NCBI RefSeq assembly: GCF_032714615.1
Contig: NZ_JAWDKA010000003.1
Location: forward strand, 124,001-188,000
Origin: Methanorbis furvi
GTDB lineage: Archaea; Halobacteriota; Methanomicrobia; Methanomicrobiales; Methanocorpusculaceae
DNA length: 64,000 bases
Reading direction: 5' to 3'
Under the pieces are notes generated by a model that saw only the letters and a program-made list of their open reading frames with translations, searched no databases and had not been told where the DNA came from. The position numbers and the translations under genes are program-made. Below, in pieces: positions 1 to 64,000 of this stretch (its first letter is position 1; the number at the start of each line of letters is the position of its first letter).

Positions 1-31
1 AATAATGATGCTACCTTCCAGAGGACAACAA

Positions 32-105
32 GGGCCAGTAGATCAGTCAGGCAGATCGTCGGACTTTTAATCCGCAGGTCGGGGGTTCAACTCCCTCCTG
101 GCCCG
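32..105 (+). tRNA. tRNA-Lys (anticodon TTT)
   Basis: A complete cloverleaf can be folded by eye. The acceptor stem pairs bases 32-38 with 98-104, with discriminator G105. The D stem GATC/GATC is at 41-44 and 54-57. The anticodon loop CTTTTAA at 64-70 gives anticodon TTT. The T stem at 81-85/93-97 encloses a TTCAACT loop. One mismatch closes the anticodon stem (59/75). CCA is not encoded. It lies 197 bases upstream of rpoH on the same strand. Confidence 0.95.
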
Positions 106-302
106 CTTGCACGTCGCCATGGGTTTTTAGGAAAGTCGGATTCACAAGACCGCCCTATTTACTTTTCGGCAGCGTGTATTGGCGCGTCCGTTGGACAACC
201 TGAAAGCGTCAACAAAAAAAAACTCTGAGACTTTTATGTGGTGAGAACTCTGAACACAAGCAACAGACATCCGTATCTACCCAGATCTTAAATAGGAGCT
301 CT

Positions 303-551
303 ATGACACGACTAAACGTACTACTCCATGAGATGGTTCCCGATCACCAGATCATGACCCCGGAAGAGGTCTCCCAACTTCTTATCGACTATGACATCAC
401 CGAAGAGCACCTTCCAAAAATGTATCATGATGACCCTGCTGCCAAAGCATGCGGAGCAAAACCGGGAATGGTTATCCGCATCACGCGCAAGAGTCAGACA
501 GCAGGTGAAGCTACCTCCTACCGTCTCGTGGTCAGACGGCCGAAAAAATAA
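303..551 (+). CDS. rpoH: DNA-directed RNA polymerase subunit H
   Basis: This is the archaeal RpoH, equivalent to the C-terminal domain of eukaryotic RPB5, a small assembly subunit at the jaw of RNA polymerase. The 82-residue product has the usual length. It carries the family features, a DHQIM-like N-terminal segment, a [10 protein letters not shown] strand near residues 51-60 and an SYRLVV end. The ATG is preceded by TAGGAG, which supports this start. It is the first gene of the rpoH-B2-B1-A1-A2 operon, the standard order in methanogens. The next gene follows after 15 bases. Confidence 0.95.
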
Positions 552-566
552 CCAGAGTGGATATAC

Positions 567-2120
567 TTGATTGATAGAAGCGTACTTTCCGGATCCTACT
601 TCTCCCAGGAACACGTTGCCCGTCACCAGCTTGACTCATTCAACAACTTCGTGCAGTACAACCTGCAGAAAGTTGTCAATGAACAGCGCCTTGTTGAGAC
701 GGAGATCGTAAACCGGGGAAAGAATCAGGAACCCGTATGGGTTGAACTCGGAGAAATCCGTGTCGAAAAACCGATCGTCCGTGAAGCGGACGGATCACAG
801 AGCAAATTATACCCGACCGAAGCACGTCTGCGTAACCTAACCTACGCAGCACCCATGGTCCTCACCATGACACTCCATCAGGGCGAAAAAGTCTTCGACC
901 CGCAGGAGACCACCATTGGTCAGCTTCCGGTCATGATCGGATCCAAAGTCTGCAACCTCTGCGGACTCACGACCGAAGAAAGAACCGAACAGGGCGAAGA
1001 TCCAAGTGACCCCGGAGGATATTTCATCGTCAACGGTACTGAGCGCGTACTCATGACCCTTGAGGACCTTGCCTCAAACAAGATCATGACCGAGTACACC
1101 GAGCGGTACAACGAGCAGATCCATGTATCCAAAGTGTTCTCTCAGTTCCGCGGCTACCGCGCACTCGTCGTCGTCGAGAAAAATAAAAAGAATCTGCTTG
1201 ACGTCAGCTTCCCGTCCGTCGCCGGCCACCTCAGATTCGCAGACTTAATGCGTGCATTAGGCCTTGAGACCGATGAAGACGTTGTCTCTGCCGTGTCACG
1301 CTCGGAAGACGTCTTAACCTACATGATGCAGAACCTCGAAGAGTCCGAATGTGCGAACTCTGAGGAAGGAATCATGTACGTCGGTAAAAAGCTCGCGCCG
1401 AACCAGACCAAAGACTATCAGAGAAAACGTGCCGAGTTCGTGCTCGACAGCTATCTTTTACCGCACTTAAACTACCTCATCCCGTCCCACTTAAAACCCG
1501 GAGACGAAGGCTACGAAGTCTATGCAAAAGACGTCCGCGTCGCAAAAGCTGAGTTCCTTGGAAGAATGGCAGAAGCCTGTTTCGATCTCGCCTTAAACAA
1601 AAGGAGAATCGATGACAAAGACCACTACTCCAACAAACGCCTGAAACTCGCCGGCGACTTAATGGAAGATCTCTTCCGTATCTCTCTCAACAGACTCACG
1701 CGCGACGTCAAATACCAGCTCGAACGCGCCAGCATGCGTCACAGAGAGCTCGCGATTGGAACGGTTGTTCGTGCAGACGTCTTAACCGAACGGCTTATCC
1801 ACCCGCTTGCAACCGGAAACTGGGTCGGCGGCCGTACCGGAGTATCCCAGCTGATGGACCGTGTCGACCACATGTCCGTCATCTCCCACCTGCGCCGTGT
1901 CATCTCTCCGCTGTCCAGATCCCAGCCTCACTTCGAGGCCCGTGATCTGCACCCGACCCAGTGGGGAAGAATCTGTCCATCCGAAACACCGGAAGGACCA
2001 AACTGTGGTCTGGTCAAAAACTTCGCCCAGCTTGTTGAGATCAGCAAAGGAATCGAAGACGAAGAAGAAATGATGCGCATTATCCGCGGCATGGACATCG
2101 AACCAATCCGGAGTGAGTAA
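567..2120 (+). CDS. rpoB2: RNA polymerase subunit B'' (N-terminal half of beta)
   Basis: This is the B'' subunit, the N-terminal half of the beta-type catalytic subunit, which is encoded as two polypeptides in methanogens. The 517 residues cover the protrusion, lobe and fork regions. Visible family motifs are IGSKVCNL (zinc-like C-x2-C near 129-134), GGYFIVNGTERV, and the RDLHPTQWGRICPSETPEGPNCGL stretch near the C-terminus (split here only by description). The start is TTG at 567. No good upstream ATG exists, and the segment IDRSVLSGSYFS matches the family start. The stop TAA is directly followed by the ATG of rpoB1. Confidence 0.95.
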   Translation: MIDRSVLSGSYFSQEHVARHQLDSFNNFVQYNLQKVVNEQRLVETEIVNRGKNQEPVWVELGEIRVEKPIVREADGSQSKLYPTEARLRNLTYAAPMVLTMTLHQGEKVFDPQETTIGQLPVMIGSKVCNLCGLTTEERTEQGEDPSDPGGYFIVNGTERVLMTLEDLASNKIMTEYTERYNEQIHVSKVFSQFRGYRALVVVEKNKKNLLDVSFPSVAGHLRFADLMRALGLETDEDVVSAVSRSEDVLTYMMQNLEESECANSEEGIMYVGKKLAPNQTKDYQRKRAEFVLDSYLLPHLNYLIPSHLKPGDEGYEVYAKDVRVAKAEFLGRMAEACFDLALNKRRIDDKDHYSNKRLKLAGDLMEDLFRISLNRLTRDVKYQLERASMRHRELAIGTVVRADVLTERLIHPLATGNWVGGRTGVSQLMDRVDHMSVISHLRRVISPLSRSQPHFEARDLHPTQWGRICPSETPEGPNCGLVKNFAQLVEISKGIEDEEEMMRIIRGMDIEPIRSE

Positions 2121-4034
2121 ATGGAAAAGAAAATGGCAAGAGTGTTCGTTGACGGTGCTCTGTTCGGCAAAGTCGACGACGCAGTTGGTTTCACCAGAAA
2201 CTTCCGTCAGATGCGCCGGAACGGTCAGGTTCCGACCGAAGTCAACATCTCCTACAAAGATTACAGCAATGAAATCGTCATCAACACCGATCGCGGACGG
2301 GCACGCCGCCCGTTGATTGTGGTCGAGAACGGTCAGCCGGCCGTCACTCCTGATGACATCGAGAGAGTCCGCAGCGGCGAGTACGAGTTCATGAGTCTCG
2401 TTAGCCAGGGAAAGATCGAGTTCATCGACGCAGAAGAAGAGGACGACCTCTACATTGGTGTCTATGAAGACGACCTTACCCCTGATCACACCCACCTTGA
2501 GATCGACCCGTCTCTGATCCTTGGTATCGGAGCAGCACACGTTCCGTTCCCGGAACACAACGCATCTCCGCGTGTCACCATGGGTGCAGGTATGATCAAG
2601 CAGGCTCTCGGCTTTGCCCAGGCAAACATGAAACTGCGCCCCGATACCCGCGGCCACATGCTTCACTATGCCCAGGTCCCCATGGTCCACACCCAGGCAG
2701 CAGAGCTTATCGGTTCTGACACCCGCCCGCAGGGACAGAACTTCTGTGTTGCTATCATCTCCTACGAAGGCTACAACATTGAAGATGCACTCATCTTCAA
2801 CAAGGCATCTGTTGAGCGCGGCCTTGGCCGTTCCCACTTCTTCAGAACCTATGAAGGAGAAGAGCGCCGCTACCCGGGAGGACAGGTTGACAGAATCGAA
2901 GTCCCCGAAGATGATGTTCAGGGTTCCCACGGACCTGGCTCCTACGCAAACCTTGACACTGACGGTATCATCAATCCTGAAACCCGTGTCATGGAAAAGG
3001 ATGTTCTGATCGGCAAGACCTCGCCGCCGAGATTCCTTGAGGAACCGACCGGTGAACTCATTGCCGTCGAAAAGCGTCGCGACACCTCTATCACCATGCG
3101 CAGCAACGAGACCGGTATCGTTGACACCGTCATTGTCACCGAGTCTGAGAACTCCTCGCGCCTTGTCAAGGTCCGCACCCGCGACCTTCGTGTCCCTGAA
3201 ATCGGCGACAAGTTCGCATCCCGTCACGGACAGAAGGGTGTCTGCGGTCTGATCACTCCGCAGGAGAACATGCCCTTCACCGAAGCAGGCATTGCCCCTG
3301 ACCTTGTCATCAACCCGCATGCAGTTCCGTCGCGTATGACCATCGGCCATATGCTCGAGATGATCGGCGGCAAGACCGGATCCCTCATGGGTACCCGCGT
3401 AAACGCAACCTCGTTCCGCAGAAAGCCGGTTGAGCAGATCTTTGACAGTCCGTTCGCACAGAAGAGACTGCTTAATGACAAACAGATCGGAAAAGAGGTT
3501 ACCAACGACACCATCACCCGTGAACAGCTGCTCCGCCACGAGCTTGCACAGGCAGGATTTGCCCACACCGGCAGAGAAGTCATGTATGACGGTATCACCG
3601 GCCGCAGATTCCAGGCTGACATCTATATGGGCGTCATCTACTATCAGAAACTCTACCACATGGTATCCACCAAAATGCACGCACGGTCCCGCGGTCCGGT
3701 GCAGGTTTTAACCCGCCAGCCGACCGAAGGTCGTGCCCGTGAAGGAGGTCTTCGTTTCGGAGAAATGGAGCGTGATGTCATGATCGGACACGGAGCAGCA
3801 ATGGCCTTAAAGGAACGCCTGCTTGACGAGTCCGACGCAGTGAAGCAGTACGTCTGCGCACGCTGCGGAATGGTTGCAATGTATGATGCAAAGCAGAAGA
3901 CCACCCGCTGTCTTGCCTGCGGTGCAGAGACCGATATCTACGAAGTCGAGATGAGCTATGCATTCAAGCTGCTGCTTGATGAAATGAAGAGTATGGGAAT
4001 TGCGCCCAGACTGAAACTGGAGGATATGGTGTAA
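2121..4034 (+). CDS. rpoB1: RNA polymerase subunit B' (C-terminal half of beta)
   Basis: This is the B' subunit of archaeal RNA polymerase, 637 residues. It includes the hybrid-binding and clamp-connecting parts of the beta-type subunit. Clear motifs are GYNIEDA (catalytic centre contact), [11 protein letters not shown], and the end segment MIGHGAA with a C-terminal zinc ribbon CARCG...CLACG near residues 578-597. The gene starts directly after the rpoB2 stop, without spacing, so translational coupling is likely. The B''/B' split is the normal methanogen arrangement and not a frameshift. Confidence 0.96.
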
Positions 4035-4035
4035 C

Positions 4036-6708
4036 ATGACCAGCCCAAAGAGAATCGGAAAGATTGAGTTCGGTCTGCTCTCCCCAAAAGCGATCCGCGA
4101 CATGAGTGTCTGCAAGGTCATCTGGCCTGACACCTATGACGACGATGGATTCCCGTACCCGAAAGGTCTGATGGACCCGAGCCTCGGTGTCATCGACCCG
4201 GGTCTCCGCTGCAAAACATGCGGTCAGAAGCAGGGCGACTGTCCCGGCCACTTCGGCCACATTGATCTCGCAAAGCCGGTCATTCACGTCGGCTACACGA
4301 GACTCATCAGAAAACTTCTGCGTGTGACCTGCCGTGAGTGCGGTCGTCTCCTTCTTGACAAAGAAGAGATCGAACGGTTCAGTGCACTGGAAGACGATCC
4401 CTACTCTGCCGAAACCATCGGTGAGAAGGACATCAAAAAGGAGCGCGTCTGCCCGTACTGTGGTGACCAGCAGTTCAAGATCAACTTTGAGAAGCCGACG
4501 AGTTTCGTAGAAGTTGTCACCGAGACCGGTGAGGACGGCAAGGTTCACAAGACCGAGCACAAACTCACCTCCGCTGACATCCGCGAGCGTCTGGAAAAGA
4601 TCACCGACGACGACCTCCGTCTTCTCGGTATCGACCCAACCGTTGCCCGGCCGGAATGGACGATTCTTACCGTCCTTCCGGTTCCGCCGGTAACGGTCCG
4701 TCCGTCGATTATTCTTGAGAACGGTCAGCGGTCTGAAGATGACCTGACCCACAAGCTTGTTGATATCATCAGAATCAATCAGCGGTTCAAGGAAAATCAG
4801 GATGCAGGTGCTCCGCAGCTCATTATTGAGGATCTGTGGGAACTTCTGCAGTACCATGTCACGACATACCTCGACAACGAAGTTGCCGGATGTCCGCCTG
4901 CCCGCCACCGGTCGGGACGTCCCTTAAAGACGCTCTCCCAGAGACTGAAAGGAAAGGACGGCCGGTTCCGCGGTTCGCTGTCCGGTAAGCGTGTCAACTT
5001 CTCCTCACGTACGGTTATCTCGCCTGACCCGAACCTCTCCATCGGTGAGGTCGGTGTCCCCTTGGCAATCGCAAACGAGATGTCTGTTCCGGTCCGCGTA
5101 ACCAAACAGAACATCGAAGACATCAGGTCCATGATCCGGATCGGTCCAAACCGCCCGACCCTTCGTGACCCCTGCGGTGCAAACTATGTTAACCGTCCTG
5201 ACGGCAGACGTATTCGTTTGATCTCAGGAGTCGAAGGCAACTGTGACACCGTCGCAGAGATGATTGAGCCTGGATGGAAGATTGACCGCCAGCTTCGTGA
5301 CGGCGATATCGTTCTCTTCAACCGTCAGCCGTCTCTGCACAGAATGTCCATCATGTCCCATCACATCAAAGTGATGAACGGCAGAACATTCCGCTTAAAC
5401 CCGGCTGTGTGTCCCCCGTACAACGCAGACTTTGATGGTGATGAAATGAACCTGCACGTCCCGCAGACCGAAGAGGCGCGTGCGGAAGCAGAGCTTCTCG
5501 TTGCGGTTCAGGAAAACATTCTCTCACCAAGATTCGGCGGTCCGATCATCGGCGGTCTTCACGACCACATCTCCGGTATCTTCCTCCTCACCAATCAGAT
5601 GAAGTGGTACACCAAATCCCAGTTCCTCTATCTCCTGAAGTACACTCCAATGGAGCACCTTCCTGAGCCTGGCATGATCGGCGAGGACGGAACCCCGTAC
5701 TGGAGCAACAAGCAGGCATTCTCAATGATTCTGCCAACTGATGTCAATATGTTCTACAAGGCAACCTGTTGCCGTAACTGTGACCCGTGTACGAAGGACA
5801 CCCACTGTCCGCATGACGCATACGTCAGAATCGTGGACGGTCAGCTGCTTACCGGAACGATTGACAAAAAGTCTGTCGGAGCAATGGACGGTGCAATTCT
5901 GAACCGTATCATCCGCCTGCACGGCATGAAGCGTGCCCGTGAGTACATTGACGACTTAACGAAGCTCTCGATTCGTGCAATCATGATCAACGGTTTCTCG
6001 TACGGTATCAACGATACCGATCTCGGTAAAGAGGAGTACAAACAGATCCGTGATGTGCTTGACAAGGCAGAATCCGACGTGGCCCAGCGTATCAGCATCT
6101 ACGAACAGGGACATCTTGAGCCGATGCCGGGAAGAACCCAGGAAGAGACGCTTGAAATGCAGGTGATGAAGGAGCTCGGTAAGGCCCGTGACCGTACCGG
6201 AGAAATTGCATCCCGCCACTTAGGTTTTGAAAACTCTGCAGTGGTAATGGCAGTATCCGGTGCCCGTGGTTCCATGCTGAACATGGCACAGATGGCAGGT
6301 TGTATCGGTCAGCAGGCAGTGCGTGGTGAGCGTATCGTTCGTGGTTACGAGGACCGCACCCTGCCGCACTTCAAGCGCGGCGACAAGGGATCAGACGCAC
6401 ACGGATTCGTCCGCAACTCCTACAAGTCAGGTTTAACCCCGACCGAGTTCTTCTTCCATGCAATCGGAGGTCGTGAAGGTCTTGTGGATACTGCAGTCCG
6501 TACATCCCAGTCCGGTTACCTGCAGCGCCGTATGATCAACGCTCTGCAGGATCTGAAGGTCGCGTACGATGGAACTGTCCGCAGTACCGGAGGCAAGATC
6601 ATTCAGTTCAAGTATGGTGAGGATGGAACCGATCCGGCAAAGTCCGCATCCGGTCTGCCGGTCGATGTGAAAGGTATCGCCGAGTCAGTGTTAAAGGAGG
6701 CAGTGTAA
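4036..6708 (+). CDS. rpoA1: RNA polymerase subunit A' (catalytic, N-terminal part of beta')
   Basis: This is the A' subunit, 890 residues, carrying the catalytic metal site. The invariant NADFDGD motif is at residues 463-469, where D465, D467 and D469 bind Mg. N-terminal zinc motifs CKTCG...CPGHFGH and CRECG...CPYCG are present. A cysteine-rich insertion (C578, C579, C582, C585, C591) lies downstream of the active site. The bridge-helix region and [13 protein letters not shown] segment near 780 are intact. The gene is separated by one base from rpoB1 and one base from rpoA2, so it is part of the same operon. Confidence 0.96.
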
Positions 6709-6709
6709 A

Positions 6710-8305
6710 ATGGCGCCAAGAAAGAAGGCAGAAGAGCCGGCTGCATTCCCTGCACCGACCTTTATCGATGAAGACATCCCGATGGAACCGGTCGAGGAAA
6801 ATGAAGACCGGTTCGGCGACTCCCTTGAGGACGCAGTGATCAGTCAGTACGAGGCAGGCATCCCTGAGCCGGTCGAGGAGATCGAGGTTATTGAAGAGAT
6901 CGTCGAAGAAACCGATGAGTTTGAGGATGAGGACGACGAGGCAAAGTCAAGATCCAAAAAAGGAAAGAAAGCTGCTTCCGAGATCGAGGTTCCTGAGAGC
7001 AGTGTTGCAAAGATGCTGCGCGAGTGGAATCTGCCAAAGACTCTGTTTGATCAGATCCGCATCTGGCTTGAGGGTAAGACCCCTGAGGAGATGGAGTTAG
7101 TCAACCTTGACCGGCTGAAGAGCCGTGTCCGCCGTCTGGTTGACGAGGACATGCCGGTCTCTACCACAACTGAGCTTACCAAGATTCTGATCGCCAAAAA
7201 TGACTCCGGACGTGATGTGACTGATGAACAGTTTGAGGAGATCGTTTCGCGTATCAATCAGGAGTACAACCGCACACGTGTGCAGCCGTGCGAAGCTGTG
7301 GGAATCAATGCAGCCCACTCGATTGGTGAGCCCGGCACTCAGATGACGATGCGTACCTTCCACTACGCCGGTGTCGCTGAAATTAACGTTACGTTAGGTC
7401 TGCCGCGTCTTATCGAGATCATGGACGCACGAAAAGAGCCGTCCACGCCGACCATGACGATCTTCCTTGAGGAAGGCTATCGCGAGGACCGTGACAAGGC
7501 ACGTGAAGTGTCCTGGAAGATTGAGGCAGCTCCACTTCACGAGTTCGGCGATATCGAGACTGATATTGCTGATATGTGTGTGGTTGTACAGATCAACCGC
7601 GAGGTGTGCAAGAAGAGAAAGATCTCGGTTGCCGAGATTTTGGAGCGTGCCCCGCAGAAGATCAAGGACAAGCGCCACTACCGTGACTTTGAGGTCGAGA
7701 TCGATGACAAGGATGGTATTCTCCGGTTCCTGCCAAAGAACGAGGAGTCATACCAGAACCTGTTCCAGCTGGCAGAGCATGTTCGTCAGGTAATCGTGCA
7801 GGGTATTGATGATATCCGCCGTGTTGTGGTCAGAAAGGAGAATGATGAGTACATTCTCCACACGGAAGGCTCCAACTTAAAGGATGTCTTTGAGATCGAT
7901 GGTGTTGACTGCACCAGAACAAGGACCAACAACATCGCTGAGATTGCCGGAACTCTGGGTATTGAAGCGGCACGGTCTGCTATCATCTATGAAGCGTTCT
8001 CGACGCTGAAGGAACAGGGTATCTCGGTCGATCTCCGTCACATCATGCTGGTTGCAGATATTATGTGCATGGACGGCGAGGTCAAACAGATCGGTCGTCA
8101 CGGTATTGCCGGTGAGAAGGAGTCGGTCCTTTCCCGTGCATCTTTTGAGGTGACGGTCAATCACTTGCTGGATGCCGCGGTCGCTCACGAGTTCGATGAG
8201 CTGTCCGGTGTTACCGAGAACGTCATCGTCGGTCAGCCGATTCTGCTCGGTACCGGCGACGTGAAGCTGATGGTCCGCCGGGTTGACCCGACGAAATCAG
8301 CATAA
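6710..8305 (+). CDS. rpoA2: RNA polymerase subunit A'' with acidic N-terminal extension
   Basis: This is the A'' subunit, the C-terminal part of the beta'-type subunit. It contributes the trigger-loop/jaw region, seen as [20 protein letters not shown] and [11 protein letters not shown], and the cleft end with [19 protein letters not shown]. The protein is 531 residues, longer than the roughly 380-430 usual for A''. The extra length is mostly an acidic, low-complexity N-terminus (residues 1-95) rich in E, D and P, followed by a short basic patch (SRSKKGKK). Family-like sequence begins near residue 97. The ATG lies one base after the rpoA1 stop and is preceded by AAGGAGG within rpoA1, so the long form is very likely translated. 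Confidence 0.95.
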
Positions 8306-8321
8306 TTTTTTTTTAATTTTT

Positions 8322-8537
8322 GAAACGCGAATAGCGCGAATCGCACGCCGTTTCGTCGTGCTCACTGCTTCGCAGAATAAAAAATCGCCAATGGCGATTT
8401 TTAGGGAAATACTAAGTTACTTATTTTTAGATAAAATCACGATCAATTTCTTTTTTTGAAAGTCGCCATTGGCGATTTTTATTCGCGCTATTCTGCGAAG
8501 CAGTGAGCACGACGGAATGGCGTGCGATTCGCGTTTA
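8322..8537. repeat. Family B long palindromic repeat (copy 1)
   Basis: This is an inverted repeat of about 215 bases filling the gap after rpoA2. Both ends read AAACGCGAAT...CGC inward. An inner hairpin AAAAATCGCC/GGCGATTTTT lies in each arm. The arms share GTCGTGCTCACTGCTTCGC. One arm has the 9-base unit AGCGCGAAT near its outer end, while the other arm has it near its inner end. A second copy lies at 39547-39834. No open reading frame is contained. Confidence 0.85.
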
Positions 8538-8542
8538 TATCA

Positions 8543-9253
8543 TCACACATGATCCACAGCACATACGCCCTTGATCGCAACGACCCGCTCGACTTCGGTG
8601 AGCCATTCGTTGAAGTGAGGACATTGCCTGCGAATGTCTGCGAGCCCGATCTTTTCTGCGATTAAAATTCCTTCAACCGTTTTTGAGTACCTCGGATACA
8701 ATCGTTTCAGCCGCTTTGATGGCGCACTTTCAGGACTCGTATTGATCTCTTCGGGTTCAAAGTTTCTGCGGATCTCTCTAAGCTCTTTGCAGTGAGAACT
8801 CCTGCCGACCGAGAGCACTTTATCAATTGCAGCAATGTCGGAGAACAGGAGCGCTTCAAACTCATGAAGCTGAATGTAGGGAATGAAGTTGTCATCAGGG
8901 ACGTCCTCTCCGCTGATGTTTTCATCCAGCATCCGCTCCAAGTATCTGACCCGCTCATACGAAGTAGGATAGTCGCTGATGTTTCCCATGCCGGGAAAAT
9001 CAGCCGGCAGTCCGTAGTAATCGATCATCGTGGTCACCACGGCATTTTTGTTTTTGAGAAGCCGGCGGGTATTGATGCGAAACTGTTCATAATGGCTCAG
9101 TCCTCCGCGATGGGCAACACCATGGGCATTGCTGGTTTTGTTGATGACAACAGTTATGCTGCATCCAAGTCCTTCCAGATACGGTCGGAGAATATGTGCC
9201 GCAAATGAGGCTTCGGTGAATCCTTCGACATGTATCTTCAGGAGAAGCGTCAC
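8543..9253 (-). CDS. DUF4276 family protein, TOPRIM-like
   Basis: This looks like a DUF4276 protein, a family usually paired with an ATPase and probably of TOPRIM-like fold. Motifs that fit are an N-terminal HVEGFTE (glutamate motif), TMIDYYGLP (acidic strand) and HEFEALLFSD. The biochemical role is not established. I choose GTG at 9253: it overlaps the stop of the upstream ATPase by four bases (GTGA) and has GGAGG six bases upstream. This gives 236 residues; a longer frame to 9283 would run into the ATPase gene. The tight coupling suggests the two proteins act together, possibly in DNA or RNA processing or phage defence. Confidence 0.8.
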   Translation of the reverse strand: MTLLLKIHVEGFTEASFAAHILRPYLEGLGCSITVVINKTSNAHGVAHRGGLSHYEQFRINTRRLLKNKNAVVTTMIDYYGLPADFPGMGNISDYPTSYERVRYLERMLDENISGEDVPDDNFIPYIQLHEFEALLFSDIAAIDKVLSVGRSSHCKELREIRRNFEPEEINTSPESAPSKRLKRLYPRYSKTVEGILIAEKIGLADIRRQCPHFNEWLTEVERVVAIKGVCAVDHV

Positions 9254-10296
9254 GGATTGCCTCCAAGTATATTCATCTGCCACAGCTCTCCGATGCTGTA
9301 CTCCTCGATCCAGTCCGCAAGACTCTCCGGCGTTGTCAGGGTCAGGGTTGTTGCGCCGTTATGATTTTCCACGATAAGAATGCTGCACCCTTCCGCATCC
9401 TCGGTCTCCGGATCAAATGCATTGAGAAGCTGAACCGACTGAGTGGAGACGATGAGCTGGGATTTTTCTCCGGCGAACTTGATCAGATCAGCCAGAGCCG
9501 CAACGGCAAACGGGTGCAGTCCAAGTTCCGGCTCATCGATGAGTATCAGTTTCGGCGGACACGGCTGAATCAAAAGAACTGCAAGGGCAACGAATCGTGC
9601 AGTCCCTCCCGAAAGAGCGCTAAAAGGAAATGCGTAGCCTTCTGAGTTTTTGTCCATCCAGTATATGGATGGTGTATCTCCATTTTCTTTGAACACAAAG
9701 TCGCCGAACTGGGGAAACACGAGACGAACCGTATCAACAATTTTGTCATAATGATCCGGCTCGGTGGTCTTCAGCATGTGAAGGAACCGCACAAGTTTGT
9801 CATCGTCATGATTGGTGCACCGCTGTTTGAACCGGTAAATGGTCCAGCTCTGAAGATGCAGACGAAAACTTTCACATGACGGATGTTCATCCACTCTGGT
9901 GAAAACACCGGTCTCCAAGGTATCCCTGGATCTTAAGGTCAGCGTCTTCTCTCCTGCAGCAAGTATCAGCTGTTCGCTCTCGATCCTGCAGTGGTTCTCT
10001 TTGTCTGCTGTCAGCACCACCTCATAGAAACTGTCGCCGAACTCTGCTGTGATCCGGACTTTTTCCGTCCTGCCGGTACCATAGCGGAAGAGTATCTCAG
10101 CACCTCCGTTCTCTTCGACAAACTTCTGGAGTCTGCCTAAGGTTACGGCATGCAGGAGTTCAAAGATGCTGAGGACATTGCTTTTTCCCGAACCGTTCGG
10201 TCCGATAAGCAGATTGATGCGGTCAAGTGGTATGTCGATCTTTTCGATCGAGCGAAAGCCCTCGATAGATATTTTCGTAAGTTGTTGGGCTATCAT
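9250..10296 (-). CDS. AAA/ABC-type ATPase (RecF/SMC-like, AAA_21)
   Basis: This is a soluble ATPase of the RecF/OLD/AAA_21 class. It has a P-loop GPNGSGKSN near residue 31, an ABC-type signature LSGGTARF, a Walker B ILIDEPELGLHP and a switch region STQS. The start ATG 10296 (MIAQQLTKISIEG) is preferred because the family begins just before the first strand. The frame extends further upstream to 10371 without family-like sequence. The protein is then 348 residues. It ends overlapping the DUF4276 gene. Such ATPase plus TOPRIM-like pairs are found in defence or repair contexts, but this specific pair is not assigned. Confidence 0.85.
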   Translation of the reverse strand: MIAQQLTKISIEGFRSIEKIDIPLDRINLLIGPNGSGKSNVLSIFELLHAVTLGRLQKFVEENGGAEILFRYGTGRTEKVRITAEFGDSFYEVVLTADKENHCRIESEQLILAAGEKTLTLRSRDTLETGVFTRVDEHPSCESFRLHLQSWTIYRFKQRCTNHDDDKLVRFLHMLKTTEPDHYDKIVDTVRLVFPQFGDFVFKENGDTPSIYWMDKNSEGYAFPFSALSGGTARFVALAVLLIQPCPPKLILIDEPELGLHPFAVAALADLIKFAGEKSQLIVSTQSVQLLNAFDPETEDAEGCSILIVENHNGATTLTLTTPESLADWIEEYSIGELWQMNILGGNP

Positions 10297-10400
10297 TACG
10301 ATGCATATCGTGTTTACCGGTATTAAACGTGCGGTCTGTTGCAGTATTTTCCGTGGGCAACCTGAGATCAAAGATGCAAAATCATCACATACAGAGAGGA

Positions 10401-10410
10401 TTTATACCAA
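10401..10410 (+). promoter_or_regulatory. Candidate TATA box for aldehyde dehydrogenase
   Basis: TTTATACCAA is centred about 25 bases upstream of the ATG at 10430. This is the distance expected if the transcript starts at or near the start codon, so the message may be leaderless. No Shine-Dalgarno sequence is seen before the ATG. Confidence 0.45.
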
Positions 10411-10429
10411 CAGATCTTATTTTCACCTA

Positions 10430-11773
10430 ATGACGCTTGATGAGATGCGAAGCTACTTTGCCGGCGGTTCGACCCGCCCGCTCGCATCGCGAAAAACCGC
10501 ACTTGCTCATCTTCGGCAGGCAATCGAACGCCACGAGCCTGAGATTCTGCGGGCGCTTGAAGCCGATCTTGGAAGACCTGCATTTGAAGCCTATGCCTTT
10601 GAAATTGCGCCGGTACTGCAGGAGATTGCAACTCTTGAAAAAAATCTCGGGAAGTGGACGAAGGCTGAAAAAGTTAAAACACCGCTGTTCCTCTTCTCTT
10701 CAACTACCGAGGTGCGTACCGTTCCGCACGGACTTGTGCTCATTATCGCTCCCTGGAACTATCCCTTCCTTCTCCTGATGCAGCCGCTCGCAGCTGCAGT
10801 TGCCTGCGGCAACGTTGTCGCCGCAAAACCTTCACGGCGTGCGCCGGAAACGTTTCGGATCATGAAGACCATCCTCTCCGAAGTTTTCCCTGATTCATGG
10901 GTCTCGGTCTTCAGGGAAGTGAACCTTGACGACACGTATGACTACATTTTCTTCACCGGCAGCCTTGCGACCGGAAAAATTATTGCAGAGGCTGCAGCCA
11001 GAAATCTTACGCCGGTAACACTGGAACTTGGCGGCAAAAATCCTTGTATTGTTGATGAAACGGCAAATCTTGATGCAGCAGCAAGGCGCATCGCCTGGGG
11101 AAAGTGTGCTAATGCCGGCCAGACCTGCGTTGCCCCAGACTACCTTCTGGTGCATGACTCAATCCGCGACATTCTTGTCGATAAAATTGCCGAAGAGATT
11201 GAAAAATTCTATGGCGAAAATCCTGCCATGAGTCCTGACTACGGAAAAATTATCACAACAGAATCATACAACCGGCTTCTCGGTTACTGCGATCCGGAAC
11301 GCATTCTCAAACAGTGCGGCATGCACAATCCTGGCGACCGCAGATTCACGCCGGTGATCTTGTCTGCATCCTTTGGTGATCCGATCACCCATGAGGAGAT
11401 CTTCGGCCCGATCCTTCCGGTGATCACCTGGAGGACAAAATCTGATCTGAACGAACTGCTCCTGCCAACTCCTCTTGCCCTCTATCTGTTCACCTCTGAC
11501 ATGGCATTTGCCGAACAGATGATTGCACGCCATCCTTCCGGTGGTGTCTGCATCAATGATGTGATGATTCAGGCAGCAAACGGCAACGCACCGTTCGGCG
11601 GCGTTGGCACAAGCGGTATGGGCTGCTACCATGGAAAATACTCAGTAGACACCTTCTCCCGCAAGCAGACTGTGGTTCACAGGAAAAAATCTTCAGACCC
11701 AGCCCTTCGCTATCCCCCGTATACGGACTCTGCATTGCAGAAGATCAGAAAATGGCACAGACGCTTGTTCTGA
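10430..11773 (+). CDS. NAD(P)-dependent aldehyde dehydrogenase
   Basis: This is an aldehyde dehydrogenase of 447 residues, oxidising an aldehyde to an acid with NAD(P). Visible are the nucleotide-binding IIAPWNYPF and FFTGSLATGK, the catalytic glutamate motif LELGGKNP, and the active-site cysteine segment NAGQTCVAPDY. The C-terminal GGVCINDV and PFGGVGTSGMG motifs match class-3-like enzymes. The start is ATG 10430 (MTLDEMRSYF). An upstream extension in frame overlaps the opposite-strand ATPase and looks non-coding. The substrate is unknown. A lactaldehyde role, linked to a class II aldolase further along, is possible but unproven. Confidence 0.9.
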   Translation: MTLDEMRSYFAGGSTRPLASRKTALAHLRQAIERHEPEILRALEADLGRPAFEAYAFEIAPVLQEIATLEKNLGKWTKAEKVKTPLFLFSSTTEVRTVPHGLVLIIAPWNYPFLLLMQPLAAAVACGNVVAAKPSRRAPETFRIMKTILSEVFPDSWVSVFREVNLDDTYDYIFFTGSLATGKIIAEAAARNLTPVTLELGGKNPCIVDETANLDAAARRIAWGKCANAGQTCVAPDYLLVHDSIRDILVDKIAEEIEKFYGENPAMSPDYGKIITTESYNRLLGYCDPERILKQCGMHNPGDRRFTPVILSASFGDPITHEEIFGPILPVITWRTKSDLNELLLPTPLALYLFTSDMAFAEQMIARHPSGGVCINDVMIQAANGNAPFGGVGTSGMGCYHGKYSVDTFSRKQTVVHRKKSSDPALRYPPYTDSALQKIRKWHRRLF

Positions 11774-11982
11774 TCTTTTTTCTTTTTTTCTTATTACACC
11801 AACCTGTGAAAAATATGGATGAATGTACCAAATTTTTGTTGGGCATTGTTTCGTTTTTGTTTGCGCCTTTGGTGGTCCCTGTCCCATTCATCAATGAAGG
11901 ATGCTCTCATACGACGAGTTGTCAATCTCTCTCCTTAGTTATTTCACAAAAAATATATGATGTGACTGAGAGGTAATGTACT

Positions 11983-12327
11983 ATGAAAAAGATTTTACTT
12001 GCAGCAGTGCTTTGTGTGGCACTGGCAATGGTCTCTGTTGCCGGATGTGTCGGTGCTGATCCGGTCGTCGGCAACTGGGAGACCACGCCGGTGTTTGGTG
12101 TATATGTTTCCGTTCAGTTCGTGAACGATGGTACAGGCTCCATCGCATTCCACACCGATCTCTCTCCTGCCGCAGCTACAACGATGTTTACCTGGGAAAA
12201 AACGGCAGACAACACGTATAAGGTTATGAGTTCTGACAAGCACTTTTCCGCAGGAACCTACAAACTTTCCAGCGACGGCCAGACGCTGACCAGCGATTCA
12301 GGTCTGATTGTTCTGCACAAGGCGTAA
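11983..12327 (+). CDS. Small secreted lipoprotein, function unknown
   Basis: This is a 114-residue protein with a lipoprotein signal. A hydrophobic N-terminus is followed by the lipobox VAGC, so the mature protein would start at C22 and be anchored outside the membrane. The mature part contains VGNWETTP, then repeated beta-type stretches ending in LIVLHKA, reminiscent of small beta-barrel lipocalin-like domains found in many methanogen lipoproteins. I do not recognise a named family. An AT-rich TATA-like AAAAATATATGATG lies at about 11948-11961. A GAGAGGTAA sequence precedes the ATG. Confidence 0.8.
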   Translation: MKKILLAAVLCVALAMVSVAGCVGADPVVGNWETTPVFGVYVSVQFVNDGTGSIAFHTDLSPAAATTMFTWEKTADNTYKVMSSDKHFSAGTYKLSSDGQTLTSDSGLIVLHKA

Positions 12328-12588
12328 TTTTTCGCCATTCTATTTTTTTTAAATTTTTCAGCAGTGAACTTCTGCAAAACAAATGAAAGGATCTGCCATG
12401 ACGAATTTTTTAGAAGTTACGTGATGATGAGTTGCATCGTTCAGATTTTTTCGGCTTTGGTTAACTACACAAAACCAGATCACGAACAAATAAATGGTAA
12501 AACAAGTCTTTGAGGAAAGGATATATTGCGGTATCCAAATGGATACCGTCATCCTGAACACCACCCTAAAGGCAGTAATTCCACACCC
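12328..12588. other. Intergenic, convergent gap without a gene
   Basis: This is AT-rich sequence between the lipoprotein gene and the histone gene, which converge. A poly-T run follows the lipoprotein stop. I see no coding frame with family resemblance and no tRNA. Confidence 0.5.
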
Positions 12589-12609
12589 CTGATTTTTAGA
12601 TAAAATCAG
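12589..12609 (-). terminator. Hairpin downstream of histone gene
   Basis: CTGATTTT and AAAATCAG form an 8-base stem around a five-base loop, three bases after the histone stop codon. It could be a transcription terminator or an mRNA 3' stabiliser. A similar TTTTTAGATAAAATCA string also occurs in the spacer of the repeat at about 8426-8440. Confidence 0.5.
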
Positions 12610-12611
12610 TA

Positions 12612-12815
12612 TTATTCTTTAGTGGCGAGGTCAATGTCCTCTGCCTTAATGGTCTTGCGACCTGCATGCTGGGCAAGTTCAAATGCCTGCTTTGCAATCT
12701 CTTCGATGTATGCTTCTGCCTTTGCTACAAGTGCGTCTGCTGCATCTTCACCGACACGGTCTGCACCTGCTTTCTTTGCAAGTCTGACAACTGCTGCTTT
12801 TGGTAAGTCTGCCAT
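12612..12815 (-). CDS. Archaeal histone
   Basis: This is an archaeal HMf-type histone of 67 residues that forms dimers and wraps DNA. The histone fold runs through nearly the whole protein: LPKAAVVRLAKKAG for the first helix, AADALVAKAEAYIEEIAKQAFELA for the long helix (described in parts), and RKTIKAEDIDLA at the end. The start is ATG 12815 (MADLPKAAV). The frame extends four codons upstream, but histones begin at this point. A strong TATA-like stretch lies at 12848-12861. Confidence 0.95.
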   Translation of the reverse strand: MADLPKAAVVRLAKKAGADRVGEDAADALVAKAEAYIEEIAKQAFELAQHAGRKTIKAEDIDLATKE

Positions 12816-12847
12816 AAATATTACCAATGAAAAAATAGTTCAAAATA

Positions 12848-12861
12848 ATATATAAATATAT
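12848..12861 (-). promoter_or_regulatory. TATA box of histone gene
   Basis: The run ATATATAAATATAT lies 33-46 bases upstream of the histone ATG. On the minus strand it would place the transcription start about 10 bases before the start codon. Confidence 0.5.
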
Positions 12862-12987
12862 CTCAAGAAACAACTTTTTTTTGCTGTCTGCACGTTATTT
12901 TGCATTGAATCTGATTTTGTGCACATATAATTGGCGATATAAGATATTGGCGATTAATATTGGTTGAATTTCAAAATGGGGTGAAAA

Positions 12988-13755
12988 TTATTGTTTTTTC
13001 CCGACTGCGAGCGCTGCCGCAAGACGAAGTGATCCGTCATATCCGGCCGATGCGCGCGAACTGTCCACAAATACGGGAGATATATTGACTACGGGCGCAC
13101 CATGCCCGATACCGTGTCCAAGGAAGGTCAGAGTACGAAAAATCAGGTTGCCGGAGATACCGTCAGGGGCGATGATGACACCGCAGTTTTTGACCGCATC
13201 CTCGATGAGAATCTCTCCATGGTGTGCACCGGTAAGTCTTGCGACCTCCTCTGCGTCACGAATGGTTTTGTCAACGATTTTGTGTCTGCCGATATCACCG
13301 AGCCGACCTCCGGAAAGGATGGCAGTTTTCTCTGAGATTCCGAAGTGACGTGCGAGTTCGCGTGCATCTGAAACAAGAGATACCTTCTCTGAAACCGTCC
13401 ATCCTTCATCAACTCCGACCGGTGCGAGGAAAAATTTCTGATGATCAGCTGTTTCAAGAAGTGCGACGCGTTCAAGCCGCGTAACTTTGCATGCGGTTTT
13501 GAGATACCTGAGCGTATCGTTTGCCGGAAGTGTTCCCCGAACCGCTCCGTCAATTACTCCTGCGTTTAGATCGTCGACAATCTGCTGATGCGGTGTCTTG
13601 CATGCGGTCAGCTTGACAAATGGTCCTGTAACACGCCCTGCGGCAGTTTCAGCGTCGCAGTAGCAGTGAATGTGCAGTTTGTCGTTTGCTACCCGCTCCG
13701 CACTTGAAAGAACCTTTTCTGCGTCACTGCTGCATCCGATACCGATGGTGATCAT
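12988..13755 (-). CDS. Methanogenesis marker protein 4 (MtxX-like)
   Basis: This is methanogenesis marker protein 4, also annotated as the methyltransferase-related MtxX, 255 residues, related to phosphate acyltransferases. It carries an N-terminal IGIGCSSD, GAVRGTLPAN, a central AILSGGRLGDIGRHK and IIAPDGISGNLIFRTL, features of the family. The exact role is unknown; it occurs in nearly all methanogens. The ATG overlaps the stop of the marker 2 gene by four bases (ATGA), so the two are one transcription unit and probably translationally coupled. Confidence 0.9.
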   Translation of the reverse strand: MITIGIGCSSDAEKVLSSAERVANDKLHIHCYCDAETAAGRVTGPFVKLTACKTPHQQIVDDLNAGVIDGAVRGTLPANDTLRYLKTACKVTRLERVALLETADHQKFFLAPVGVDEGWTVSEKVSLVSDARELARHFGISEKTAILSGGRLGDIGRHKIVDKTIRDAEEVARLTGAHHGEILIEDAVKNCGVIIAPDGISGNLIFRTLTFLGHGIGHGAPVVNISPVFVDSSRASAGYDGSLRLAAALAVGKKQ

Positions 13756-14738
13756 ATGTTTGTTATGCCTTCTTCACAGAAGTTGAAGAGTACAGTTTCC
13801 TGTTCTCCCTTCACAAGGGTAAATTTTTTGGTGCTGGTCACTGTCCCGATCACCTGAGCTGCCATGCCGGTTTTGCGGAATTTTTTGCAGACTGTTTCAA
13901 CATCTGACCGGTTTGCGGTCATGATAAATCCCATGCCGGGATACATGCGGACCCACTGTTCAAAGGTGATGCCAAGGGCATCAAGGTCGGGTCTTGGGAT
14001 TGCGGTAAGATCAACAACTGCGCCGACACCGCTGGATTCGATGAGCATACCAAGGGTTCCGATCACGCCGGGGTTTGAGATGTCCTTTCCTGCGGTGAGG
14101 AGGTGGCGTTCGCCGAGGTCTTTCATGACTGATATCTGGGAGCGGAGGACATCGGATGTTTTCATGGTGACCGAGTCCCAGTTCATGGGTGCCGAGGGGT
14201 GAATACGGCCTTTGAGATCTATTGCTGCGATGATGGCGTCATTCGGCTGGGCTTTGCTGCTGTAGATGATATTTTCCAGTTCGGCAACGCCGAGGATGGA
14301 TACATCGATGACATTGTAGGGTGCGTCAGGATGCAGGTGTCCGCCGACGACGGGGACATCAAAGGCGACTGCGGCGTCATGCATGCCGCGGCTGACCTCT
14401 GTCATGATAGCGTCGTCTGAGGCTGAGAGTACATCAACCATGGCAACCGGACGACCGCCCATTGCGGCGATGTCATGAACATTGACAAGGATGGCGCAGT
14501 ATCCTGCCCAGTACGGGTCCACCTCCATGAGTTTGTTCCAGATGCCGTCTGCGGCAAGCAGCAGTGCCGTTCTGCCGTTCTGAATGACGGCAGCATCCTC
14601 TCCGTAGGAGGCGACGACGTCGATGTTGTCGATGTGAAGTGATCGCACCAGACTGCCGATCGCCTGCTTGCGTCTGACTCCGTCATATTTTCGGACGGCT
14701 TCGGCGACCGACTCGGGGGTATAGTTGTCTGCAACCAT
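13752..14738 (-). CDS. Methanogenesis marker protein 2 (AIR-synthase-like)
   Basis: This is methanogenesis marker protein 2, in the AIR synthase/selenophosphate synthase/HypE superfamily, so it probably binds ATP and activates a substrate by phosphorylation. The N-terminal GEDAAVI and VNVHDIAAMGGRPVAMVDV, then VVGGHLHPD, are the superfamily's ATP/metal motifs. A C-terminal half with NPGVIGTLGMLIESSGVGA completes the fold. I choose ATG 14738 (MVADNYTPES), giving 328 residues. An upstream ATG at 14756 is possible. The mmp4 gene follows directly. Confidence 0.9.
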   Translation of the reverse strand: MVADNYTPESVAEAVRKYDGVRRKQAIGSLVRSLHIDNIDVVASYGEDAAVIQNGRTALLLAADGIWNKLMEVDPYWAGYCAILVNVHDIAAMGGRPVAMVDVLSASDDAIMTEVSRGMHDAAVAFDVPVVGGHLHPDAPYNVIDVSILGVAELENIIYSSKAQPNDAIIAAIDLKGRIHPSAPMNWDSVTMKTSDVLRSQISVMKDLGERHLLTAGKDISNPGVIGTLGMLIESSGVGAVVDLTAIPRPDLDALGITFEQWVRMYPGMGFIMTANRSDVETVCKKFRKTGMAAQVIGTVTSTKKFTLVKGEQETVLFNFCEEGITNI

Positions 14739-14885
14739 ATTTCGCGTATTCACCACGTGGGGGAGGGGCCCCCTTTTGTATCTAATCTATTCCCGTTCAA
14801 CGGTGATAAGATAAACGATTGGGTTGTGTGAATGTATTTCATGGTTCGCTGACGGCAATTACTGGGTTGAAATGGATATCCAGCA

Positions 14886-16085
14886 TTACATGCCCGCGTG
14901 ACTCTCTTTTTGTAAGTTGTATATGATGGATATTTCCGACAGTGAGAGAGGGAAATGGAGTTCATATGACTCGTCTATCTGATATTTATCTCCAGATATC
15001 CTGTATGTGTCGCCGGTAAGTTCTGGGTTCCCTGATATTGGACGAATGTTGCCGAGCCCACCTCCCGGGTACTGAATAAATTCTCCGGAGGCATTGACAT
15101 AAAAGATGCCCTGTTTTCCATTGCTGGTACCGGCAAGATGATACCAGACATCTTTTTTCGGGGAAAATGTGGTTAGCAGATAATCCGCCGATCCTTCAAA
15201 TGTTTTCAGTTTGAACTCAAATGCATCTCTCGTCCCAACCTGAAATCCCCAGATGGGCAAAGCTCCTGCACTCGGACTATCAGCACGGAAATAAAATGAT
15301 TGAGCAGGAGCAGTGTTATTTGGTGTATCTCCAACACGCTTTACCCATGTCATTGCTGTTAACCCTGGTTCCCGCACGCTGATCTTCTGTGAAGAGCTAC
15401 TCCATTTTCCACTCGTCTTGTTGGTAACCTTCAGCGTGACGATGTACTCTCCTTTGGACTCGTAGGTATATTTCGGGCTGTTGGTGTCTAATGTCTGGCC
15501 GTTTCCAAATGTCCACCAGTACTCTGCGTCCGGAGATGTCTCCTCAGGCGTGAACGAAACGGTTATTGGGTATCCTCCGGTCAGTTCAGCTGCTGTGGCC
15601 TGCAGTGGTGAGGGCATGTTACTTCTGGAAAAACCTGTCTCAGAGCTCATGATAAACGCGGCATTCAAGTCGCCTTCAGCCGCGATACCCTCAAACCATT
15701 TTTCTGCAAGCAGGAATGATCCTTTCTCACCATTGTACACCACTGCGATATGCCGGAGGGAATCTTTGTTGACTATCCATGAAAGAATATCTCCCGGCCC
15801 GAAGTAGCCGTCGTCAGATCCTGCATCCCTGAACTCCTTCGTTTTATCAGTCCCGTCCACAATCACCGAGTATGTGCCGTCCTTTAGTGAATCTCCGGCA
15901 TAATGGGTGATAGTAACCAGATCGTTTTTTTCTGCAATCACAATACCTGCCGTTGGCATTCCGTTCAGGTTTCCGATCGATAGGACTGCCACCCCTACGA
16001 CTCCGGCCATGACTACTGTCAGCGTAAGTATCAGCATGACTGCAATTACCGGAGATACGGCAGAATTTTTCCGATGTTGTTTCAT
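14886..16085 (-). CDS. Type IV pilin-like surface protein with PKD and LamG-like domains
   Basis: This is a 399-residue protein starting with an archaeal type IV pilin signal (class III). Short basic MKQHRKNSAVSPV is followed by a hydrophobic helix (residues about 13-35). Cleavage would be by a PibD/EppA-type peptidase just before the hydrophobic stretch. Residues about 170-240 form a PKD domain with YWWTFGNGQT and GEYIVTLKVTN. The C-terminal part has a LamG/concanavalin-like pattern (FYFRADSP, WYHLAGTSNGKQGIFYVNASG). The start at 16085 is chosen because an upstream ATG (16106) would lengthen the cytoplasmic tip. Large size and adhesive domains suggest a pilus-tip or surface adhesin rather than a major pilin. 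Confidence 0.8.
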   Translation of the reverse strand: MKQHRKNSAVSPVIAVMLILTLTVVMAGVVGVAVLSIGNLNGMPTAGIVIAEKNDLVTITHYAGDSLKDGTYSVIVDGTDKTKEFRDAGSDDGYFGPGDILSWIVNKDSLRHIAVVYNGEKGSFLLAEKWFEGIAAEGDLNAAFIMSSETGFSRSNMPSPLQATAAELTGGYPITVSFTPEETSPDAEYWWTFGNGQTLDTNSPKYTYESKGEYIVTLKVTNKTSGKWSSSSQKISVREPGLTAMTWVKRVGDTPNNTAPAQSFYFRADSPSAGALPIWGFQVGTRDAFEFKLKTFEGSADYLLTTFSPKKDVWYHLAGTSNGKQGIFYVNASGEFIQYPGGGLGNIRPISGNPELTGDTYRISGDKYQIDESYELHFPLSLSEISIIYNLQKESHAGM

Positions 16086-16441
16086 TGTATCCAAAACATC
16101 CGGCAAAAGTTCTGTCGGAATTTATGGTATCTGGATAGGATACAGCTGGATAAATAATTACTGTCCTAAACAGTAGTAAGTGCGATAATGTCTGCATCTC
16201 TGTGATGCAAAGGATTCAAAAATAATCTGTTCTTCGAAAATTATCTCACTTGAAATGACCAGTCCAAAAAATACGAATGCCAAAACCATCCATCACAAAA
16301 TATCACAACTCCACTGACACTTTTTTTTCCAAAAAACTCTCGCGCGTGCACTCTGCTATCCACTCACATACCCTCTCAATATTCAAGTACTCATACGAGA
16401 ACTTTTAGCCTTTCCAAAACGCATAATATAAGCAGTATCTA
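16086..16441. promoter_or_regulatory. Divergent promoter region (pilin-like gene / korD)
   Basis: This gap of 356 bases separates divergent genes. Towards the pilin-like gene the strand carries AATTATTTATCC and CCATAAATTCC, both usable as TATA boxes. Towards korD a GCATAATATA string is at 16421-16430, unusually close to the ATG at 16442. I see no gene or long palindrome in the gap. Confidence 0.45.
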
Positions 16442-16714
16442 ATGAAGCTCGTCATCGATGAACACCGCTGCAAAGGCTGCAACCTCTGCACCATGGTGTG
16501 TCCCTACCGGATTTTTCAGGAAGGAAAACGCCCGGGTCCCCGCGGCTACGTAATACCCGCCCTTGACCAGCCTGAGCGCTGCACCAACTGCCGGCTGCAG
16601 AAGATCTACGGCCGTCAGCTCTGCGGCATGTGCCAGCTCACCTGTCCGGATCAGGCAATTGCATGGATCGAGGAAAAACCCTACGAAGCACATAAAGTGG
16701 TGATTGAATATTGA
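16442..16714 (+). CDS. korD: 2-oxoglutarate:ferredoxin oxidoreductase delta subunit (ferredoxin-type)
   Basis: This is the ferredoxin-like delta subunit, 90 residues, passing electrons from the catalytic subunits to ferredoxin. It has CKGCNLCTMVCP (C10, C13, C16, C20) and a second half CTNCRLQ...CGMCQLTCP, as expected for two [4Fe-4S] clusters. A long insert sits between the clusters. The ATG lies shortly after an AT-rich TATA-like string. The gene starts the korDABC-sucCD-dacZ operon, and its stop overlaps the korA TTG by four bases. Confidence 0.9.
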   Translation: MKLVIDEHRCKGCNLCTMVCPYRIFQEGKRPGPRGYVIPALDQPERCTNCRLQKIYGRQLCGMCQLTCPDQAIAWIEEKPYEAHKVVIEY

Positions 16715-17844
16715 CCGATAAAACTGAGTTCCTCAACGGAAACACCGCATGTGCCGAAGGAGCAATTGCCGCAGGATGCAGATTCTTCGCAGGCTACCCT
16801 ATAACCCCTTCAACCGAAGTCGCTGAGCGAATGGCTGTCCGCCTTCCCAAAATCGGCGGCACCTTCATTCAGATGGAGGATGAACTCGCCAGCATGGCCG
16901 CAATCATCGGCGGCGCATGGGCAGGTGCACGCACCATGACTGCAACATCTGGGCCCGGCTTTTCCCTCATGATGGAAAACATCGGCTATGCAGCAATGAC
17001 CGAAACCCCTTGCGTCGTCGTCAACGTTCAGCGCGGCGGCCCTTCCACCGGCCAGCCCACCATGGCAGCGCAGGGCGACATGATGCAGGCAAGGTTCGGC
17101 TCGCACGGCGACTACAGCATCATCGCCCTTGCTCCTTCATCGGTTCAGGAGATGTTTGACCTGACCGTCAAAGCCTTCAACCTCGCCGACCGGTTCAGAA
17201 CCCCGGTCTTTCTCATGACCGATGAAACCATCGGCCACATGCGGGAAAAAGTCATTCTCAGATCAGATGTCGAGATTACTCCACGCCGCGAACTTCTCGA
17301 AGGAGAGCTTCCCTTCAGACCGGGGCCTGATGGTGTTCCCGGCTTTGGAACATTCGGTCGCGGTCTCGGCGTTCACGTAACCGGACTTACCCATGACGAG
17401 CGGGGATATCCGGCAACCGACTCCGCAGACCTTCATGAAAAAGTTGTCCGCAGAATGGTGCGAAAAATTGAGGATGCAAGAAACGAGATCGCAGATGTTG
17501 ACATCGTAAACCCTGACGCTGAAATCGTCTTCATCAGCTACGGCGCACCAACCCGTGCAGTCCAGCAGCTTCTTGCAGACTATCCAGGGATCTACGGCCA
17601 CTTAAACCTCAGAATCGTCTGGCCGTTCCCTGACGCGAAACTTGGCGAGTTCGGGGCTGCCAAAGCGTTCGTGGTTCCTGAGATGAATCTCGGCCAGATG
17701 GCACGCGAGGTCCGCATGCACACCAATGTTCCGATCGTCACCGCCGCAAAACTTGGCGGAGCGCTCCACACCGTAGCAGAACTCAAGCATGCCGCAGACG
17801 TTGCAGCGACTGCGAAGGCTCCTGTGACGGAGGTTGTGTTATGA
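16711..17844 (+). CDS. korA: 2-oxoglutarate:ferredoxin oxidoreductase alpha subunit
   Basis: This is the alpha subunit (377 residues) of the enzyme that forms succinyl-CoA from 2-oxoglutarate, CoA and oxidised ferredoxin, or the reverse in biosynthesis. Motifs include AAGCRFFAGYPITPSTEV, ATSGPGFSLM and NVQRGGPSTGQPT, typical of the pyrimidine-binding and CoA regions of Kor/Vor subunits. The start is TTG at 16711, overlapping the korD stop as TTGA. An ATG within reach would remove the conserved N-terminus. Overlaps of four bases link it to korD and korB. Confidence 0.93.
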   Translation: MTDKTEFLNGNTACAEGAIAAGCRFFAGYPITPSTEVAERMAVRLPKIGGTFIQMEDELASMAAIIGGAWAGARTMTATSGPGFSLMMENIGYAAMTETPCVVVNVQRGGPSTGQPTMAAQGDMMQARFGSHGDYSIIALAPSSVQEMFDLTVKAFNLADRFRTPVFLMTDETIGHMREKVILRSDVEITPRRELLEGELPFRPGPDGVPGFGTFGRGLGVHVTGLTHDERGYPATDSADLHEKVVRRMVRKIEDARNEIADVDIVNPDAEIVFISYGAPTRAVQQLLADYPGIYGHLNLRIVWPFPDAKLGEFGAAKAFVVPEMNLGQMAREVRMHTNVPIVTAAKLGGALHTVAELKHAADVAATAKAPVTEVVL

Positions 17845-18629
17845 CCCTCGAAGAATGGTACCGGCAGGACCGGCTCCCCCACATCTACTGTGCAGGCTGC
17901 GGCAACGGAACAATTCTCAACTGCACCCTTCGTGCGACCAACGAACTCGGCCTTGACCGGACCAAAACAACCTTCGTCTCCGGCATCGGCTGTTCATCAC
18001 GTGCATCCGGCTACACCTCAAGCGACTCCCTGCACACAACACACGGCAGAGCTCTGCCGTTTGCAACCGGCGTCAAGATGGTGAAACCTGATCACGACGT
18101 CATCGTCTTCACTGGCGATGGCGACCTCTCCGCAATCGGCGGCAACCATTTCATTCATGCCTGCCGCAGAAACATCGACCTCACGGTTGTCTGCATGAAC
18201 AACAATATCTACGGCATGACCGGCGGTCAGGGAAGCCCCTGCACACCATACGGTGCGATCTCCACCACAACCCCGTACGGCATGCGTGAAATGCCGTTCG
18301 ATCTCTGTGCAGTCGCAGAAGCTGCCGGCGCAAACTATGTCGCACGCTGGACCTCATACCATGTGAAGGAGCTCACACAGGCTATTCGTGCAGGAATTGA
18401 AACACCGGGCCTCTCCTTCATCGAAGTCATGACCCAGTGCCCGACCTCGTTCGGCAGCAAAAACAAAATGCGTCAGGTCTCCCAGATGGTTGATGCACTT
18501 CGGGCAAACTCGATCCTCAAAGACAAAGCAGACCGCAACAAAGCAGCAGGCATCCCGCTTGAACCAGGCAAGTTCGTTGTCGGCGAGCTGGTGAGGCGCA
18601 GCAATCCGGTTCTCGGAGGCAGACCATGA
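17841..18629 (+). CDS. korB: 2-oxoglutarate:ferredoxin oxidoreductase beta subunit
   Basis: This is the thiamine pyrophosphate-binding beta subunit, 262 residues. The TPP motif begins GDGDLSAIGG at residues 92-101 and ends NNNIYGMTGGQ at 120-130. A conserved CAGCGNG is at 18-24 and GIGCSS at 48-53. The ATG overlaps the korA stop by four bases (ATGA). It forms the catalytic core with KorA. Confidence 0.94.
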   Translation: MTLEEWYRQDRLPHIYCAGCGNGTILNCTLRATNELGLDRTKTTFVSGIGCSSRASGYTSSDSLHTTHGRALPFATGVKMVKPDHDVIVFTGDGDLSAIGGNHFIHACRRNIDLTVVCMNNNIYGMTGGQGSPCTPYGAISTTTPYGMREMPFDLCAVAEAAGANYVARWTSYHVKELTQAIRAGIETPGLSFIEVMTQCPTSFGSKNKMRQVSQMVDALRANSILKDKADRNKAAGIPLEPGKFVVGELVRRSNPVLGGRP

Positions 18630-19162
18630 GAAATGAAATCCGCTTCTCCGGACTCGGCGGTCAGGGAATCATCACCGCCGCAGTCATCCTCGGACGTGCC
18701 GCCGCACTCTACGGCGGAAAATACGTTGTGCAGACCCAGAGCTACGGCCCTGAAGCCCGCGGCGGCGCAAGTGCATCAGCCGTCATCATCTCTGATGAGC
18801 CGATCCATTACCCAAAAGTTACCGATCCGCACATCTATGCCATCATGTCTGAAGAGGCCTACAGAAAATACGGCTCATCAGCACCCAAGGATGCAGTCAT
18901 GCTCATTGACCCTGGCTATGTCACCAGCCGCCCCGACTGCCTCTGCTACGAGGTTCCCGCGACCTCGGAGGCAAAGGCAAGACTGGGAAAACCGGTCTTT
19001 GCCAACGTCGTTATGCTTGGCGGCATCCTTGAAGCAACAGGCATCATCAGCTACGAAGCGCTTGAACACGCAGTCCTTGACAGCGTTCCCAAAGGCACCG
19101 AAGAAAACAACAAAAAAGCCCTTTCCATCGGCATGGAACTGGTAAGAGAACAGAGAACATGA
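18626..19162 (+). CDS. korC: 2-oxoglutarate:ferredoxin oxidoreductase gamma subunit
   Basis: This is the gamma subunit, 178 residues, of the oxidoreductase complex. It shows the family opening FSGLGGQGIITAAVILGRAA and the motif QSYGPEARGGASASAV, followed by EEAYRKYG. The ATG overlaps the korB stop as ATGA. The same overlap links it to sucC, which suggests that the oxidoreductase and succinyl-CoA ligase are made in matched amounts. Confidence 0.93.
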   Translation: MRNEIRFSGLGGQGIITAAVILGRAAALYGGKYVVQTQSYGPEARGGASASAVIISDEPIHYPKVTDPHIYAIMSEEAYRKYGSSAPKDAVMLIDPGYVTSRPDCLCYEVPATSEAKARLGKPVFANVVMLGGILEATGIISYEALEHAVLDSVPKGTEENNKKALSIGMELVREQRT

Positions 19163-20247
19163 AATTCCGCGAATACGAAGCAAAAAAGATCTTCCGGGAC
19201 GCAGGCATACCGGTCCCGAACAGTGAACTCATCACCCGCGCCGGCGAAGCAACAAGTGCCCAGGCCCGTGTTGCAGACAAAGTCGTGCTCAAAGCACAGG
19301 TGGATGTCGGCGGCCGCGGCAAAGCAGGAGGCATTCTCCCTGCGACCGAGGAAAACATCAGCGAGGTTGCAAAGGAACTGTTCGGCAAAACCATCAAAGG
19401 CCTGCCGGTCGAACTCGTTCTGGTCGAAGAGGCGCTTGAGATCCAGCATGAATACTATCTCAGCATCACCATCGACCGTTCCGCCAAGATGCCGGTCATC
19501 CTTTTCTCTGAAGAGGGCGGTGTTGAGATCGAGACGCTTGCAAAAGAGCAGCCCGATGCACTTCACCGTGCGTTCATCGACCCCTGCTTCACCGATGTCC
19601 CTGACTTCATCATGCGAAATGTTTTGGGCTCTGCACCAAAATCCATCGGCCCGGTCATCAACGCGCTTTACCATGTCTACTGCAAGACCGATGCAATCCT
19701 TGCCGAGATCAATCCTCTGGTCATGACGCCCAAAGGAGTCATTGCAGCAGACGGGAAAATTGTTCTTGACGACAACGCCCTTGATCGTCAGGGCATCTCC
19801 GAGAACCGCGACTTGACCCCGCGTGAAGCCGAGGCTGAGAAGCATGGCTTTTCGTATGTGGAGCTTGGCGGAGACATCGGTGTGATCGGTAACGGCGCCG
19901 GTCTCACGATGGCGACACTTGATATCATCGCCCACTACAACGGTCAAGCCGCAAACTTCCTTGACGTCGGTGGCGGCGCAGGGTTTGAACGTGTTGCCCG
20001 TGCGGTCCGTCTTGTTGCGTCCATGCCGGGCGTGAAGGTTATCGTGGTCAACCTGCTTGGCGGCATCACCCGCTGTGACGAGGTTGCACGCGGCATTATT
20101 GATGCAGGCGTTCCCCAGCAGGTCATCGTCCGGCTTGCCGGTACCAATGAGGCCGAGGGCAGACGGCTGCTTGAAGAGAAGGGATACCTGATGCTTGACA
20201 CCATGGATCAGGCGATCCGCGCTGCTGTGGAGGTGGCAAACAAATGA
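19159..20247 (+). CDS. sucC: Succinyl-CoA ligase (ADP-forming) beta subunit
   Basis: This is the beta subunit of succinyl-CoA synthetase, 362 residues, slightly shorter than the usual 385-390. It begins with an ATP-grasp domain (KFREYEAKKIFRDAGIPVP, VLKAQVDVGGRGKAGG) and has the EINPLVMT metal-binding motif near 180-190. The C-terminal CoA-ligase domain carries NFLDVGGGA and LLGGITRCDEVARGI. The protein works with SucD downstream. In methanogens the pair with Kor makes succinyl-CoA or 2-oxoglutarate in the incomplete TCA cycle. Confidence 0.94.
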   Translation: MKFREYEAKKIFRDAGIPVPNSELITRAGEATSAQARVADKVVLKAQVDVGGRGKAGGILPATEENISEVAKELFGKTIKGLPVELVLVEEALEIQHEYYLSITIDRSAKMPVILFSEEGGVEIETLAKEQPDALHRAFIDPCFTDVPDFIMRNVLGSAPKSIGPVINALYHVYCKTDAILAEINPLVMTPKGVIAADGKIVLDDNALDRQGISENRDLTPREAEAEKHGFSYVELGGDIGVIGNGAGLTMATLDIIAHYNGQAANFLDVGGGAGFERVARAVRLVASMPGVKVIVVNLLGGITRCDEVARGIIDAGVPQQVIVRLAGTNEAEGRRLLEEKGYLMLDTMDQAIRAAVEVANK

Positions 20248-21119
20248 TCTATGCAGACAAGGATACGGAAATTCTGGTGCAGGGCGCTACCGGTTCGCAG
20301 GGTGCATTCCACATCAATCTGATGAATCAGTACGCAAAAGAGGTTGGCGGCCGCGGCGTTGTTGCCGGCATGACTCCGGGAAAAGGCGGTCAGCAGGTTC
20401 ACGGCGTTCCGGTGTACAACACGGTGTGGAGCGCAATGGATCACCATGATATCGGTGCGTCTGTTATCTTCGTTCCTGCAGGCGGCTGCGGGGATGCGAT
20501 CATGGAGGCTGCTGACGCACGGATTCCAACAGTCGTTGTCATCACCGAACACATTCCGGTGCATGACGTGATGCGGGCAATTTCGTACGCACGAACCTGC
20601 GGCACGAAGGTTATCGGTCCGAACTGTCCGGGCTTCCTGATTCCGGGGGAATGCAAACTTGGTATCACCCCAACCAATTTATGCCGCAAAGGCGATATTG
20701 GTGTAATTTCACGCAGTGGAACTTTGACGTATGAAGTGATCTCCGAGTTGTCGCTCGCAGGTTTCGGCCAGTCCGGCATCATCGGCATCGGCGGCGATCC
20801 GATCATCGGCCAGACGTTTTCGGATGTGATGGATGTGTTCGTTGCAGACGGTAAAACCCGTGCCACGGTTCTGATCGGCGAGGTCGGCGGGAACTTAGAG
20901 ATTCGCGGAGCAAAACGTGCGGCCTGTCTCGGGATGCCGGTTGTTGCCTACATTGCCGGAATTTCTGCGCCGAAGGAGAAACGCATGGGTCATGCGGGAG
21001 CGATCGTTGAGGGTGGTGAAAGTGACGCTGCCTCTAAGATTGAGCGATTGAAAGATCTCGGCATTCCTGTTGCAACCCGTCCGTCGGAGATTCCACTGCT
21101 GGTTAAGGAGGTAATATGA
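20244..21119 (+). CDS. sucD: Succinyl-CoA ligase (ADP-forming) alpha subunit
   Basis: This is the alpha subunit, 291 residues. The N-terminal Rossmann CoA-binding segment LVQGATGSQGAFH, the GPNCPGFL motif and the phosphohistidine loop GHAGAIVEGG (H250) are intact. ATGA overlaps join it to sucC upstream and dacZ downstream. Confidence 0.95.
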   Translation: MIYADKDTEILVQGATGSQGAFHINLMNQYAKEVGGRGVVAGMTPGKGGQQVHGVPVYNTVWSAMDHHDIGASVIFVPAGGCGDAIMEAADARIPTVVVITEHIPVHDVMRAISYARTCGTKVIGPNCPGFLIPGECKLGITPTNLCRKGDIGVISRSGTLTYEVISELSLAGFGQSGIIGIGGDPIIGQTFSDVMDVFVADGKTRATVLIGEVGGNLEIRGAKRAACLGMPVVAYIAGISAPKEKRMGHAGAIVEGGESDAASKIERLKDLGIPVATRPSEIPLLVKEVI

Positions 21120-21922
21120 AGGAAAAGGATCGTACACTGCTTCTTGCAGCGGATGAGCTTGCGAGAACTGTGGACGCTCTTGCAATTATTTCATTCTTGA
21201 ACAAAAACAATGATGTTGTGCTTGAGACTCCGGTTGTCTGGGTTCGCGATATCCAGCCGGAAATTCTGCGTGATCATACCATGGTGGCGCTGGTTGACTA
21301 CTGTTCCAACCATATCATCGATGCCGTTGTTCAATATCGGATTTTAACCAAGGCCCAGAGCGGGACGCTTGTCGCGGTGTTTCCGTATGCTCTCCTGATC
21401 TATGACATCGAGGACACGAATGATCAGTTCAATATCGAACAGTATGCAGAGATCGCAGATATTGATGCACTGCATGCGGTCCTGTCCCTCGCTCTTGAGA
21501 TCTCACGTGAGGGACGCGAGGGACGGGCGATCGGTACTGCCTTTATCATGGGCGATATCGAGGAGCTGAAACGCTGGTCGCACCAGGGTGTCTTAAATCC
21601 ATATGAGGGTCATCCTGAATCGGTCCGCGATGTGAGAATAAAAGAAAACTGGGAGAGCGTCAAGGAGTTTGCCCAGCTTGACGGTGTGTTCATCCTCGAC
21701 AAAAACGGAGTCATTGCAGCCTCAGGCCGGTATCTTGATGCGGACGGTCGTGATGTGAAGCTGCAGAGCGGACTTGGCGGCCGCCATCTGGCAACTGCGG
21801 CGATTACGAAGGTGGCACCGGCAGTTGGTGTTACCGTGTCAGAGAGCGGCGGCATTGTTCGCGTGTTTGTGGGCGGCAATTCGGTTGCCCAGATACGCAA
21901 TGATGTCAGACTTTCCCTCTGA
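21116..21922 (+). CDS. dacZ: Diadenylate cyclase (DisA_N/DAC domain), archaeal DacZ type
   Basis: This is a 268-residue protein whose C-terminal third is a DisA_N diadenylate cyclase domain. It would make c-di-AMP from two ATP. The catalytic motif reads DGVFIL (189-194; usual DGA) and the second motif GGRHLATAA (221-229; usual GxRHRAA). The family aspartate, arginine and histidine are kept, with small changes beside them. An N-terminal region of about 150 residues resembles the extra domain of archaeal DacZ. No membrane helix is seen. The ATG overlaps sucD by four bases after a TAAGGAGG site, so it is the last gene of the kor-suc operon. Poly-T follows the stop at about 21927. Confidence 0.85.
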   Translation: MKEKDRTLLLAADELARTVDALAIISFLNKNNDVVLETPVVWVRDIQPEILRDHTMVALVDYCSNHIIDAVVQYRILTKAQSGTLVAVFPYALLIYDIEDTNDQFNIEQYAEIADIDALHAVLSLALEISREGREGRAIGTAFIMGDIEELKRWSHQGVLNPYEGHPESVRDVRIKENWESVKEFAQLDGVFILDKNGVIAASGRYLDADGRDVKLQSGLGGRHLATAAITKVAPAVGVTVSESGGIVRVFVGGNSVAQIRNDVRLSL

Positions 21923-22088
21923 ACTTTTTTTAGTGATTTTTTTATTGTGGTTTTACTTGGAATAACCACAGAATGCACGGAAAGATTCCTGAGATAATTT
22001 ATTTTATTCTCAACATGAAAAATATATTCCATGCATTTTTGCGAAACAGTGAGCAGATTGAAAAGATGCGATTTTTTTCCGTGGAATT
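21923..22088. repeat. Left remnant of a palindromic repeat, interrupted by an IS
   Basis: The sequence carries GCGAAACAGTGAGCAGATTG and CCACAGAATGCACGG, pieces seen in the dispersed repeats (for example GCGAAGCAGTGAGCA at 8500 and CCACGGA in family A). The right flank of the insertion sequence continues with GTGTTCCGTGGTTACTCC at about 23155-23172. A repeat therefore seems to have been split by the insertion. Confidence 0.4.
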
Positions 22089-23129
22089 TGTGCTGCCACA
22101 AAAAGATTTAGTAGTTCTCTGCTCCCATCTCGGCAGGGTTATCGCGTGGTCCTCAGTCAAGATGAAATCATCCAAATCATCACCCTGGTGGTTGACTGGC
22201 ACTTCCCTGTGGTTCAGGTGGCCGCAATGTATCAGATTACGACCGAACGAGTTTACCAACTCGTTCAAGCATATCGCAAAACAGGATTATATCCTGCTCC
22301 GAAACGTTTAGGTCGCCCTCCGATCATTCCCTCACCCGAACATCGTTCTCTGATCATTGCGGAAAAACACCGTCTTGGCGTAGGGAGTCGTTGCCTGCAC
22401 AAGTATTTTCGTTCTCGCCTCGGAATAGTGATTGGAGAACGCGCGATCCATCGTGTCCTCCTGGAGGAAAACTTGACTTCCCATGAGCCGCAAAAAGGAT
22501 TTCGTCACCCTGCTTGGATTCGTTACGAACGTGACGAGAGCTTGTCCGCCGTCCATATGGATTGGCATCAGAGTAAATACAATGGCAAGCAGGTTTGCGT
22601 TGTTTTGGACGATGCGAGCCGTATGATCCTTGCTGGAGGAGAATTTGACCGAGCAACAACGGAGTTCTCGATCCAAGTGCTGCGCGAAGCCTATGAAAAA
22701 TACGAGTACATCGTACCAATTCGTGAGGTGATTACCGATCATGGGACGCAGTTTTATGCGAATACCAGGGATTCTCAGGGAAATGCGGAGCATGCATTTG
22801 AAAAATTTTGTCGAGAGATGGAGATCAATCACATCCTCGCCAGAGTAAAACACCCACAGACCAACGGAAAAGTCGAGAGTGGTTTGGAACGTACAAACAG
22901 TTCAGATCGAAATATCCGACGTTTGAGGAGTTTATTCATTGGTACAATGAGATCAGGCCGCATCAAAGTCTCGGTGATGAAAATGGAGATATGAGAACGC
23001 CAAATGAAGTATTTTGGCATAGAGTGCAAGGACATATTATGAGAAACTGCAATTATTTATTTAATAAATAACTTACGGAGGAAACTACATGAGCCAAAAA
23101 AAGCGACTAAATCTTTTTGTGGCAGCACA
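22089..23129 (+). mobile_element. IS481-like insertion sequence with 24-base inverted repeats
   Basis: The element is 1041 bases long. Its ends are perfect inverted repeats: bases 22089-22112 match the complement of 23106-23129, starting TGTGCTGCCAC and ending with CACA. TGT...ACA ends fit IS481/IS3-type elements. One transposase gene lies inside, broken by a frameshift. No clear target duplication is visible in the flanks, which read GTGGAATT and CGAACATC. Confidence 0.85.
22146..23071 (+). pseudogene. IS481-family transposase, frameshifted
   Basis: This is a DDE transposase. An N-terminal helix-turn-helix (TTERVYQLVQAYRKTG, then RLGRPP) is followed by the catalytic core, with D in VHMDWH, D in ITDHGTQFY and E in NGKVE. 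At about 22880-22887 the reading frame shifts right after the catalytic glutamate. The continuation WFGTYKQFRSKYPTF...WYNEIRPHQSL lies in another frame and ends at 23071. One lost base after GTCGAGAG restores the usual VERW-type sequence. GTG at 22146 is the start of the first part. The element is probably no longer active, although a read-through product cannot be excluded. Confidence 0.85.
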
Positions 23130-23324
23130 CGAACATCGTTCCAGTGTGTTCCGTGTGTTCCGTGGTTACTCCAAACGAGACCGAAGGCGTGTGTCACGTG
23201 TTTACTCCAAACGAAACCAAGCACAGAGAATCCATTTTCCTTATGCTATTTCACACCGCGGAACTCCGGGTCAGAAACCCACCAAATTTTTTGTGGTATC
23301 GCAGACCGGTTAGGGCGCATACAT

Positions 23325-23574
23325 TTTCCGATATATTATTTTAGAAATACTGACGATATACTCGGGAGTTTGGGTATTGGGGGCGTAATTGATGTTTTCA
23401 ATGATCTTTTCATTCTGAATTATTGAGTTACTTAATCTATTTCTCTGATAAATTTTGGCGAAACCTTCATTACATGCCGCCAACTACATACTCATTATCT
23501 CAAGGGTAAATGATATGATTTTGTGATGCCCGGCTGTCTTGCATAAAAATTCTATTTGCCTTAGGAGGAGTTCT
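23325..23574 (+). promoter_or_regulatory. Adhesin leader/promoter region, copy 1
   Basis: About 240 bases upstream of the first adhesin are shared almost exactly with 25944-26194, and in diverged form with 28509-28754. A TATA-like GATAAATTTT at about 23448-23457 aligns with CATATAATTTTA in the third copy. Downstream is a well-kept stretch, CCAACTACATACTCATT, followed by GATTTTGTGATG and a GGAGG before the ATG. A transcript starting 25 bases after the TATA would have a leader near 100 bases. The short frame ATG ATT TTG TGA (GTG in copy 3) lies in all three. Confidence 0.6.
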
Positions 23575-25707
23575 ATGTTGTTTGGTGTATGCAAAAAAAG
23601 AAGTCCCAATATATGGGCAAGGGCTGGTATGCCTGTGTCATTGTTTTCAAAAATGTCGGACGGATCAAACTGTTTGTGGATTATTACTGTTGCTATTTTG
23701 CTTGTTTGTGTGTTGTTTACCGTGCCTGTGGCTGCGGGGGATCCTGAGGAGGTCTCAAATTTTGCCGGATTGCAGAGCGCGATTGCGAACAATTCTTCTG
23801 TGATCACGATCACCGGCCCCATTGAATTCACGGAGAATATTTCGATCGTCTATGATGTCATCATTACCGGTGAATCCCAGACTCTCACACGCACTGCCAC
23901 ACATAACTTCTTCACGGTTGAAAACAAGGGGAACCTCACTCTGAATGGCAATCTCACTCTCGACGGTGAGTATCTGGCTGGTTTGAGTAATGGCGGCGGC
24001 GTGTATGTCTCTGGCGGCAATTTCACTATGACCGGCGGCACCATCTGCAACAACACCGCGTATTGGGGCGGCGGCGTTTATGTCGATGTCGGCGGCAATT
24101 TCACTATAAGCGGCGGCACGATTTTCTCCGGCAACATCGCGGATTATGGCGGCGGCGTTTACGTCAATGTCGGCGGCAATTTCATTATGGCTGACGGCGC
24201 GATCTCCGACAACACAGCGAATGATGTCGGCGGCGGTGTTTATGTCTGCGACAGAGGTAATTTCAGTATGATTGACGGCATGATCTCCGATAACATCGCG
24301 AATAATGGCGGTGGCGCTTACGTCTCCAACGGTGGCAGTTTCACTTTGAACGATGGCACCATCTCTGACAACACCGCGAATAATGGCGGCGGCGTTTACG
24401 TCAATGGCGATAATTTCACTATGACCGGCGGTACCATCTCCAACAACACTGCGAACTATACTGGCGGCGGCGTTTACGTCAATGGCGGCAGTTTCAGTAT
24501 GATTGACGGCACGATCTCCGGCAACATCGCGGATTATCACGGTGGCGGCGTTTATGTCTACGGCGGCAATTTCAGTATGATTGGCACCACCACCATCTCC
24601 GACAACACCGCGAATGATGTCGGCGGCGGCGTTTACGTCATTGACGGCAATTTCATTATGAGCGGTAGCAGCACTGTCTCCGGCAACAGTGGGGGTAATG
24701 GCGGCGAATTGTATCTGTTTGGCAGCAGTTCCAAATTTTCGATGAATGACACGGCAAAAATCGGACCAAACAGTACCTACCTCAATACCGGCACAACCAT
24801 CAACGTTACATCCCCCCTCATGAGTGGCGCCGGAGTTGCAAACATCACTCCTGTCGACACGGCTGACGGGACCATCATTGTGCATCTGTTTACGGGCGCA
24901 TCACAAGACTATGAAAATTTCTTCACCCTTTCGCTTGAAGACAAAATGCTGAAGCATTCCACTTCAGGATCACAGCCTGCACTGATACTTGCTACCAAGC
25001 CAAAACTCATCGTTACCGGTGGCAATGGAACTGGCTACTACCTTTCCGGCGAAATCGTCAACATCACCGCCACTATTCCGTCCGGCAAAATATTTTTCAA
25101 CTGGACGAGTGATCATGGCGGCAGTTTTGATGACATAAACGCTTCAAGCACAACCTTCACCATGCCGGACAATGATGTCAACATCACGGCGAACTTCAAA
25201 GACAAACCGCCGAGTCCTATCACTCCCACGTCCTCTCCGGTTTTCTCTTCAGGGGACGGCAACACGGAGAACGCATTCCGCGTGCTCTTCAACTCTGTCG
25301 GCGGCAACACAGTGCCCCCTGCAACTGATCTCTCCTACGGCGACCGCATTGCAAGGCCTGCGGATCCTGAGCGGACCGGTTACTCCTTTGTCGGCTGGTA
25401 CAGGGATGAGGCATTCACCATTCCCTGGATTTTCAACGAGGACGCGGTGCCCGGCGACATGGAACTGTATGCGTACTGGATGCCCGCCAAACCAGCCGCA
25501 GTCATGGGGGCGGCAGTCACACAGACCGCAACCACCCAGATAACGACGGTGCCGGCGGCGACCGCGTCCGCAACCCAGAGCACGGCGCATCCCGCGGCTG
25601 AGTCGGATGGTGGCATTCAGCCGGCCATGACCGAGGCGCCAAGTCCGGTGTTCGGTGTGCTTGCCGGGCTGGTTGCGGCCGGTGTTCTGATGAGAAGAAG
25701 GGATTGA
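23575..25707 (+). CDS. Adhesin-like beta-helix surface protein with InlB repeat and sorting tail (copy 1)
   Basis: This is a large surface protein of 710 residues. A long basic N-region (KKRSPN...PVSLFS) precedes a hydrophobic signal helix ending VPVAA. Residues about 100-380 consist of repeated GGGVYVxxGxFxM...NNTA units, the pattern of a right-handed beta-helix (polymorphic membrane protein type). Next come a divergent bacterial repeat domain (GYYLSGEIVNITATIP), an InlB B-repeat (GYSFVGWYRDEAFT), a Thr/Ala/Pro linker and a tail PSPVFGVLAGLVAAGVLMRRRD resembling a PGF-CTERM signal. Start ATG 23575 has GGAGG eight bases upstream. A likely role is cell-surface adhesion; the ligand is unknown. 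Confidence 0.85.
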   Translation: MLFGVCKKRSPNIWARAGMPVSLFSKMSDGSNCLWIITVAILLVCVLFTVPVAAGDPEEVSNFAGLQSAIANNSSVITITGPIEFTENISIVYDVIITGESQTLTRTATHNFFTVENKGNLTLNGNLTLDGEYLAGLSNGGGVYVSGGNFTMTGGTICNNTAYWGGGVYVDVGGNFTISGGTIFSGNIADYGGGVYVNVGGNFIMADGAISDNTANDVGGGVYVCDRGNFSMIDGMISDNIANNGGGAYVSNGGSFTLNDGTISDNTANNGGGVYVNGDNFTMTGGTISNNTANYTGGGVYVNGGSFSMIDGTISGNIADYHGGGVYVYGGNFSMIGTTTISDNTANDVGGGVYVIDGNFIMSGSSTVSGNSGGNGGELYLFGSSSKFSMNDTAKIGPNSTYLNTGTTINVTSPLMSGAGVANITPVDTADGTIIVHLFTGASQDYENFFTLSLEDKMLKHSTSGSQPALILATKPKLIVTGGNGTGYYLSGEIVNITATIPSGKIFFNWTSDHGGSFDDINASSTTFTMPDNDVNITANFKDKPPSPITPTSSPVFSSGDGNTENAFRVLFNSVGGNTVPPATDLSYGDRIARPADPERTGYSFVGWYRDEAFTIPWIFNEDAVPGDMELYAYWMPAKPAAVMGAAVTQTATTQITTVPAATASATQSTAHPAAESDGGIQPAMTEAPSPVFGVLAGLVAAGVLMRRRD

Positions 25708-25725
25708 GTTTTTTCTCACTCCCTT
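25698..25725 (+). terminator. Hairpin at the end of adhesin copy 1
   Basis: AAGGGATTGAG pairs with CTCACTCCCTT around a TTTTTT loop, with one mismatch, and encloses the stop codon at 25705-25707. It may be a terminator or a 3' processing signal. The second adhesin copy lost the right arm. Confidence 0.5.
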
Positions 25726-25943
25726 TGATTTTCTTGTGATTACGAGACCCTGCTTGCAGGGGAGCCGAGCAGACCGAAGGCATGCGATGCGATTTTCATT
25801 GTTTGGGATTTTTTTTGTCCTTAGACGCGCTTGGAGCAACCACAGAGAATCCATTTTCCTTATGCTATTTCACACCGCGGAACTCCGGGTCAGAAACTCA
25901 CCAAATTTTTTTGTGGTATCGCAGACCGGTTAGGGCGCATACA

Positions 25944-26194
25944 TTTTCCGATATATTATTTTAGAAATACTGACGATATACTCGGGAGTTTGGGTATTGG
26001 GGGCGTAATTGATGTTTTCAATGATCTTTTCATTCTGAATTATTGAGTTACTTAATCTATTTCTCTGATAAATTTTGGCGAAACCTTCATTACATGCCGC
26101 CAACTACATACTCATTATCTCAAGGATAAATGATATGATTTTGTGATGCCTGGCTGTCTTGCATAAAAATTCTATCTGCCTTAGGAGGAGTTCT
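25944..26194 (+). promoter_or_regulatory. Adhesin leader/promoter region, copy 2
   Basis: This is a near-identical copy of the region upstream of the first adhesin, with only a few base changes (for example CAAGGATAAATG for CAAGGGTAAATG). It includes the GATAAATTTT TATA-like site and the GGAGG before ATG 26195. The bases between the first adhesin stop and this region hold remnants of the dispersed repeats and no gene. Confidence 0.6.
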
Positions 26195-28411
26195 ATGTTG
26201 TTTGGTGTATGCAAAAAAAGAAGTCCCAATATATGGGCAAGGGCTGGTATGCCTGTGTCATTGTTTTCAAAAATGTCGGACGGATCAAACTGTTTGTGGA
26301 TTATTACTGTTGCTATTTTGCTTGTTTGTGTGTTGTTTACCGTGCCTGTGGCTGCGGCGGGGGAGGCGTCTGTTTCGAATTTTGACGAATTGAAAGACGC
26401 AATTGAGAACAAAAATTCTACGATCACGATCACCGCCCCCATTCATTTCACGGAGAATATTTCGATCACCTATGATGTCATCATTACCGGAGGTTTCCAC
26501 ACCCTCAACCGCAGCGACGGGCATACCTTCTTTTCGGTTGAAAACAATGGAAACCTCACTCTGAATGGCAATCTCACTCTTGACGGTGAGGGTCTGGCTG
26601 GTTCGAATAACGGTGGTGGTGTTTTCGTCGATGGCGGCAATTTCACTCTGAACGGCGGCACCATCTGCAACAACACCGTGACGAATGATGGCGGCGGCGT
26701 TTACGTCAATGTCGGCGGCAATTTCATTATGGCTGACGGCGCGATCTCTGGCAACCTCGCGAGTAGTGGCGGGGGCGGCGTTTTCGTCGATGGCGGTAAT
26801 TTCACTCTGAACGGTGGTACCATCTGCAACAACACCGCGAATCTATACGGCGGCGGTGTTTTCGTTTCCGACGGCAATTCCACTCTGAACGGCGGCACCA
26901 TCTGCAACAACACCGCGGATGATGGCGGCGGCGTTTTCGTCGATGGCGGTAATTTCACTCTGAACGGTGGTACCATCTGCAACAACACCGCGAATCTATA
27001 CGGCGGCGGCGTTTACATCAATAGCGGCAGTTTCAGTATGAGTGGCGGCACGATCTCCGGCAACACCGTGGCGAATAATTATGGCGGCGGCGTTTACATC
27101 AATAGCGGCAGTTTCACTATGAGCGGTGGTAGCACCATCTGCAACAACACCGTGAGTAATCGCGGCGGCGGCGTTTACATCAATAGCGGCAGTTTCACTA
27201 TGAGCGGTGGTAGCACCATCTGCAACAACACCGCGAATAGTTATGGCGGCGGTGTTTACGTCTGGAGCGGCAATTTCATTATGGCTGATGGCGCGATTTC
27301 CGGCAATCTCGCGAATCGAGATGGCGGCGGCGTTTGCGTCAGAAGTGGCAATTTCATTATGAACGGCGGCACGATCTCCGGCAATAGTGGGAGTAACGGC
27401 GGCGAATTGTATCTGGGTGGTATCAGTTCCAAATTTTCGATGAATGACACGGCAAAAATCGGACCAAACAGTACCTACCTCACTGCCGGCACAATCATCA
27501 ACGTCACTTCAGATCTCACGGGTGACGCCGGAGTTGCAAACATCACTCCTGTCGACACGGCTGACGGGACCATCATTGTGCATCTGTTTACGGGCGCATC
27601 ACAAGACTATGAAAATTTCTTCACCCTTTCGCTTGAAGACAAAATGCTGAAGCATTCCACTTCAGGATCACAGCCTGCACTGATACTTGCTACCAAGCCA
27701 AAACTCACCGTTACCGGTGGTAATGGAACAGGTTACTACCTTTCCGGCGAAATCGTCAACATCACCGCCACTATTCCGTCCGGCAAAATATTTTTCAACT
27801 GGACGAGTGATCATGGCGGCAGTTTTGATGACATAAACGCTTCAAGCACAACCTTCACCATGCCGGATAATGACGTCAACATCACGGCGAACTTCAAAGA
27901 CACACCGCCGAGTCCTATCACCCCCACCCCCACATCCTCTCCGGTTTTCTCTTCAGGGGACGGCAACACGGAGAACGCATTCCGCGTGCTCTTCAACTCC
28001 GTCGGCGGCAACACAGTGCTCCCTGCAACTGATCTCTCCTACGGCGACCGCATCGCAAGGCCTGCGGATCCTGAGCGGACCGGTTACTCCTTTGTCGGCT
28101 GGTACAGGGATGAGGCATTCACCATTCCCTGGATTTTCAACGAGGACGCGGTGCCCGGCGACATGGAACTGTATGCGTACTGGATGCCCGCCACACCAGC
28201 CGCAGTCATGGGAGCGGCAGTCACACAGACCGCAACCACGCAGATAACGGCGGTGCCGGCGGCGACCGCGTCCGCAACCCAGAGCACGGCGCATCCCGCG
28301 GTTGAGTCGGATGGTGGCATTCAGCCGGCCATGACCGAGGCGCCAAGTCCGGTGTTCGGTGTGCTTGCCGGGCTGGTTGCGGCCGGTGTTCTGATGAGAA
28401 GAAGGGATTGA
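26195..28411 (+). CDS. Adhesin-like beta-helix surface protein with InlB repeat and sorting tail (copy 2)
   Basis: This is a 738-residue paralogue of the preceding gene. The first 55 residues and the last 250 are almost the same. The beta-helix repeats (NGGTICNNTA, GGGVYINSGSFTMSGG) differ in number and sequence. Several repeats are nearly identical at DNA level (for example 26757-26860 and 26926-27010, or 27078-27150 and 27162-27220), so repeat number could change by recombination. The same domain order follows: divergent repeat, InlB B-repeat, linker, and a hydrophobic tail with MRRRD. The start ATG 26195 is behind GGAGG. Confidence 0.85.
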   Translation: MLFGVCKKRSPNIWARAGMPVSLFSKMSDGSNCLWIITVAILLVCVLFTVPVAAAGEASVSNFDELKDAIENKNSTITITAPIHFTENISITYDVIITGGFHTLNRSDGHTFFSVENNGNLTLNGNLTLDGEGLAGSNNGGGVFVDGGNFTLNGGTICNNTVTNDGGGVYVNVGGNFIMADGAISGNLASSGGGGVFVDGGNFTLNGGTICNNTANLYGGGVFVSDGNSTLNGGTICNNTADDGGGVFVDGGNFTLNGGTICNNTANLYGGGVYINSGSFSMSGGTISGNTVANNYGGGVYINSGSFTMSGGSTICNNTVSNRGGGVYINSGSFTMSGGSTICNNTANSYGGGVYVWSGNFIMADGAISGNLANRDGGGVCVRSGNFIMNGGTISGNSGSNGGELYLGGISSKFSMNDTAKIGPNSTYLTAGTIINVTSDLTGDAGVANITPVDTADGTIIVHLFTGASQDYENFFTLSLEDKMLKHSTSGSQPALILATKPKLTVTGGNGTGYYLSGEIVNITATIPSGKIFFNWTSDHGGSFDDINASSTTFTMPDNDVNITANFKDTPPSPITPTPTSSPVFSSGDGNTENAFRVLFNSVGGNTVLPATDLSYGDRIARPADPERTGYSFVGWYRDEAFTIPWIFNEDAVPGDMELYAYWMPATPAAVMGAAVTQTATTQITAVPAATASATQSTAHPAVESDGGIQPAMTEAPSPVFGVLAGLVAAGVLMRRRD

Positions 28412-28434
28412 TTACAGGGGAGCCGAGCTGGTTT

Positions 28435-28479
28435 AATTCTGTGGAGTTTACCGCCGAAGGCGGTAAACTCCACAGAATT
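28435..28479. terminator. Perfect 21-base hairpin after adhesin copy 2
   Basis: Bases 28435-28455 and 28459-28479 are exact inverted copies (AATTCTGTGGAGTTTACCGCC) around a GAA loop. Such a perfect long stem just downstream of the stop may act as terminator or RNA processing site, or may be a small palindromic repeat. No poly-T follows. Confidence 0.7.
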
Positions 28480-28508
28480 GATGCGGGACGGTTCGCGCAC
28501 AATTTTCA

Positions 28509-28754
28509 CGAATATATTTTTTTAGAAATACTCGCGTAATACTGGTCAGTTGGAGTATTGAAGGCGTAAATGGTGTTTTTTATGGTAATTATATTCAGTA
28601 TTATTGGGTAATGTGGACTGTTTTTTCATATAATTTTAGGGAAACATTCATTATATGTCGCCAACCACATACTCATTGTCTGAGGGTAATTGGTGTGATT
28701 TTGTGATGTGTTGTTGCTGTTTGGGCAAAATTTCATCCCCCTCGGAGGAATTAT
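28509..28754 (+). promoter_or_regulatory. Adhesin leader/promoter region, copy 3 (diverged)
   Basis: The region before the GLUG adhesin keeps the layout of the other two leaders: TTTAGAAATACTCG, then a TATA-like CATATAATTTTA at about 28627-28638, CCAACCACATACTCATT, GATTTTGTGATG and a GGAGG before the ATG. The conservation beyond coding sequence suggests common regulation of the three genes. Confidence 0.55.
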
Positions 28755-31733
28755 ATGTCGTCACGTACCTACGGGAAAAGAAGTCCCAATAATAGAGCAG
28801 CGGCTGTTGTGCCTGTGTCATTGTTTTCGAATAATTTTGGCGGATCAAACCGTCTGTTGTGTATCTCTTTTGTTTTTTTGTTTCTGTGTTTGTTGATGGT
28901 TGGAGCTGTAAGTGCAGTACCACTAAGCAATGATAACTGGACTGATGATCCCAGTTATTATGATACCTCATGGTCCGGTACCGGCGCCGAAAACGATCCT
29001 TATCTGATCAACAATACATCGCAACTTGCCGGTGTTGCAGTCCGCACTCTTGGTGGTGAGTCTTTTTCCGGAAAATTTTTCAAACTGACGAACGAGTCCG
29101 CGGATGCGTACAATCTCTCCGCACACTACTGGAAACCGATTGGGAATTCCAGCAATAGATTTAAAGGCACCTTCGATGGAGCCAATATCACCATTTCCAA
29201 CATGAACGTTGACATTAGTGGTACCGGTTTGTACGGCGGACTTTTTGGATATGTGGACGGCGGTACGATCAAAAATGTGCATCTGAATAATGCCGTGGTA
29301 AATGTAACCGGCACCGGCACGCTCGCCTCTTATGCTGGTGGTGTTGCCGGGTCACTTACAGGCACCATCACCAACTGCTATGTAGCCGGTAGCGTAAATG
29401 TGACTGGTGCTCCCACCCATCAGGTTTATGCCGGTGGCGTTGTCGGATATCTGAGTTCTGGGGACATTAGCAGTAGTTCTACAATTTGCAGTGTAACTGC
29501 TACCGGCACCGGTACTTTGTATGCCGGCGGTGTTGCAGGAATTATGATAGGTACCACCAACAATATCAGTGACAGCTATGCAACCGGCAGTGTAACTGCG
29601 GTCGGTTCGACCGACTCGTACGCCGGTGGTGTAACCGGGCATATGACAGGCGGCACCAGCAGCATCAGTGGTAGCTATGCAACCGGCAACGTACGTGCTG
29701 ACGGCACCACCTCGTATGCTGGTGGTGTTGCCGGATCTGTGACGGCCAGCTTTGGCAACATCAGTACCAGCTATGCGACCGGCAGCGTAACTGCTACTGG
29801 CACCGGCGCCTTGTATGCTGGCGGTGTTGCCGGGCATATGATGGGCAACGAAAAAATCACCAACTGTTATGCCACCGGCAGTGTAGCTGCCGCCGGTACT
29901 GGTGCCACCAACTCGTATGCCGGCGGTGTTATCGGGTATCTGAATAGCGGTGCCGGCACGATCACCGGCAGCTATCATGAAACCGGTGATGTATCTGCAA
30001 CCGGTGCCGCCACCTCGTCTGCCGGCGGTGTTGCCGGATATCTGATGGGCGGTGCCAAAATCAGTGATAGTTATCATAAAAATGGTGATGTAACTGCAAC
30101 CGGTACCAATTACTCGTATGCTGGTGGTGTTGCCGGCAATCTGAATTCTGGTCATATCAGCAACAGCTATGCAACAGGCAGTGTAACCGCAAGTGCCACC
30201 GGCCTTGCCTCGTCCTACTCTCATGCCGGCGGTGTTTCTGGATGTCTGAATCCAGGTAGTACTATCATCGGCAGCTATGCTACCGGCAGCGTAACTGCAA
30301 ACAATGCAAACAAATCGTATGCCGGCGGTGTTGTCGGACATCTGACAAGCAGCAGTAGCAGCAGCAACATCATCAGCAGCTATGCAACCGGCAGCGTAAC
30401 TGCAACCGGTATCGCCGAATCTCATGCCGGCGGTGTTGTCGGGCGTCTGAGCAGCAGCAGCACCGGCAGCAGCAACATCAGCAACAGCTATGCAACCAGC
30501 AGTGTGAGTGCGGATGCCGCCAGCTCATATGCCGGCGGTGTTGCCGGGAGTCTGGAGAGTGGTAGCATCAGCGATAGCTATGCAACAGGCAACGTAACTT
30601 CGACCGGCTCCACCACCATCTCTGCCGGCGGTGTTGTCGGATATCTGTACTCAGGCACCATTGAAAACTCAATCGCACTCAACGAACGGGTGACCATCAG
30701 TTCAGGTTCAAACATCGGGCGGGTTGCAGGCAACGGCAATCCTGCCGGCTCCTACGGATGGTCAGGCGTAAACGGCACAATCAATGGCGGCAATCTATTC
30801 CTTTTCACCGATGGAGCTGATAAAAATGGAACCAATGTCGAAAATATAACTCTGTGGGGCAAGGAACCCTTCTTCAGCAGCACCTTCTCAAGCGGAACGT
30901 TTAGCGCCAACTGGATCATGAGTACAAATCCAATCTATGAGCTTCCGATTCTAAACTGGCAGACATCCGACCCGGACTTTGATGCCTCCTATCTCAAACC
31001 ATACTTCCCTCCAACCCCGCCATCGCCTCCGTCTCCTCCCTCCCCTCCCTCTCCAGTACCGACTCTCCCTCCCTCTGACGGCAACATGGAGAACGCATTC
31101 CGTGTGCTCTTCGACTCCCGGGGCGGCAGCTTTGTACCGCCTGCGACCGGCCTTTCCTACGGCGACCGCGTCCCAAAACCAGCGGACCCGGACCGGAACG
31201 GTTACAACTTTGCCGGCTGGTACAAGAATGAAGAGTGCACGATTCTCTGGATATTCAGCGAGGACGCCGTGCCCGGCGACATGACGCTGTATGCACAATG
31301 GATCAGCACCACAACTCCGGTTGCAGTCTTGCCAGCAGAACCGACAACAGAGCCTCCGGCAACAACCATGCAGCCCACCGCCGCACCAACAATCATGCAA
31401 CCCACCATCTCACCGCCGATTGAAATTGATGACGGCAGCAAATCCGGTACCGAAAATAACGGAATGCTCTTCATTCTCCCCTTACTACTGCTGCTGCTCC
31501 TTCTCCTGTTCCTGTTCCTGATCCTTTTCCTCCGTCACACCGTAATTTTCCTCGTTCGCACTACAGAAGGTATCGAACAATATCGCATCAGAATCTGGCA
31601 TGGAAAAAAAATCGACCCGAAAAAATTACCCGAACTTCTCAGAACAGCTGACTGGTATCTTGACAAAGAACACAGCAACCGCTGGGACATAAAAGAAGAT
31701 CGTGTCACCCGAAACATCCGGCTCTATCACTAA
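28755..31733 (+). CDS. GLUG-repeat adhesin with InlB repeat, transmembrane anchor and cytoplasmic tail
   Basis: This is a 992-residue surface protein. The N-terminus shares KRSPN...PVSLFS and GGSN with the other two adhesins, then a signal helix ending GAVSA. Residues about 150-640 hold many GLUG-type repeats (SYATGSVTATG, YAGGVAGxL). They are followed by a proline-rich stretch (PPSPPSPPSPP), an InlB B-repeat (GYNFAGWYKNEE), a Thr-rich linker and one long leucine-rich transmembrane helix at about 905-928. About 60 residues follow that helix, ending NIRLYH, so the anchor differs from the sorting tail of its neighbours. The start ATG is behind CTCGGAGG. Confidence 0.85.
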   Translation: MSSRTYGKRSPNNRAAAVVPVSLFSNNFGGSNRLLCISFVFLFLCLLMVGAVSAVPLSNDNWTDDPSYYDTSWSGTGAENDPYLINNTSQLAGVAVRTLGGESFSGKFFKLTNESADAYNLSAHYWKPIGNSSNRFKGTFDGANITISNMNVDISGTGLYGGLFGYVDGGTIKNVHLNNAVVNVTGTGTLASYAGGVAGSLTGTITNCYVAGSVNVTGAPTHQVYAGGVVGYLSSGDISSSSTICSVTATGTGTLYAGGVAGIMIGTTNNISDSYATGSVTAVGSTDSYAGGVTGHMTGGTSSISGSYATGNVRADGTTSYAGGVAGSVTASFGNISTSYATGSVTATGTGALYAGGVAGHMMGNEKITNCYATGSVAAAGTGATNSYAGGVIGYLNSGAGTITGSYHETGDVSATGAATSSAGGVAGYLMGGAKISDSYHKNGDVTATGTNYSYAGGVAGNLNSGHISNSYATGSVTASATGLASSYSHAGGVSGCLNPGSTIIGSYATGSVTANNANKSYAGGVVGHLTSSSSSSNIISSYATGSVTATGIAESHAGGVVGRLSSSSTGSSNISNSYATSSVSADAASSYAGGVAGSLESGSISDSYATGNVTSTGSTTISAGGVVGYLYSGTIENSIALNERVTISSGSNIGRVAGNGNPAGSYGWSGVNGTINGGNLFLFTDGADKNGTNVENITLWGKEPFFSSTFSSGTFSANWIMSTNPIYELPILNWQTSDPDFDASYLKPYFPPTPPSPPSPPSPPSPVPTLPPSDGNMENAFRVLFDSRGGSFVPPATGLSYGDRVPKPADPDRNGYNFAGWYKNEECTILWIFSEDAVPGDMTLYAQWISTTTPVAVLPAEPTTEPPATTMQPTAAPTIMQPTISPPIEIDDGSKSGTENNGMLFILPLLLLLLLLLFLFLILFLRHTVIFLVRTTEGIEQYRIRIWHGKKIDPKKLPELLRTADWYLDKEHSNRWDIKEDRVTRNIRLYH

Positions 31734-31754
31734 GAGCGCTGTATAAAATCCGAC

Positions 31755-31795
31755 AGATTCACACTGATCCCCTATGTGCCGATCAGTGTGAATCT
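31755..31795 (+). terminator. Hairpin downstream of GLUG adhesin
   Basis: AGATTCACACTGATC (31755-31769) pairs exactly with GATCAGTGTGAATCT (31781-31795) around an 11-base loop, 22 bases after the stop codon. A terminator or 3' processing site is likely. Confidence 0.6.
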
Positions 31796-31926
31796 CTTCG
31801 TGTTGGCTTTGATCGCTGTGCACTCTTGTCGTCTTCTGGATGTGATACCACAAAATGATTTAGTTTCTTTTTTCTGAAAAAATAGTTAAAAATTACTTCG
31901 CGTCCTTCGCGTTTCAAAAAAATACA

Positions 31927-32394
31927 TTACTCCTTCTTCGCAGGAACTCCCACAATCGAACACCCAGCCCCGCACGGCTCTTTTGGCGTCTCAGGCATAA
32001 CACGATACGCATTTGCCAGCACCGACGAATTCGCAAGAAGGCCTGCAACCAGCACCGCCTCTAAAATCTCCTCCTTCGAGATCCCCATCTTCTTTGCCAC
32101 CTGCATATGATACGCAGTACAGTGATCGCAGCGGAGTGCTGATGCAACCGCGAGACTGATCAGCTCAATCACCCGCGGCTCCAGCGAACTCATCTGATTC
32201 ACCGCATTCTTATACAACAGATGTGAAATCAGCGCCTCAGGTGAACTCGCCAACTTCGTATAAATCAGCGGAACCGCACCGTACTCACTCTCAACCCGAT
32301 TCAGCCAGTCAGCCGCCGTCTCCTTTGCGCCCCGCTCCTCAACCTCACGGATCGCCTCATGAAAATCCAGATCAAAATCTACCATAATACTCAC
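31927..32394 (-). CDS. Carboxymuconolactone decarboxylase / AhpD-like protein
   Basis: This is a 155-residue helical protein of the CMD/AhpD family. The redox motif RCDHCTAYH carries the two cysteines and histidine of AhpD-like peroxidase reductases. The C-terminus adds a second pair in PCGAGCS, which is not part of the usual family core. The start is GTG 32394, overlapping the mmp7 stop by four bases; an ATG at 32385 is an alternative. It ends the methyl-CoM reductase activation operon, so a redox role in that process is plausible but inferred from position only. Confidence 0.8.
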   Translation of the reverse strand: MSIMVDFDLDFHEAIREVEERGAKETAADWLNRVESEYGAVPLIYTKLASSPEALISHLLYKNAVNQMSSLEPRVIELISLAVASALRCDHCTAYHMQVAKKMGISKEEILEAVLVAGLLANSSVLANAYRVMPETPKEPCGAGCSIVGVPAKKE

Positions 32395-33329
32395 ACCACA
32401 ATATTTGTCTCCGACAGCGGTCGGATCCGAATCAAAATATAATTCCGCATCCGAGACGGCAGAACATCCGCCACATCCCCGATTTTCACATCATCTTCAA
32501 TAACGAGATCACGAATCCGCTGCGCATAGTCTTTGTAAGCCAGTTTCACCCGAAGGCCGGTCAGCTGCACCGCAATCGGCGACGGCGAGTAGACCTCCTC
32601 AATCTCTGGGATCTCCTGCTTAATCATATCCTGAATCCTTGCAGGCGACACCGACAGCGGATCATGCGACAACTCAGCCCGCCGCTGCTCAATCACCCGC
32701 TCCACCTCCTCAATCACCACATCCAGACGGTGAATATCAGCCTCCGTCTGCGTCCGGTGCATAAACCGTCCAAGACCGCCCACATACCCCTCAACCGGAG
32801 GATCGGTCTGCTTCTCCAGAGTCTCGCGGGACGGACCGCCGGTCAAAATAATCGGCACCGTAACCCCGCGGCGGAGTTTCGGGAACTTCTTCTCAATACA
32901 GGACGCAAAATTCCCCAGCACATAAATCGCCATATCATGCTCGTTGATCAGATCCCGCTCCTCATCATTCATCTGCGAAATCCGCTTGCCAAACCCTCTC
33001 GCCATTCCAAGAATATTTGACTTCGACCCGTGGCTGCGCAGATACTCAGCAACATCACACGCCGAATGCGGCAGGTGGTGAATCTCAAGACTGGGAATCA
33101 CCACTGCAATCTCAGTTCCCACCAACGGCGATGCCATAACCTCGCCTGCAAGCGGATGAGAAAACTCCTTCAGCCCCTCAATATCCTCCTGCGGCATCAG
33201 AACCTGAAGAATTACCTCGTTTGCAATATTATGCCGCTGCACAATATAGCCGCCCAAATCCTCGATGTAATCGATGATCTCATCAAGCCGGTAAACACCG
33301 CCCTTATACGTAACCGGAACAAGAATCAT
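32391..33329 (-). CDS. Methanogenesis marker protein 7
   Basis: This is methanogenesis marker protein 7, 312 residues. Marker 7 has been found with the ATP-dependent activating system of methyl-coenzyme M reductase. Recognisable segments are the start ILVPVTYKGGVYR, GNFASCIEKKFPKLRRG, PIILTGGPSRETLE and GYVGGLGRFMHRT. C144 in the NFASC segment is the notable cysteine. The gene overlaps marker 17 upstream by four bases and the CMD gene downstream by four bases. Confidence 0.9.
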   Translation of the reverse strand: MILVPVTYKGGVYRLDEIIDYIEDLGGYIVQRHNIANEVILQVLMPQEDIEGLKEFSHPLAGEVMASPLVGTEIAVVIPSLEIHHLPHSACDVAEYLRSHGSKSNILGMARGFGKRISQMNDEERDLINEHDMAIYVLGNFASCIEKKFPKLRRGVTVPIILTGGPSRETLEKQTDPPVEGYVGGLGRFMHRTQTEADIHRLDVVIEEVERVIEQRRAELSHDPLSVSPARIQDMIKQEIPEIEEVYSPSPIAVQLTGLRVKLAYKDYAQRIRDLVIEDDVKIGDVADVLPSRMRNYILIRIRPLSETNIVV

Positions 33330-33907
33330 CGCAGCTCCTCCTCCATAATTTTGAACCGGTCAAAAATAATCTGCTCCACCACATCAGACGGAAGCGTGTT
33401 CTCGCTCGCCGCATAGGAAAACCGGTCAGAGCCGTAGTTCTCGCGCCGAACCTTGAAACCTTCTGGTGCGATCACCTGAATTGCATAGATCAGATCCTTA
33501 TAGAGCGACTCTGCCGGATCGATCACAATCCAGTTCTCAAGATTTTTGGGGATCTCTACATTACTGATGATCACCGTGAACCGGTCAGGCTGGTCCACAT
33601 TGTCATGCCCGAGCTTGTTCCACAGCATCTTGAGCATTGCGGCGAGATAGGTCTCGTCCCCTACAGCGATCGTTGCTTTGCCGTCCTGCACCAGAACATT
33701 TCCCACATCCGACACCCGGATTGCTGCACGCGGCGGCCGGATTAAGCCTGTTGCAACAAACAGCGGATAGGCTGGGTCGATGTAGAGATGTAACCCTTCC
33801 ACAATCGATAAAAGATTGTGGTCCTGCAACACCGTGGTTGCAATTTTGTTGTAGTTGTCAGCTCCATCCTCCGTGGACTCAACCGCGAAGTAGTCTAAAC
33901 CTGCCAT
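33326..33907 (-). CDS. Methanogenesis marker protein 17
   Basis: This is methanogenesis marker protein 17, 193 residues, another component associated with methyl-coenzyme M reductase activation. It has the family segments VAIRVSDVG-like and PKNLENWIVIDPAESLYKDL. Its ATG directly follows the marker 15 stop with no spacing. No cofactor motif can be named from the sequence alone. Confidence 0.88.
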   Translation of the reverse strand: MAGLDYFAVESTEDGADNYNKIATTVLQDHNLLSIVEGLHLYIDPAYPLFVATGLIRPPRAAIRVSDVGNVLVQDGKATIAVGDETYLAAMLKMLWNKLGHDNVDQPDRFTVIISNVEIPKNLENWIVIDPAESLYKDLIYAIQVIAPEGFKVRRENYGSDRFSYAASENTLPSDVVEQIIFDRFKIMEEELR

Positions 33908-35161
33908 CTACGCCTCCTTCTTCTTATCAATAAATCCTGAGGAGAGCAGTGCGCCGCCGGTTGCGCCGATGTACTGCGAGTGGTGCGGGACAACGACTTC
34001 GGTGTTCAGCATCCGTCCCATTGCACGCACCAGTCCCTGAATCAACGACGAGCCGCCGACCATAATCACCGGCTCTTTGATGTCGACCTCCTGCAACTGC
34101 TGTTCATACACCTGCTGGGCAACGCTGTGACAAGCCGCAGCTGCGACGTCCTCACGCGAGTATCCGGCGGCAAGAGCGTTTACGAGCGACTGGGTGCCGA
34201 ACACAATACAGTAACTGTTCATCGGCACATTTTCGCCGCCGTCGCTCTTCATCGAAAGAGCGCCAAGCTCGGTGATGTCAACGTCCAGACGTTTTGCGGT
34301 CATCTCAAGGAACCGTCCCGATGCGCCGGCACAGATACCGCCCATCGTAAACGAACCCGGAATTCCGTCGTTCACGCTGATCGCTTTGTTGTCCATACCG
34401 CCGATGTCAATGACGGTGGCAAATCCTTTCTGAGCGCCTGCGAGATACACCGCTCCCTTCGAGTTCACGGTCAACTCTTCTTGCACCAGGTCTGCCTTCA
34501 GATGTTTGCCGACTAAAAATCTGCCGTATCCGGTTGTTGCGGTTGCCTGAATATCAGATATCCTGAGACCCGACTCTTCGAGGGCAAGTGCAACGACTTC
34601 GTCAGCACTCTTCAGAACTTCGGTCGTCGGTCTCCATCCGGTACCGATGATTTTGTCGTCCTGCATGATGATGCATTTCGTGGTCGAGGAGCCTGAGTCC
34701 ACGCCCATTGTGGTTCCAACCTGCACCTCACGCGCCATCAGACTGCGGCGGCGGGCAATGGTAGTGAGTGCTTCAAGTCTGGTGAGCAGTGTGGACGAGC
34801 CGGTTCGTTCGTTGAACGAGTAGGAGACGACCGGAATGCGGGAGTTTTCCACAATATATCGTCTCAGTTCGTTTCTGACAATTGCCGCTTCTGCACACCG
34901 GAAACAGCTGGCAATAAATATTCCGTCGGCCTCGATTCGTCCTTCAACGATTGCCTGAGTTCGCGCAATTGCGAGTTTTAAGTCCGGGCTTTTCACCGGC
35001 AGACCAAAGTCTTTGTAGGCGCGTTTGACATCCTTTAACGCAACGTCAGGATAAAACATTTTGCCGCCGACCGTTTCTGCGGCTGTCGTAATTTCGTTCT
35101 GAATTCCGCTGTACTCTGCGCCGCAGGTAATCTGGGCAATTCTCACCGGCTGTTCACTCAT
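33908..35161 (-). CDS. Methanogenesis marker protein 15 (BcrAD/BadFG-type ATPase)
   Basis: This is methanogenesis marker protein 15, 417 residues, in the BadF/BcrA ATPase superfamily that includes activators of 2-hydroxyacyl-CoA dehydratases. The phosphate-binding [11 protein letters not shown] is near 152, TTGYGRFL near 210 and [10 protein letters not shown] near 250, with cysteines in [11 protein letters not shown]. An extra N-terminal domain carries CFRC. In activators of this type a cysteine pair holds a [4Fe-4S] cluster and ATP drives electron transfer. That role would fit reduction of the Ni centre of Mcr, but it is inferred. The start overlaps the mmp5 stop by eight bases. Confidence 0.9.
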
Positions 35162-35606
35162 GTTTTTTCACCTCAAGTTCTGCAAGAAACTCTTTGATCG
35201 CTGCAACAAATGTTACGCCTTCTTCTTTTGATGTCGGATACCTGAGTTCAAGACGCGGGATGTCACGTTCGCGGAGCATGAAACAGAGGAGTTCGTTGGT
35301 TCTTGCACAGCCCATGCAGCCGAATGCAAGGTCGGGTTCATCGATGATGATCGCAGCTTCAGCTTCTTCGACCATTGGACCATACAGTGACATGCGTCCG
35401 CGGATACCGGACGGCACCTCGACCGCTGCCCATTTGAGACCCTTCTGCGGATCGTCGGAGGTCATCTGAATCGGGGGTGAGTCAAATCCCGGGGTTTGAA
35501 TGTGTTCGCGGATTGCAACTGCTGAGCCGAGCGGTTCGTGACCGAAGCGTGCCACGAGATCGGATAAGATGAGGCTGGTCGCCGGATAGATGAATACTTT
35601 TGCCAT
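35154..35606 (-). CDS. Methanogenesis marker protein 5
   Basis: This is methanogenesis marker protein 5, 150 residues. It opens with [15 protein letters not shown] and has [13 protein letters not shown], a C-x2-C pair typical of the family, before a conserved [10 protein letters not shown]. The function is not known. It lies four bases after marker 6. Confidence 0.88.
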
Positions 35607-35610
35607 TTCG

Positions 35611-36069
35611 TTACTCCTCCTTGATGAGTGATGTTAAAATATCGACATCAAGCGCGTCCGGCATCGGCAGTTCCTTTGCGGCTGCGGCTCTCAGTTCTTT
35701 TTTCGTCATTTTGTCGGTCTCTTCAAGACCGTGGGCGATGTAGCGGACCATGCCCATTTCATATTCGTGACCGAGGTATCCGGGCCGTGCGCCGCCAAGG
35801 TCGGCACGGCATCTGCGGGAGTCTCCGGGAGGAAATCCACGGTCTTTGACATAGATCCGGTACGGATCCATTTTTCGCAGGTGGGCGATGATCCGGTCCA
35901 CGTCCTCCGGGCTGCCGGTGATCTGACACCCAAAACAGGTCTCTTTGATCATGACTCCCTGCGCTATTTCGTATGCTGCGGTTGCGATGTCCTGAGGCGT
36001 TGTGTTTGGCGAGTCGACGAACACGTACTTGGTGACGGTTCCTACATACTGGGGCACGTAGGGTTTCAT
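35611..36069 (-). CDS. Methanogenesis marker protein 6
   Basis: This is methanogenesis marker protein 6, 152 residues. The segments TKYVFVDSPNTTP, KETCFGCQITG and FPPGDSRRCRADLGGARPG are characteristic. Three cysteines, in CFGC and RRC, could bind metal. ATGA overlap with marker 3. Confidence 0.9.
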   Translation of the reverse strand: MKPYVPQYVGTVTKYVFVDSPNTTPQDIATAAYEIAQGVMIKETCFGCQITGSPEDVDRIIAHLRKMDPYRIYVKDRGFPPGDSRRCRADLGGARPGYLGHEYEMGMVRYIAHGLEETDKMTKKELRAAAAKELPMPDALDVDILTSLIKEE

Positions 36070-37616
36070 GGTTTTACCTCGCGGATGAAGACGGTAGCCC
36101 CTTCTTTGATGAGCGGGAGTTTGTCCACATCGATGATTCTGCCGATCACGTTGGTTCCTTCAAACGGTTCGCCGGTCGGTCCGTACTCGTTGTTTGTTAC
36201 CGACCGCACGCCTGCCATGCCGCGTGCTCTGCGTGCGTCGTTGGTGATGGCGAGAGCATACGGCGGCGGGCTTTTCTTCGGAACGTTTTCCGGGATGATG
36301 TTGACGCCTGAAGGGAACTCTGGTTTGAAGAGGTACATCTCTTCGTCGATGTTGTAAAAGAACGGCATGCTGCCGATTGCGTAAATTTTCAGACCGGTTA
36401 CACGGCGGAACAGGTCGATTGTGAGTGGAGCATTTGCATAGTCAAATGCAACGTCAATGACTTCGGTGAGTGCAACGGTTACCAGCTCGACTTTTCCTTC
36501 TTTGAGGAGTTCAAGCGTCGTTGCGGGTTTCTGGTCGATGACGACGCGTCCTGCAACATCGCGGTTGTCAGCGAACACCCGAAGCCCGCGGGATTTCGCC
36601 AGAGCCACGGCTTCACCGAGCGGAAGCCCGCGGAGGTCGAGTTGTTCTGGCACAACTTTGACTGAGAGTTTTGTTCCTGCGGTTGCAAACCGTGCGAGTT
36701 CCACGCCGCGGGTCACGGTTCCGGTGCGGGTGTGGTGCTGGTTGCTTGGCACATCCTTGGTGTAGATGTAGACTGCGCCAGAACTTTTTCCTGAAGTGCG
36801 GACGGTGACGGTTCCTTCACGCCTGGGTTTCTGGCGTTCCATCGGCACATTGAGTCTGCCTTCGGTGTGATCGCGGATGTATGCTGACGCGGTCCGGTCC
36901 ACCGTGTAGCTGGCGTTTCGCATGGTGAAAAGCAGGTGTTCAACCGAGTCGGTGCAGGCGGTGTCAATTTTTCCGTGATCTTCATCGTAGCCTTCGGCGT
37001 TGATGCGGATCTCAGAAAATATCTGCATGCCGTCCTCGAGTTTCAGGGAGAGATCAGTCGTGACGGTTGCGCTGGTTTTGTCGACTGAAGAGAAAACGTG
37101 TTCGATTTTGGTGATCCGGTCGCCGTTTCGCCACCGGTTCATGATGCCAAGACCGGAGATGACGGTTCCAAGCACAGCGCCGCCCGCAGCTGCGCCATGG
37201 TCTGCCATGTGCTGGAGCCGGGAAAACATGAGGTATGAGGTGTTTGCGTCGTATCCTCCGCATCCGAGTGCGACAACGCCGCGGTCGTACCGGTAGGGTT
37301 GGTGGTCAGGGACGAAGTCGGCGTGGAACGGTCCAAACGCTGCTGCGTACTTGTCTTCCCAGTGAACGCGGAGGTTGGCGTCCAGATCGTCGCCGGTTGG
37401 AACCGGCAGCACGACGCCCGGCAGGAGTTCAACGACGATGTCGCCGGCGGTGGTGGTGAATCTGAGATGTGCGGTCTCTTTTGATTCAGCGCCGGTGCCG
37501 GGCCGAAGAACGGCGATGCTGCATCCCGCCGGATGGTCAGGCAGAATTGTTGCAAGGGTTGCGCCCGCTTTTGCCTCGATTGTTTCACCGTTCAGATACA
37601 GGTGCATGGTTGTCAT
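36066..37616 (-). CDS. Methanogenesis marker protein 3 (UPF0288 family)
   Basis: This is methanogenesis marker protein 3, 516 residues, of the UPF0288 family; parts resemble peptidyl-prolyl isomerase-like folds. It begins with a ubiquitin-like stretch (LYLNGETIEAKAGATLATIL). Conserved later are GALGCGGYDANTSY-like VALGCGGYD, PRREGTVTVRTSG and PSNQHHTRTGTVTRGVEL. It is reported with the methyl-CoM reductase activating complex. It lies 18 bases after atwA and overlaps mmp6. Confidence 0.88.
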   Translation of the reverse strand: MTTMHLYLNGETIEAKAGATLATILPDHPAGCSIAVLRPGTGAESKETAHLRFTTTAGDIVVELLPGVVLPVPTGDDLDANLRVHWEDKYAAAFGPFHADFVPDHQPYRYDRGVVALGCGGYDANTSYLMFSRLQHMADHGAAAGGAVLGTVISGLGIMNRWRNGDRITKIEHVFSSVDKTSATVTTDLSLKLEDGMQIFSEIRINAEGYDEDHGKIDTACTDSVEHLLFTMRNASYTVDRTASAYIRDHTEGRLNVPMERQKPRREGTVTVRTSGKSSGAVYIYTKDVPSNQHHTRTGTVTRGVELARFATAGTKLSVKVVPEQLDLRGLPLGEAVALAKSRGLRVFADNRDVAGRVVIDQKPATTLELLKEGKVELVTVALTEVIDVAFDYANAPLTIDLFRRVTGLKIYAIGSMPFFYNIDEEMYLFKPEFPSGVNIIPENVPKKSPPPYALAITNDARRARGMAGVRSVTNNEYGPTGEPFEGTNVIGRIIDVDKLPLIKEGATVFIREVKP

Positions 37617-37634
37617 GATCTGCGTCCTTCTCGT

Positions 37635-39425
37635 TCACATCTCAAACATCTCATCCGTGCTACCGTGCAGTACTCCTGCGTCCTGTTCAGGCACTTCGTC
37701 TCCTTTGGGATCGGCCTGAGTCGGAACGGATTTTGGTGCATTGGCGGCAACCCGATCGCGTTCGTTTGCAACTGCACGTGCCATGATGTCTTTTTCTGCG
37801 TCGGTGAGGGTTGCAAGAATTTCATGGGTCGGACCGATGCCGATGATTTTTCCGCCGCGCATGAACATACACCGGTCGCAGACGTCACGGACGAACTCCA
37901 TGTCGTGCGAGACGATGACGAATGTTTCGTCCATCTCTTCGCGTGCATGGATGATGGAGTGTTTGACGTCGACTTTGGTGATCGGGTCCATGGTTCCGGT
38001 GGGTTCGTCAAGGAGGATGATTCTTGGTTCGCGGATGAGGACCTGAGCAAGGGCTACACGGTGTTTTTCTCCTTCAGAGAGGCTTGAGGGGTAGCGGCCA
38101 AGCACGTCTTTTGCTTTCTTTTCGGTGAACCCTGCCATCTGAAGAGTGATCATTGCTTTGCGGGTGGCAAGCTCTTTAGGAAACTCAAGACCGATTGCAT
38201 CGGTTAAATTATCGATGATGGTTCGGTGGGGATAGAGGTCATACTCCTGATGCAGGAGTCCGACGTACTGTTTTGCCCGGCCGCGGTAGAGGTAGCCGGG
38301 TTTGGTCATGTCGATCCATTCATCACCGATTCTGATCTCAAGTTTTCCGTCGGTCGGCTCATACAATCCTGCGATCATTTTGGAGAGGGTGGTTTTTCCT
38401 CCGCCGGAGACACCGATGATGCCGAATATTTCGCGTTCGTTTATTTCAAAGGAGATGTTGTCAACTGCTCGGATGACGCCTCGGTCAACGGCGATGAATC
38501 TTTTTGCGAGATGGTCGGCACGAACGATCGGGTTTCCGATCTCCTGATCGATGTACTGGAGGTCGTCTTTGTATCCTGCCATGAAGGCTTCGATGATTTC
38601 GTCAGCTGATCCGACTTTGACGATTTTGCCGTCGTCAAGAAGGACGGCACGGTCGGCGACGTCTTCTAAGACCTGGGAGAAGTGGGAGGTGATGAGCATT
38701 CCCATGTTCTTTTCTTTGGCGACTTCTTTTAAGAGGTCGTGTACGATTTTGGCGGTTTTCGGGTCAAGGGTTCCGGTGGGTTCGTCGGCGAAGAGAAATA
38801 TTGGTTCGCGGGCGAGCTGGCGTGCGAGGACGACACGCTGTTTTTCTCCGCCGGAGAGGTCGCGGGCGATGTGCATCATTCTGTGGCTGAGTCTGACTTC
38901 TTCGAGGAGGTCGGCTGCTCTGCCGATGGATTTTTCTGCCGGATAGTTGATGTCGTCGAGAGCCCGAAGGACGTTTTCGATGACACGGTCGTTGCCGTAG
39001 AGACCAAAGGTGCGCTGGAACATGATGGCGGTTTTTGCCATGATCTGCGTTTTGATTCCTTCGTTTTCCGGTGCCCAAAAGTCGATGTCTTTTTCTTTGA
39101 AGCGGCCGCCGCAGTCGCAGGCGGTGCCTGCGGCACTCGGCAGTTCTATTTTGCCGCATTTTTGACAGACTGCAACATGATAGATGATTGAGCCTGAGGT
39201 CGGGGGGTGGTCGATGCCGCGAACGAGGTGGATGAGTACGGTTTTTCCGCATCCTGATCGTCCGATGACTCCAACAATTTCTCCTTCGGCGATCTCGAGG
39301 TTGATGTGGTCCAGAACACGTACCATCTCCGACGTATTGCAGGCCGGGGCATTATCGGAAGGATCGGCAGGATTTGCAGGAAAATCCATGCAGAGGTCCT
39401 TTATGGTGATAAATGGTTTCGTCAT
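37635..39425 (-). CDS. atwA: Methyl-coenzyme M reductase activation component A2 (twin ABC ATPase)
   Basis: This is component A2 of the ATP-dependent methyl-coenzyme M reductase activating system, 596 residues, two ABC ATPase domains in one chain and no membrane helices. Domain 1 has GRSGCGKT (55-62), a zinc-like insertion with C87, C90, C103 and C105, the signature LSGGEKQ and FADEPTGTLDP. Domain 2 has GVSGGGKTT (338-346), the signature LSEGEKH and LDEPTGTMDP. The start at 39425 fits the family. It heads an eight-gene operon of markers that co-purify with, or are linked to, Mcr activation. Confidence 0.95.
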   Translation of the reverse strand: MTKPFITIKDLCMDFPANPADPSDNAPACNTSEMVRVLDHINLEIAEGEIVGVIGRSGCGKTVLIHLVRGIDHPPTSGSIIYHVAVCQKCGKIELPSAAGTACDCGGRFKEKDIDFWAPENEGIKTQIMAKTAIMFQRTFGLYGNDRVIENVLRALDDINYPAEKSIGRAADLLEEVRLSHRMMHIARDLSGGEKQRVVLARQLAREPIFLFADEPTGTLDPKTAKIVHDLLKEVAKEKNMGMLITSHFSQVLEDVADRAVLLDDGKIVKVGSADEIIEAFMAGYKDDLQYIDQEIGNPIVRADHLAKRFIAVDRGVIRAVDNISFEINEREIFGIIGVSGGGKTTLSKMIAGLYEPTDGKLEIRIGDEWIDMTKPGYLYRGRAKQYVGLLHQEYDLYPHRTIIDNLTDAIGLEFPKELATRKAMITLQMAGFTEKKAKDVLGRYPSSLSEGEKHRVALAQVLIREPRIILLDEPTGTMDPITKVDVKHSIIHAREEMDETFVIVSHDMEFVRDVCDRCMFMRGGKIIGIGPTHEILATLTDAEKDIMARAVANERDRVAANAPKSVPTQADPKGDEVPEQDAGVLHGSTDEMFEM

Positions 39426-39546
39426 TCAAACATCCTCTATGATGATAATTGTATGTGCTCTGAGGTGTTATTAGTGTTTAGAAAAGTGCATTCAGGGAAA
39501 TTCGGGTTCACGATGTTACTTTTTTTGGGGTGTGGGATGCAATTTT

Positions 39547-39834
39547 AAAACGCGAATCGCATGCTCTTGACCAAACGCGAATCGCATGCTCTTGACCAAA
39601 CGCGAATAGCACGAATCGCATGCCTGCGGCATGCCGCGAATAAAAAAATCGCCAATGGCGATTTTTAAAATAGGAGTTATTCGTGTTTCAAACAAAATCG
39701 TGAATGGTCTGCCTAAAATAAATAATATTTACGAAATTTTAAAAATCGCCATTGGCGATTTTTTATTCGCGGCATGCCGCAGGCATGCGATTCGTGCTAT
39801 TCGCGTTTGGTCGAGAGCATGCGATTCGCGTTTT
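39547..39834. repeat. Family B long palindromic repeat (copy 2)
   Basis: This repeat of about 288 bases fills the gap between atwA and fen. The ends read AAACGCGAATCGCATGC inward. Both arms share AATAGCACGAATCGCATGCC, CTGCGGCATGCCGCGAATAA and the inner hairpin AAATCGCC/GGCGATTT. The left arm has the 25-base unit starting AAACGCGAATCGCATGCTC twice in tandem, where the right arm has it once. The central spacer is unlike that of the first copy. Confidence 0.85.
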
Positions 39835-39856
39835 CGATGTCTATCTTGCCCCACAA

Positions 39857-40861
39857 TCAGGAAAACCATGAGTCCAGTGTCGCCTGTCCCTTCGTCGACC
39901 CGAGCCGCTCAAGTCCTGCCGCCACCCGCTCCTCAGAAAATCCGTGCTGTTCACAGAGAATCTCCACAACCCTCTCCCGCACCGGCGCCTTCTTTGCAAT
40001 CGTATACTGCTTCTCAACCGGCGGCTCAAGAAAGTACCGAATCAACTCCTCCGGCTCAGCAGCATTCTCTGATTCCAAAATCCGTTCCGCAAACTTCCCT
40101 TCCTTCACCAGCTTCACCGCAGTCTTCGGACCAACACCCTTCACCCCACTATTATAATCAGTGCCGATCAAAAGAGCGGCTGCGATCAAATCCACCTGCG
40201 TCATCTCAAGACCGCCTAAAACCTGATCCAACAGCAGCTGCTCAGGATACACCGCCACCATTTTTCCATTCACGCGGCGCTTACCTGACACCGTCAGATT
40301 GCGCAAAAGCTTCGGCGCTCCAAACAGCAGTGAATCATAATCCTGCGACACCGCATACGTCACATCCCCCGCAGCCGCCATATACGCAGACTGCGCCTCC
40401 CCCTCCTCCGGCGCCTGCACCCAAGGAATCCCGAGAGCCGTCAAAAGCTCCTTTGACGACTCAAGAATAAACGCATCAACCTTCGACGACGCCATCGCAT
40501 ACTTGCGTGCCGACTCCTCGTCCCCCTCTTTTACCGCGCGCTCCCATGACTCCTTCGCATTCTCCCGAATAACCCGCCGCTCCGCAAGCGTCGCCTCCTT
40601 AAACTTCGGCGGTTTCCCATCAAAAACATACACCGGCGTAATATTCTTCTCCACCAGATTTGCCGTCCGAAACAAAAGACCGCTCAAGTGAGACGTAATC
40701 CGTCCCTCCTCATCCATCAGCGGCGTCCCGTCCGGCTGGCGGATTCCGCTCAAAAACTGATACAGCGCATTATATGCATCAATCGCCGCAATACCGCCCA
40801 GCCGGTCCCATGGGAGTACCTCCTTATAATCCGCAATCAGCGGGCGCAGCGCAACACCCAT
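39857..40861 (-). CDS. fen: Flap endonuclease 1
   Basis: This is FEN1, 334 residues, removing 5' flaps in lagging-strand synthesis and repair. Acidic metal-binding residues are seen in [30 protein letters not shown] and [10 protein letters not shown], and the H2TH-like part in [20 protein letters not shown]. The C-terminal GQATLDSWF is a PCNA-interacting PIP box. The start MGVALRPL matches archaeal FEN1. The gene follows the small membrane protein gene after three bases. Confidence 0.95.
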
Positions 40862-40864
40862 GGT

Positions 40865-41182
40865 TTACCGGTACATTCTGCTCTTAATACTCTCGACCGC
40901 CTCGACAACCTTCTGCGACGTTGCATCCTGTTTCTGAATCAGCTGTCTTCCAAGATCCTCAAGATTGCCACGCATGATCCGCTCGCGAGCCGCGCTCTCC
41001 TCCTCAAGACGGCGGAGGCGTGCAAGAATCTGAAGAAGCAGTATACCAACGCATATGATTAAGAGTTCAATCCCAATCGCTACAATAGCGTCCTGCCAGA
41101 GTCTGATGAGCGCGGCAAGGCCGGAAACTGCCATCACTATTACCAGTAGGATCTCCGGCAAACACTCACGACGAACATTCAT
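40865..41182 (-). CDS. Small membrane protein with coiled coil, unknown function
   Basis: This is a 105-residue protein with two hydrophobic helices (about residues 10-30 and 33-55) and a C-terminal charged coiled coil (RLRRLEEESAARERI and later QLIQKQDA). I do not recognise a family. It is the first gene before fen, three bases apart, so both are probably cotranscribed. The gene is divergent from the presenilin-like gene. Confidence 0.7.
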   Translation of the reverse strand: MNVRRECLPEILLVIVMAVSGLAALIRLWQDAIVAIGIELLIICVGILLLQILARLRRLEEESAARERIMRGNLEDLGRQLIQKQDATSQKVVEAVESIKSRMYR

Positions 41183-41224
41183 AATTTAACTAAGGAGACC
41201 GCTAAAATATTAAGTTACCTATAC

Positions 41225-42145
41225 ATGAGCAAACTTTCCCCCTCTGCCCTGGTGCCGTATGCTGGTATGATCCTTCTGATGATCCTCACCGGCCTGCTGT
41301 CGCTCCTGCTGATAAGCCCTGTTACCGAGGCAGGTCTTGGAGCATTCGAGGATCCCAACTCAATTGCAAATCCGTTTGTGTTCCTGTTTATCATGCTCGT
41401 GTTCACTGCGCTCCTGCTTTTGTTGATCAAATGGAAAGCGCAGAGCATCATCAGTGCAATTATCGGCATCTGTTTAGCCCTTGTTATATATTATGTCGTC
41501 TCTTCTCTGCTGTTCAGCTATGCCCCAACCCTTCCGGCGCTGCCGATTGCAGCAGTTGCTGCGATTGTGGTGATCCTTCTTTTGTGGTACCGGCCTGAGT
41601 GGTATGTGATTAATATTGCAGGGATTTTGATCTCAGCAGGGTGTGCTGCGATTTTTGGTATCTCGCTTTCTATCATTCCGGTGATTATTCTGCTGATTCT
41701 TCTGCTGGTGTATGATGCGATCTCGGTGCACCGGACAAAGCATATGCTCACGCTCGCGGATGGTGTGCTTCGTCAAAAGATGCCGATTATGTTTATTGTT
41801 CCCAAGTCACGCAGTTACTCGTACCGCAGTTCGGGATTTTCGATTCATGATAAGAAGGAGGATCGCGGCGCTTATATGATCGGTATGGGGGATATGATCA
41901 TGCCGTCGATTCTTGTTGTTTCTGCACAGGTGTATGCAGGCGGCGCAGGTGTCCTTTCCTTTGCAGGTATTGCCCTTCCGGCGCTTGGTGCTCTTATCGG
42001 CGGAGTTCTTGGTCTGTGTTTCCTTCTGATTCCGGTCAATACCGGAAAACCGCAGCCCGGTCTCCCCTATATCAATGCAGGTGCAATCGTTGGGTTTTTG
42101 ATCTGTTGTGCGATTGCGGGTTCCTGGGCATGGATAGGGTTCTGA
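41225..42145 (+). CDS. Presenilin/signal-peptide-peptidase-like aspartic protease
   Basis: This is a polytopic membrane protein of 306 residues with the marks of archaeal presenilin homologues (A22 family), intramembrane aspartic proteases. The first catalytic aspartate is in LVYDAIS (D164), the second in the GxGD motif MIGMGD (D223). The place of the PAL motif reads PGLP (278-281). About nine transmembrane helices can be counted. The ATG lies close to a TATA-like TACCTATACATG, so the transcript may be leaderless. Confidence 0.88.
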   Translation: MSKLSPSALVPYAGMILLMILTGLLSLLLISPVTEAGLGAFEDPNSIANPFVFLFIMLVFTALLLLLIKWKAQSIISAIIGICLALVIYYVVSSLLFSYAPTLPALPIAAVAAIVVILLLWYRPEWYVINIAGILISAGCAAIFGISLSIIPVIILLILLLVYDAISVHRTKHMLTLADGVLRQKMPIMFIVPKSRSYSYRSSGFSIHDKKEDRGAYMIGMGDMIMPSILVVSAQVYAGGAGVLSFAGIALPALGALIGGVLGLCFLLIPVNTGKPQPGLPYINAGAIVGFLICCAIAGSWAWIGF

Positions 42146-42157
42146 GTTTTTTTGTGT

Positions 42158-42291
42158 CGCCCACGGAAAATCGGAGTACACGGAAATTTCACGGATAAAG
42201 ATCACGGATCAGACGTGAACATCACGGAATCCAAAAATAATTTTGTGTCTGTGATGTTTTTTTTCTGCAAGGTGGTGAGCACGATGAAACG
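42158..42291. repeat. Family A dispersed repeat (partial copy)
   Basis: This starts CGCCCACGGAAAATCGGAG and contains ATCACGGATCAGACGTGAAC and ATCACGGAATCC, then GTCTGTGATGTTTTTTTTCTGC. The right end is degenerate (GTGAGCACGATG). It sits right after the presenilin-like gene. Confidence 0.7.
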
Positions 42292-42339
42292 GTGTTCGCT
42301 CGCGAACGATTCAGGATTCATCATCATCCAAATAACAAT

Positions 42340-42348
42340 GTATATATG
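42340..42348 (+). promoter_or_regulatory. TATA box of tRNA-Gly
   Basis: GTATATATG is centred about 35 bases before the mature tRNA start, a suitable distance for a tRNA promoter with a short leader. Confidence 0.5.
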
Positions 42349-42378
42349 CAAATTCTGCTAATCTTATTAGGCACACAC

Positions 42379-42450
42379 GCATCGATAGTGTAGTGGTTAT
42401 CACTAGGCGTTGCCAACGCCTAAACTCGGGTTCGAGTCCCGGTCGATGCA
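42379..42450 (+). tRNA. tRNA-Gly (anticodon GCC)
   Basis: A full cloverleaf is seen. The acceptor GCATCGA (42379-42385) pairs with TCGATGC (42443-42449), with discriminator A450. The anticodon stem is AGGCG/CGCCT with loop TTGCCAA, giving GCC. The T arm has CGGG/CCCG with TTCGAGT. CCA is not encoded. Confidence 0.95.
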
Positions 42451-42508
42451 CTTCTTTTTGTTTTGAGTTTTGTACTGTTTGTGATTTACTGTAGGAGCGC
42501 TTTTTTTT

Positions 42509-42583
42509 CTTGGCCTCGTTTGGAGTAAACACGTATCGCATGCCTTCGACCTGGGAATTGTGGTTGCTCCAAACGAGGTCAAG
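42509..42583. repeat. Inverted repeat around a GCATGCC module
   Basis: CTTGGCCTCGTTTGGAG (42509-42525) is mirrored by CTCCAAACGAGGTCAAG (42567-42583), 16 of 17 pairs. The loop contains CGCATGCCTTCGACC. Similar arms, TACTCCAAACGAGACC and TACTCCAAACGAAACC, appear at 23170-23225, right of the insertion sequence. Confidence 0.7.
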
Positions 42584-42739
42584 AACAAATAAATTCCAAA
42601 TAATGGTGCTCGTCACCTCGTAAGTCCCATACCAAGTAAAACCACATACAAAAACTCATAACAATGAAATTCCACTACAAATTTTTAGAGCAATACCTTA
42701 GCCAGTATCTTTACGGCAGCACAGCAAACATATACGCAT

Positions 42740-43297
42740 ATGAATGACCAGGCAGTCTTTGCCGACTTCACCAGAATAGGAAAACGTCTCTTCACCGAAC
42801 ATCTCGTAGGCGGCAACTTCGGAAACATGAGTGCCAGAACGGATGACGGCTACTTCATCACCCGCACCGGCTCATACCTTGATGCAGACCCTGCCCAGAT
42901 TGTTCTCATGCCGCTCAACGGCAGAGTGACGCCCGGGGCTTCCAGCGAGTGGCGGGTGCACACCGCAATCTACAATGCAGCAGGCACCCATGCGGCAATC
43001 GTTCACGCTCATCCTGCCCACGCGGTTGCCTTGTCACTTCTCGTCGAGGATGAGATTTTCACTATCGACAGCGAAGGAAAAATGCTTGCCCCCACAATCG
43101 CCGTGGTTGACGGGGCTCCTGGTACTCAGGAGCTTGCCGATGCGATCGCAGGCGCTCTGAAAAGTTCCAACATTGTCATCGCACGGGGACACGGAACTTT
43201 TGCTGCAGGAAAAGATCTTGATCAGGCATATCTTTTCACCTCACTCGCTGAGCACTGCTGCAAAATTTTGCATTACACCAAACTCTACCAAAAATAA
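42740..43297 (+). CDS. Class II aldolase/adducin family protein (fuculose-phosphate aldolase-like)
   Basis: This is a 185-residue zinc-dependent aldolase of the class II/adducin family. Metal ligands fit HAHPAHAVAL (around H93 and H95) and the C-terminal ARGHGTF (H155). The N-terminal GGNFGNMSAR and ITRTGSYL are phosphate/substrate-binding segments. Related archaeal enzymes make lactaldehyde from fuculose phosphate or act in other sugar pathways; the substrate here cannot be told. An aldehyde dehydrogenase in the window could accept lactaldehyde. ATG 42740 lies near ACATATACGCAT. Confidence 0.85.
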   Translation: MNDQAVFADFTRIGKRLFTEHLVGGNFGNMSARTDDGYFITRTGSYLDADPAQIVLMPLNGRVTPGASSEWRVHTAIYNAAGTHAAIVHAHPAHAVALSLLVEDEIFTIDSEGKMLAPTIAVVDGAPGTQELADAIAGALKSSNIVIARGHGTFAAGKDLDQAYLFTSLAEHCCKILHYTKLYQK

Positions 43298-43354
43298 AAC
43301 AGGTTTTGCCCATAAATTCATTTATCGGTAAACACTGTTTGGAATTGATTAACT

Positions 43355-43550
43355 CCGCCCACGGAAAAACGGAACACACGGAAATCTCACAGAAAAACAT
43401 CACGGAGCAGACGAGAACATCACGGAAATGAATTTTTTTCGGATTCAGTGATGTTCACGTCTGCTCCGTGATGTTTTTATTTCTGTGTTTTCCGTTTTTC
43501 CCGCGTAGCGATAAGCAGGCCGCAGGCATGCGTCCCGTGGGAGGCAGGAG
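43355..43550. repeat. Family A dispersed palindromic repeat (copy)
   Basis: The left end CGCCCACGGAAAAACGGAAC is followed by ATCACGGAGCAGACGAGAAC. The right half mirrors it (GTTCACGTCTGCTCCGTGAT, then TCCGTTTTTCC). The end carries the module GCAGGCCGCAGGCATGCG and finishes near CCGTGGGAGGCAGG. It lies between the aldolase and the thioredoxin-like gene. Confidence 0.82.
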
Positions 43551-43587
43551 TTAATGGGCAACACCAATAAAACAAAAAAAATATTTT

Positions 43588-43923
43588 TTACAGAAGTGAA
43601 TCGATGCACTCACTGATTCGCGGAACTGATACAGCACCAACCGGAACAAGTTTTCCATTCACCAGAATGATCGGCAGCGGAGGGTGCTCAACGCGGACCA
43701 GCTCTTTGATGCGGTTCGGGATTTCCTTGTCAAGCGCAACAAGCTCAACCGACACCGTGTCACCGTACTTCTCCTTCAGTGCATCAGCAAGGGCAGGGAA
43801 TGCATACGACAGCTTCTCCTTCTGAAAGCATGTCTCAAGACCGCAGGAGCGCTCCGTATCGCAGGGAAACGGACCGCAGGGGCGATAGGTGTATCCGACA
43901 ACCTCAACGGTAATCAAAGTCAT
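43588..43923 (-). CDS. Cys-rich thioredoxin-fold protein, unknown function
   Basis: This is a 111-residue protein with four cysteines near the N-terminus (C16, C21, C27, C32 within PCGPFPC...SCGLETC), followed by an alpha/beta pattern ending LPIILVNGKLVPVGAVS. The proline before LPIIL fits the cis-Pro loop of thioredoxin-fold proteins. It resembles DUF1462-type disulfide proteins weakly. It stands 68 bases downstream of thioredoxin on the same strand, so a redox role is likely. Confidence 0.65.
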   Translation of the reverse strand: MTLITVEVVGYTYRPCGPFPCDTERSCGLETCFQKEKLSYAFPALADALKEKYGDTVSVELVALDKEIPNRIKELVRVEHPPLPIILVNGKLVPVGAVSVPRISECIDSLL

Positions 43924-43991
43924 GAGAACATATTAGTGTTTCTTGAAAAAATGGTTTCCTGAAATGTTTCAAAAAAATATAGGAAAATATA

Positions 43992-44261
43992 TCAGAGCAG
44001 CGGCTTTAACAGCGACTCAAGGCGGGCAGCATCAGTGACGCCCTCAAGACGGTGAACCATCTTGCCGTCCTTTTCGATGACAAGGGTCGGAACAACACTG
44101 ATCTGGTATTTGTTTGCGAGATCCGGATACTGATCCACATCCACCTTTTTCACATCAACCTTGTCGCCCATCTTTGCTGCAATATCCTCAATGATAGGAC
44201 CCTGAATTCTGCAGGGACCGCACCAGGTTGCAAAAAAGTCGTATAATACAGGTTTTGTCAT
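43992..44261 (-). CDS. Thioredoxin
   Basis: This is a thioredoxin of 89 residues, with the active site ATWCGPCR and the cis-proline loop SVVPTLV. I choose ATG 44261 (MTKPVLYDFF). A TATA-like AATTATATTAAG lies 27 bases upstream, consistent with a nearly leaderless transcript. An earlier frame start at 44282 would fall within that promoter. Confidence 0.93.
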   Translation of the reverse strand: MTKPVLYDFFATWCGPCRIQGPIIEDIAAKMGDKVDVKKVDVDQYPDLANKYQISVVPTLVIEKDGKMVHRLEGVTDAARLESLLKPLL

Positions 44262-44281
44262 ACTACTTCGTAGGACAAGCA

Positions 44282-44293
44282 TCTTAATATAAT
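44282..44293 (-). promoter_or_regulatory. TATA box of thioredoxin
   Basis: The minus strand reads AATTATATTAAG about 25-30 bases before the chosen ATG. It supports the shorter start. Confidence 0.45.
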
Positions 44294-44373
44294 TTCTCTT
44301 TGGGGAAGCATGAGCAGCTCCTCATCAAAAAACCAAAGAAAAAAAAGTTAGCGGATTTTTGTATAGAAAAAAA

Positions 44374-45234
44374 TTATTCGGATTTGTATAATGCCCTAAT
44401 CACATCACGGTCAAACAACATGCCTGAAAGCCGCATATCATTATCAATGATAGGCATCTGATCCACGCGGCCGCGTTTCATCTTCAGTGCACAGTCGCTG
44501 ATCTCCGCATTATTTGGAACAGAGATGACCTTCGTCACCATCACGTCCTTTACCGGACGGTTGGGGAGCTCCACTTTGGAAACACCGTACGAAATCGTAT
44601 GATTGTCGCGGATACTCTCCCAGGTCCACTCATCATCATCAGTTCCTGTGGAGAAGTCGCTCGTCTGCACATCATCCTCAATTCTGGAACAGCGGATAAG
44701 ATCGCGCTCTGAGATGATACCGGTCAGCTTGTTCTCAGAGTTCAGAATCGGCATTGCATCAACTTTTGCAAGCTCCATGATTCTTCCAACAACCGGCAGC
44801 GGGGTCTCTTCCCAGATTGCAAACGTCTCACTGCTGACAAAATTCTCCCGAATTTCGCGCTTGTCGTTCAGTTTTGCAACTGCACTCACGAGGTCAGAAA
44901 CGCTCAGCAGACCGACCAGGCGGTTGCCGTCAACCACCGGAAGACGACGGATATTTAAATCGGTCATGATCTGGGCTGCCTCAGCAAGCGTAGCTTCGGG
45001 TCGGATGGTCAGAGGCTGTGAACTCATCAGAAGTGCCACCTGGGTCTCCTCCGCATTATGGAGAATATCCTTTCTGGTAACAATTCCAAGAAGCTGATCC
45101 CCTTTCACAACAGGCACGCCGGAAATACCGGTACGTTTCAGAATGCGCAGAACATCATCACGGCTCGATGGAATCTCCACTGTCACGACGTCCTTGGTCA
45201 TATAGTCTTTCGCTAGCATTTCTTCAGTTGTCAT
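44374..45234 (-). CDS. CBS-domain protein with four CBS motifs
   Basis: This is a soluble protein of about 286 residues made of two Bateman modules (four CBS motifs), recognised by GISGVPVVKGDQLLGIVTRKD, RRLPVVDGNRLVGLLSVSD and later DAMPILNSENKLTGIISERD and QMPIIDND. Such pairs bind adenine nucleotides and act as sensors. There is no attached effector domain. GGAGG lies three bases before ATG 45237 and six before ATG 45234; the latter spacing is better. The long upstream gap suggests its own promoter. Confidence 0.88.
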   Translation of the reverse strand: MTTEEMLAKDYMTKDVVTVEIPSSRDDVLRILKRTGISGVPVVKGDQLLGIVTRKDILHNAEETQVALLMSSQPLTIRPEATLAEAAQIMTDLNIRRLPVVDGNRLVGLLSVSDLVSAVAKLNDKREIRENFVSSETFAIWEETPLPVVGRIMELAKVDAMPILNSENKLTGIISERDLIRCSRIEDDVQTSDFSTGTDDDEWTWESIRDNHTISYGVSKVELPNRPVKDVMVTKVISVPNNAEISDCALKMKRGRVDQMPIIDNDMRLSGMLFDRDVIRALYKSE

Positions 45235-45237
45235 CAT

Positions 45238-45558
45238 ACACCTCCCTGTCTTTTAGGAAAATATTCATCTGTGCTATTGGCAGTACACTTCCCCGGTGGA
45301 AAAGTTAGAATTACGTTAGGGCTATTCATGTAAAAACCGTTCTATCCGGCATAACCAATGAAGCAGTACGAAAAAAGAGTATGCTCTCCCTATTCAGGTC
45401 AGCATTGACAAAAACACGCCCTATCAGCTATCCGTATCCGGATCTTTGGGACGGTGAGCAAAACAGCTGCGCGCAGAAGAAAATCTCTGAAAAACTTCTG
45501 CTTATCTCTGAAAATTTTAGATGAAGTGATCGGTTCGGTAAAAAAATAATGTGCAGAT
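45238..45558. other. Intergenic, no gene seen
   Basis: This gap of 321 bases separates the universal stress protein gene from the CBS gene, both on the minus strand. The CBS promoter should lie at its left end, and the stress-protein transcript runs away from it. No palindromic repeat, tRNA or credible short gene is seen. Confidence 0.5.
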
Positions 45559-45987
45559 TCAGGTCCGCACGATCATGACATTGGTCTTGCCGTAGTTGAC
45601 CACATAGGTGGAGACGCTGCCGAGCAGCAGGCGGTCAAGTTTGGATTTGCCAAGGGATCCGATGATGATTAAGTCAGCACCGATTTTTTCTGCTGTGTCA
45701 AGGATTGTGTCGCCCGCGTGCCCAGCTTCAATATGTGGTTCGACGGTGATGCTCTTTTTCTTTGCGTCCTCAACCAGCTCGGCAATAACTTCATGACCTT
45801 CCTTTTCGAATCTCTCGTAAATCAGTTCCCATGTGGTGTCAACCGGGGCGGGGCTGACAATTCCGGATTCAATTACATAGATGACGTGAAGCTCTGCTTT
45901 ATTCTGCTTTGCGATATCGATTCCCCGCGAAAATGCACGGCGGCTGATGTCAGATCCGTCAATTGCTACAAGTATTTTTGAAAACAT
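45559..45987 (-). CDS. Universal stress protein (UspA family)
   Basis: This is a UspA-family protein of 142 residues with an ATP-binding type fold. It opens MFSKILVAIDGSDISRRAF and ends IIGSLGKSKLDRLLLGSVSTYVV, with the G-2x-G-9x-GS pattern of the ATP-binding members. An AGGAGG is placed ahead of the ATG. The next gene, 83 bases upstream, is a paralogue. Confidence 0.93.
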   Translation of the reverse strand: MFSKILVAIDGSDISRRAFSRGIDIAKQNKAELHVIYVIESGIVSPAPVDTTWELIYERFEKEGHEVIAELVEDAKKKSITVEPHIEAGHAGDTILDTAEKIGADLIIIGSLGKSKLDRLLLGSVSTYVVNYGKTNVMIVRT

Positions 45988-46070
45988 GACTTGAATTCCT
46001 CCTGTTTGTCGTTATGTTACATATCAGCTTCAAACTTAAAAAGAGTTTGGAGCCGGCAGAACGCTTTTTG

Positions 46071-46487
46071 TCAGTTGCGAATGACGATGATGTTTCTTTT
46101 GCTGTACTGCGTCACATATGAAGAGACGCTGCCGAGCAGCAGGCGGTCAAGATGGGATTTGCCGAGTGATCCTATGACGATCAGGTCGGACTCGATCTCG
46201 TCGGCGATGGTGACGATGCGGTCTCCCGGATGGCCGGATACCAGATGCGGTATGAACTTCAGGTCTGCTTCTTTGGCGAGTACCTCAATTTCGTCCAACA
46301 GTGTTTTTGCATCCGACTCAGATTTTGTCTGGTTGGCAGGGCTTTCGTCTTTCCATAGGTGCGGGGTGTTTACAACCACAACCGCGTGGAGTTCTGCAGA
46401 GTCCTCTTTTGCAAACTCCATAGCCCGGGTAAATGCCAGACGGCTGATCTCCGAGCCGTCCAGCGCCACAAGTATTTTGGAAAACAT
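46071..46487 (-). CDS. Universal stress protein (UspA family), paralogue
   Basis: This is a 138-residue paralogue of the preceding gene. It has the same start (MFSKILVALDGSEISRLAF) and C-terminal ATP-binding segment (VIGSLGKSHLDRLLLGSVS). The two are tandem on the same strand with 83 bases between them, and may have arisen by duplication. Confidence 0.93.
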   Translation of the reverse strand: MFSKILVALDGSEISRLAFTRAMEFAKEDSAELHAVVVVNTPHLWKDESPANQTKSESDAKTLLDEIEVLAKEADLKFIPHLVSGHPGDRIVTIADEIESDLIVIGSLGKSHLDRLLLGSVSSYVTQYSKRNIIVIRN

Positions 46488-46580
46488 AATTATTTTACTC
46501 TCGTGTTGAAAGGATAAATAATTCTCGGATTAGGCGATGTCGTATTTTTATTCCTTAATTGCCTGTGGATAAATTTCTGA

Positions 46581-46769
46581 GCCTCCCACGGAACGCATGC
46601 CTTCGGCCCGCTTACCGCTTCGTGGGAAAACACGGAGTACACGGAAATATTGACGAAAAAAGATCACGGAGCAGACGTGAACAACACGGAATTTAAATTC
46701 GATAGGAGTGATGCAGAGTGACCACATTCAAAAAATATTTCCGTGATGTTTCGCCTTTCCGTGGGCAAC
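46581..46769. repeat. Family A dispersed repeat with GCATGCC module
   Basis: This starts GCCTCCCACGGAACGCATGCC, followed by TTCGGCCCGCTTACCGCTTCG. It then has ACACGGAGTACACGG and ATCACGGAGCAGACGTGAAC. It ends TTTCCGTGGGCAAC. The mirror of the core is weak, so this copy is degenerate. It occupies part of the 373-base gap between the stress-protein gene and TBP; the rest of the gap holds no gene. Confidence 0.75.
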
Positions 46770-46860
46770 TGAACATAATAGACAGAACAAAAAAGATTAG
46801 GGATTTGTGATGAAACAAACCAGATGGAATCGGACCGCCTCACAGGGAGGCTGACCCGGA

Positions 46861-47427
46861 TTATTTTTGCTCTTTTAAGATATTTTCCAGACGTTCCTCG
46901 AGGAAATCAAGACCGCGGCGGACATCATCAAGATTTTTTCCGCCGGTCAGAATGATCTTTCCTGACGAGAACAGGAGGGCAACAATCTTCGGATCCTTAA
47001 TCCGGTAGACAAGGCCCGGGAACTGTTCCGGCTCGTACTCGATAGCCTCAAGGGACAGCGTTGCAACCACGCGATTCAGATTGATAAACTTCCCGATATC
47101 GTACGAACAGACAATGTTCGTCACCGCAACCTTTGGAACATCAAGCGTTTTCACGCCTGCCTCTTTCAGAGACTTCAGAATGATCTCAAGACCATCCTGA
47201 AGCGCGGACTCGTTTCTGATACCGGTAAGCACAACTTTTCCTGAGGAGAAGATCAGCGACGCCATTCTCGGCTCATCAATGCGGTACACCGCGCCCGGGA
47301 ACCGTTTCGTATTGAGTTCGCACCCGTCAATTTTCTCGGCAATATCTGCCAGGTTAATCTCATCTGCGATTACGCCGGACGCAACAATATTTTCGATCTT
47401 CAGCGAATCGTATGTTTTCCCATCCAT
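46861..47427 (-). CDS. tbp: TATA-box-binding protein
   Basis: This is an archaeal TBP of 188 residues that binds TATA boxes and recruits TFB. The two direct repeats of the fold are clear: each has FPGAVYRI or FPGLVYRI, then an ALIFSSGKVVLTG-type segment (in two variants) and a helical tail. The start MDGKTYDSLKIENI is normal. A TATA-like AAGTATTATGCTT lies upstream. The gene is divergent from the acyl-CoA synthetase gene. Confidence 0.96.
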   Translation of the reverse strand: MDGKTYDSLKIENIVASGVIADEINLADIAEKIDGCELNTKRFPGAVYRIDEPRMASLIFSSGKVVLTGIRNESALQDGLEIILKSLKEAGVKTLDVPKVAVTNIVCSYDIGKFINLNRVVATLSLEAIEYEPEQFPGLVYRIKDPKIVALLFSSGKIILTGGKNLDDVRRGLDFLEERLENILKEQK

Positions 47428-47540
47428 CTTTATTTATTACGAGAGATACAAGCATAATACTTCGCGTCAATCACCCGCGGACAACGCCTCGCGGACGAGT
47501 TTAATATCTCAGTGCACCCTATAAATTATGGACATAAATC

Positions 47541-49247
47541 ATGACAGAAACGCAGGACACCCCAAAGATTGGGGGAAATATTGGCGATTATGACGAAACG
47601 TATCGAACGTTTTCGATTGACGTGCCAAAACACTATAACTTCGCGTTTGATGTGGTTGATGCCTGGGCAAAAAAGGATCGCAACCACTTGGCAATGATCT
47701 GGGTGAACCAGGCAGGGGTGGAGAAAAAGTTCACCTTCTGGGACATGATGATCCATTCAAACGAAGCAGCAAATATACTGATGAAGTTCGGTATCCAGAA
47801 AGGGGACCGGGTTCTTCTCATGCTGCCGCGTGTCCCTGAGTGGTGGTTTTTGGTCCTCGGCATTATGAAGCTCGGAGCGGTTTTCTGTCCGTCTCCCCAC
47901 ATGCTGACGGTGAAGGATATTGCGTACCGGACTCGGGTGGGTAACTTTAAGATGGTTATCACCGACAGCGAGAATATGGCAAAGGTCGACGAGGTTGCAG
48001 CAGACTGTCCGCATCTTCAGCTCCGCATGATTGTGGATGATAAACCGGGCGAGCGTCTGCAGACGCCGTGGATCGGTTACCAGAATGAACTGCTCTATCC
48101 TGCCCCGGTGACGACGACTCTTGTCAGCAGTGCAGGCCGCAGGATTCATGCAGCAGACCCGATGCTGATCTACTTCACTTCCGGTACAACAAAGGATCCG
48201 AAAATGGTTCTGCATGACTACGGCCACCCGCTCGGCCAGACTGTTACTGCCAAGTTCTGGCATGATTTAACCGAGTATGATGTGCACTTCACGGTCTCGG
48301 ACACCGGATGGGCAAAGTGCGGCTGGGGTAAGATCTATGGCCAGTGGATCTGCGGTGCCTGTATTTTTGTCTACGATTACCGGGCGAAGTTCCATGCAAC
48401 TGAGCTTCTGCCGCTTATTGAGCGGTATGGTATCACGTCGTTTTGTGCGCCGCCGACGATTTACCGGATGCTGATTATTGCGGATCTGAAGAAGTTCTCG
48501 TTCAAGGAGCTTCGGACCTGTACGAGTGCGGGCGAGCCGCTGAATCCTGAGGTTATCCGTATCTGGAAGGAGGGGACCGGTCTTACTATCCGCGAGGGGT
48601 ATGGTCAGACCGAGACCTGCTGCTGTGTTGCGACGCTGCCCGGAATGGAAGTGAAACAGGGTTCGATGGGCAAGCCGGTTCCGGGCTGGCATGTTCAGCT
48701 GCATGATGATGAGGGCAAGGAGGTTCCGCAAGGAGAGACCGGCAGGATTGCGATCTCTTTGAATCCAAGGCCGGCAGGTCTTATCCGCGAGTATGTGGAT
48801 AATCCTGAAGAGAATGCGGCGATGTTTGTGAACGGCTGGTATTATACCGGTGACAAGGCATATCTTGATGATGACGGTTACTTCTGGTTTGTCGGCAGGA
48901 ATGATGATGTGATCAAGAGCTCTGGCTACCGCATCAGTCCGTTCGAGGTTGAATCCACGCTTCTTGAGCATCCGTCGGTGAAGGAGAGCGCTGTGGTCGG
49001 CAGCCCGGACTCTATCCGCGGTATGGTGATTAAGGCGTTCATCGTTTTGCACGAGGGATACAAGCCTTCGGAGAAGTTGGTGAAGGATATTCAGGAGTAT
49101 GTAAAACGAACAACCGCACCATACAAATATCCGCGGCTGATCGAATTTGTTCCTGAACTTCCAAAGACGATCTCCGGTAAGATCAAGCGGGCGGAGCTGC
49201 GCAATCAGGAGATGAAGCGGTTCGAGGAAGAAAACGGCGACAGCTGA
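47541..49247 (+). CDS. Acyl-CoA synthetase, AMP-forming (medium-chain/acetyl-CoA type)
   Basis: This is an adenylate-forming enzyme of 568 residues, turning a carboxylic acid, ATP and CoA into acyl-CoA. The phosphate loop YFTSGTTKDPKMV is near residue 215, then YGQTETCC (A5), GWYYTGDKAYLD and GRNDDVIKSSGYRISPFEVE, and the catalytic lysine region TISGKIKRAELR near 550. It is closer to medium-chain synthetases than to classical acetyl-CoA synthetase, so the acid used is uncertain. ATG 47541 has a TATA-like CCTATAAATTA 14-22 bases before it. Confidence 0.9.
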   Translation: MTETQDTPKIGGNIGDYDETYRTFSIDVPKHYNFAFDVVDAWAKKDRNHLAMIWVNQAGVEKKFTFWDMMIHSNEAANILMKFGIQKGDRVLLMLPRVPEWWFLVLGIMKLGAVFCPSPHMLTVKDIAYRTRVGNFKMVITDSENMAKVDEVAADCPHLQLRMIVDDKPGERLQTPWIGYQNELLYPAPVTTTLVSSAGRRIHAADPMLIYFTSGTTKDPKMVLHDYGHPLGQTVTAKFWHDLTEYDVHFTVSDTGWAKCGWGKIYGQWICGACIFVYDYRAKFHATELLPLIERYGITSFCAPPTIYRMLIIADLKKFSFKELRTCTSAGEPLNPEVIRIWKEGTGLTIREGYGQTETCCCVATLPGMEVKQGSMGKPVPGWHVQLHDDEGKEVPQGETGRIAISLNPRPAGLIREYVDNPEENAAMFVNGWYYTGDKAYLDDDGYFWFVGRNDDVIKSSGYRISPFEVESTLLEHPSVKESAVVGSPDSIRGMVIKAFIVLHEGYKPSEKLVKDIQEYVKRTTAPYKYPRLIEFVPELPKTISGKIKRAELRNQEMKRFEEENGDS

Positions 49248-49358
49248 TCTCCTTCGGCAGGGATTTTTCCCAGCTACTTTTTTTGTGAACTCTTCGTGGA
49301 TGTTCACGCAGATTTTCGTTGGATAAGAGAGTCGTGTGAAAAAATTCACAAAAAAAGA

Positions 49359-49943
49359 TCAGAGTGTCCCTTTCGTACTCGGGACATCATCGCGGCCCGG
49401 AACAATTGCAAGGCTCTCACCCAAAGCAACGCCGAACGCCTTAAAGATCGCCTCGCACTTGTGGTGATCATTCACGCCGGAAAAGATCACATGCGCAGTA
49501 ATGCCTGCATGCACACAGAGACTGTAGAAGAAATGCTCGAACAGATCATTCTGGATACCGCCCGTAACAATTCCTGTGAATGCACCATCCATCACCAGAT
49601 ACCCGCGTCCGGAAACATCAATCGCCACAGTCGCCCGCGACTCATCCATTGGAATAATCGCATGCGAAAACCGCTTGATACCGCGCCCCTCGCCGACCGA
49701 CTGACAAACTGCCTTTCCAAGGACAATGCCGATATCCTCAATCGTGTGATGGCAGTCCACATCTAGATCGCCTTTCGCCGAAACCTTCAGGGAAAAACCG
49801 CCGTGGCGGGCGAACGCATTCAGCATATGATCCAAAAATGCAAGACCGGTATCAATCGTAATCTCACCTGAAACATCAGGATCAAACATCAGATCAATTG
49901 CGGTCTCTTTTGTAACACGGGAAAACTCAGCTCTTCTTGTCAT
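49359..49943 (-). CDS. hisB: Imidazoleglycerol-phosphate dehydratase
   Basis: This is HisB (194 residues), converting imidazole glycerol phosphate to imidazole acetol phosphate in histidine synthesis. Metal-binding motifs [10 protein letters not shown] and [10 protein letters not shown] are intact, as is [13 protein letters not shown]. The ATG overlaps the hisA stop by four bases. It is the last gene of mat-hisG-hisA-hisB. Confidence 0.95.
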
Positions 49944-50653
49944 ACCTCTGCCTCCTTCAGCGCGTCCTGCAGACTGATTTTGCCGCTGTAAAGCGACGAC
50001 CCGAGCACGCAGCCAAAAGCGCCGAAACTTTTCAGCGCCAAAACATCAGCAGTCGAACTCACACCGCCGGCAACAACCACCGGAACAGACACCGCATCAA
50101 TCAGAGCCTTCACCGGCTCTGCCGCAATACCTGCCTGCAGACCCTCCACATCCACATTCGTGTACAAAAGAGAGCCTGCACCAAGCTGCTCAAACAGCTG
50201 TGCCCACTCGATATAGTCGCCAGCCGTCTCCTGCCAGCCGGAAACCGCAATCTCACCGGCACGTGCATCAACGCCTGCCATAATCCGGTCAGAGCCGAAC
50301 TCCTTTGCAAGAGCCGAGATCGACTGCGGCTCTTTGGTGGCAAACGTGCTCACAATAATCCGGTCAACACCTGCATCCAGCCAGCCGCGGGCATCCGCAA
50401 TACTACGGATGCCGCCGCCGACCTGCACAAACACATCAGTCTCAGAAACAACCTCACGGATAACCCGGGCATTTTCTGAAGACGCCGAGAACGCACCATC
50501 AAGATTCACCACATGGAGATTTTTTGCTCCAAGACTGATCCATTTTTTTGCGTTCTCAAGAGGAGTTCCGTATACTGTCGCCGTAGACCGCTCACCCTGC
50601 ACCAACTGAACGCACATACCGCGCAGAACATCAACTGCAGGGAAAATTTCCAT
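49940..50653 (-). CDS. hisA: HisA: ProFAR isomerase
   Basis: This is the ProFAR isomerase of histidine synthesis, 237 residues, a TIM barrel. It begins with [18 protein letters not shown], with a catalytic aspartate in AVDV. Phosphate-binding [11 protein letters not shown] and [12 protein letters not shown] are present. The ATG directly follows the hisG stop and the end overlaps hisB as ATGA. Confidence 0.95.
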
Positions 50654-51526
50654 CTACCGCACCATCCTCGTAATATCAAGAACCAGAACATCGCGGGCGC
50701 CTGCACGTTTCAGCTGATTGATCAGCTGATACACACGCACATGCGGAACCACCGCATGCACCGCAACCGCGCCGGAACCTGCAATATCCATAATCGTCGG
50801 ACCGCCAAGACCGGGGATCAAACGCCGCACATCATCAAGCTTGGACTTGTCCACATTCAGCATCAGATAACACTGACCCTTTGCCGCAATCACGCTCTCA
50901 AACGCAAGGAGAATCTCCTCAATCTTTTCATGCTTCTCTTTGAGAGATTCATGATTTGCAATAACATTCGTCGTACTGCTGATGATCTCATCAACAATCC
51001 GAAGCTTGTTGATCTCAAGAGTTGTTCCTGACGAGGTCAGATCCACAATCGCGTCCGCAACACCAAGCTGCGGAGCAGCCTCGCATGCGCCGCTGACTTC
51101 AATCAGCGTCACATCAACGCCCGCGTCCGCAAAGTATCTCCGGCAGATACCGGGGAACTCGGTTGCAATCCGCAGACCTGAAAGGTCCTTGACCGACTGT
51201 ACCGGAGACTTTTCTGGAACTGCAAGCACCAGCCGTGCGGATCCGAACTTCAGATCCAGCATGATCGAAACATCAGACCCGCGTTCTGCGACCATGTCAA
51301 TGCCGGTGATGCCGATATCGGCAACACCTTTTGCCACATACTCAGGGATATCGATCGGTCTGACGAACAGCACCTCAATCTGCGGATCAACCGTCTTTGC
51401 GATCAGCTGCCGGGACGCACTCATCTGGATGTGAATGCCGGACCTGTTCATCAGATCATTGATCGGCTCGGCGATCCGTCCCTTGTTCGGGATGGCAAGC
51501 CGGATTTTGGATGACGTTGACATCAT
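50654..51526 (-). CDS. hisG: ATP phosphoribosyltransferase, long form
   Basis: This is the first enzyme of histidine synthesis, long form of 290 residues, including the C-terminal regulatory ACT-like domain. It opens with RLAIPNKGRIAEP and has DIGITGIDMVAERG, GIRIATEFPGICR-like DLSGLRIATEFPG and a C-terminal VVPHVRVYQLINQLKRAGARD. The regulatory domain allows feedback by histidine. It shares one base with the mat stop. Confidence 0.95.
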   Translation of the reverse strand: MMSTSSKIRLAIPNKGRIAEPINDLMNRSGIHIQMSASRQLIAKTVDPQIEVLFVRPIDIPEYVAKGVADIGITGIDMVAERGSDVSIMLDLKFGSARLVLAVPEKSPVQSVKDLSGLRIATEFPGICRRYFADAGVDVTLIEVSGACEAAPQLGVADAIVDLTSSGTTLEINKLRIVDEIISSTTNVIANHESLKEKHEKIEEILLAFESVIAAKGQCYLMLNVDKSKLDDVRRLIPGLGGPTIMDIAGSGAVAVHAVVPHVRVYQLINQLKRAGARDVLVLDITRMVR

Positions 51527-52743
51527 TAGAAGGTCTTTAACTTGCCGTCGATTACCAGGCGGGTGATATCAGAGATGTTTTCGAGGCGGTGGTTTACGAT
51601 CTCCTCAACCTCGGTCTGATACTCCTTGAAGTCGTATCCGCGTTTTGTGATGCACTGCACGCTTGCAACAAGCGGGTAGTCGATCGGGTGACCGATCTGG
51701 GAAAGCAGGCGGACGTACATCTCCTCGATGCCATCAACCTTCTGACATGCCTCGCGGGCAATTTCGGTGGAGAGCAGGTTGTAGATCTTACCGATGTGGT
51801 TGATCGGGTTCTTTCCAGACGTTGCCTCCATCGACATCGGTCTGTTCGGTGTGATCAGACCGTTGCAGCGGTTGCCGCGTCCGACAGATCCGTCGTCGCC
51901 CATCTCGGCAGAAGTACCGTTGACGGTCAGGAACACAGACGTGCTCTTCTTTCTAATGATGTCTGCGGTGTTGATCTCGATCTTTACTTTCCGGTCGGTG
52001 TACTTTCTTGCAACCTGAGTGAAGGACTCTTCCATCTTTGCCTTCATCTCAACATAGTCGGTGATGTCAGAGCAGTAACGGTCGACCATTGCTGCTGCAA
52101 CGGTGATGGTGATCGTGTTGATCTCACGAAGACCCATCAGTTTGATATCATAACCGAGCATCGGATTCTTGGGGCGGAACTCGTTTGCAATGTACTCGTC
52201 AAGGCCGAGAATGATCTGCTCAACCTGAGAGAACGGTGCGTGACCCACACCAAAGGAGGTGTCGTTTGCACGCGGAACAGCGGTGTGACCTTTCTTTGTG
52301 TTGAACACATCACAGAGATCGGTTGAACCGGATCCCATACGACAGTCGACGATGACATCACGGTTCATGTCAAAGGTCGGAATCGTGGTGCTGAGATAGT
52401 CGCGCGCTGCCTCAACGGCAATTGCATCGGTTGCGAAAACATGGTTGCCGAAGTTGCGGGTTGCTCTTCCGGTGAGGAGGAAATAGATCGGTTTTACAAT
52501 TTTTCCGCCGCCGAAGGCAGGGGCAGACTCGCCTGCGACAACTTCGCCCTGATCAGTGTTGTGGTGCAGTACGCCGCCGTCACATTCAGCCATGTACTCC
52601 TTGCAGAGTGCGCGGGAAACAGCTTCTGCAACACCGTCAGCAAGGCTGTCCGGGTGGCCGATGCATTTGCGTTCAACAAGTTCGACTTTCTGTTTTTCAA
52701 TAGGGGTCTGCGAGAGATGCTTGACGCTGATATTTCTCTTCAC
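51526..52743 (-). CDS. mat: S-adenosylmethionine synthetase, archaeal type
   Basis: This is the archaeal-type methionine adenosyltransferase (405 residues), making SAM from methionine and ATP. It shows the family segments [29 protein letters not shown], the GSGSTDL part, and [13 protein letters not shown]. The start is GTG 52743; no ATG fits nearby. It precedes hisG with a one-base overlap, forming an operon of two ATP-using pathways. Confidence 0.95.
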
Positions 52744-52908
52744 TTTTTAATCACTTCTCAATCATCTGATGTTTAAGTATAAAATAGTATTTTTCAAAAA
52801 ATGAATTATTTTGCTATATTAAGAGTTTGGCCTATAAAGATTTTGGATTTGGGATACAGATGGCGGAAATATATCGGAACATGTCTGAAAAAAGAGAGGA
52901 AAGAGGAT

Positions 52909-53406
52909 TTATTCTTTCTTGGATCCGAGCTGGTGGTCAATGAAGATCAGTGCTTCAGGAGATTTGCCTGCTTTTTCAAGCATATCAACAATATCTCTTA
53001 CGGTTTCCTCCTCTTCCACCTGTTCGGTCACGAACCACTGGAGTTCTGCAGCTGCAGCATAATCCTTTTCGGCAATTGCGGTCTCCATAATTTTGTTGAT
53101 CATGGCAGTGACTTTGATCTCATGACCATAGACTGCTTTGAAGATCTCATACAGATCTTTTGCGTTTGTTACAGGTTTTTCGATTGCATCAAACTTGACG
53201 TCAACACCTTTGCGAATCAGGTAGTCATAGAACTTTGCTGCATGCATCATCTCTTCGCTGGCATGGGTACGGAGCCAGGCTGCCGCACCATTCCACTTCA
53301 TTGCATTCGCGTCAGCGGAAAACTGCAGGTACAGGTATGCAGAGTACATCTCTGCATTGATCTGCTTGAGAATTGCATCGTATACACCGGATTTTTTTAC
53401 TGCCAT
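52909..53406 (-). CDS. ftn: Ferritin
   Basis: This is a 165-residue ferritin. Di-iron ligands fall in INAEMYSAYLYLQF and SEEMMHAAKFYDYL, with QWFVTEQVEEEETV further on. It stores iron as a cage and oxidises Fe(II). The end KAGKSPEALIFIDHQL is typical of archaeal ferritins. The ATG follows AGGAG, and a perfect palindrome lies just upstream. Confidence 0.95.
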   Translation of the reverse strand: MAVKKSGVYDAILKQINAEMYSAYLYLQFSADANAMKWNGAAAWLRTHASEEMMHAAKFYDYLIRKGVDVKFDAIEKPVTNAKDLYEIFKAVYGHEIKVTAMINKIMETAIAEKDYAAAAELQWFVTEQVEEEETVRDIVDMLEKAGKSPEALIFIDHQLGSKKE

Positions 53407-53424
53407 AGTGTTTCATAACTCCTG

Positions 53425-53443
53425 CCGGAATAAAAAATTCCGG
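53425..53443 (-). promoter_or_regulatory. Palindrome upstream of ferritin (candidate operator or leader hairpin)
   Basis: CCGGAAT and ATTCCGG form a perfect 7-base inverted repeat around AAAAA, starting two bases before the AGGAG ribosome site. A TATA-like AGTATATTC lies at about 53457-53465, which would put the transcription start near 53434, inside the palindrome. It could be an operator for a metal-responsive repressor or a hairpin at the 5' end of the message. Confidence 0.6.
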
Positions 53444-53550
53444 TTTTTGGATAGTAGAATATACTTCATGACATGGTATTAAAGTGCGGATGAGGGCAAA
53501 AGGTATCATTTGCGGAAACAGTTTCGATCAAAAAGTGGTGTTGTCTATTA

Positions 53551-53725
53551 AGTCCTGCCTCCCACGGAAGAGCGGAACACACCGAACTCCACAGAAAAAC
53601 ATCACGGACCAAACGTGAACACCACAGAATTCGAAAACAATTCATTTCCGTGATGTTCACGTCTGCTCCGTGATGTTTTTTTTTCGTGAATATTTCTGTG
53701 CGTTCCGTTTTTCCGTGGGCGGAGC
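53551..53725. repeat. Family A dispersed palindromic repeat
   Basis: AGTCCTGCCTCCCACGG at the left faces CCGTGGGCGGAGC at the right. The core halves ATCACGGACCAAACGTGAAC and GTTCACGTCTGCTCCGTGAT mirror each other. It fills the gap between surE and ferritin. Confidence 0.88.
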
Positions 53726-53733
53726 AAAAAAAA

Positions 53734-54525
53734 TTAAAAATTCTGCTCAGAAAGCATCTCACGCAGCTCACTGCATGCAGAGAACGCCGTGTTATCTAAA
53801 GTCAGCGGCGTAATTGAAACGCGATTGTTTCGCAGAGCCGTTACATCCGAATGCGGCTCAGGCATATACACAACATCCCCGTTGATCCAGTAATACGGCT
53901 TGCCGCGCGGATCAATCCGTTTTTCCACATACGTATCAAACAGTCGTGTCCCAAGCGTCGTCACCTCATACCCCTCAACAGCACACGACGGAATATTCAC
54001 ATTTACCAGATGACAGCCTTTCGGCAGACCGGTCGAAAGAAACATTCGCACAATTTTTTCCACAACCTCTTTTGCCTGCGAAAAATCCGTCTCATGACAC
54101 CTTGGATCCGTGAACTTATTTCCCTGATCACTCATCTGCAGAGAAAACGCAATCGAAGGAACCCCCTGATTAGCCGCCTCCATCGCAGCACCAACTGTCC
54201 CCGACGTCGTAATCGACTCATACGAAACATTCTCCCCTAAATTCACACCGCTCACCACCAAATCAGGCTTCAGATCAAGACCATACAGACCAAGCAGCAG
54301 AGCATCCGTCGGCCTTCCCTCAACCGAGTACGCATGCCTGCCGTTAATCATCATCTCATTCATCCGCAGTGGCTCAAAAATCGAAATAGATCTCCCGACA
54401 GCACTCTGCTGAACCGCAGGAGCAACCACCGTCACCTCCGCAAACGAAACCATCGCCTCATACGCAGCCCAGAGGCCGCCCGAGTTCACGCCATCGTCAT
54501 TCGTGAGAAGAATCTTCGGCCGCAT
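53734..54525 (-). CDS. surE: 5'-nucleotidase SurE
   Basis: This is SurE, a divalent-metal nucleoside monophosphate phosphatase, about 263 residues. The metal site ILLTNDDGVNSGG is at the start, with SAVGRSIS and VSGVNLGENVSYESITTSGTVGAA in the middle (given in parts). I choose ATG 54525; a GTG one codon earlier also fits and overlaps the upstream stop by one base. The gene ends just before a family A repeat. Confidence 0.94.
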   Translation of the reverse strand: MRPKILLTNDDGVNSGGLWAAYEAMVSFAEVTVVAPAVQQSAVGRSISIFEPLRMNEMMINGRHAYSVEGRPTDALLLGLYGLDLKPDLVVSGVNLGENVSYESITTSGTVGAAMEAANQGVPSIAFSLQMSDQGNKFTDPRCHETDFSQAKEVVEKIVRMFLSTGLPKGCHLVNVNIPSCAVEGYEVTTLGTRLFDTYVEKRIDPRGKPYYWINGDVVYMPEPHSDVTALRNNRVSITPLTLDNTAFSACSELREMLSEQNF

Positions 54526-54527
54526 CA

Positions 54528-54716
54528 CTACTTCCGGCTGCCTTCCAGAAACTCAGCAGGAACCGGATGATTAAACGTCGCACGAACATCCTGCGCACGG
54601 AGATAGCGGACCACCACATTCATCGTGCAGTCCTTCCACTCCTCATTCCACCACTGGCAGTCTCCCGCCGAACACTGTTTTCCATTCTGCATCGGGCAGC
54701 CGCGTAACGTATCCAT
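54528..54716 (-). CDS. Small Cys-containing protein, unknown
   Basis: This is a 62-residue protein with four cysteines (C7, C15, C20, C30), in a pattern suited to a small zinc or Fe-S site, and several aromatic residues (CQWWNEEW). I recognise no family. It is directly coupled to surE: its stop overlaps the possible surE GTG. The length, charge and position argue for a true gene. Confidence 0.6.
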   Translation of the reverse strand: MDTLRGCPMQNGKQCSAGDCQWWNEEWKDCTMNVVVRYLRAQDVRATFNHPVPAEFLEGSRK

Positions 54717-54740
54717 ACTACTATAGTATCCTCTTGTGAG

Positions 54741-55124
54741 CTATAACTGCTTTCGTGTCTTCATGTACTCAGCAACTGCGCCCGCGCCCGCCTCGCGAAA
54801 CGCTCTTGCAACACCCGCAGGACCAAGCTTGATTCCGCCAAACATCCTTGATACCATTAAAACATGCGAACCAAGATTATTGCGCTCCATCACCTCGGCA
54901 AGCGCCCGGCCCGGAGACCCAACCTCCCCGTCCGCACGGCTGTCGCTCGCACTCCCGCAGACCATTGCATAACAGTGGTGAGCAGCCTTCTTGTAGAGCC
55001 GGTCATGCACCTCGCGGATTTCGGCAACATCCTCAACCGAGTCTATCTCATACAGATGCGCATAAAATTTCGACTTCTTCTCATCGAGCCTGACAACAGC
55101 AACCTCACGGACCGCCATCTTCAC
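54741..55124 (-). CDS. YigZ/IMPACT family protein (UPF0029)
   Basis: This is a UPF0029/IMPACT-type protein of 127 residues. Characteristic are KKSKFYAHLYEIDS, AAHHCYAMVCGS, then GEVGSPGRALAEV and SRMFGGIKLGPAGVARAF. The role in archaea is not settled. GTG 55124 overlaps the upstream stop by four bases; ATG 55118 is an alternative start. Confidence 0.88.
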   Translation of the reverse strand: MKMAVREVAVVRLDEKKSKFYAHLYEIDSVEDVAEIREVHDRLYKKAAHHCYAMVCGSASDSRADGEVGSPGRALAEVMERNNLGSHVLMVSRMFGGIKLGPAGVARAFREAGAGAVAEYMKTRKQL

Positions 55125-55729
55125 GCATCCCTCATCGCCGCAAGCGCGGAGGAAAACTCATCAAGATACTCCTGCATCGACAGACTTCCCTCAGGGAACG
55201 GACAGTCAGCATCATAGAGCTTGTCAATCACCGGACGCGTCGGATAAATCTCAACAGCAATTCCGGTCTCGGCAACCGCTGCCTCCATTGCAGCGCGAAA
55301 TATTCCAATACAGTAGGCAATGCGTTTGGTGTAGGTGCCCCGCGTTTTTTCCAGATACCCGACAATACGCCGTGTCTCGATGCGCAGAAAATCATCTTTG
55401 ATGCGCTGATCCTTTACATTGCCAAGCATGTAGTGATAGTGGGCAAACGGGTACATCAGCTCAAGCTCTGAGGGAACGGTTCCGCAGGTGCCAAATATCA
55501 CCACATGATACTTTGCAGGATCAGAAAATACTTCGCGAAACATTTTGTGAAACAGTTTGTGGCTTGGGCTTGTGCTGTAGGGTTTTCTAACAGCGCAGGG
55601 AATAAAGATCGCCATATCGCGGGGTGCAATCACATACTCGTCGATGATGTAGCGGTATGCTGCTTCAAACTGGGGCAGATAAAACGGCGGCTCGGTCAGA
55701 TCATTCTGGTCCTTTGGGGGATGCGTCAA
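55121..55729 (-). CDS. DUF5591 / archaeosine synthase core-like protein
   Basis: This is a 202-residue protein. The motif IPCAVRKPYSTSPSHKLFH resembles the catalytic core (PC..KPYS.S.SH) of archaeosine synthase ArcS. It also has VIFGTCGTVPSELELMYPFAHYHYML in parts. Only the core domain is present, without the TGT-like or PUA parts, so it may work as part of a split enzyme or in a related RNA modification. It overlaps the YigZ-like gene. Confidence 0.75.
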   Translation of the reverse strand: MTHPPKDQNDLTEPPFYLPQFEAAYRYIIDEYVIAPRDMAIFIPCAVRKPYSTSPSHKLFHKMFREVFSDPAKYHVVIFGTCGTVPSELELMYPFAHYHYMLGNVKDQRIKDDFLRIETRRIVGYLEKTRGTYTKRIAYCIGIFRAAMEAAVAETGIAVEIYPTRPVIDKLYDADCPFPEGSLSMQEYLDEFSSALAAMRDA

Positions 55730-55733
55730 ACTC

Positions 55734-55988
55734 TCACTCCTTTATCTCAAACTCTGCGTCAATCACGTTTGGATCCTGAACAGCCCGGACCGGGCTGCTT
55801 GGAAGAAGAAATATTGCTGCGATATAGAGCAGAATACCAATCAGTAGAGAGACCGGAAGTGCGATAACGCTCAGTCCGATCCACAGCAGCCGGATGAGCA
55901 GTGCCGGCACTCCGGTAAACTCTGCGATGCCTCCGCAGACACCTGCAATCCAGCGGTTGGATGCAGAGCGGTAGAGGTGTTTTTCCAT
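55734..55988 (-). CDS. PspC-domain small membrane protein
   Basis: This is an 84-residue PspC-type protein. The pattern LYRSASNRWIAGVCGGIAEF, PALLIRLLWIGLSVI and ILLYIAAIFLL matches the family, with one or two membrane helices. It lies four bases upstream of the DUF5591 gene, probably first in the chain pspC-DUF5591-yigZ-small protein-surE. Confidence 0.88.
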   Translation of the reverse strand: MEKHLYRSASNRWIAGVCGGIAEFTGVPALLIRLLWIGLSVIALPVSLLIGILLYIAAIFLLPSSPVRAVQDPNVIDAEFEIKE

Positions 55989-56023
55989 ACTAACATATTA
56001 CCTTTCCACAAAAATATACTTAC

Positions 56024-56596
56024 ATGAAGCGTGAGCTCGCTCCCTATGCGGTTCTGCCGCCTTGTCCGGTGACGGTGGTCTGCACGTACGATTCCTTGGA
56101 CAAGCCGAACGGTCTCGCGGTTTCGTGGACCGGCATTGCGGTGTCTGACCCGCCGCATGTGATGATAGCGGTTCGTCCGGGGCGTTACAGTCATGCAGCG
56201 CTGTGCGAACGAAAGGAGTTTACGATGAACATCCCGTCAGAGAGTCAGATGCGTGAAGCAGATTACTTCGGGATCACGAGCGGCAGAAAAACAGATAAGT
56301 TCGCAGACTTAGGTCTCACGCCGGTGCCGGCAAAGCATGTGCATGCGCCAACAATCGCTGAGTTCCCGCTGTCCCTCGAATGCCGGGTGGTGTCACAGCA
56401 GGAGATTGGCACGCACTCGATCTTCATCGCAGAAATTCTTGCGGTGCATGCTGATGAAAATATTCTTGATGAGAAGGACAACATCGATGTGATTGCAATG
56501 CGGCCGATCTCGTATGATCATGCGAAGTTTTTGTATCTGGGGCAGGGGCCGGTCCTCGGGAAGGCATTTTCGGTTGGGAAGGAACTGAAAAAATAA
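56024..56596 (+). CDS. Flavin reductase-like FMN-binding protein (flavoredoxin family)
   Basis: This is a 190-residue FMN-binding split-barrel protein. The motifs NGLAVSWTGIAVSDPPHVMIAVRP and FTMNIPSESQMREADYFGI (in pieces) are typical of flavoredoxin/flavin reductase-like proteins. Its partner is unknown. It is divergent from pspC and followed by a family A repeat. Confidence 0.87.
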   Translation: MKRELAPYAVLPPCPVTVVCTYDSLDKPNGLAVSWTGIAVSDPPHVMIAVRPGRYSHAALCERKEFTMNIPSESQMREADYFGITSGRKTDKFADLGLTPVPAKHVHAPTIAEFPLSLECRVVSQQEIGTHSIFIAEILAVHADENILDEKDNIDVIAMRPISYDHAKFLYLGQGPVLGKAFSVGKELKK

Positions 56597-56617
56597 TTTT
56601 TTTGGGCTTTATTCATT

Positions 56618-56791
56618 AAGTCCTGTCGCCCACGGAAAAGCGGAACACACTGAACTTCACAGAAAAAACATCACGGAGTAGACGTGAACACCACGGAAAT
56701 ATATTGATTTAGAATTCCGTGCTGTTCACGTCTGCTCCGTGATGTTTTTTTCCGTAAAATTTCCGTGTACTCCGCTTTTCCGTGGGCGGAG
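56618..56791. repeat. Family A dispersed palindromic repeat
   Basis: The ends AAGTCCTGTCGCCCACGG and CCGTGGGCGGAGT bound a core with ATCACGGAGTAGACGTGAAC mirrored by GTTCACGTCTGCTCCGTGAT. It is close to the copies at 53551 and 63228. Confidence 0.88.
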
Positions 56792-56818
56792 TAAAAATAC
56801 GGATGCCAAATTAATGGA

Positions 56819-57961
56819 TTACTCATTCGGCAAAGCGACTTCAAACTTTTTTGCGACATCCTTCAAAAGATCAATGATCTTCAGATGCTGGGGACAGTGC
56901 TCCTCGCATGCGCCGCACTCCACACAGTCGGATGCTTTACCGCGGGTCTTGGTGTAGTTTTCATAGTACTGCTGCTGGGGATAGTACGGCAGGTCGATGG
57001 TCTGCTGCATTCTGTTATTATAGAGATCAAAGTACTGGGGAATGGGGATATCCTCCGGACAGGTTCCCACGCAGTACATGCAGGCAGTGCAGGGAACAGT
57101 GATGTTGGCTGCAATTATTTCCGCCGCAGTCGCGACAATTTTTTTCTCGTCTTCATTGAGGGGAACAAAGTTCTGCATGTATGAGATGTTGTCAAGCATC
57201 TGATTCATCGTCGACATGCCGGAAAGGACCATGACCACGCCGTCAAGTCCTGCCGCATACCGGACTGCCCATGAAGCTGGGGAGGCGACAGGGTTGTATT
57301 CTCTGAACAGTTTTTCGGCATCTTTGGGAACATTGGCAAGAGTTCCGCCTTTGAGTGGCTCCATGACGATGATCGGAAGCTGGTGTTTACGCGCAACATC
57401 GTAACATTTCCCTGACTGAATGCCATCATTGTCCCAGTCCAGATAGTTGATCTGCAGAAGAATGATCTCAATCTCCGGATGAGCGGTGAGGACTTCGTCC
57501 AGCAGCTCGGCGTTGTCATGGTACGAGATGCCGAGCGTTTTGATCTTTCCTTCTGCCTTCAGCTGTTTCATAAACTCGAAGCTGTGAAACTTCTGTGCGG
57601 TCTGATAGTTTTCGACGTTGACGTTGTGCAGGAGATAGATATCAAAGTAGTCAACTCCGGCACGTTCAAGCTGCTCATGGAAAATTTTTTCCTGATCACT
57701 TTCAGCAGAGACGGCAAAGATCGGCAGTTTACTTGTGAGGGTGAAGCTGTCCCTTGGGTAGCGCTTCGTGAGCGTCTCACAAATTGCCTCTTCGCTTCCG
57801 GTGTAGACATATGCGGTGTCGAAGTAGGAGAATCCCTGCTTCATGAAGACGTCAACCATACTCTGTAAAGTTTTGGTGTCGATGTCTGCCATGTCGTCAG
57901 GGTTGTTGAGCGGCAGGCGCATTAAGCCGAAGCCGAGTTTTTTTGCAAACATATTTTTCAT
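56819..57961 (-). CDS. Aldo/keto reductase with C-terminal 2[4Fe-4S] domain
   Basis: This is a 380-residue fusion. An aldo/keto reductase domain (LGFGLMRLP, FDTAYVYTGSEE with the catalytic tyrosine) is followed by a ferredoxin domain with CTACMYCVGTCP and CVECGACEEHCP. Such enzymes occur in many anaerobes as predicted oxidoreductases; substrate unknown. The start ATG 57961 (MKNMFAKKLG) has AGGA upstream. A longer frame to 58069 overlaps the FKBP gene. Confidence 0.9.
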   Translation of the reverse strand: MKNMFAKKLGFGLMRLPLNNPDDMADIDTKTLQSMVDVFMKQGFSYFDTAYVYTGSEEAICETLTKRYPRDSFTLTSKLPIFAVSAESDQEKIFHEQLERAGVDYFDIYLLHNVNVENYQTAQKFHSFEFMKQLKAEGKIKTLGISYHDNAELLDEVLTAHPEIEIILLQINYLDWDNDGIQSGKCYDVARKHQLPIIVMEPLKGGTLANVPKDAEKLFREYNPVASPASWAVRYAAGLDGVVMVLSGMSTMNQMLDNISYMQNFVPLNEDEKKIVATAAEIIAANITVPCTACMYCVGTCPEDIPIPQYFDLYNNRMQQTIDLPYYPQQQYYENYTKTRGKASDCVECGACEEHCPQHLKIIDLLKDVAKKFEVALPNE

Positions 57962-58046
57962 GACAGTTCCTGTGAAGAGATGTCTTTGATCAACAGTATA
58001 ACATCTTTTCCTTGTGGACAAGAAAGGAAAAAAAGAGAGAAGAAAA

Positions 58047-58478
58047 TTATTCGACGACGATTTCAACAAGCGTTACGGTAAAGATCAGATCTTTTCCTGA
58101 GAGGTGATGGTTGGCATCAAGGGTCACGGTCTCTTCGTCGATCTGAGTGATGGTAACCGGAATCTGGTTGCCGTCGCCAAGCTGGATCAACAGCTGTTCA
58201 CCGACGTTTGCCGTGAAGTCCGGCCCAAACTCTTTGCGGGGAATTGCCACCATCATATCATCAGACTTTTCGCCGTAGGCATCCTTTGCCGGAATCTCAA
58301 GAACACGGGTCTCGCCGATCGCCATGCCGATTACGCCGTTGTCAAAGCCGGGGATTACCATGCCGCTGCCGACATGGAACTCGAGCGGGTCGCGGCCCTC
58401 GGAGGAGTCGAACTGGGTGCCGTCAGTGAGTTTTCCGGTATAGTGGACACGGATCGTGTCGCCGCATTGTACAGACAT
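58047..58478 (-). CDS. FKBP-type peptidyl-prolyl isomerase (cytoplasmic)
   Basis: This is a 143-residue SlyD-like FKBP. The FK506-binding core (VHYTGKLTDGTQFDSSEGRDP, GSGMVIPGFDNGVIGM in parts) encloses an IF-type insert with VNVGEQLLIQLGDG-like NVGEQLLI. No signal sequence. It lies upstream of the AKR gene on the same strand. A paralogous lipoprotein follows next to it. Confidence 0.92.
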   Translation of the reverse strand: MSVQCGDTIRVHYTGKLTDGTQFDSSEGRDPLEFHVGSGMVIPGFDNGVIGMAIGETRVLEIPAKDAYGEKSDDMMVAIPRKEFGPDFTANVGEQLLIQLGDGNQIPVTITQIDEETVTLDANHHLSGKDLIFTVTLVEIVVE

Positions 58479-58532
58479 ACCGGTTTTGTGGGTCGCGCGG
58501 GTTTAAGTAATTTCGGAAGAGAGAAAAAAAGA

Positions 58533-59078
58533 TTATGTGGTTTGTGTGCCGATCGAGTCGAGAGTTATCTCAAAGGTCAGCGTTTTTCCTGCAAGAGGAG
58601 GATTTATGACGACGCGGGTCATGTTGCTTTCATTGTCAATGATCACGACCTCTCCCAGTACCACCTGAATTGCACCGGTTGAGTAATCGTACATCAGGAA
58701 CGTGGATCCAATATCAATAGGCCCTTGATTGTAACCCTCTGCCAGGGAAATTGGAACATCAGCATACGTATTGTAGCTGTACTGACCATATGCCAGATCA
58801 GGCGTCAGCGTAACCGTCTTCGTCTCTCCTGGCTTCATTCCAAGAACCGCATCATCAAAGCCTTTGACAACCTGACCGGTGCCGAGAACAAAACTCAGCG
58901 GAGTACCGTTCACATTTGTCTGATACACAGTCCCATCCTCAAGCGTCAGGGTGTAAAAAACATTCACCGTATCATTGACCTTTGCCGTCTGATCGACCGT
59001 GCCAATGCATCCGGCAGAAAAAATCACCAGACACAGGGCGACAGCTGCGAACAGAATACCAACTATTTTCTGATTCAT
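58533..59078 (-). CDS. FKBP-type peptidyl-prolyl isomerase, secreted lipoprotein
   Basis: This is a 181-residue FKBP with a lipoprotein signal (VIFSAGC) that would place it outside the membrane. The FKBP core is seen in VNVFYTLTLEDGTVYQT and GTGQVVKGFDDAVLGMKPGE. It lies just upstream of the cytoplasmic FKBP gene (54 bases). A 16-base palindrome, GTAAAATATATTTTAC, directly precedes its ATG. Confidence 0.9.
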   Translation of the reverse strand: MNQKIVGILFAAVALCLVIFSAGCIGTVDQTAKVNDTVNVFYTLTLEDGTVYQTNVNGTPLSFVLGTGQVVKGFDDAVLGMKPGETKTVTLTPDLAYGQYSYNTYADVPISLAEGYNQGPIDIGSTFLMYDYSTGAIQVVLGEVVIIDNESNMTRVVINPPLAGKTLTFEITLDSIGTQTT

Positions 59079-59094
59079 GTAAAATATATTTTAC
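59079..59094. promoter_or_regulatory. 16-base palindrome before FKBP lipoprotein start
   Basis: GTAAAATATATTTTAC is a perfect palindrome directly against the start codon of the lipoprotein gene. It is AT-rich and may be a TATA element or protein-binding site. Another TATA-like TATTTATCG lies about 30 bases upstream of the ATG on the minus strand, so its role is unclear. Confidence 0.4.
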
Positions 59095-59114
59095 ACTCGG
59101 TTCGATAAATAGAT

Positions 59115-60248
59115 TTAGTTAATGCAGACAGGATTTGCAACATCCAGCAGCACATCCTGTGCCTGCGTTCGAAGCGAAACAGCCGCAACCGCGCCAATAA
59201 CTCCGCTGCCGCCAAATGTCCAGACATTGTACTCCTTCGCAGTTGCGAGAACCTCATCAAGTGTTACGCGCTCAGATCTGATACGCGCCCCAAGAGACAG
59301 CAATGCTTTGGGAACACCAATACCTGTGGCAACTGCGACTCCCCAGTTTGCTGAAACACTCTCCTCCTCAACAAACCGGCACACCTTTGCTGAAAGTCCT
59401 GCGACCGCCTCAGGAAGTACGGCAAGTTCGAGGAAACTGCATGAGTTCCCGGCGGTTTTCTCCGCAATATCCTGACAGAGCACCGCCACCTGATGCCGGA
59501 TACCGATCACCTCATTACCGTCCGAGAGATACTTCATCAACGCCTGCGACAGCGCAAACGTCGCACCCCCGCATCCTTTCCGGTCCGTATCATCAATACC
59601 AACCGTCACCGATACCAGCGCTTTTGTCTTCACCTCACCGCTCATAACCCCGTCCGCTGAAGAAATCGACACGCCGCACACTCCCTTCGCCTGCCCCATC
59701 ATCGAGGACAACGAGTATGCAGGCCCGCCGTAGACCGACCGAATCGTCTGCACAACGGTATCCCCCTCGCGGCGGACACCGGCAAGACCAACAGCTGCAC
59801 AGCTTAAGTCAGGCTCAGCAGCAGGCCCCACCTTCGCAAGCTCGCGAAACAGCATTCCGTCACGGCTTACCGAGAGCGCAGCACCGCCGGCACGCCGGTG
59901 ATGAAACTCGCAGAACCCTGCACACCCGCTGCTCAGACACTCATGAAAAATCTCGACCATGTCGCCGTCAGCAGTTGTAAAAATGCGGTTGCAGGTCGTT
60001 GACGGCATCGCACTCCGCGAAGCATACCGTGCAGGATGTCTGCCGTGCTTCTCCTCCTTCGTAAAAATGCAGCCTTCGCGAAGCAGACGGTTGATCCAGT
60101 CCTGAGCGGTGGATCTTGGAACAGCCGTAGCATCCGCAAGTTCGGCAGTAGTAAAGTGACCGGACTCAAAAGTCATCTGGCGCACGGCCTGGAGAAACTG
60201 GCCGCGCCTGCCTAAAACTCCTCCGGGATTTTTCTCACTTGTCGCCAT
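59115..60248 (-). CDS. HTH plus DDTD-motif protein (TiaS/marker 11-like)
   Basis: This is a 377-residue protein with two parts. Residues 30-75 look like a winged helix (FTTAELADATAVPRSTAQDWINRL in parts), suggesting DNA binding. A middle part has cysteines and histidines (C104, C109, C113, H116, H117). The C-terminal half has VGIDDTDRKGCGGATFALSQ (217-236), like the ATP-binding motif of TiaS (tRNA agmatidine synthetase) and of methanogenesis marker 11. The function is not known. It overlaps hom by 14 bases, so a regulatory role in the aspartate-derived pathway is possible but only inferred. Confidence 0.7.
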   Translation of the reverse strand: MATSEKNPGGVLGRRGQFLQAVRQMTFESGHFTTAELADATAVPRSTAQDWINRLLREGCIFTKEEKHGRHPARYASRSAMPSTTCNRIFTTADGDMVEIFHECLSSGCAGFCEFHHRRAGGAALSVSRDGMLFRELAKVGPAAEPDLSCAAVGLAGVRREGDTVVQTIRSVYGGPAYSLSSMMGQAKGVCGVSISSADGVMSGEVKTKALVSVTVGIDDTDRKGCGGATFALSQALMKYLSDGNEVIGIRHQVAVLCQDIAEKTAGNSCSFLELAVLPEAVAGLSAKVCRFVEEESVSANWGVAVATGIGVPKALLSLGARIRSERVTLDEVLATAKEYNVWTFGGSGVIGAVAAVSLRTQAQDVLLDVANPVCIN

Positions 60249-61233
60249 ATCGTTCCTTTAATGCAATCAGATCCGCAAGAACAGCGCTTGCCGTCTCAAC
60301 CGAACCGGCCCCTCTGCCGATGAACGTGACAGGACCCGCAAGTTCGGTATCCACCGTCACCGCATTGAGTGTTCCGTCAACCACCAGCGGATGTTCTTTA
60401 TGAATCAGACGCGGCGACACCTCCAGCTGCCGCTTGTCAGGATGAATGGATGCTATAAGCCGGATCGTATGACCGGTCTTTCCAGCCATCATCAGAGCAT
60501 CGGCGGTCATGCCGTCAATACCGACGCGAACAACTTCGTCCAGCGTCACATTCATGCCGAGCATCGTATTTGCAAGAATCACGAGCTTGATCGCCGCATC
60601 GGTTCCGTTCACGTCCGCACTCGGGTCAGCCTCCGCGTATCCTAAGTCGCTTGCTTCCAGAAGAGCCTGCTGATAGGTCAGACCCTCCTCCTCCATTCTT
60701 GTAAGAATGTAGTTGCAGGTTCCATTCAATACACCAAACAGTGCGTTCACGCGGTTGCCTGCAAGACCGTGACGAAGACCGTTCATGATCGGCACCGCTC
60801 CAGCAACCGTTCCCTCAAACATCAGTCCTGCGTTATGCTCCTTTGCAACTGCGGAGAGTTCAGGGTACGCGATTGAGATCGGCCCTTTGTTGGAGGTCAC
60901 CACATGTTTGCCGCGCATCAGGGCAGCGCGGATGTTGGAGAGAGCAGGCTCGCCGGTCTGGGCATTCGTCGGCGACACCTCAACCAAAATATCGTACTCA
61001 GCCTCGCGGACAATTCTCTCAGCAGACCATGCAGAGTCTCCGCATTTGCCGGTTGCATTCTTGCGGGCAAAAACCTCGCACATGTCAAGAGTGGCACCAA
61101 GAGGAGCAACCGCACCGCTCTTTGAGTCAGCAGCAGCGGTTATCACAAACCCGTACTCAGGATTTGCAAGAACTTTTGCCACACCGCGTCCGACCGAGCC
61201 GAGACCAAGAAGAGCAATCCGCATCGGTTTCAT
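60235..61233 (-). CDS. hom: Homoserine dehydrogenase
   Basis: This is homoserine dehydrogenase, 332 residues, reducing aspartate semialdehyde to homoserine for threonine and methionine. The Rossmann start RIALLGLGSVGRGVAKVL and catalytic regions VVTSNKGPISIAYPEL and ILTRMEEEGLTYQQALLEASDLGYAEADPSADVNG (in parts) are intact. ATG 61233 has GGAGG six bases upstream and overlaps the ACT gene stop by four bases. It lacks an ACT domain of its own; the separate upstream gene provides one. Confidence 0.95.
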   Translation of the reverse strand: MKPMRIALLGLGSVGRGVAKVLANPEYGFVITAAADSKSGAVAPLGATLDMCEVFARKNATGKCGDSAWSAERIVREAEYDILVEVSPTNAQTGEPALSNIRAALMRGKHVVTSNKGPISIAYPELSAVAKEHNAGLMFEGTVAGAVPIMNGLRHGLAGNRVNALFGVLNGTCNYILTRMEEEGLTYQQALLEASDLGYAEADPSADVNGTDAAIKLVILANTMLGMNVTLDEVVRVGIDGMTADALMMAGKTGHTIRLIASIHPDKRQLEVSPRLIHKEHPLVVDGTLNAVTVDTELAGPVTFIGRGAGSVETASAVLADLIALKERYGDK

Positions 61234-61733
61234 GCAAGGCCTCCCTCTTCATCAATGATCAAGAGATGCTTTTCTTCAGCAATCTTCACAAGAATTTCGC
61301 ATGCCTGATCCATCTCGGCAGAACCTGCGGCCTTAATGGTCAGTTTTGCGGTGGACGGCTGTGTGATTCCAGGCATTACCATGTGAAGCTCGGTTACCTC
61401 GGCAACATTTGCTTTATCGATTCTATTGATGGTATCCGTTAAATCGGTGTGCAGAATGTGGCCGATTAAAATAAATGTCTTGGTACAGGTCAGATGATCA
61501 GTTCCGATGCGGATGATCTCAATGCCGTTTGATCGCAGCGCGCTCTCCAGCTGACCGAGGCGGTTCTGTGGAAGCGTGACTACAATATCCACAATCAGTG
61601 TTCCATCGCCTGCAGCGGCATCGCGCTGATGCATAATTGAGATAATATTTGCGCCACTGTCGGAAACCGGTTTAATTGCAGCAAGAAGCTGTCCCGGCTT
61701 GTCGCTCAGTTCAAGTTTGAGTGATATCTGCAC
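61230..61733 (-). CDS. ACT-domain regulator for homoserine dehydrogenase
   Basis: This is a 167-residue protein of two ACT-type stretches, the first being LELSDKPGQLLAAIKPVSDSGANI. It is the usual partner upstream of hom in Methanomicrobiales and probably makes the enzyme amino-acid sensitive. The start is GTG 61733. Confidence 0.85.
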   Translation of the reverse strand: MQISLKLELSDKPGQLLAAIKPVSDSGANIISIMHQRDAAAGDGTLIVDIVVTLPQNRLGQLESALRSNGIEIIRIGTDHLTCTKTFILIGHILHTDLTDTINRIDKANVAEVTELHMVMPGITQPSTAKLTIKAAGSAEMDQACEILVKIAEEKHLLIIDEEGGLA

Positions 61734-61867
61734 CGTATCCCTTCACCATACTTATCAGTCACACATCCATTTTAATGTGGGGTTTTCCTGCACTTTGTGT
61801 AATATTTTTGAGTCTCCCGCGGATGCAGAAAATATTAGAGTGGGAGTTACGCGATGGCAAATATTTC

Positions 61868-61912
61868 AAAACGCGAATCGCATGCCTGCGGCCTGCTTAC
61901 CGCTTCGCGTTT
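61868..61912. repeat. Minimal family B repeat with GCATGCC module
   Basis: This 45-base piece has ends AAACGCGAA and TTCGCGTTT, with CGCATGCCTGCGGCC and GCTTACCGC between them. It is the simplest form of the module found in the other repeats. It lies just before the DUF92 gene end. Confidence 0.7.
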
Positions 61913-61914
61913 CA

Positions 61915-63132
61915 TCAAAAAAAGCTGGCCGACACCGTCACAGCCACCCAGTATGCCGCCATCGCAAACAGACCGCCGGAAAGTGTTGCAAGCAGGTTCG
62001 TACCGGAATTGCCAATAACACCTTTGTTTTCAATCAGCGCACCGATCAGACTGTCAACATTGGTTCCGACAAATCCGGCAATCACACCGATCACACAGAT
62101 GTACCAGGGTGCGACCTCCAGCAGAAACGCAAGTCCGCAGATGATCACCGCGCCAAGCAGACACGCAAGTTCGCCGAGCACGGTAACACCGCCGTTCGTC
62201 CCGGCAGGCACCGGTTTTAACGTGGTGATCATATAAGGAGTTCCGCCGGTAACACCGATTTCGCTCGCAAGAGTGTCTGCGGTAGCGGTTGCAATACAGC
62301 CAAGGAAGAGTGCGATAAATACTTCATTGCCGGTGATCCCAAACAGAATCGCGCCCGCAACTCCCACAAGGGCATTCGCAAACGCATTCATGTACCCGCG
62401 GCGTCCGCTTTTTCCCTGCTCAACACCAAGGAACACTTTTTCCGCGTACCGGTACTTGGTAAAAAATGATCCAAGAATAAAGAAGCTGATGACAATAAGG
62501 AACCAGGGCACACCGGCAAACGTGATCAAAATTATGCCGAACAGAACAGCCGCAAACACGCCGCTTGCGTCAACAGTCTTTGCCCGGTAGGCAAAGTAGG
62601 CAAAACCCGCACAGACCGCAACAGCCAGGGCAAGCATGGTTGTATCGTACGTGAAGTCCAGATCATAGAACAGCGTGATCGTCATGGCACTGCCCAGAAG
62701 GCCGATCATCGACGCATCCTCACGATTCGTGAGAATGCTGCGAAGCATCAGCAGCACCACGACCGCAATGATGCCGACAAGCCAGTCAAGCTGCTGGCAG
62801 TACATCATGGTGACCGCAATACCTGCCACCGAACCTGCGGCAAACGCCAGAGTATCAGGGACGTGATTATTAAGAATGCGGGCAATGAACTCGCCCCAGA
62901 CCATCATCATCATGGGACCGATAAATGCGGTCACCGGAATAAATCCGATACCATACAACAGTGCGAGGACCGCAACCGAGATTGCAAGGTAATGGGTTTT
63001 ATGAATCGTATAAAGAATAACGGAGAGCAGAATTACTACTGCTCCGACAATATAGGGGTGGATCAGCGGCGCTACAAGCATCAGCAGGGTTACCACAAGC
63101 GGCATGGCAACAAGGCGCGATCTGGATTCCAT
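61915..63132 (-). CDS. DUF92 family polytopic membrane protein
   Basis: This is a 405-residue membrane protein with about 11 hydrophobic helices. The second half is a DUF92 domain (KTVDASGVFAAVLFG, SEIGVTGGTPYMITTLKPVPAGTNGGV in parts), related to phytyl-phosphate kinase (VTE6) and polyprenyl-kinase-like enzymes. In archaea a role in isoprenoid salvage is possible. The N-terminal half (about 170 residues) is a further set of helices. ATG 63132. Confidence 0.85.
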   Translation of the reverse strand: MESRSRLVAMPLVVTLLMLVAPLIHPYIVGAVVILLSVILYTIHKTHYLAISVAVLALLYGIGFIPVTAFIGPMMMMVWGEFIARILNNHVPDTLAFAAGSVAGIAVTMMYCQQLDWLVGIIAVVVLLMLRSILTNREDASMIGLLGSAMTITLFYDLDFTYDTTMLALAVAVCAGFAYFAYRAKTVDASGVFAAVLFGIILITFAGVPWFLIVISFFILGSFFTKYRYAEKVFLGVEQGKSGRRGYMNAFANALVGVAGAILFGITGNEVFIALFLGCIATATADTLASEIGVTGGTPYMITTLKPVPAGTNGGVTVLGELACLLGAVIICGLAFLLEVAPWYICVIGVIAGFVGTNVDSLIGALIENKGVIGNSGTNLLATLSGGLFAMAAYWVAVTVSASFF

Positions 63133-63227
63133 TGAATGTACTTGTTAGTATGACTCTGCAATAAGGCTGTTCGTTGAAAATACTTTACATCTATTTAAAT
63201 GAGAAGGAAAAACGAGGATTATCTATT

Positions 63228-63477
63228 AAGTCCTGCCTCCCACGGAAAAACGGAACACACAGAATAAAAAAACATCACGGAGCAGACGTGAACACCACGG
63301 AATCCGAAAACGATTCATTTCCGTGATGTTCACGTCTGCTCCGTGATGTTTTTCTGTGAAATTTTCGTGTGCTCCGTTTTTCCTGCGAAGCAGCGAGCAG
63401 GCCGAAACGACTACTGAAAGGAGGAGTTAAACACGACGGGACGGCATGTGTAAGGCATGCGAATCGTGGGCGGAGCT
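63228..63477. repeat. Family A repeat with inserted segment
   Basis: The left half AAGTCCTGCCTCCCACGG... and the mirrored core (ATCACGGAGCAGACGTGAAC, GTTCACGTCTGCTCCGTGAT) match the copies at 53551 and 56618. Near 63383 the sequence changes to GCGAAGCAGCGAGCAGGCCG, and the normal right end GTGGGCGGAGC comes only at 63467-63477. About 80 bases therefore appear inserted. Confidence 0.75.
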
Positions 63478-63650
63478 ACGATCAATGCCGAACAGTGTGT
63501 GCCAATAAACGAATTTATGGACAAAGCCGGAAAAACGAGGGTTGTTGTAGTATTTCTGCTCCGTTGACAACGCATGCATAAAGGTACAACGCCCTGCAAA
63601 CCCGAGAACTGATAAGGTTTGGACGACAGAATAGTTCATGAGCTGGTCCT

Positions 63651-64000
63651 ATGTCCCGCATGCCTGTAAAGATTCCGCCGATGCTTGCTGATACCATCGT
63701 CTGCGGTATTGCGTCTCTTGACAAAATGTTGTTTGCAGAGACAGGTCCCTGCCGTTTGTGCGGGGGACGGGCCGCGCCGTACGATACAAAGGAAAAAATC
63801 TACGCAACCCTCCACACCGCAGAAGGAGGAAAAAAGATCACCGTGTTTGTCCGGCGGTTCCGATGCAGCGACTGCGGCACACTGATTTATGCGAACGAAC
63901 CCTTTTACCCTGATACAAGACTTGGCTCATCAGTGGTGGATCTCGCAATTGCCCTGTCGCTGATGCACTCCTTTACCCATACCGCTGAAATTATCAACGC
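63651..64000 (+). CDS. Zinc-ribbon protein, partial (possibly a transposase)
   Basis: An open frame runs from ATG 63651 to the window end without a stop, so the gene is truncated. The N-terminal part has CRLCGG and CSDCG, a four-cysteine zinc ribbon at about residues 35-73, then RLGSSVVDLAIALSLMHSFTHTAEII. Zinc-ribbon N-termini of this type occur in some transposases. The neighbouring repeat supports a mobile context, but the family cannot be named from 116 codons. Confidence 0.55.
   Translation, partial: MSRMPVKIPPMLADTIVCGIASLDKMLFAETGPCRLCGGRAAPYDTKEKIYATLHTAEGGKKITVFVRRFRCSDCGTLIYANEPFYPDTRLGSSVVDLAIALSLMHSFTHTAEIIN

Follow-up and report, generated by a model that had tools for sequence, protein, structure and literature searches.

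A conserved archaeal protein encoded behind homoserine dehydrogenase joins a predicted winged helix to a TiaS-type kinase-fold domain and is most likely a fused regulator-enzyme

The third gene of an ACT-hom operon in Methanorbis furvi encodes a protein, here called the HTH-DDTD protein, that is real, conserved and, in the searchable literature, apparently undescribed, and that most likely represents a new version of a fused regulator-enzyme. The gene lies in a 64,000-nucleotide stretch of genomic DNA, referred to below as the window. We propose, with a probability of roughly one in two, that the protein locally regulates transcription of the ACT-hom operon, and with it the homoserine/threonine branch, and that it is gated by a nucleotide-using domain. 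DNA binding set by such a domain is suggested because the recognition helix and the kinase-fold active site are both conserved in a protein that is locked behind hom. The confident winged helix, the regulators among its nearest folds, the linkage to hom and the presence of the gene in nearly all sampled members of the order fit this proposal.

ORF calls placed three minus-strand genes between positions 59115 and 61733 of the window, in the order ACT, hom and gene 3. The first (61230..61733, minus strand) begins with GTG and carries a weak ACT match over residues 4-68 (Pfam 23.6 bits, cut-off 27). Judged by its profile match, the second (60235..61233, minus strand) is unambiguously a homoserine dehydrogenase (NCBIfam PRK06270, 413 bits, cut-off 373). 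The third (59115..60248, minus strand) is a 377-residue ORF in which family matches and an AlphaFold2 (AF2) model place a winged helix ahead of a unit resembling methanogenesis marker 11 (Mmp11). The ACT and hom genes overlap by 4 nt and hom and gene 3 by 14 nt, the latter bearing out the original prediction that gene 3 starts within hom. The intergenic region 5' of ACT (61734..61914, minus strand) is the presumed promoter from the ORF layout. Just 3' of gene 3 lie two tandem ORFs (58047-58478 and 58533-59078) that by eye resemble FKBP-type peptidyl-prolyl isomerases, one of them with a lipoprotein-like start.

The distribution of the family was analyzed in 295 genomes of the window's phylum that were 90% complete or more, 75 of them from the window's order and 220 from elsewhere. 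Within the order, 74 of 75 genomes contained a match to essentially the whole 371-position model at 498 bits or more, and because of this conservation the feature is more than chance. The one member without the gene, G223, has kept ACT and hom. Outside the order, matches bearing the winged helix were found in only 6 of 220 genomes (two of lineage f18 and four of lineage f14; 355-427 bits), and the next best match, at 135 bits, began at model position 80 and thus had no winged helix. A search for plasmid copies gave no match among 72,556 records. In the 80 named loci, whose record titles almost all name Methanomicrobiales or its families, the predicted operon order ACT-hom-HTH/DDTD was found in 75. 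Co-occurrence with hom, which had been suggested as a check, was even more widespread: hom stood directly 5' of the HTH-DDTD gene in 78 loci (75 with ACT and three cut by a contig end), and in the remaining two the contig ended first, 0 and 254 nt upstream. A locus titled 'Clostridia bacterium' (L049) holds the archaeal operon at 62% identity and is probably a mis-binned contig. In a 74%-complete genome (G016:C20:869-2622), stop codons and frame changes disrupt both hom and the HTH-DDTD gene, and in two f24 loci (L169 and L170) ACT-hom is followed by a conserved ORF of ~170 aa in place of the HTH-DDTD gene.

Linkage to hom could also be that of a frozen operon, in which case the protein would regulate or act on an unrelated target such as an Mmp11 process linked to methanogenesis. 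The four f14 genomes are consistent with such a history, since they keep the HTH-DDTD gene away from hom and have ACT-hom elsewhere in the genome; in several lineages, moreover, the partner of an Mmp11-type protein is a radical SAM protein. However, the linkage persists in many of the order's families and also in f18, whose cluster differs in its upstream gene (hisD-ACT-hom-HTH/DDTD, with hisD assigned by eye), and we consider a merely historical association improbable. The uncoupling of the gene from hom in two lineages, f14 by separation and G223 by absence of the gene, nevertheless counts against a regulator of this operon.

We analyzed the architecture of the protein with an AF2 model built on 53 aligned orthologs (pLDDT 90.5, pTM 0.77). 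The model consists of a winged helix (residues 11-77), two beta-beta-alpha-beta-beta repeats (86-210) and an alpha/beta domain (211-373). The winged helix (60018..60218, minus strand) comprises helices 11-29, 34-41 and 45-58 and strands 61-65 and 74-77, of which helix 45-58 is the recognition helix (PRSTxQDW) and residues 61-77 form the wing; mean pLDDT was 84-96 per ten-residue block. Pfam winged-helix matches at about residues 14-76 were all sub-threshold (TrmB E=2.5e-4, HTH_23 6e-4, MarR_2 3e-3); the window protein scored 21.2 bits against a cut-off of 25.6 for TrmB and 18.2 against 27 for MarR_2, which counts against a regulator, whereas the f18 relative L122 exceeded both cut-offs (26.8 and 27.1). 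Despite these low profile scores, structure prediction returned the N-terminal winged helix that had been claimed, with high confidence, and winged-helix regulators predominated among the nearest solved folds to residues 7-81 (Z up to 10.7). Among archaeal and bacterial regulators of this kind, it superposes on IdeR (Z 10.7) and RbkR (Z 8.7). As modelled, the protein thus has the fold of TrmB/MarR-type regulators, and the domain would be expected to bind DNA.

Motif conservation was compared in 59 family members, made up of the 53 rows of alignment A2, four f14 proteins and two f18 proteins. The recognition-helix motif PRST.QDW..R was present in 58 of 59, among them members of both lineages from outside the order; of the 27 DDTD proteins compared that have no winged helix, 0 carried it. 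The C-terminal motifs DDTD, GATF and T.GN and the residue aligned with T230 were each found in 59 of 59. Because the recognition helix, DDTD, T.GN and the T230 position are retained to this extent, both the DNA-binding head and the kinase-fold active site look intact across the family.

The middle domain (residues 86-210; 59619..59993, minus strand) was also modelled alone, with a pLDDT of 91.4 and a pTM of 0.85. No solved relative was found in the PDB (Foldseek best E 0.1; VIA-align best Z 5.7), a result that does not by itself prove the fold to be new. It carries H102, C104, C113, H116 and H117, conserved in 53 of 53 A2 rows, and C109, conserved in 50 of 53. The six rows from outside the order have retained H-x-C-x4-C-x3-C and lost the H-H pair, and the C..FC part is present in 56 of the 59 family members. 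The residues of this patch suggest possible metal or redox binding.

The C-terminal domain (residues 211-373; 59130..59618, minus strand) contains GIDDTD (217-222), T230, T.GN (265-268) and G.GVIGA (347-353). Its Pfam TiaS_TCKD match was weak, and the TiaS profile NF040849 gave E=1.7e-8 but only 33.5 bits against a cut-off of 600. The modelled domain superposes on TiaS 3amt with a Z of 19.5 (2.1 A over 153 residues) and shares with the TiaS structures 3amt, 4rvz and 3u02 the fold, GIDDTD, KT.GN and G.G.IGA.AA motifs and the Thr18 equivalent, T230 aligning with T18 of Pyrococcus and Archaeoglobus TiaS. We take Thr18 of TiaS to have a role in the kinase domain, reflected in the Pfam name TCKD (Thr18-Cyt34 kinase domain). 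Furthermore, residues 89-363 match the Mmp11 profile TIGR03280 collinearly (model positions 5-286 of 292, E=5.8e-28). These matches uphold the assignment of a TiaS/marker-11-like GIDDTD domain and its union with a DNA-binding-type module, the latter as predicted by profile, model and fold matches. A view of the Cys/His-rich middle as one imported module and of the DDTD domain as another did not hold: both are present, but as parts of one Mmp11-like unit.

Although the homology to Mmp11 is nearly full-length, the HTH-DDTD protein scores 97.9 bits, far below the TIGR03280 cut-off of 255.8, has an additional winged helix and is separate in the tree. All four types of protein are encoded in the window genome: the HTH-DDTD protein, TiaS, a true Mmp11 (312 bits) and the second paralog, which scores 211 bits. 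In a tree of 48 rows, the 26 Mmp11-type rows without a winged helix (true Mmp11 and the second paralog) were set off by a 98/96 branch, and the 21 winged-helix rows fell outside, next to the very long TiaS branch; the support of their own branch was only 79/92, so that their unity relative to TiaS is moderately supported. By these comparisons the HTH-DDTD protein belongs to a distinct, winged-helix-bearing group and is not Mmp11.

The TiaS-like fold and profile match could also be expected of a TiaS-related enzyme that modifies tRNA or other RNA and uses its winged helix to bind RNA. But the window genome has a complete TiaS of its own, with TCKD, FLD and zinc ribbon, while the HTH-DDTD protein has the TCKD part only, together with its winged helix and Cys/His middle domain; a Pfam scan at E<=1 found neither FLD nor zinc ribbon in it. 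A tRNA role is unlikely because of the separate TiaS and the missing domains. Moreover, the protein stands apart from both TiaS and the other DDTD proteins in the tree, and judged by tree and fold matches no known tRNA enzyme activity attaches to its branch. We regard an RNA-modifying role as very unlikely.

A tentative alternative is that the protein is primarily an enzyme. It would then have an ATP-dependent, Mmp11-clade activity of the small-molecule or protein kinase or ligase type that serves the homoserine/threonine branch or a pathway linked to it, and its winged helix would be an addition of secondary importance, for regulation or scaffolding (RbkR-like, but enzyme first). Its TCKD motifs are retained, the Cys patch is conserved (as seen for C104 and C..FC), and hom also has a DDTD-family neighbor that lacks a winged helix, in the L124 operon of ACT, hom, a radical SAM gene and Mmp11. 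On the other hand, conservation of the recognition helix equals that of the active site, and no gap in the pathway was seen: although GHMP thrB was over cut-off in 0 of 41 genomes of the order, TIGR02535, itself only a proposed homoserine kinase, was over cut-off in 41 of 41. A missing homoserine kinase was accordingly rejected as a need that the protein might fill.

In the regulatory mechanism that we favor, the N-terminal winged helix would bind DNA, with the ACT-hom promoter as its presumed target, and the TiaS-type domain, together with the middle domain, would bind a nucleotide (ATP or similar) and probably also a pathway-related small molecule or protein site as effector. The kinase-fold domain may phosphorylate something, possibly itself at T230, and the ligand or phosphorylation state would alter DNA binding and hence hom expression, as in RbkR. 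The RbkR gene adjoins genes of its own pathway. RbkR, too, carries a winged helix ahead of an enzymatic domain that uses a nucleotide (PDB 5trd, 3cta), a likeness of architecture only, as nucleotide use by the HTH-DDTD protein is predicted; the RbkR winged helix superposes on residues 13-80 (2.0 A over 65 residues). The title of PDB entry 5trd gives RbkR as a riboflavin kinase with a winged helix, complexed with CTP and operator, and an excerpt of PMC8305020 calls it 'bifunctional as gene regulator and enzyme'. The two differ in that the RbkR enzyme domain is a CTP-dependent riboflavin kinase of another fold, and no riboflavin kinase domain was found in the HTH-DDTD protein in a Pfam scan at E<=1. 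The combination of modules had been called unusual, a judgment that is tempered by RbkR, an archaeal winged helix fused to a nucleotide-using enzyme. An excerpt of PMC11938285 states that TiaS acts as a kinase on both RNA and protein. In a bolder and rather unlikely version of the favored mechanism, the protein would represent a new class of archaeal transcription factors that recruited an RNA/protein kinase domain of the TiaS type as their sensor. What toggles the winged helix at the ACT-hom promoter would then be autophosphorylation of T230, or phosphorylation of a ligand that is related to homoserine or threonine and sits in the Cys/His middle domain.

The regions upstream of ACT were searched for an operator. 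Across 74 loci there was no excess of palindromes (mean best inverted-repeat score 5.56, versus 5.44 in shuffles), and the window's own upstream region, with CACAT-N8-ATGTG around a TTAAAA-type stretch, scored 5.0 versus 5.1 in shuffles. A conserved element, AAAAGRCTTATC, was found in 32 of 74 ACT upstream regions at -45 to -51 of ACT, the position expected for a BRE/TATA box, and in none of 10 searched genomes of the window's own genus. The lack of a shared palindromic operator in these regions and the BRE/TATA position of the conserved element count against a regulator. The 15-mer TAAAAGRCTTATCWT occurred three times in 31 genomes, each time at the ACT promoter. The 12-mer of the AAAAGRCTTATC element gave 52 matches in 70 genomes, of which 15 lay at the ACT promoter, 27 at other places and 10 in genomes without gene positions, compared to 45 for a reversed-pattern control (summed by hand from the table), and there was therefore no sign of a wider regulon. 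Because f14 ACT promoters carry a AATAAACTTATAT-type sequence at about the same distance, AAAAGRCTTATC is probably a conserved core promoter; as an operator it was rejected on its position, this f14 counterpart and the lack of a regulon signal.

In the open-licence literature, we found no description of a winged helix joined to an Mmp11-like unit. Searches that included methanogenesis marker, COG1571, TIGR03280, arCOG01115 and DUF1743 found no described function of Mmp11 in the excerpts returned; one paper found under Mmp11 and methanogenesis marker concerns, in its excerpt, Mmp10 and SufBC, and another source is a 2007 list. Literature listings held nothing relevant on hom/ACT regulators in methanogens. 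Little is said in the searchable literature about how methanogens regulate their aspartate-family amino acids. A protein that is present in 74 of 75 sampled order members, and whose recognition helix and active site are both conserved, gives a direct handle on this regulation, as well as a way into the function of Mmp11. If the kinase domain is indeed the sensor, the principle of RbkR would extend to a second enzyme fold.

We also observed recurrent neighbors of Mmp11-type genes. In the window genome, tandem Mmp11 and Mmp11-paralog genes are followed by a radical SAM gene (G000:C1:163365-165114). In another lineage, hom is linked to Mmp11 itself: the operon in L124 (G079, 3860-7420) runs ACT, hom, radical SAM (TIGR04043, 330.9 bits) and true Mmp11 (344.6 bits). 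Mmp11-type genes adjoin a TIGR04043-like radical SAM gene in eight loci (L124, L125, L179-L182, L191 and L192), a weaker radical SAM match in L031, L187 and L193, and an indolepyruvate oxidoreductase alpha-like gene in L183 and L190.
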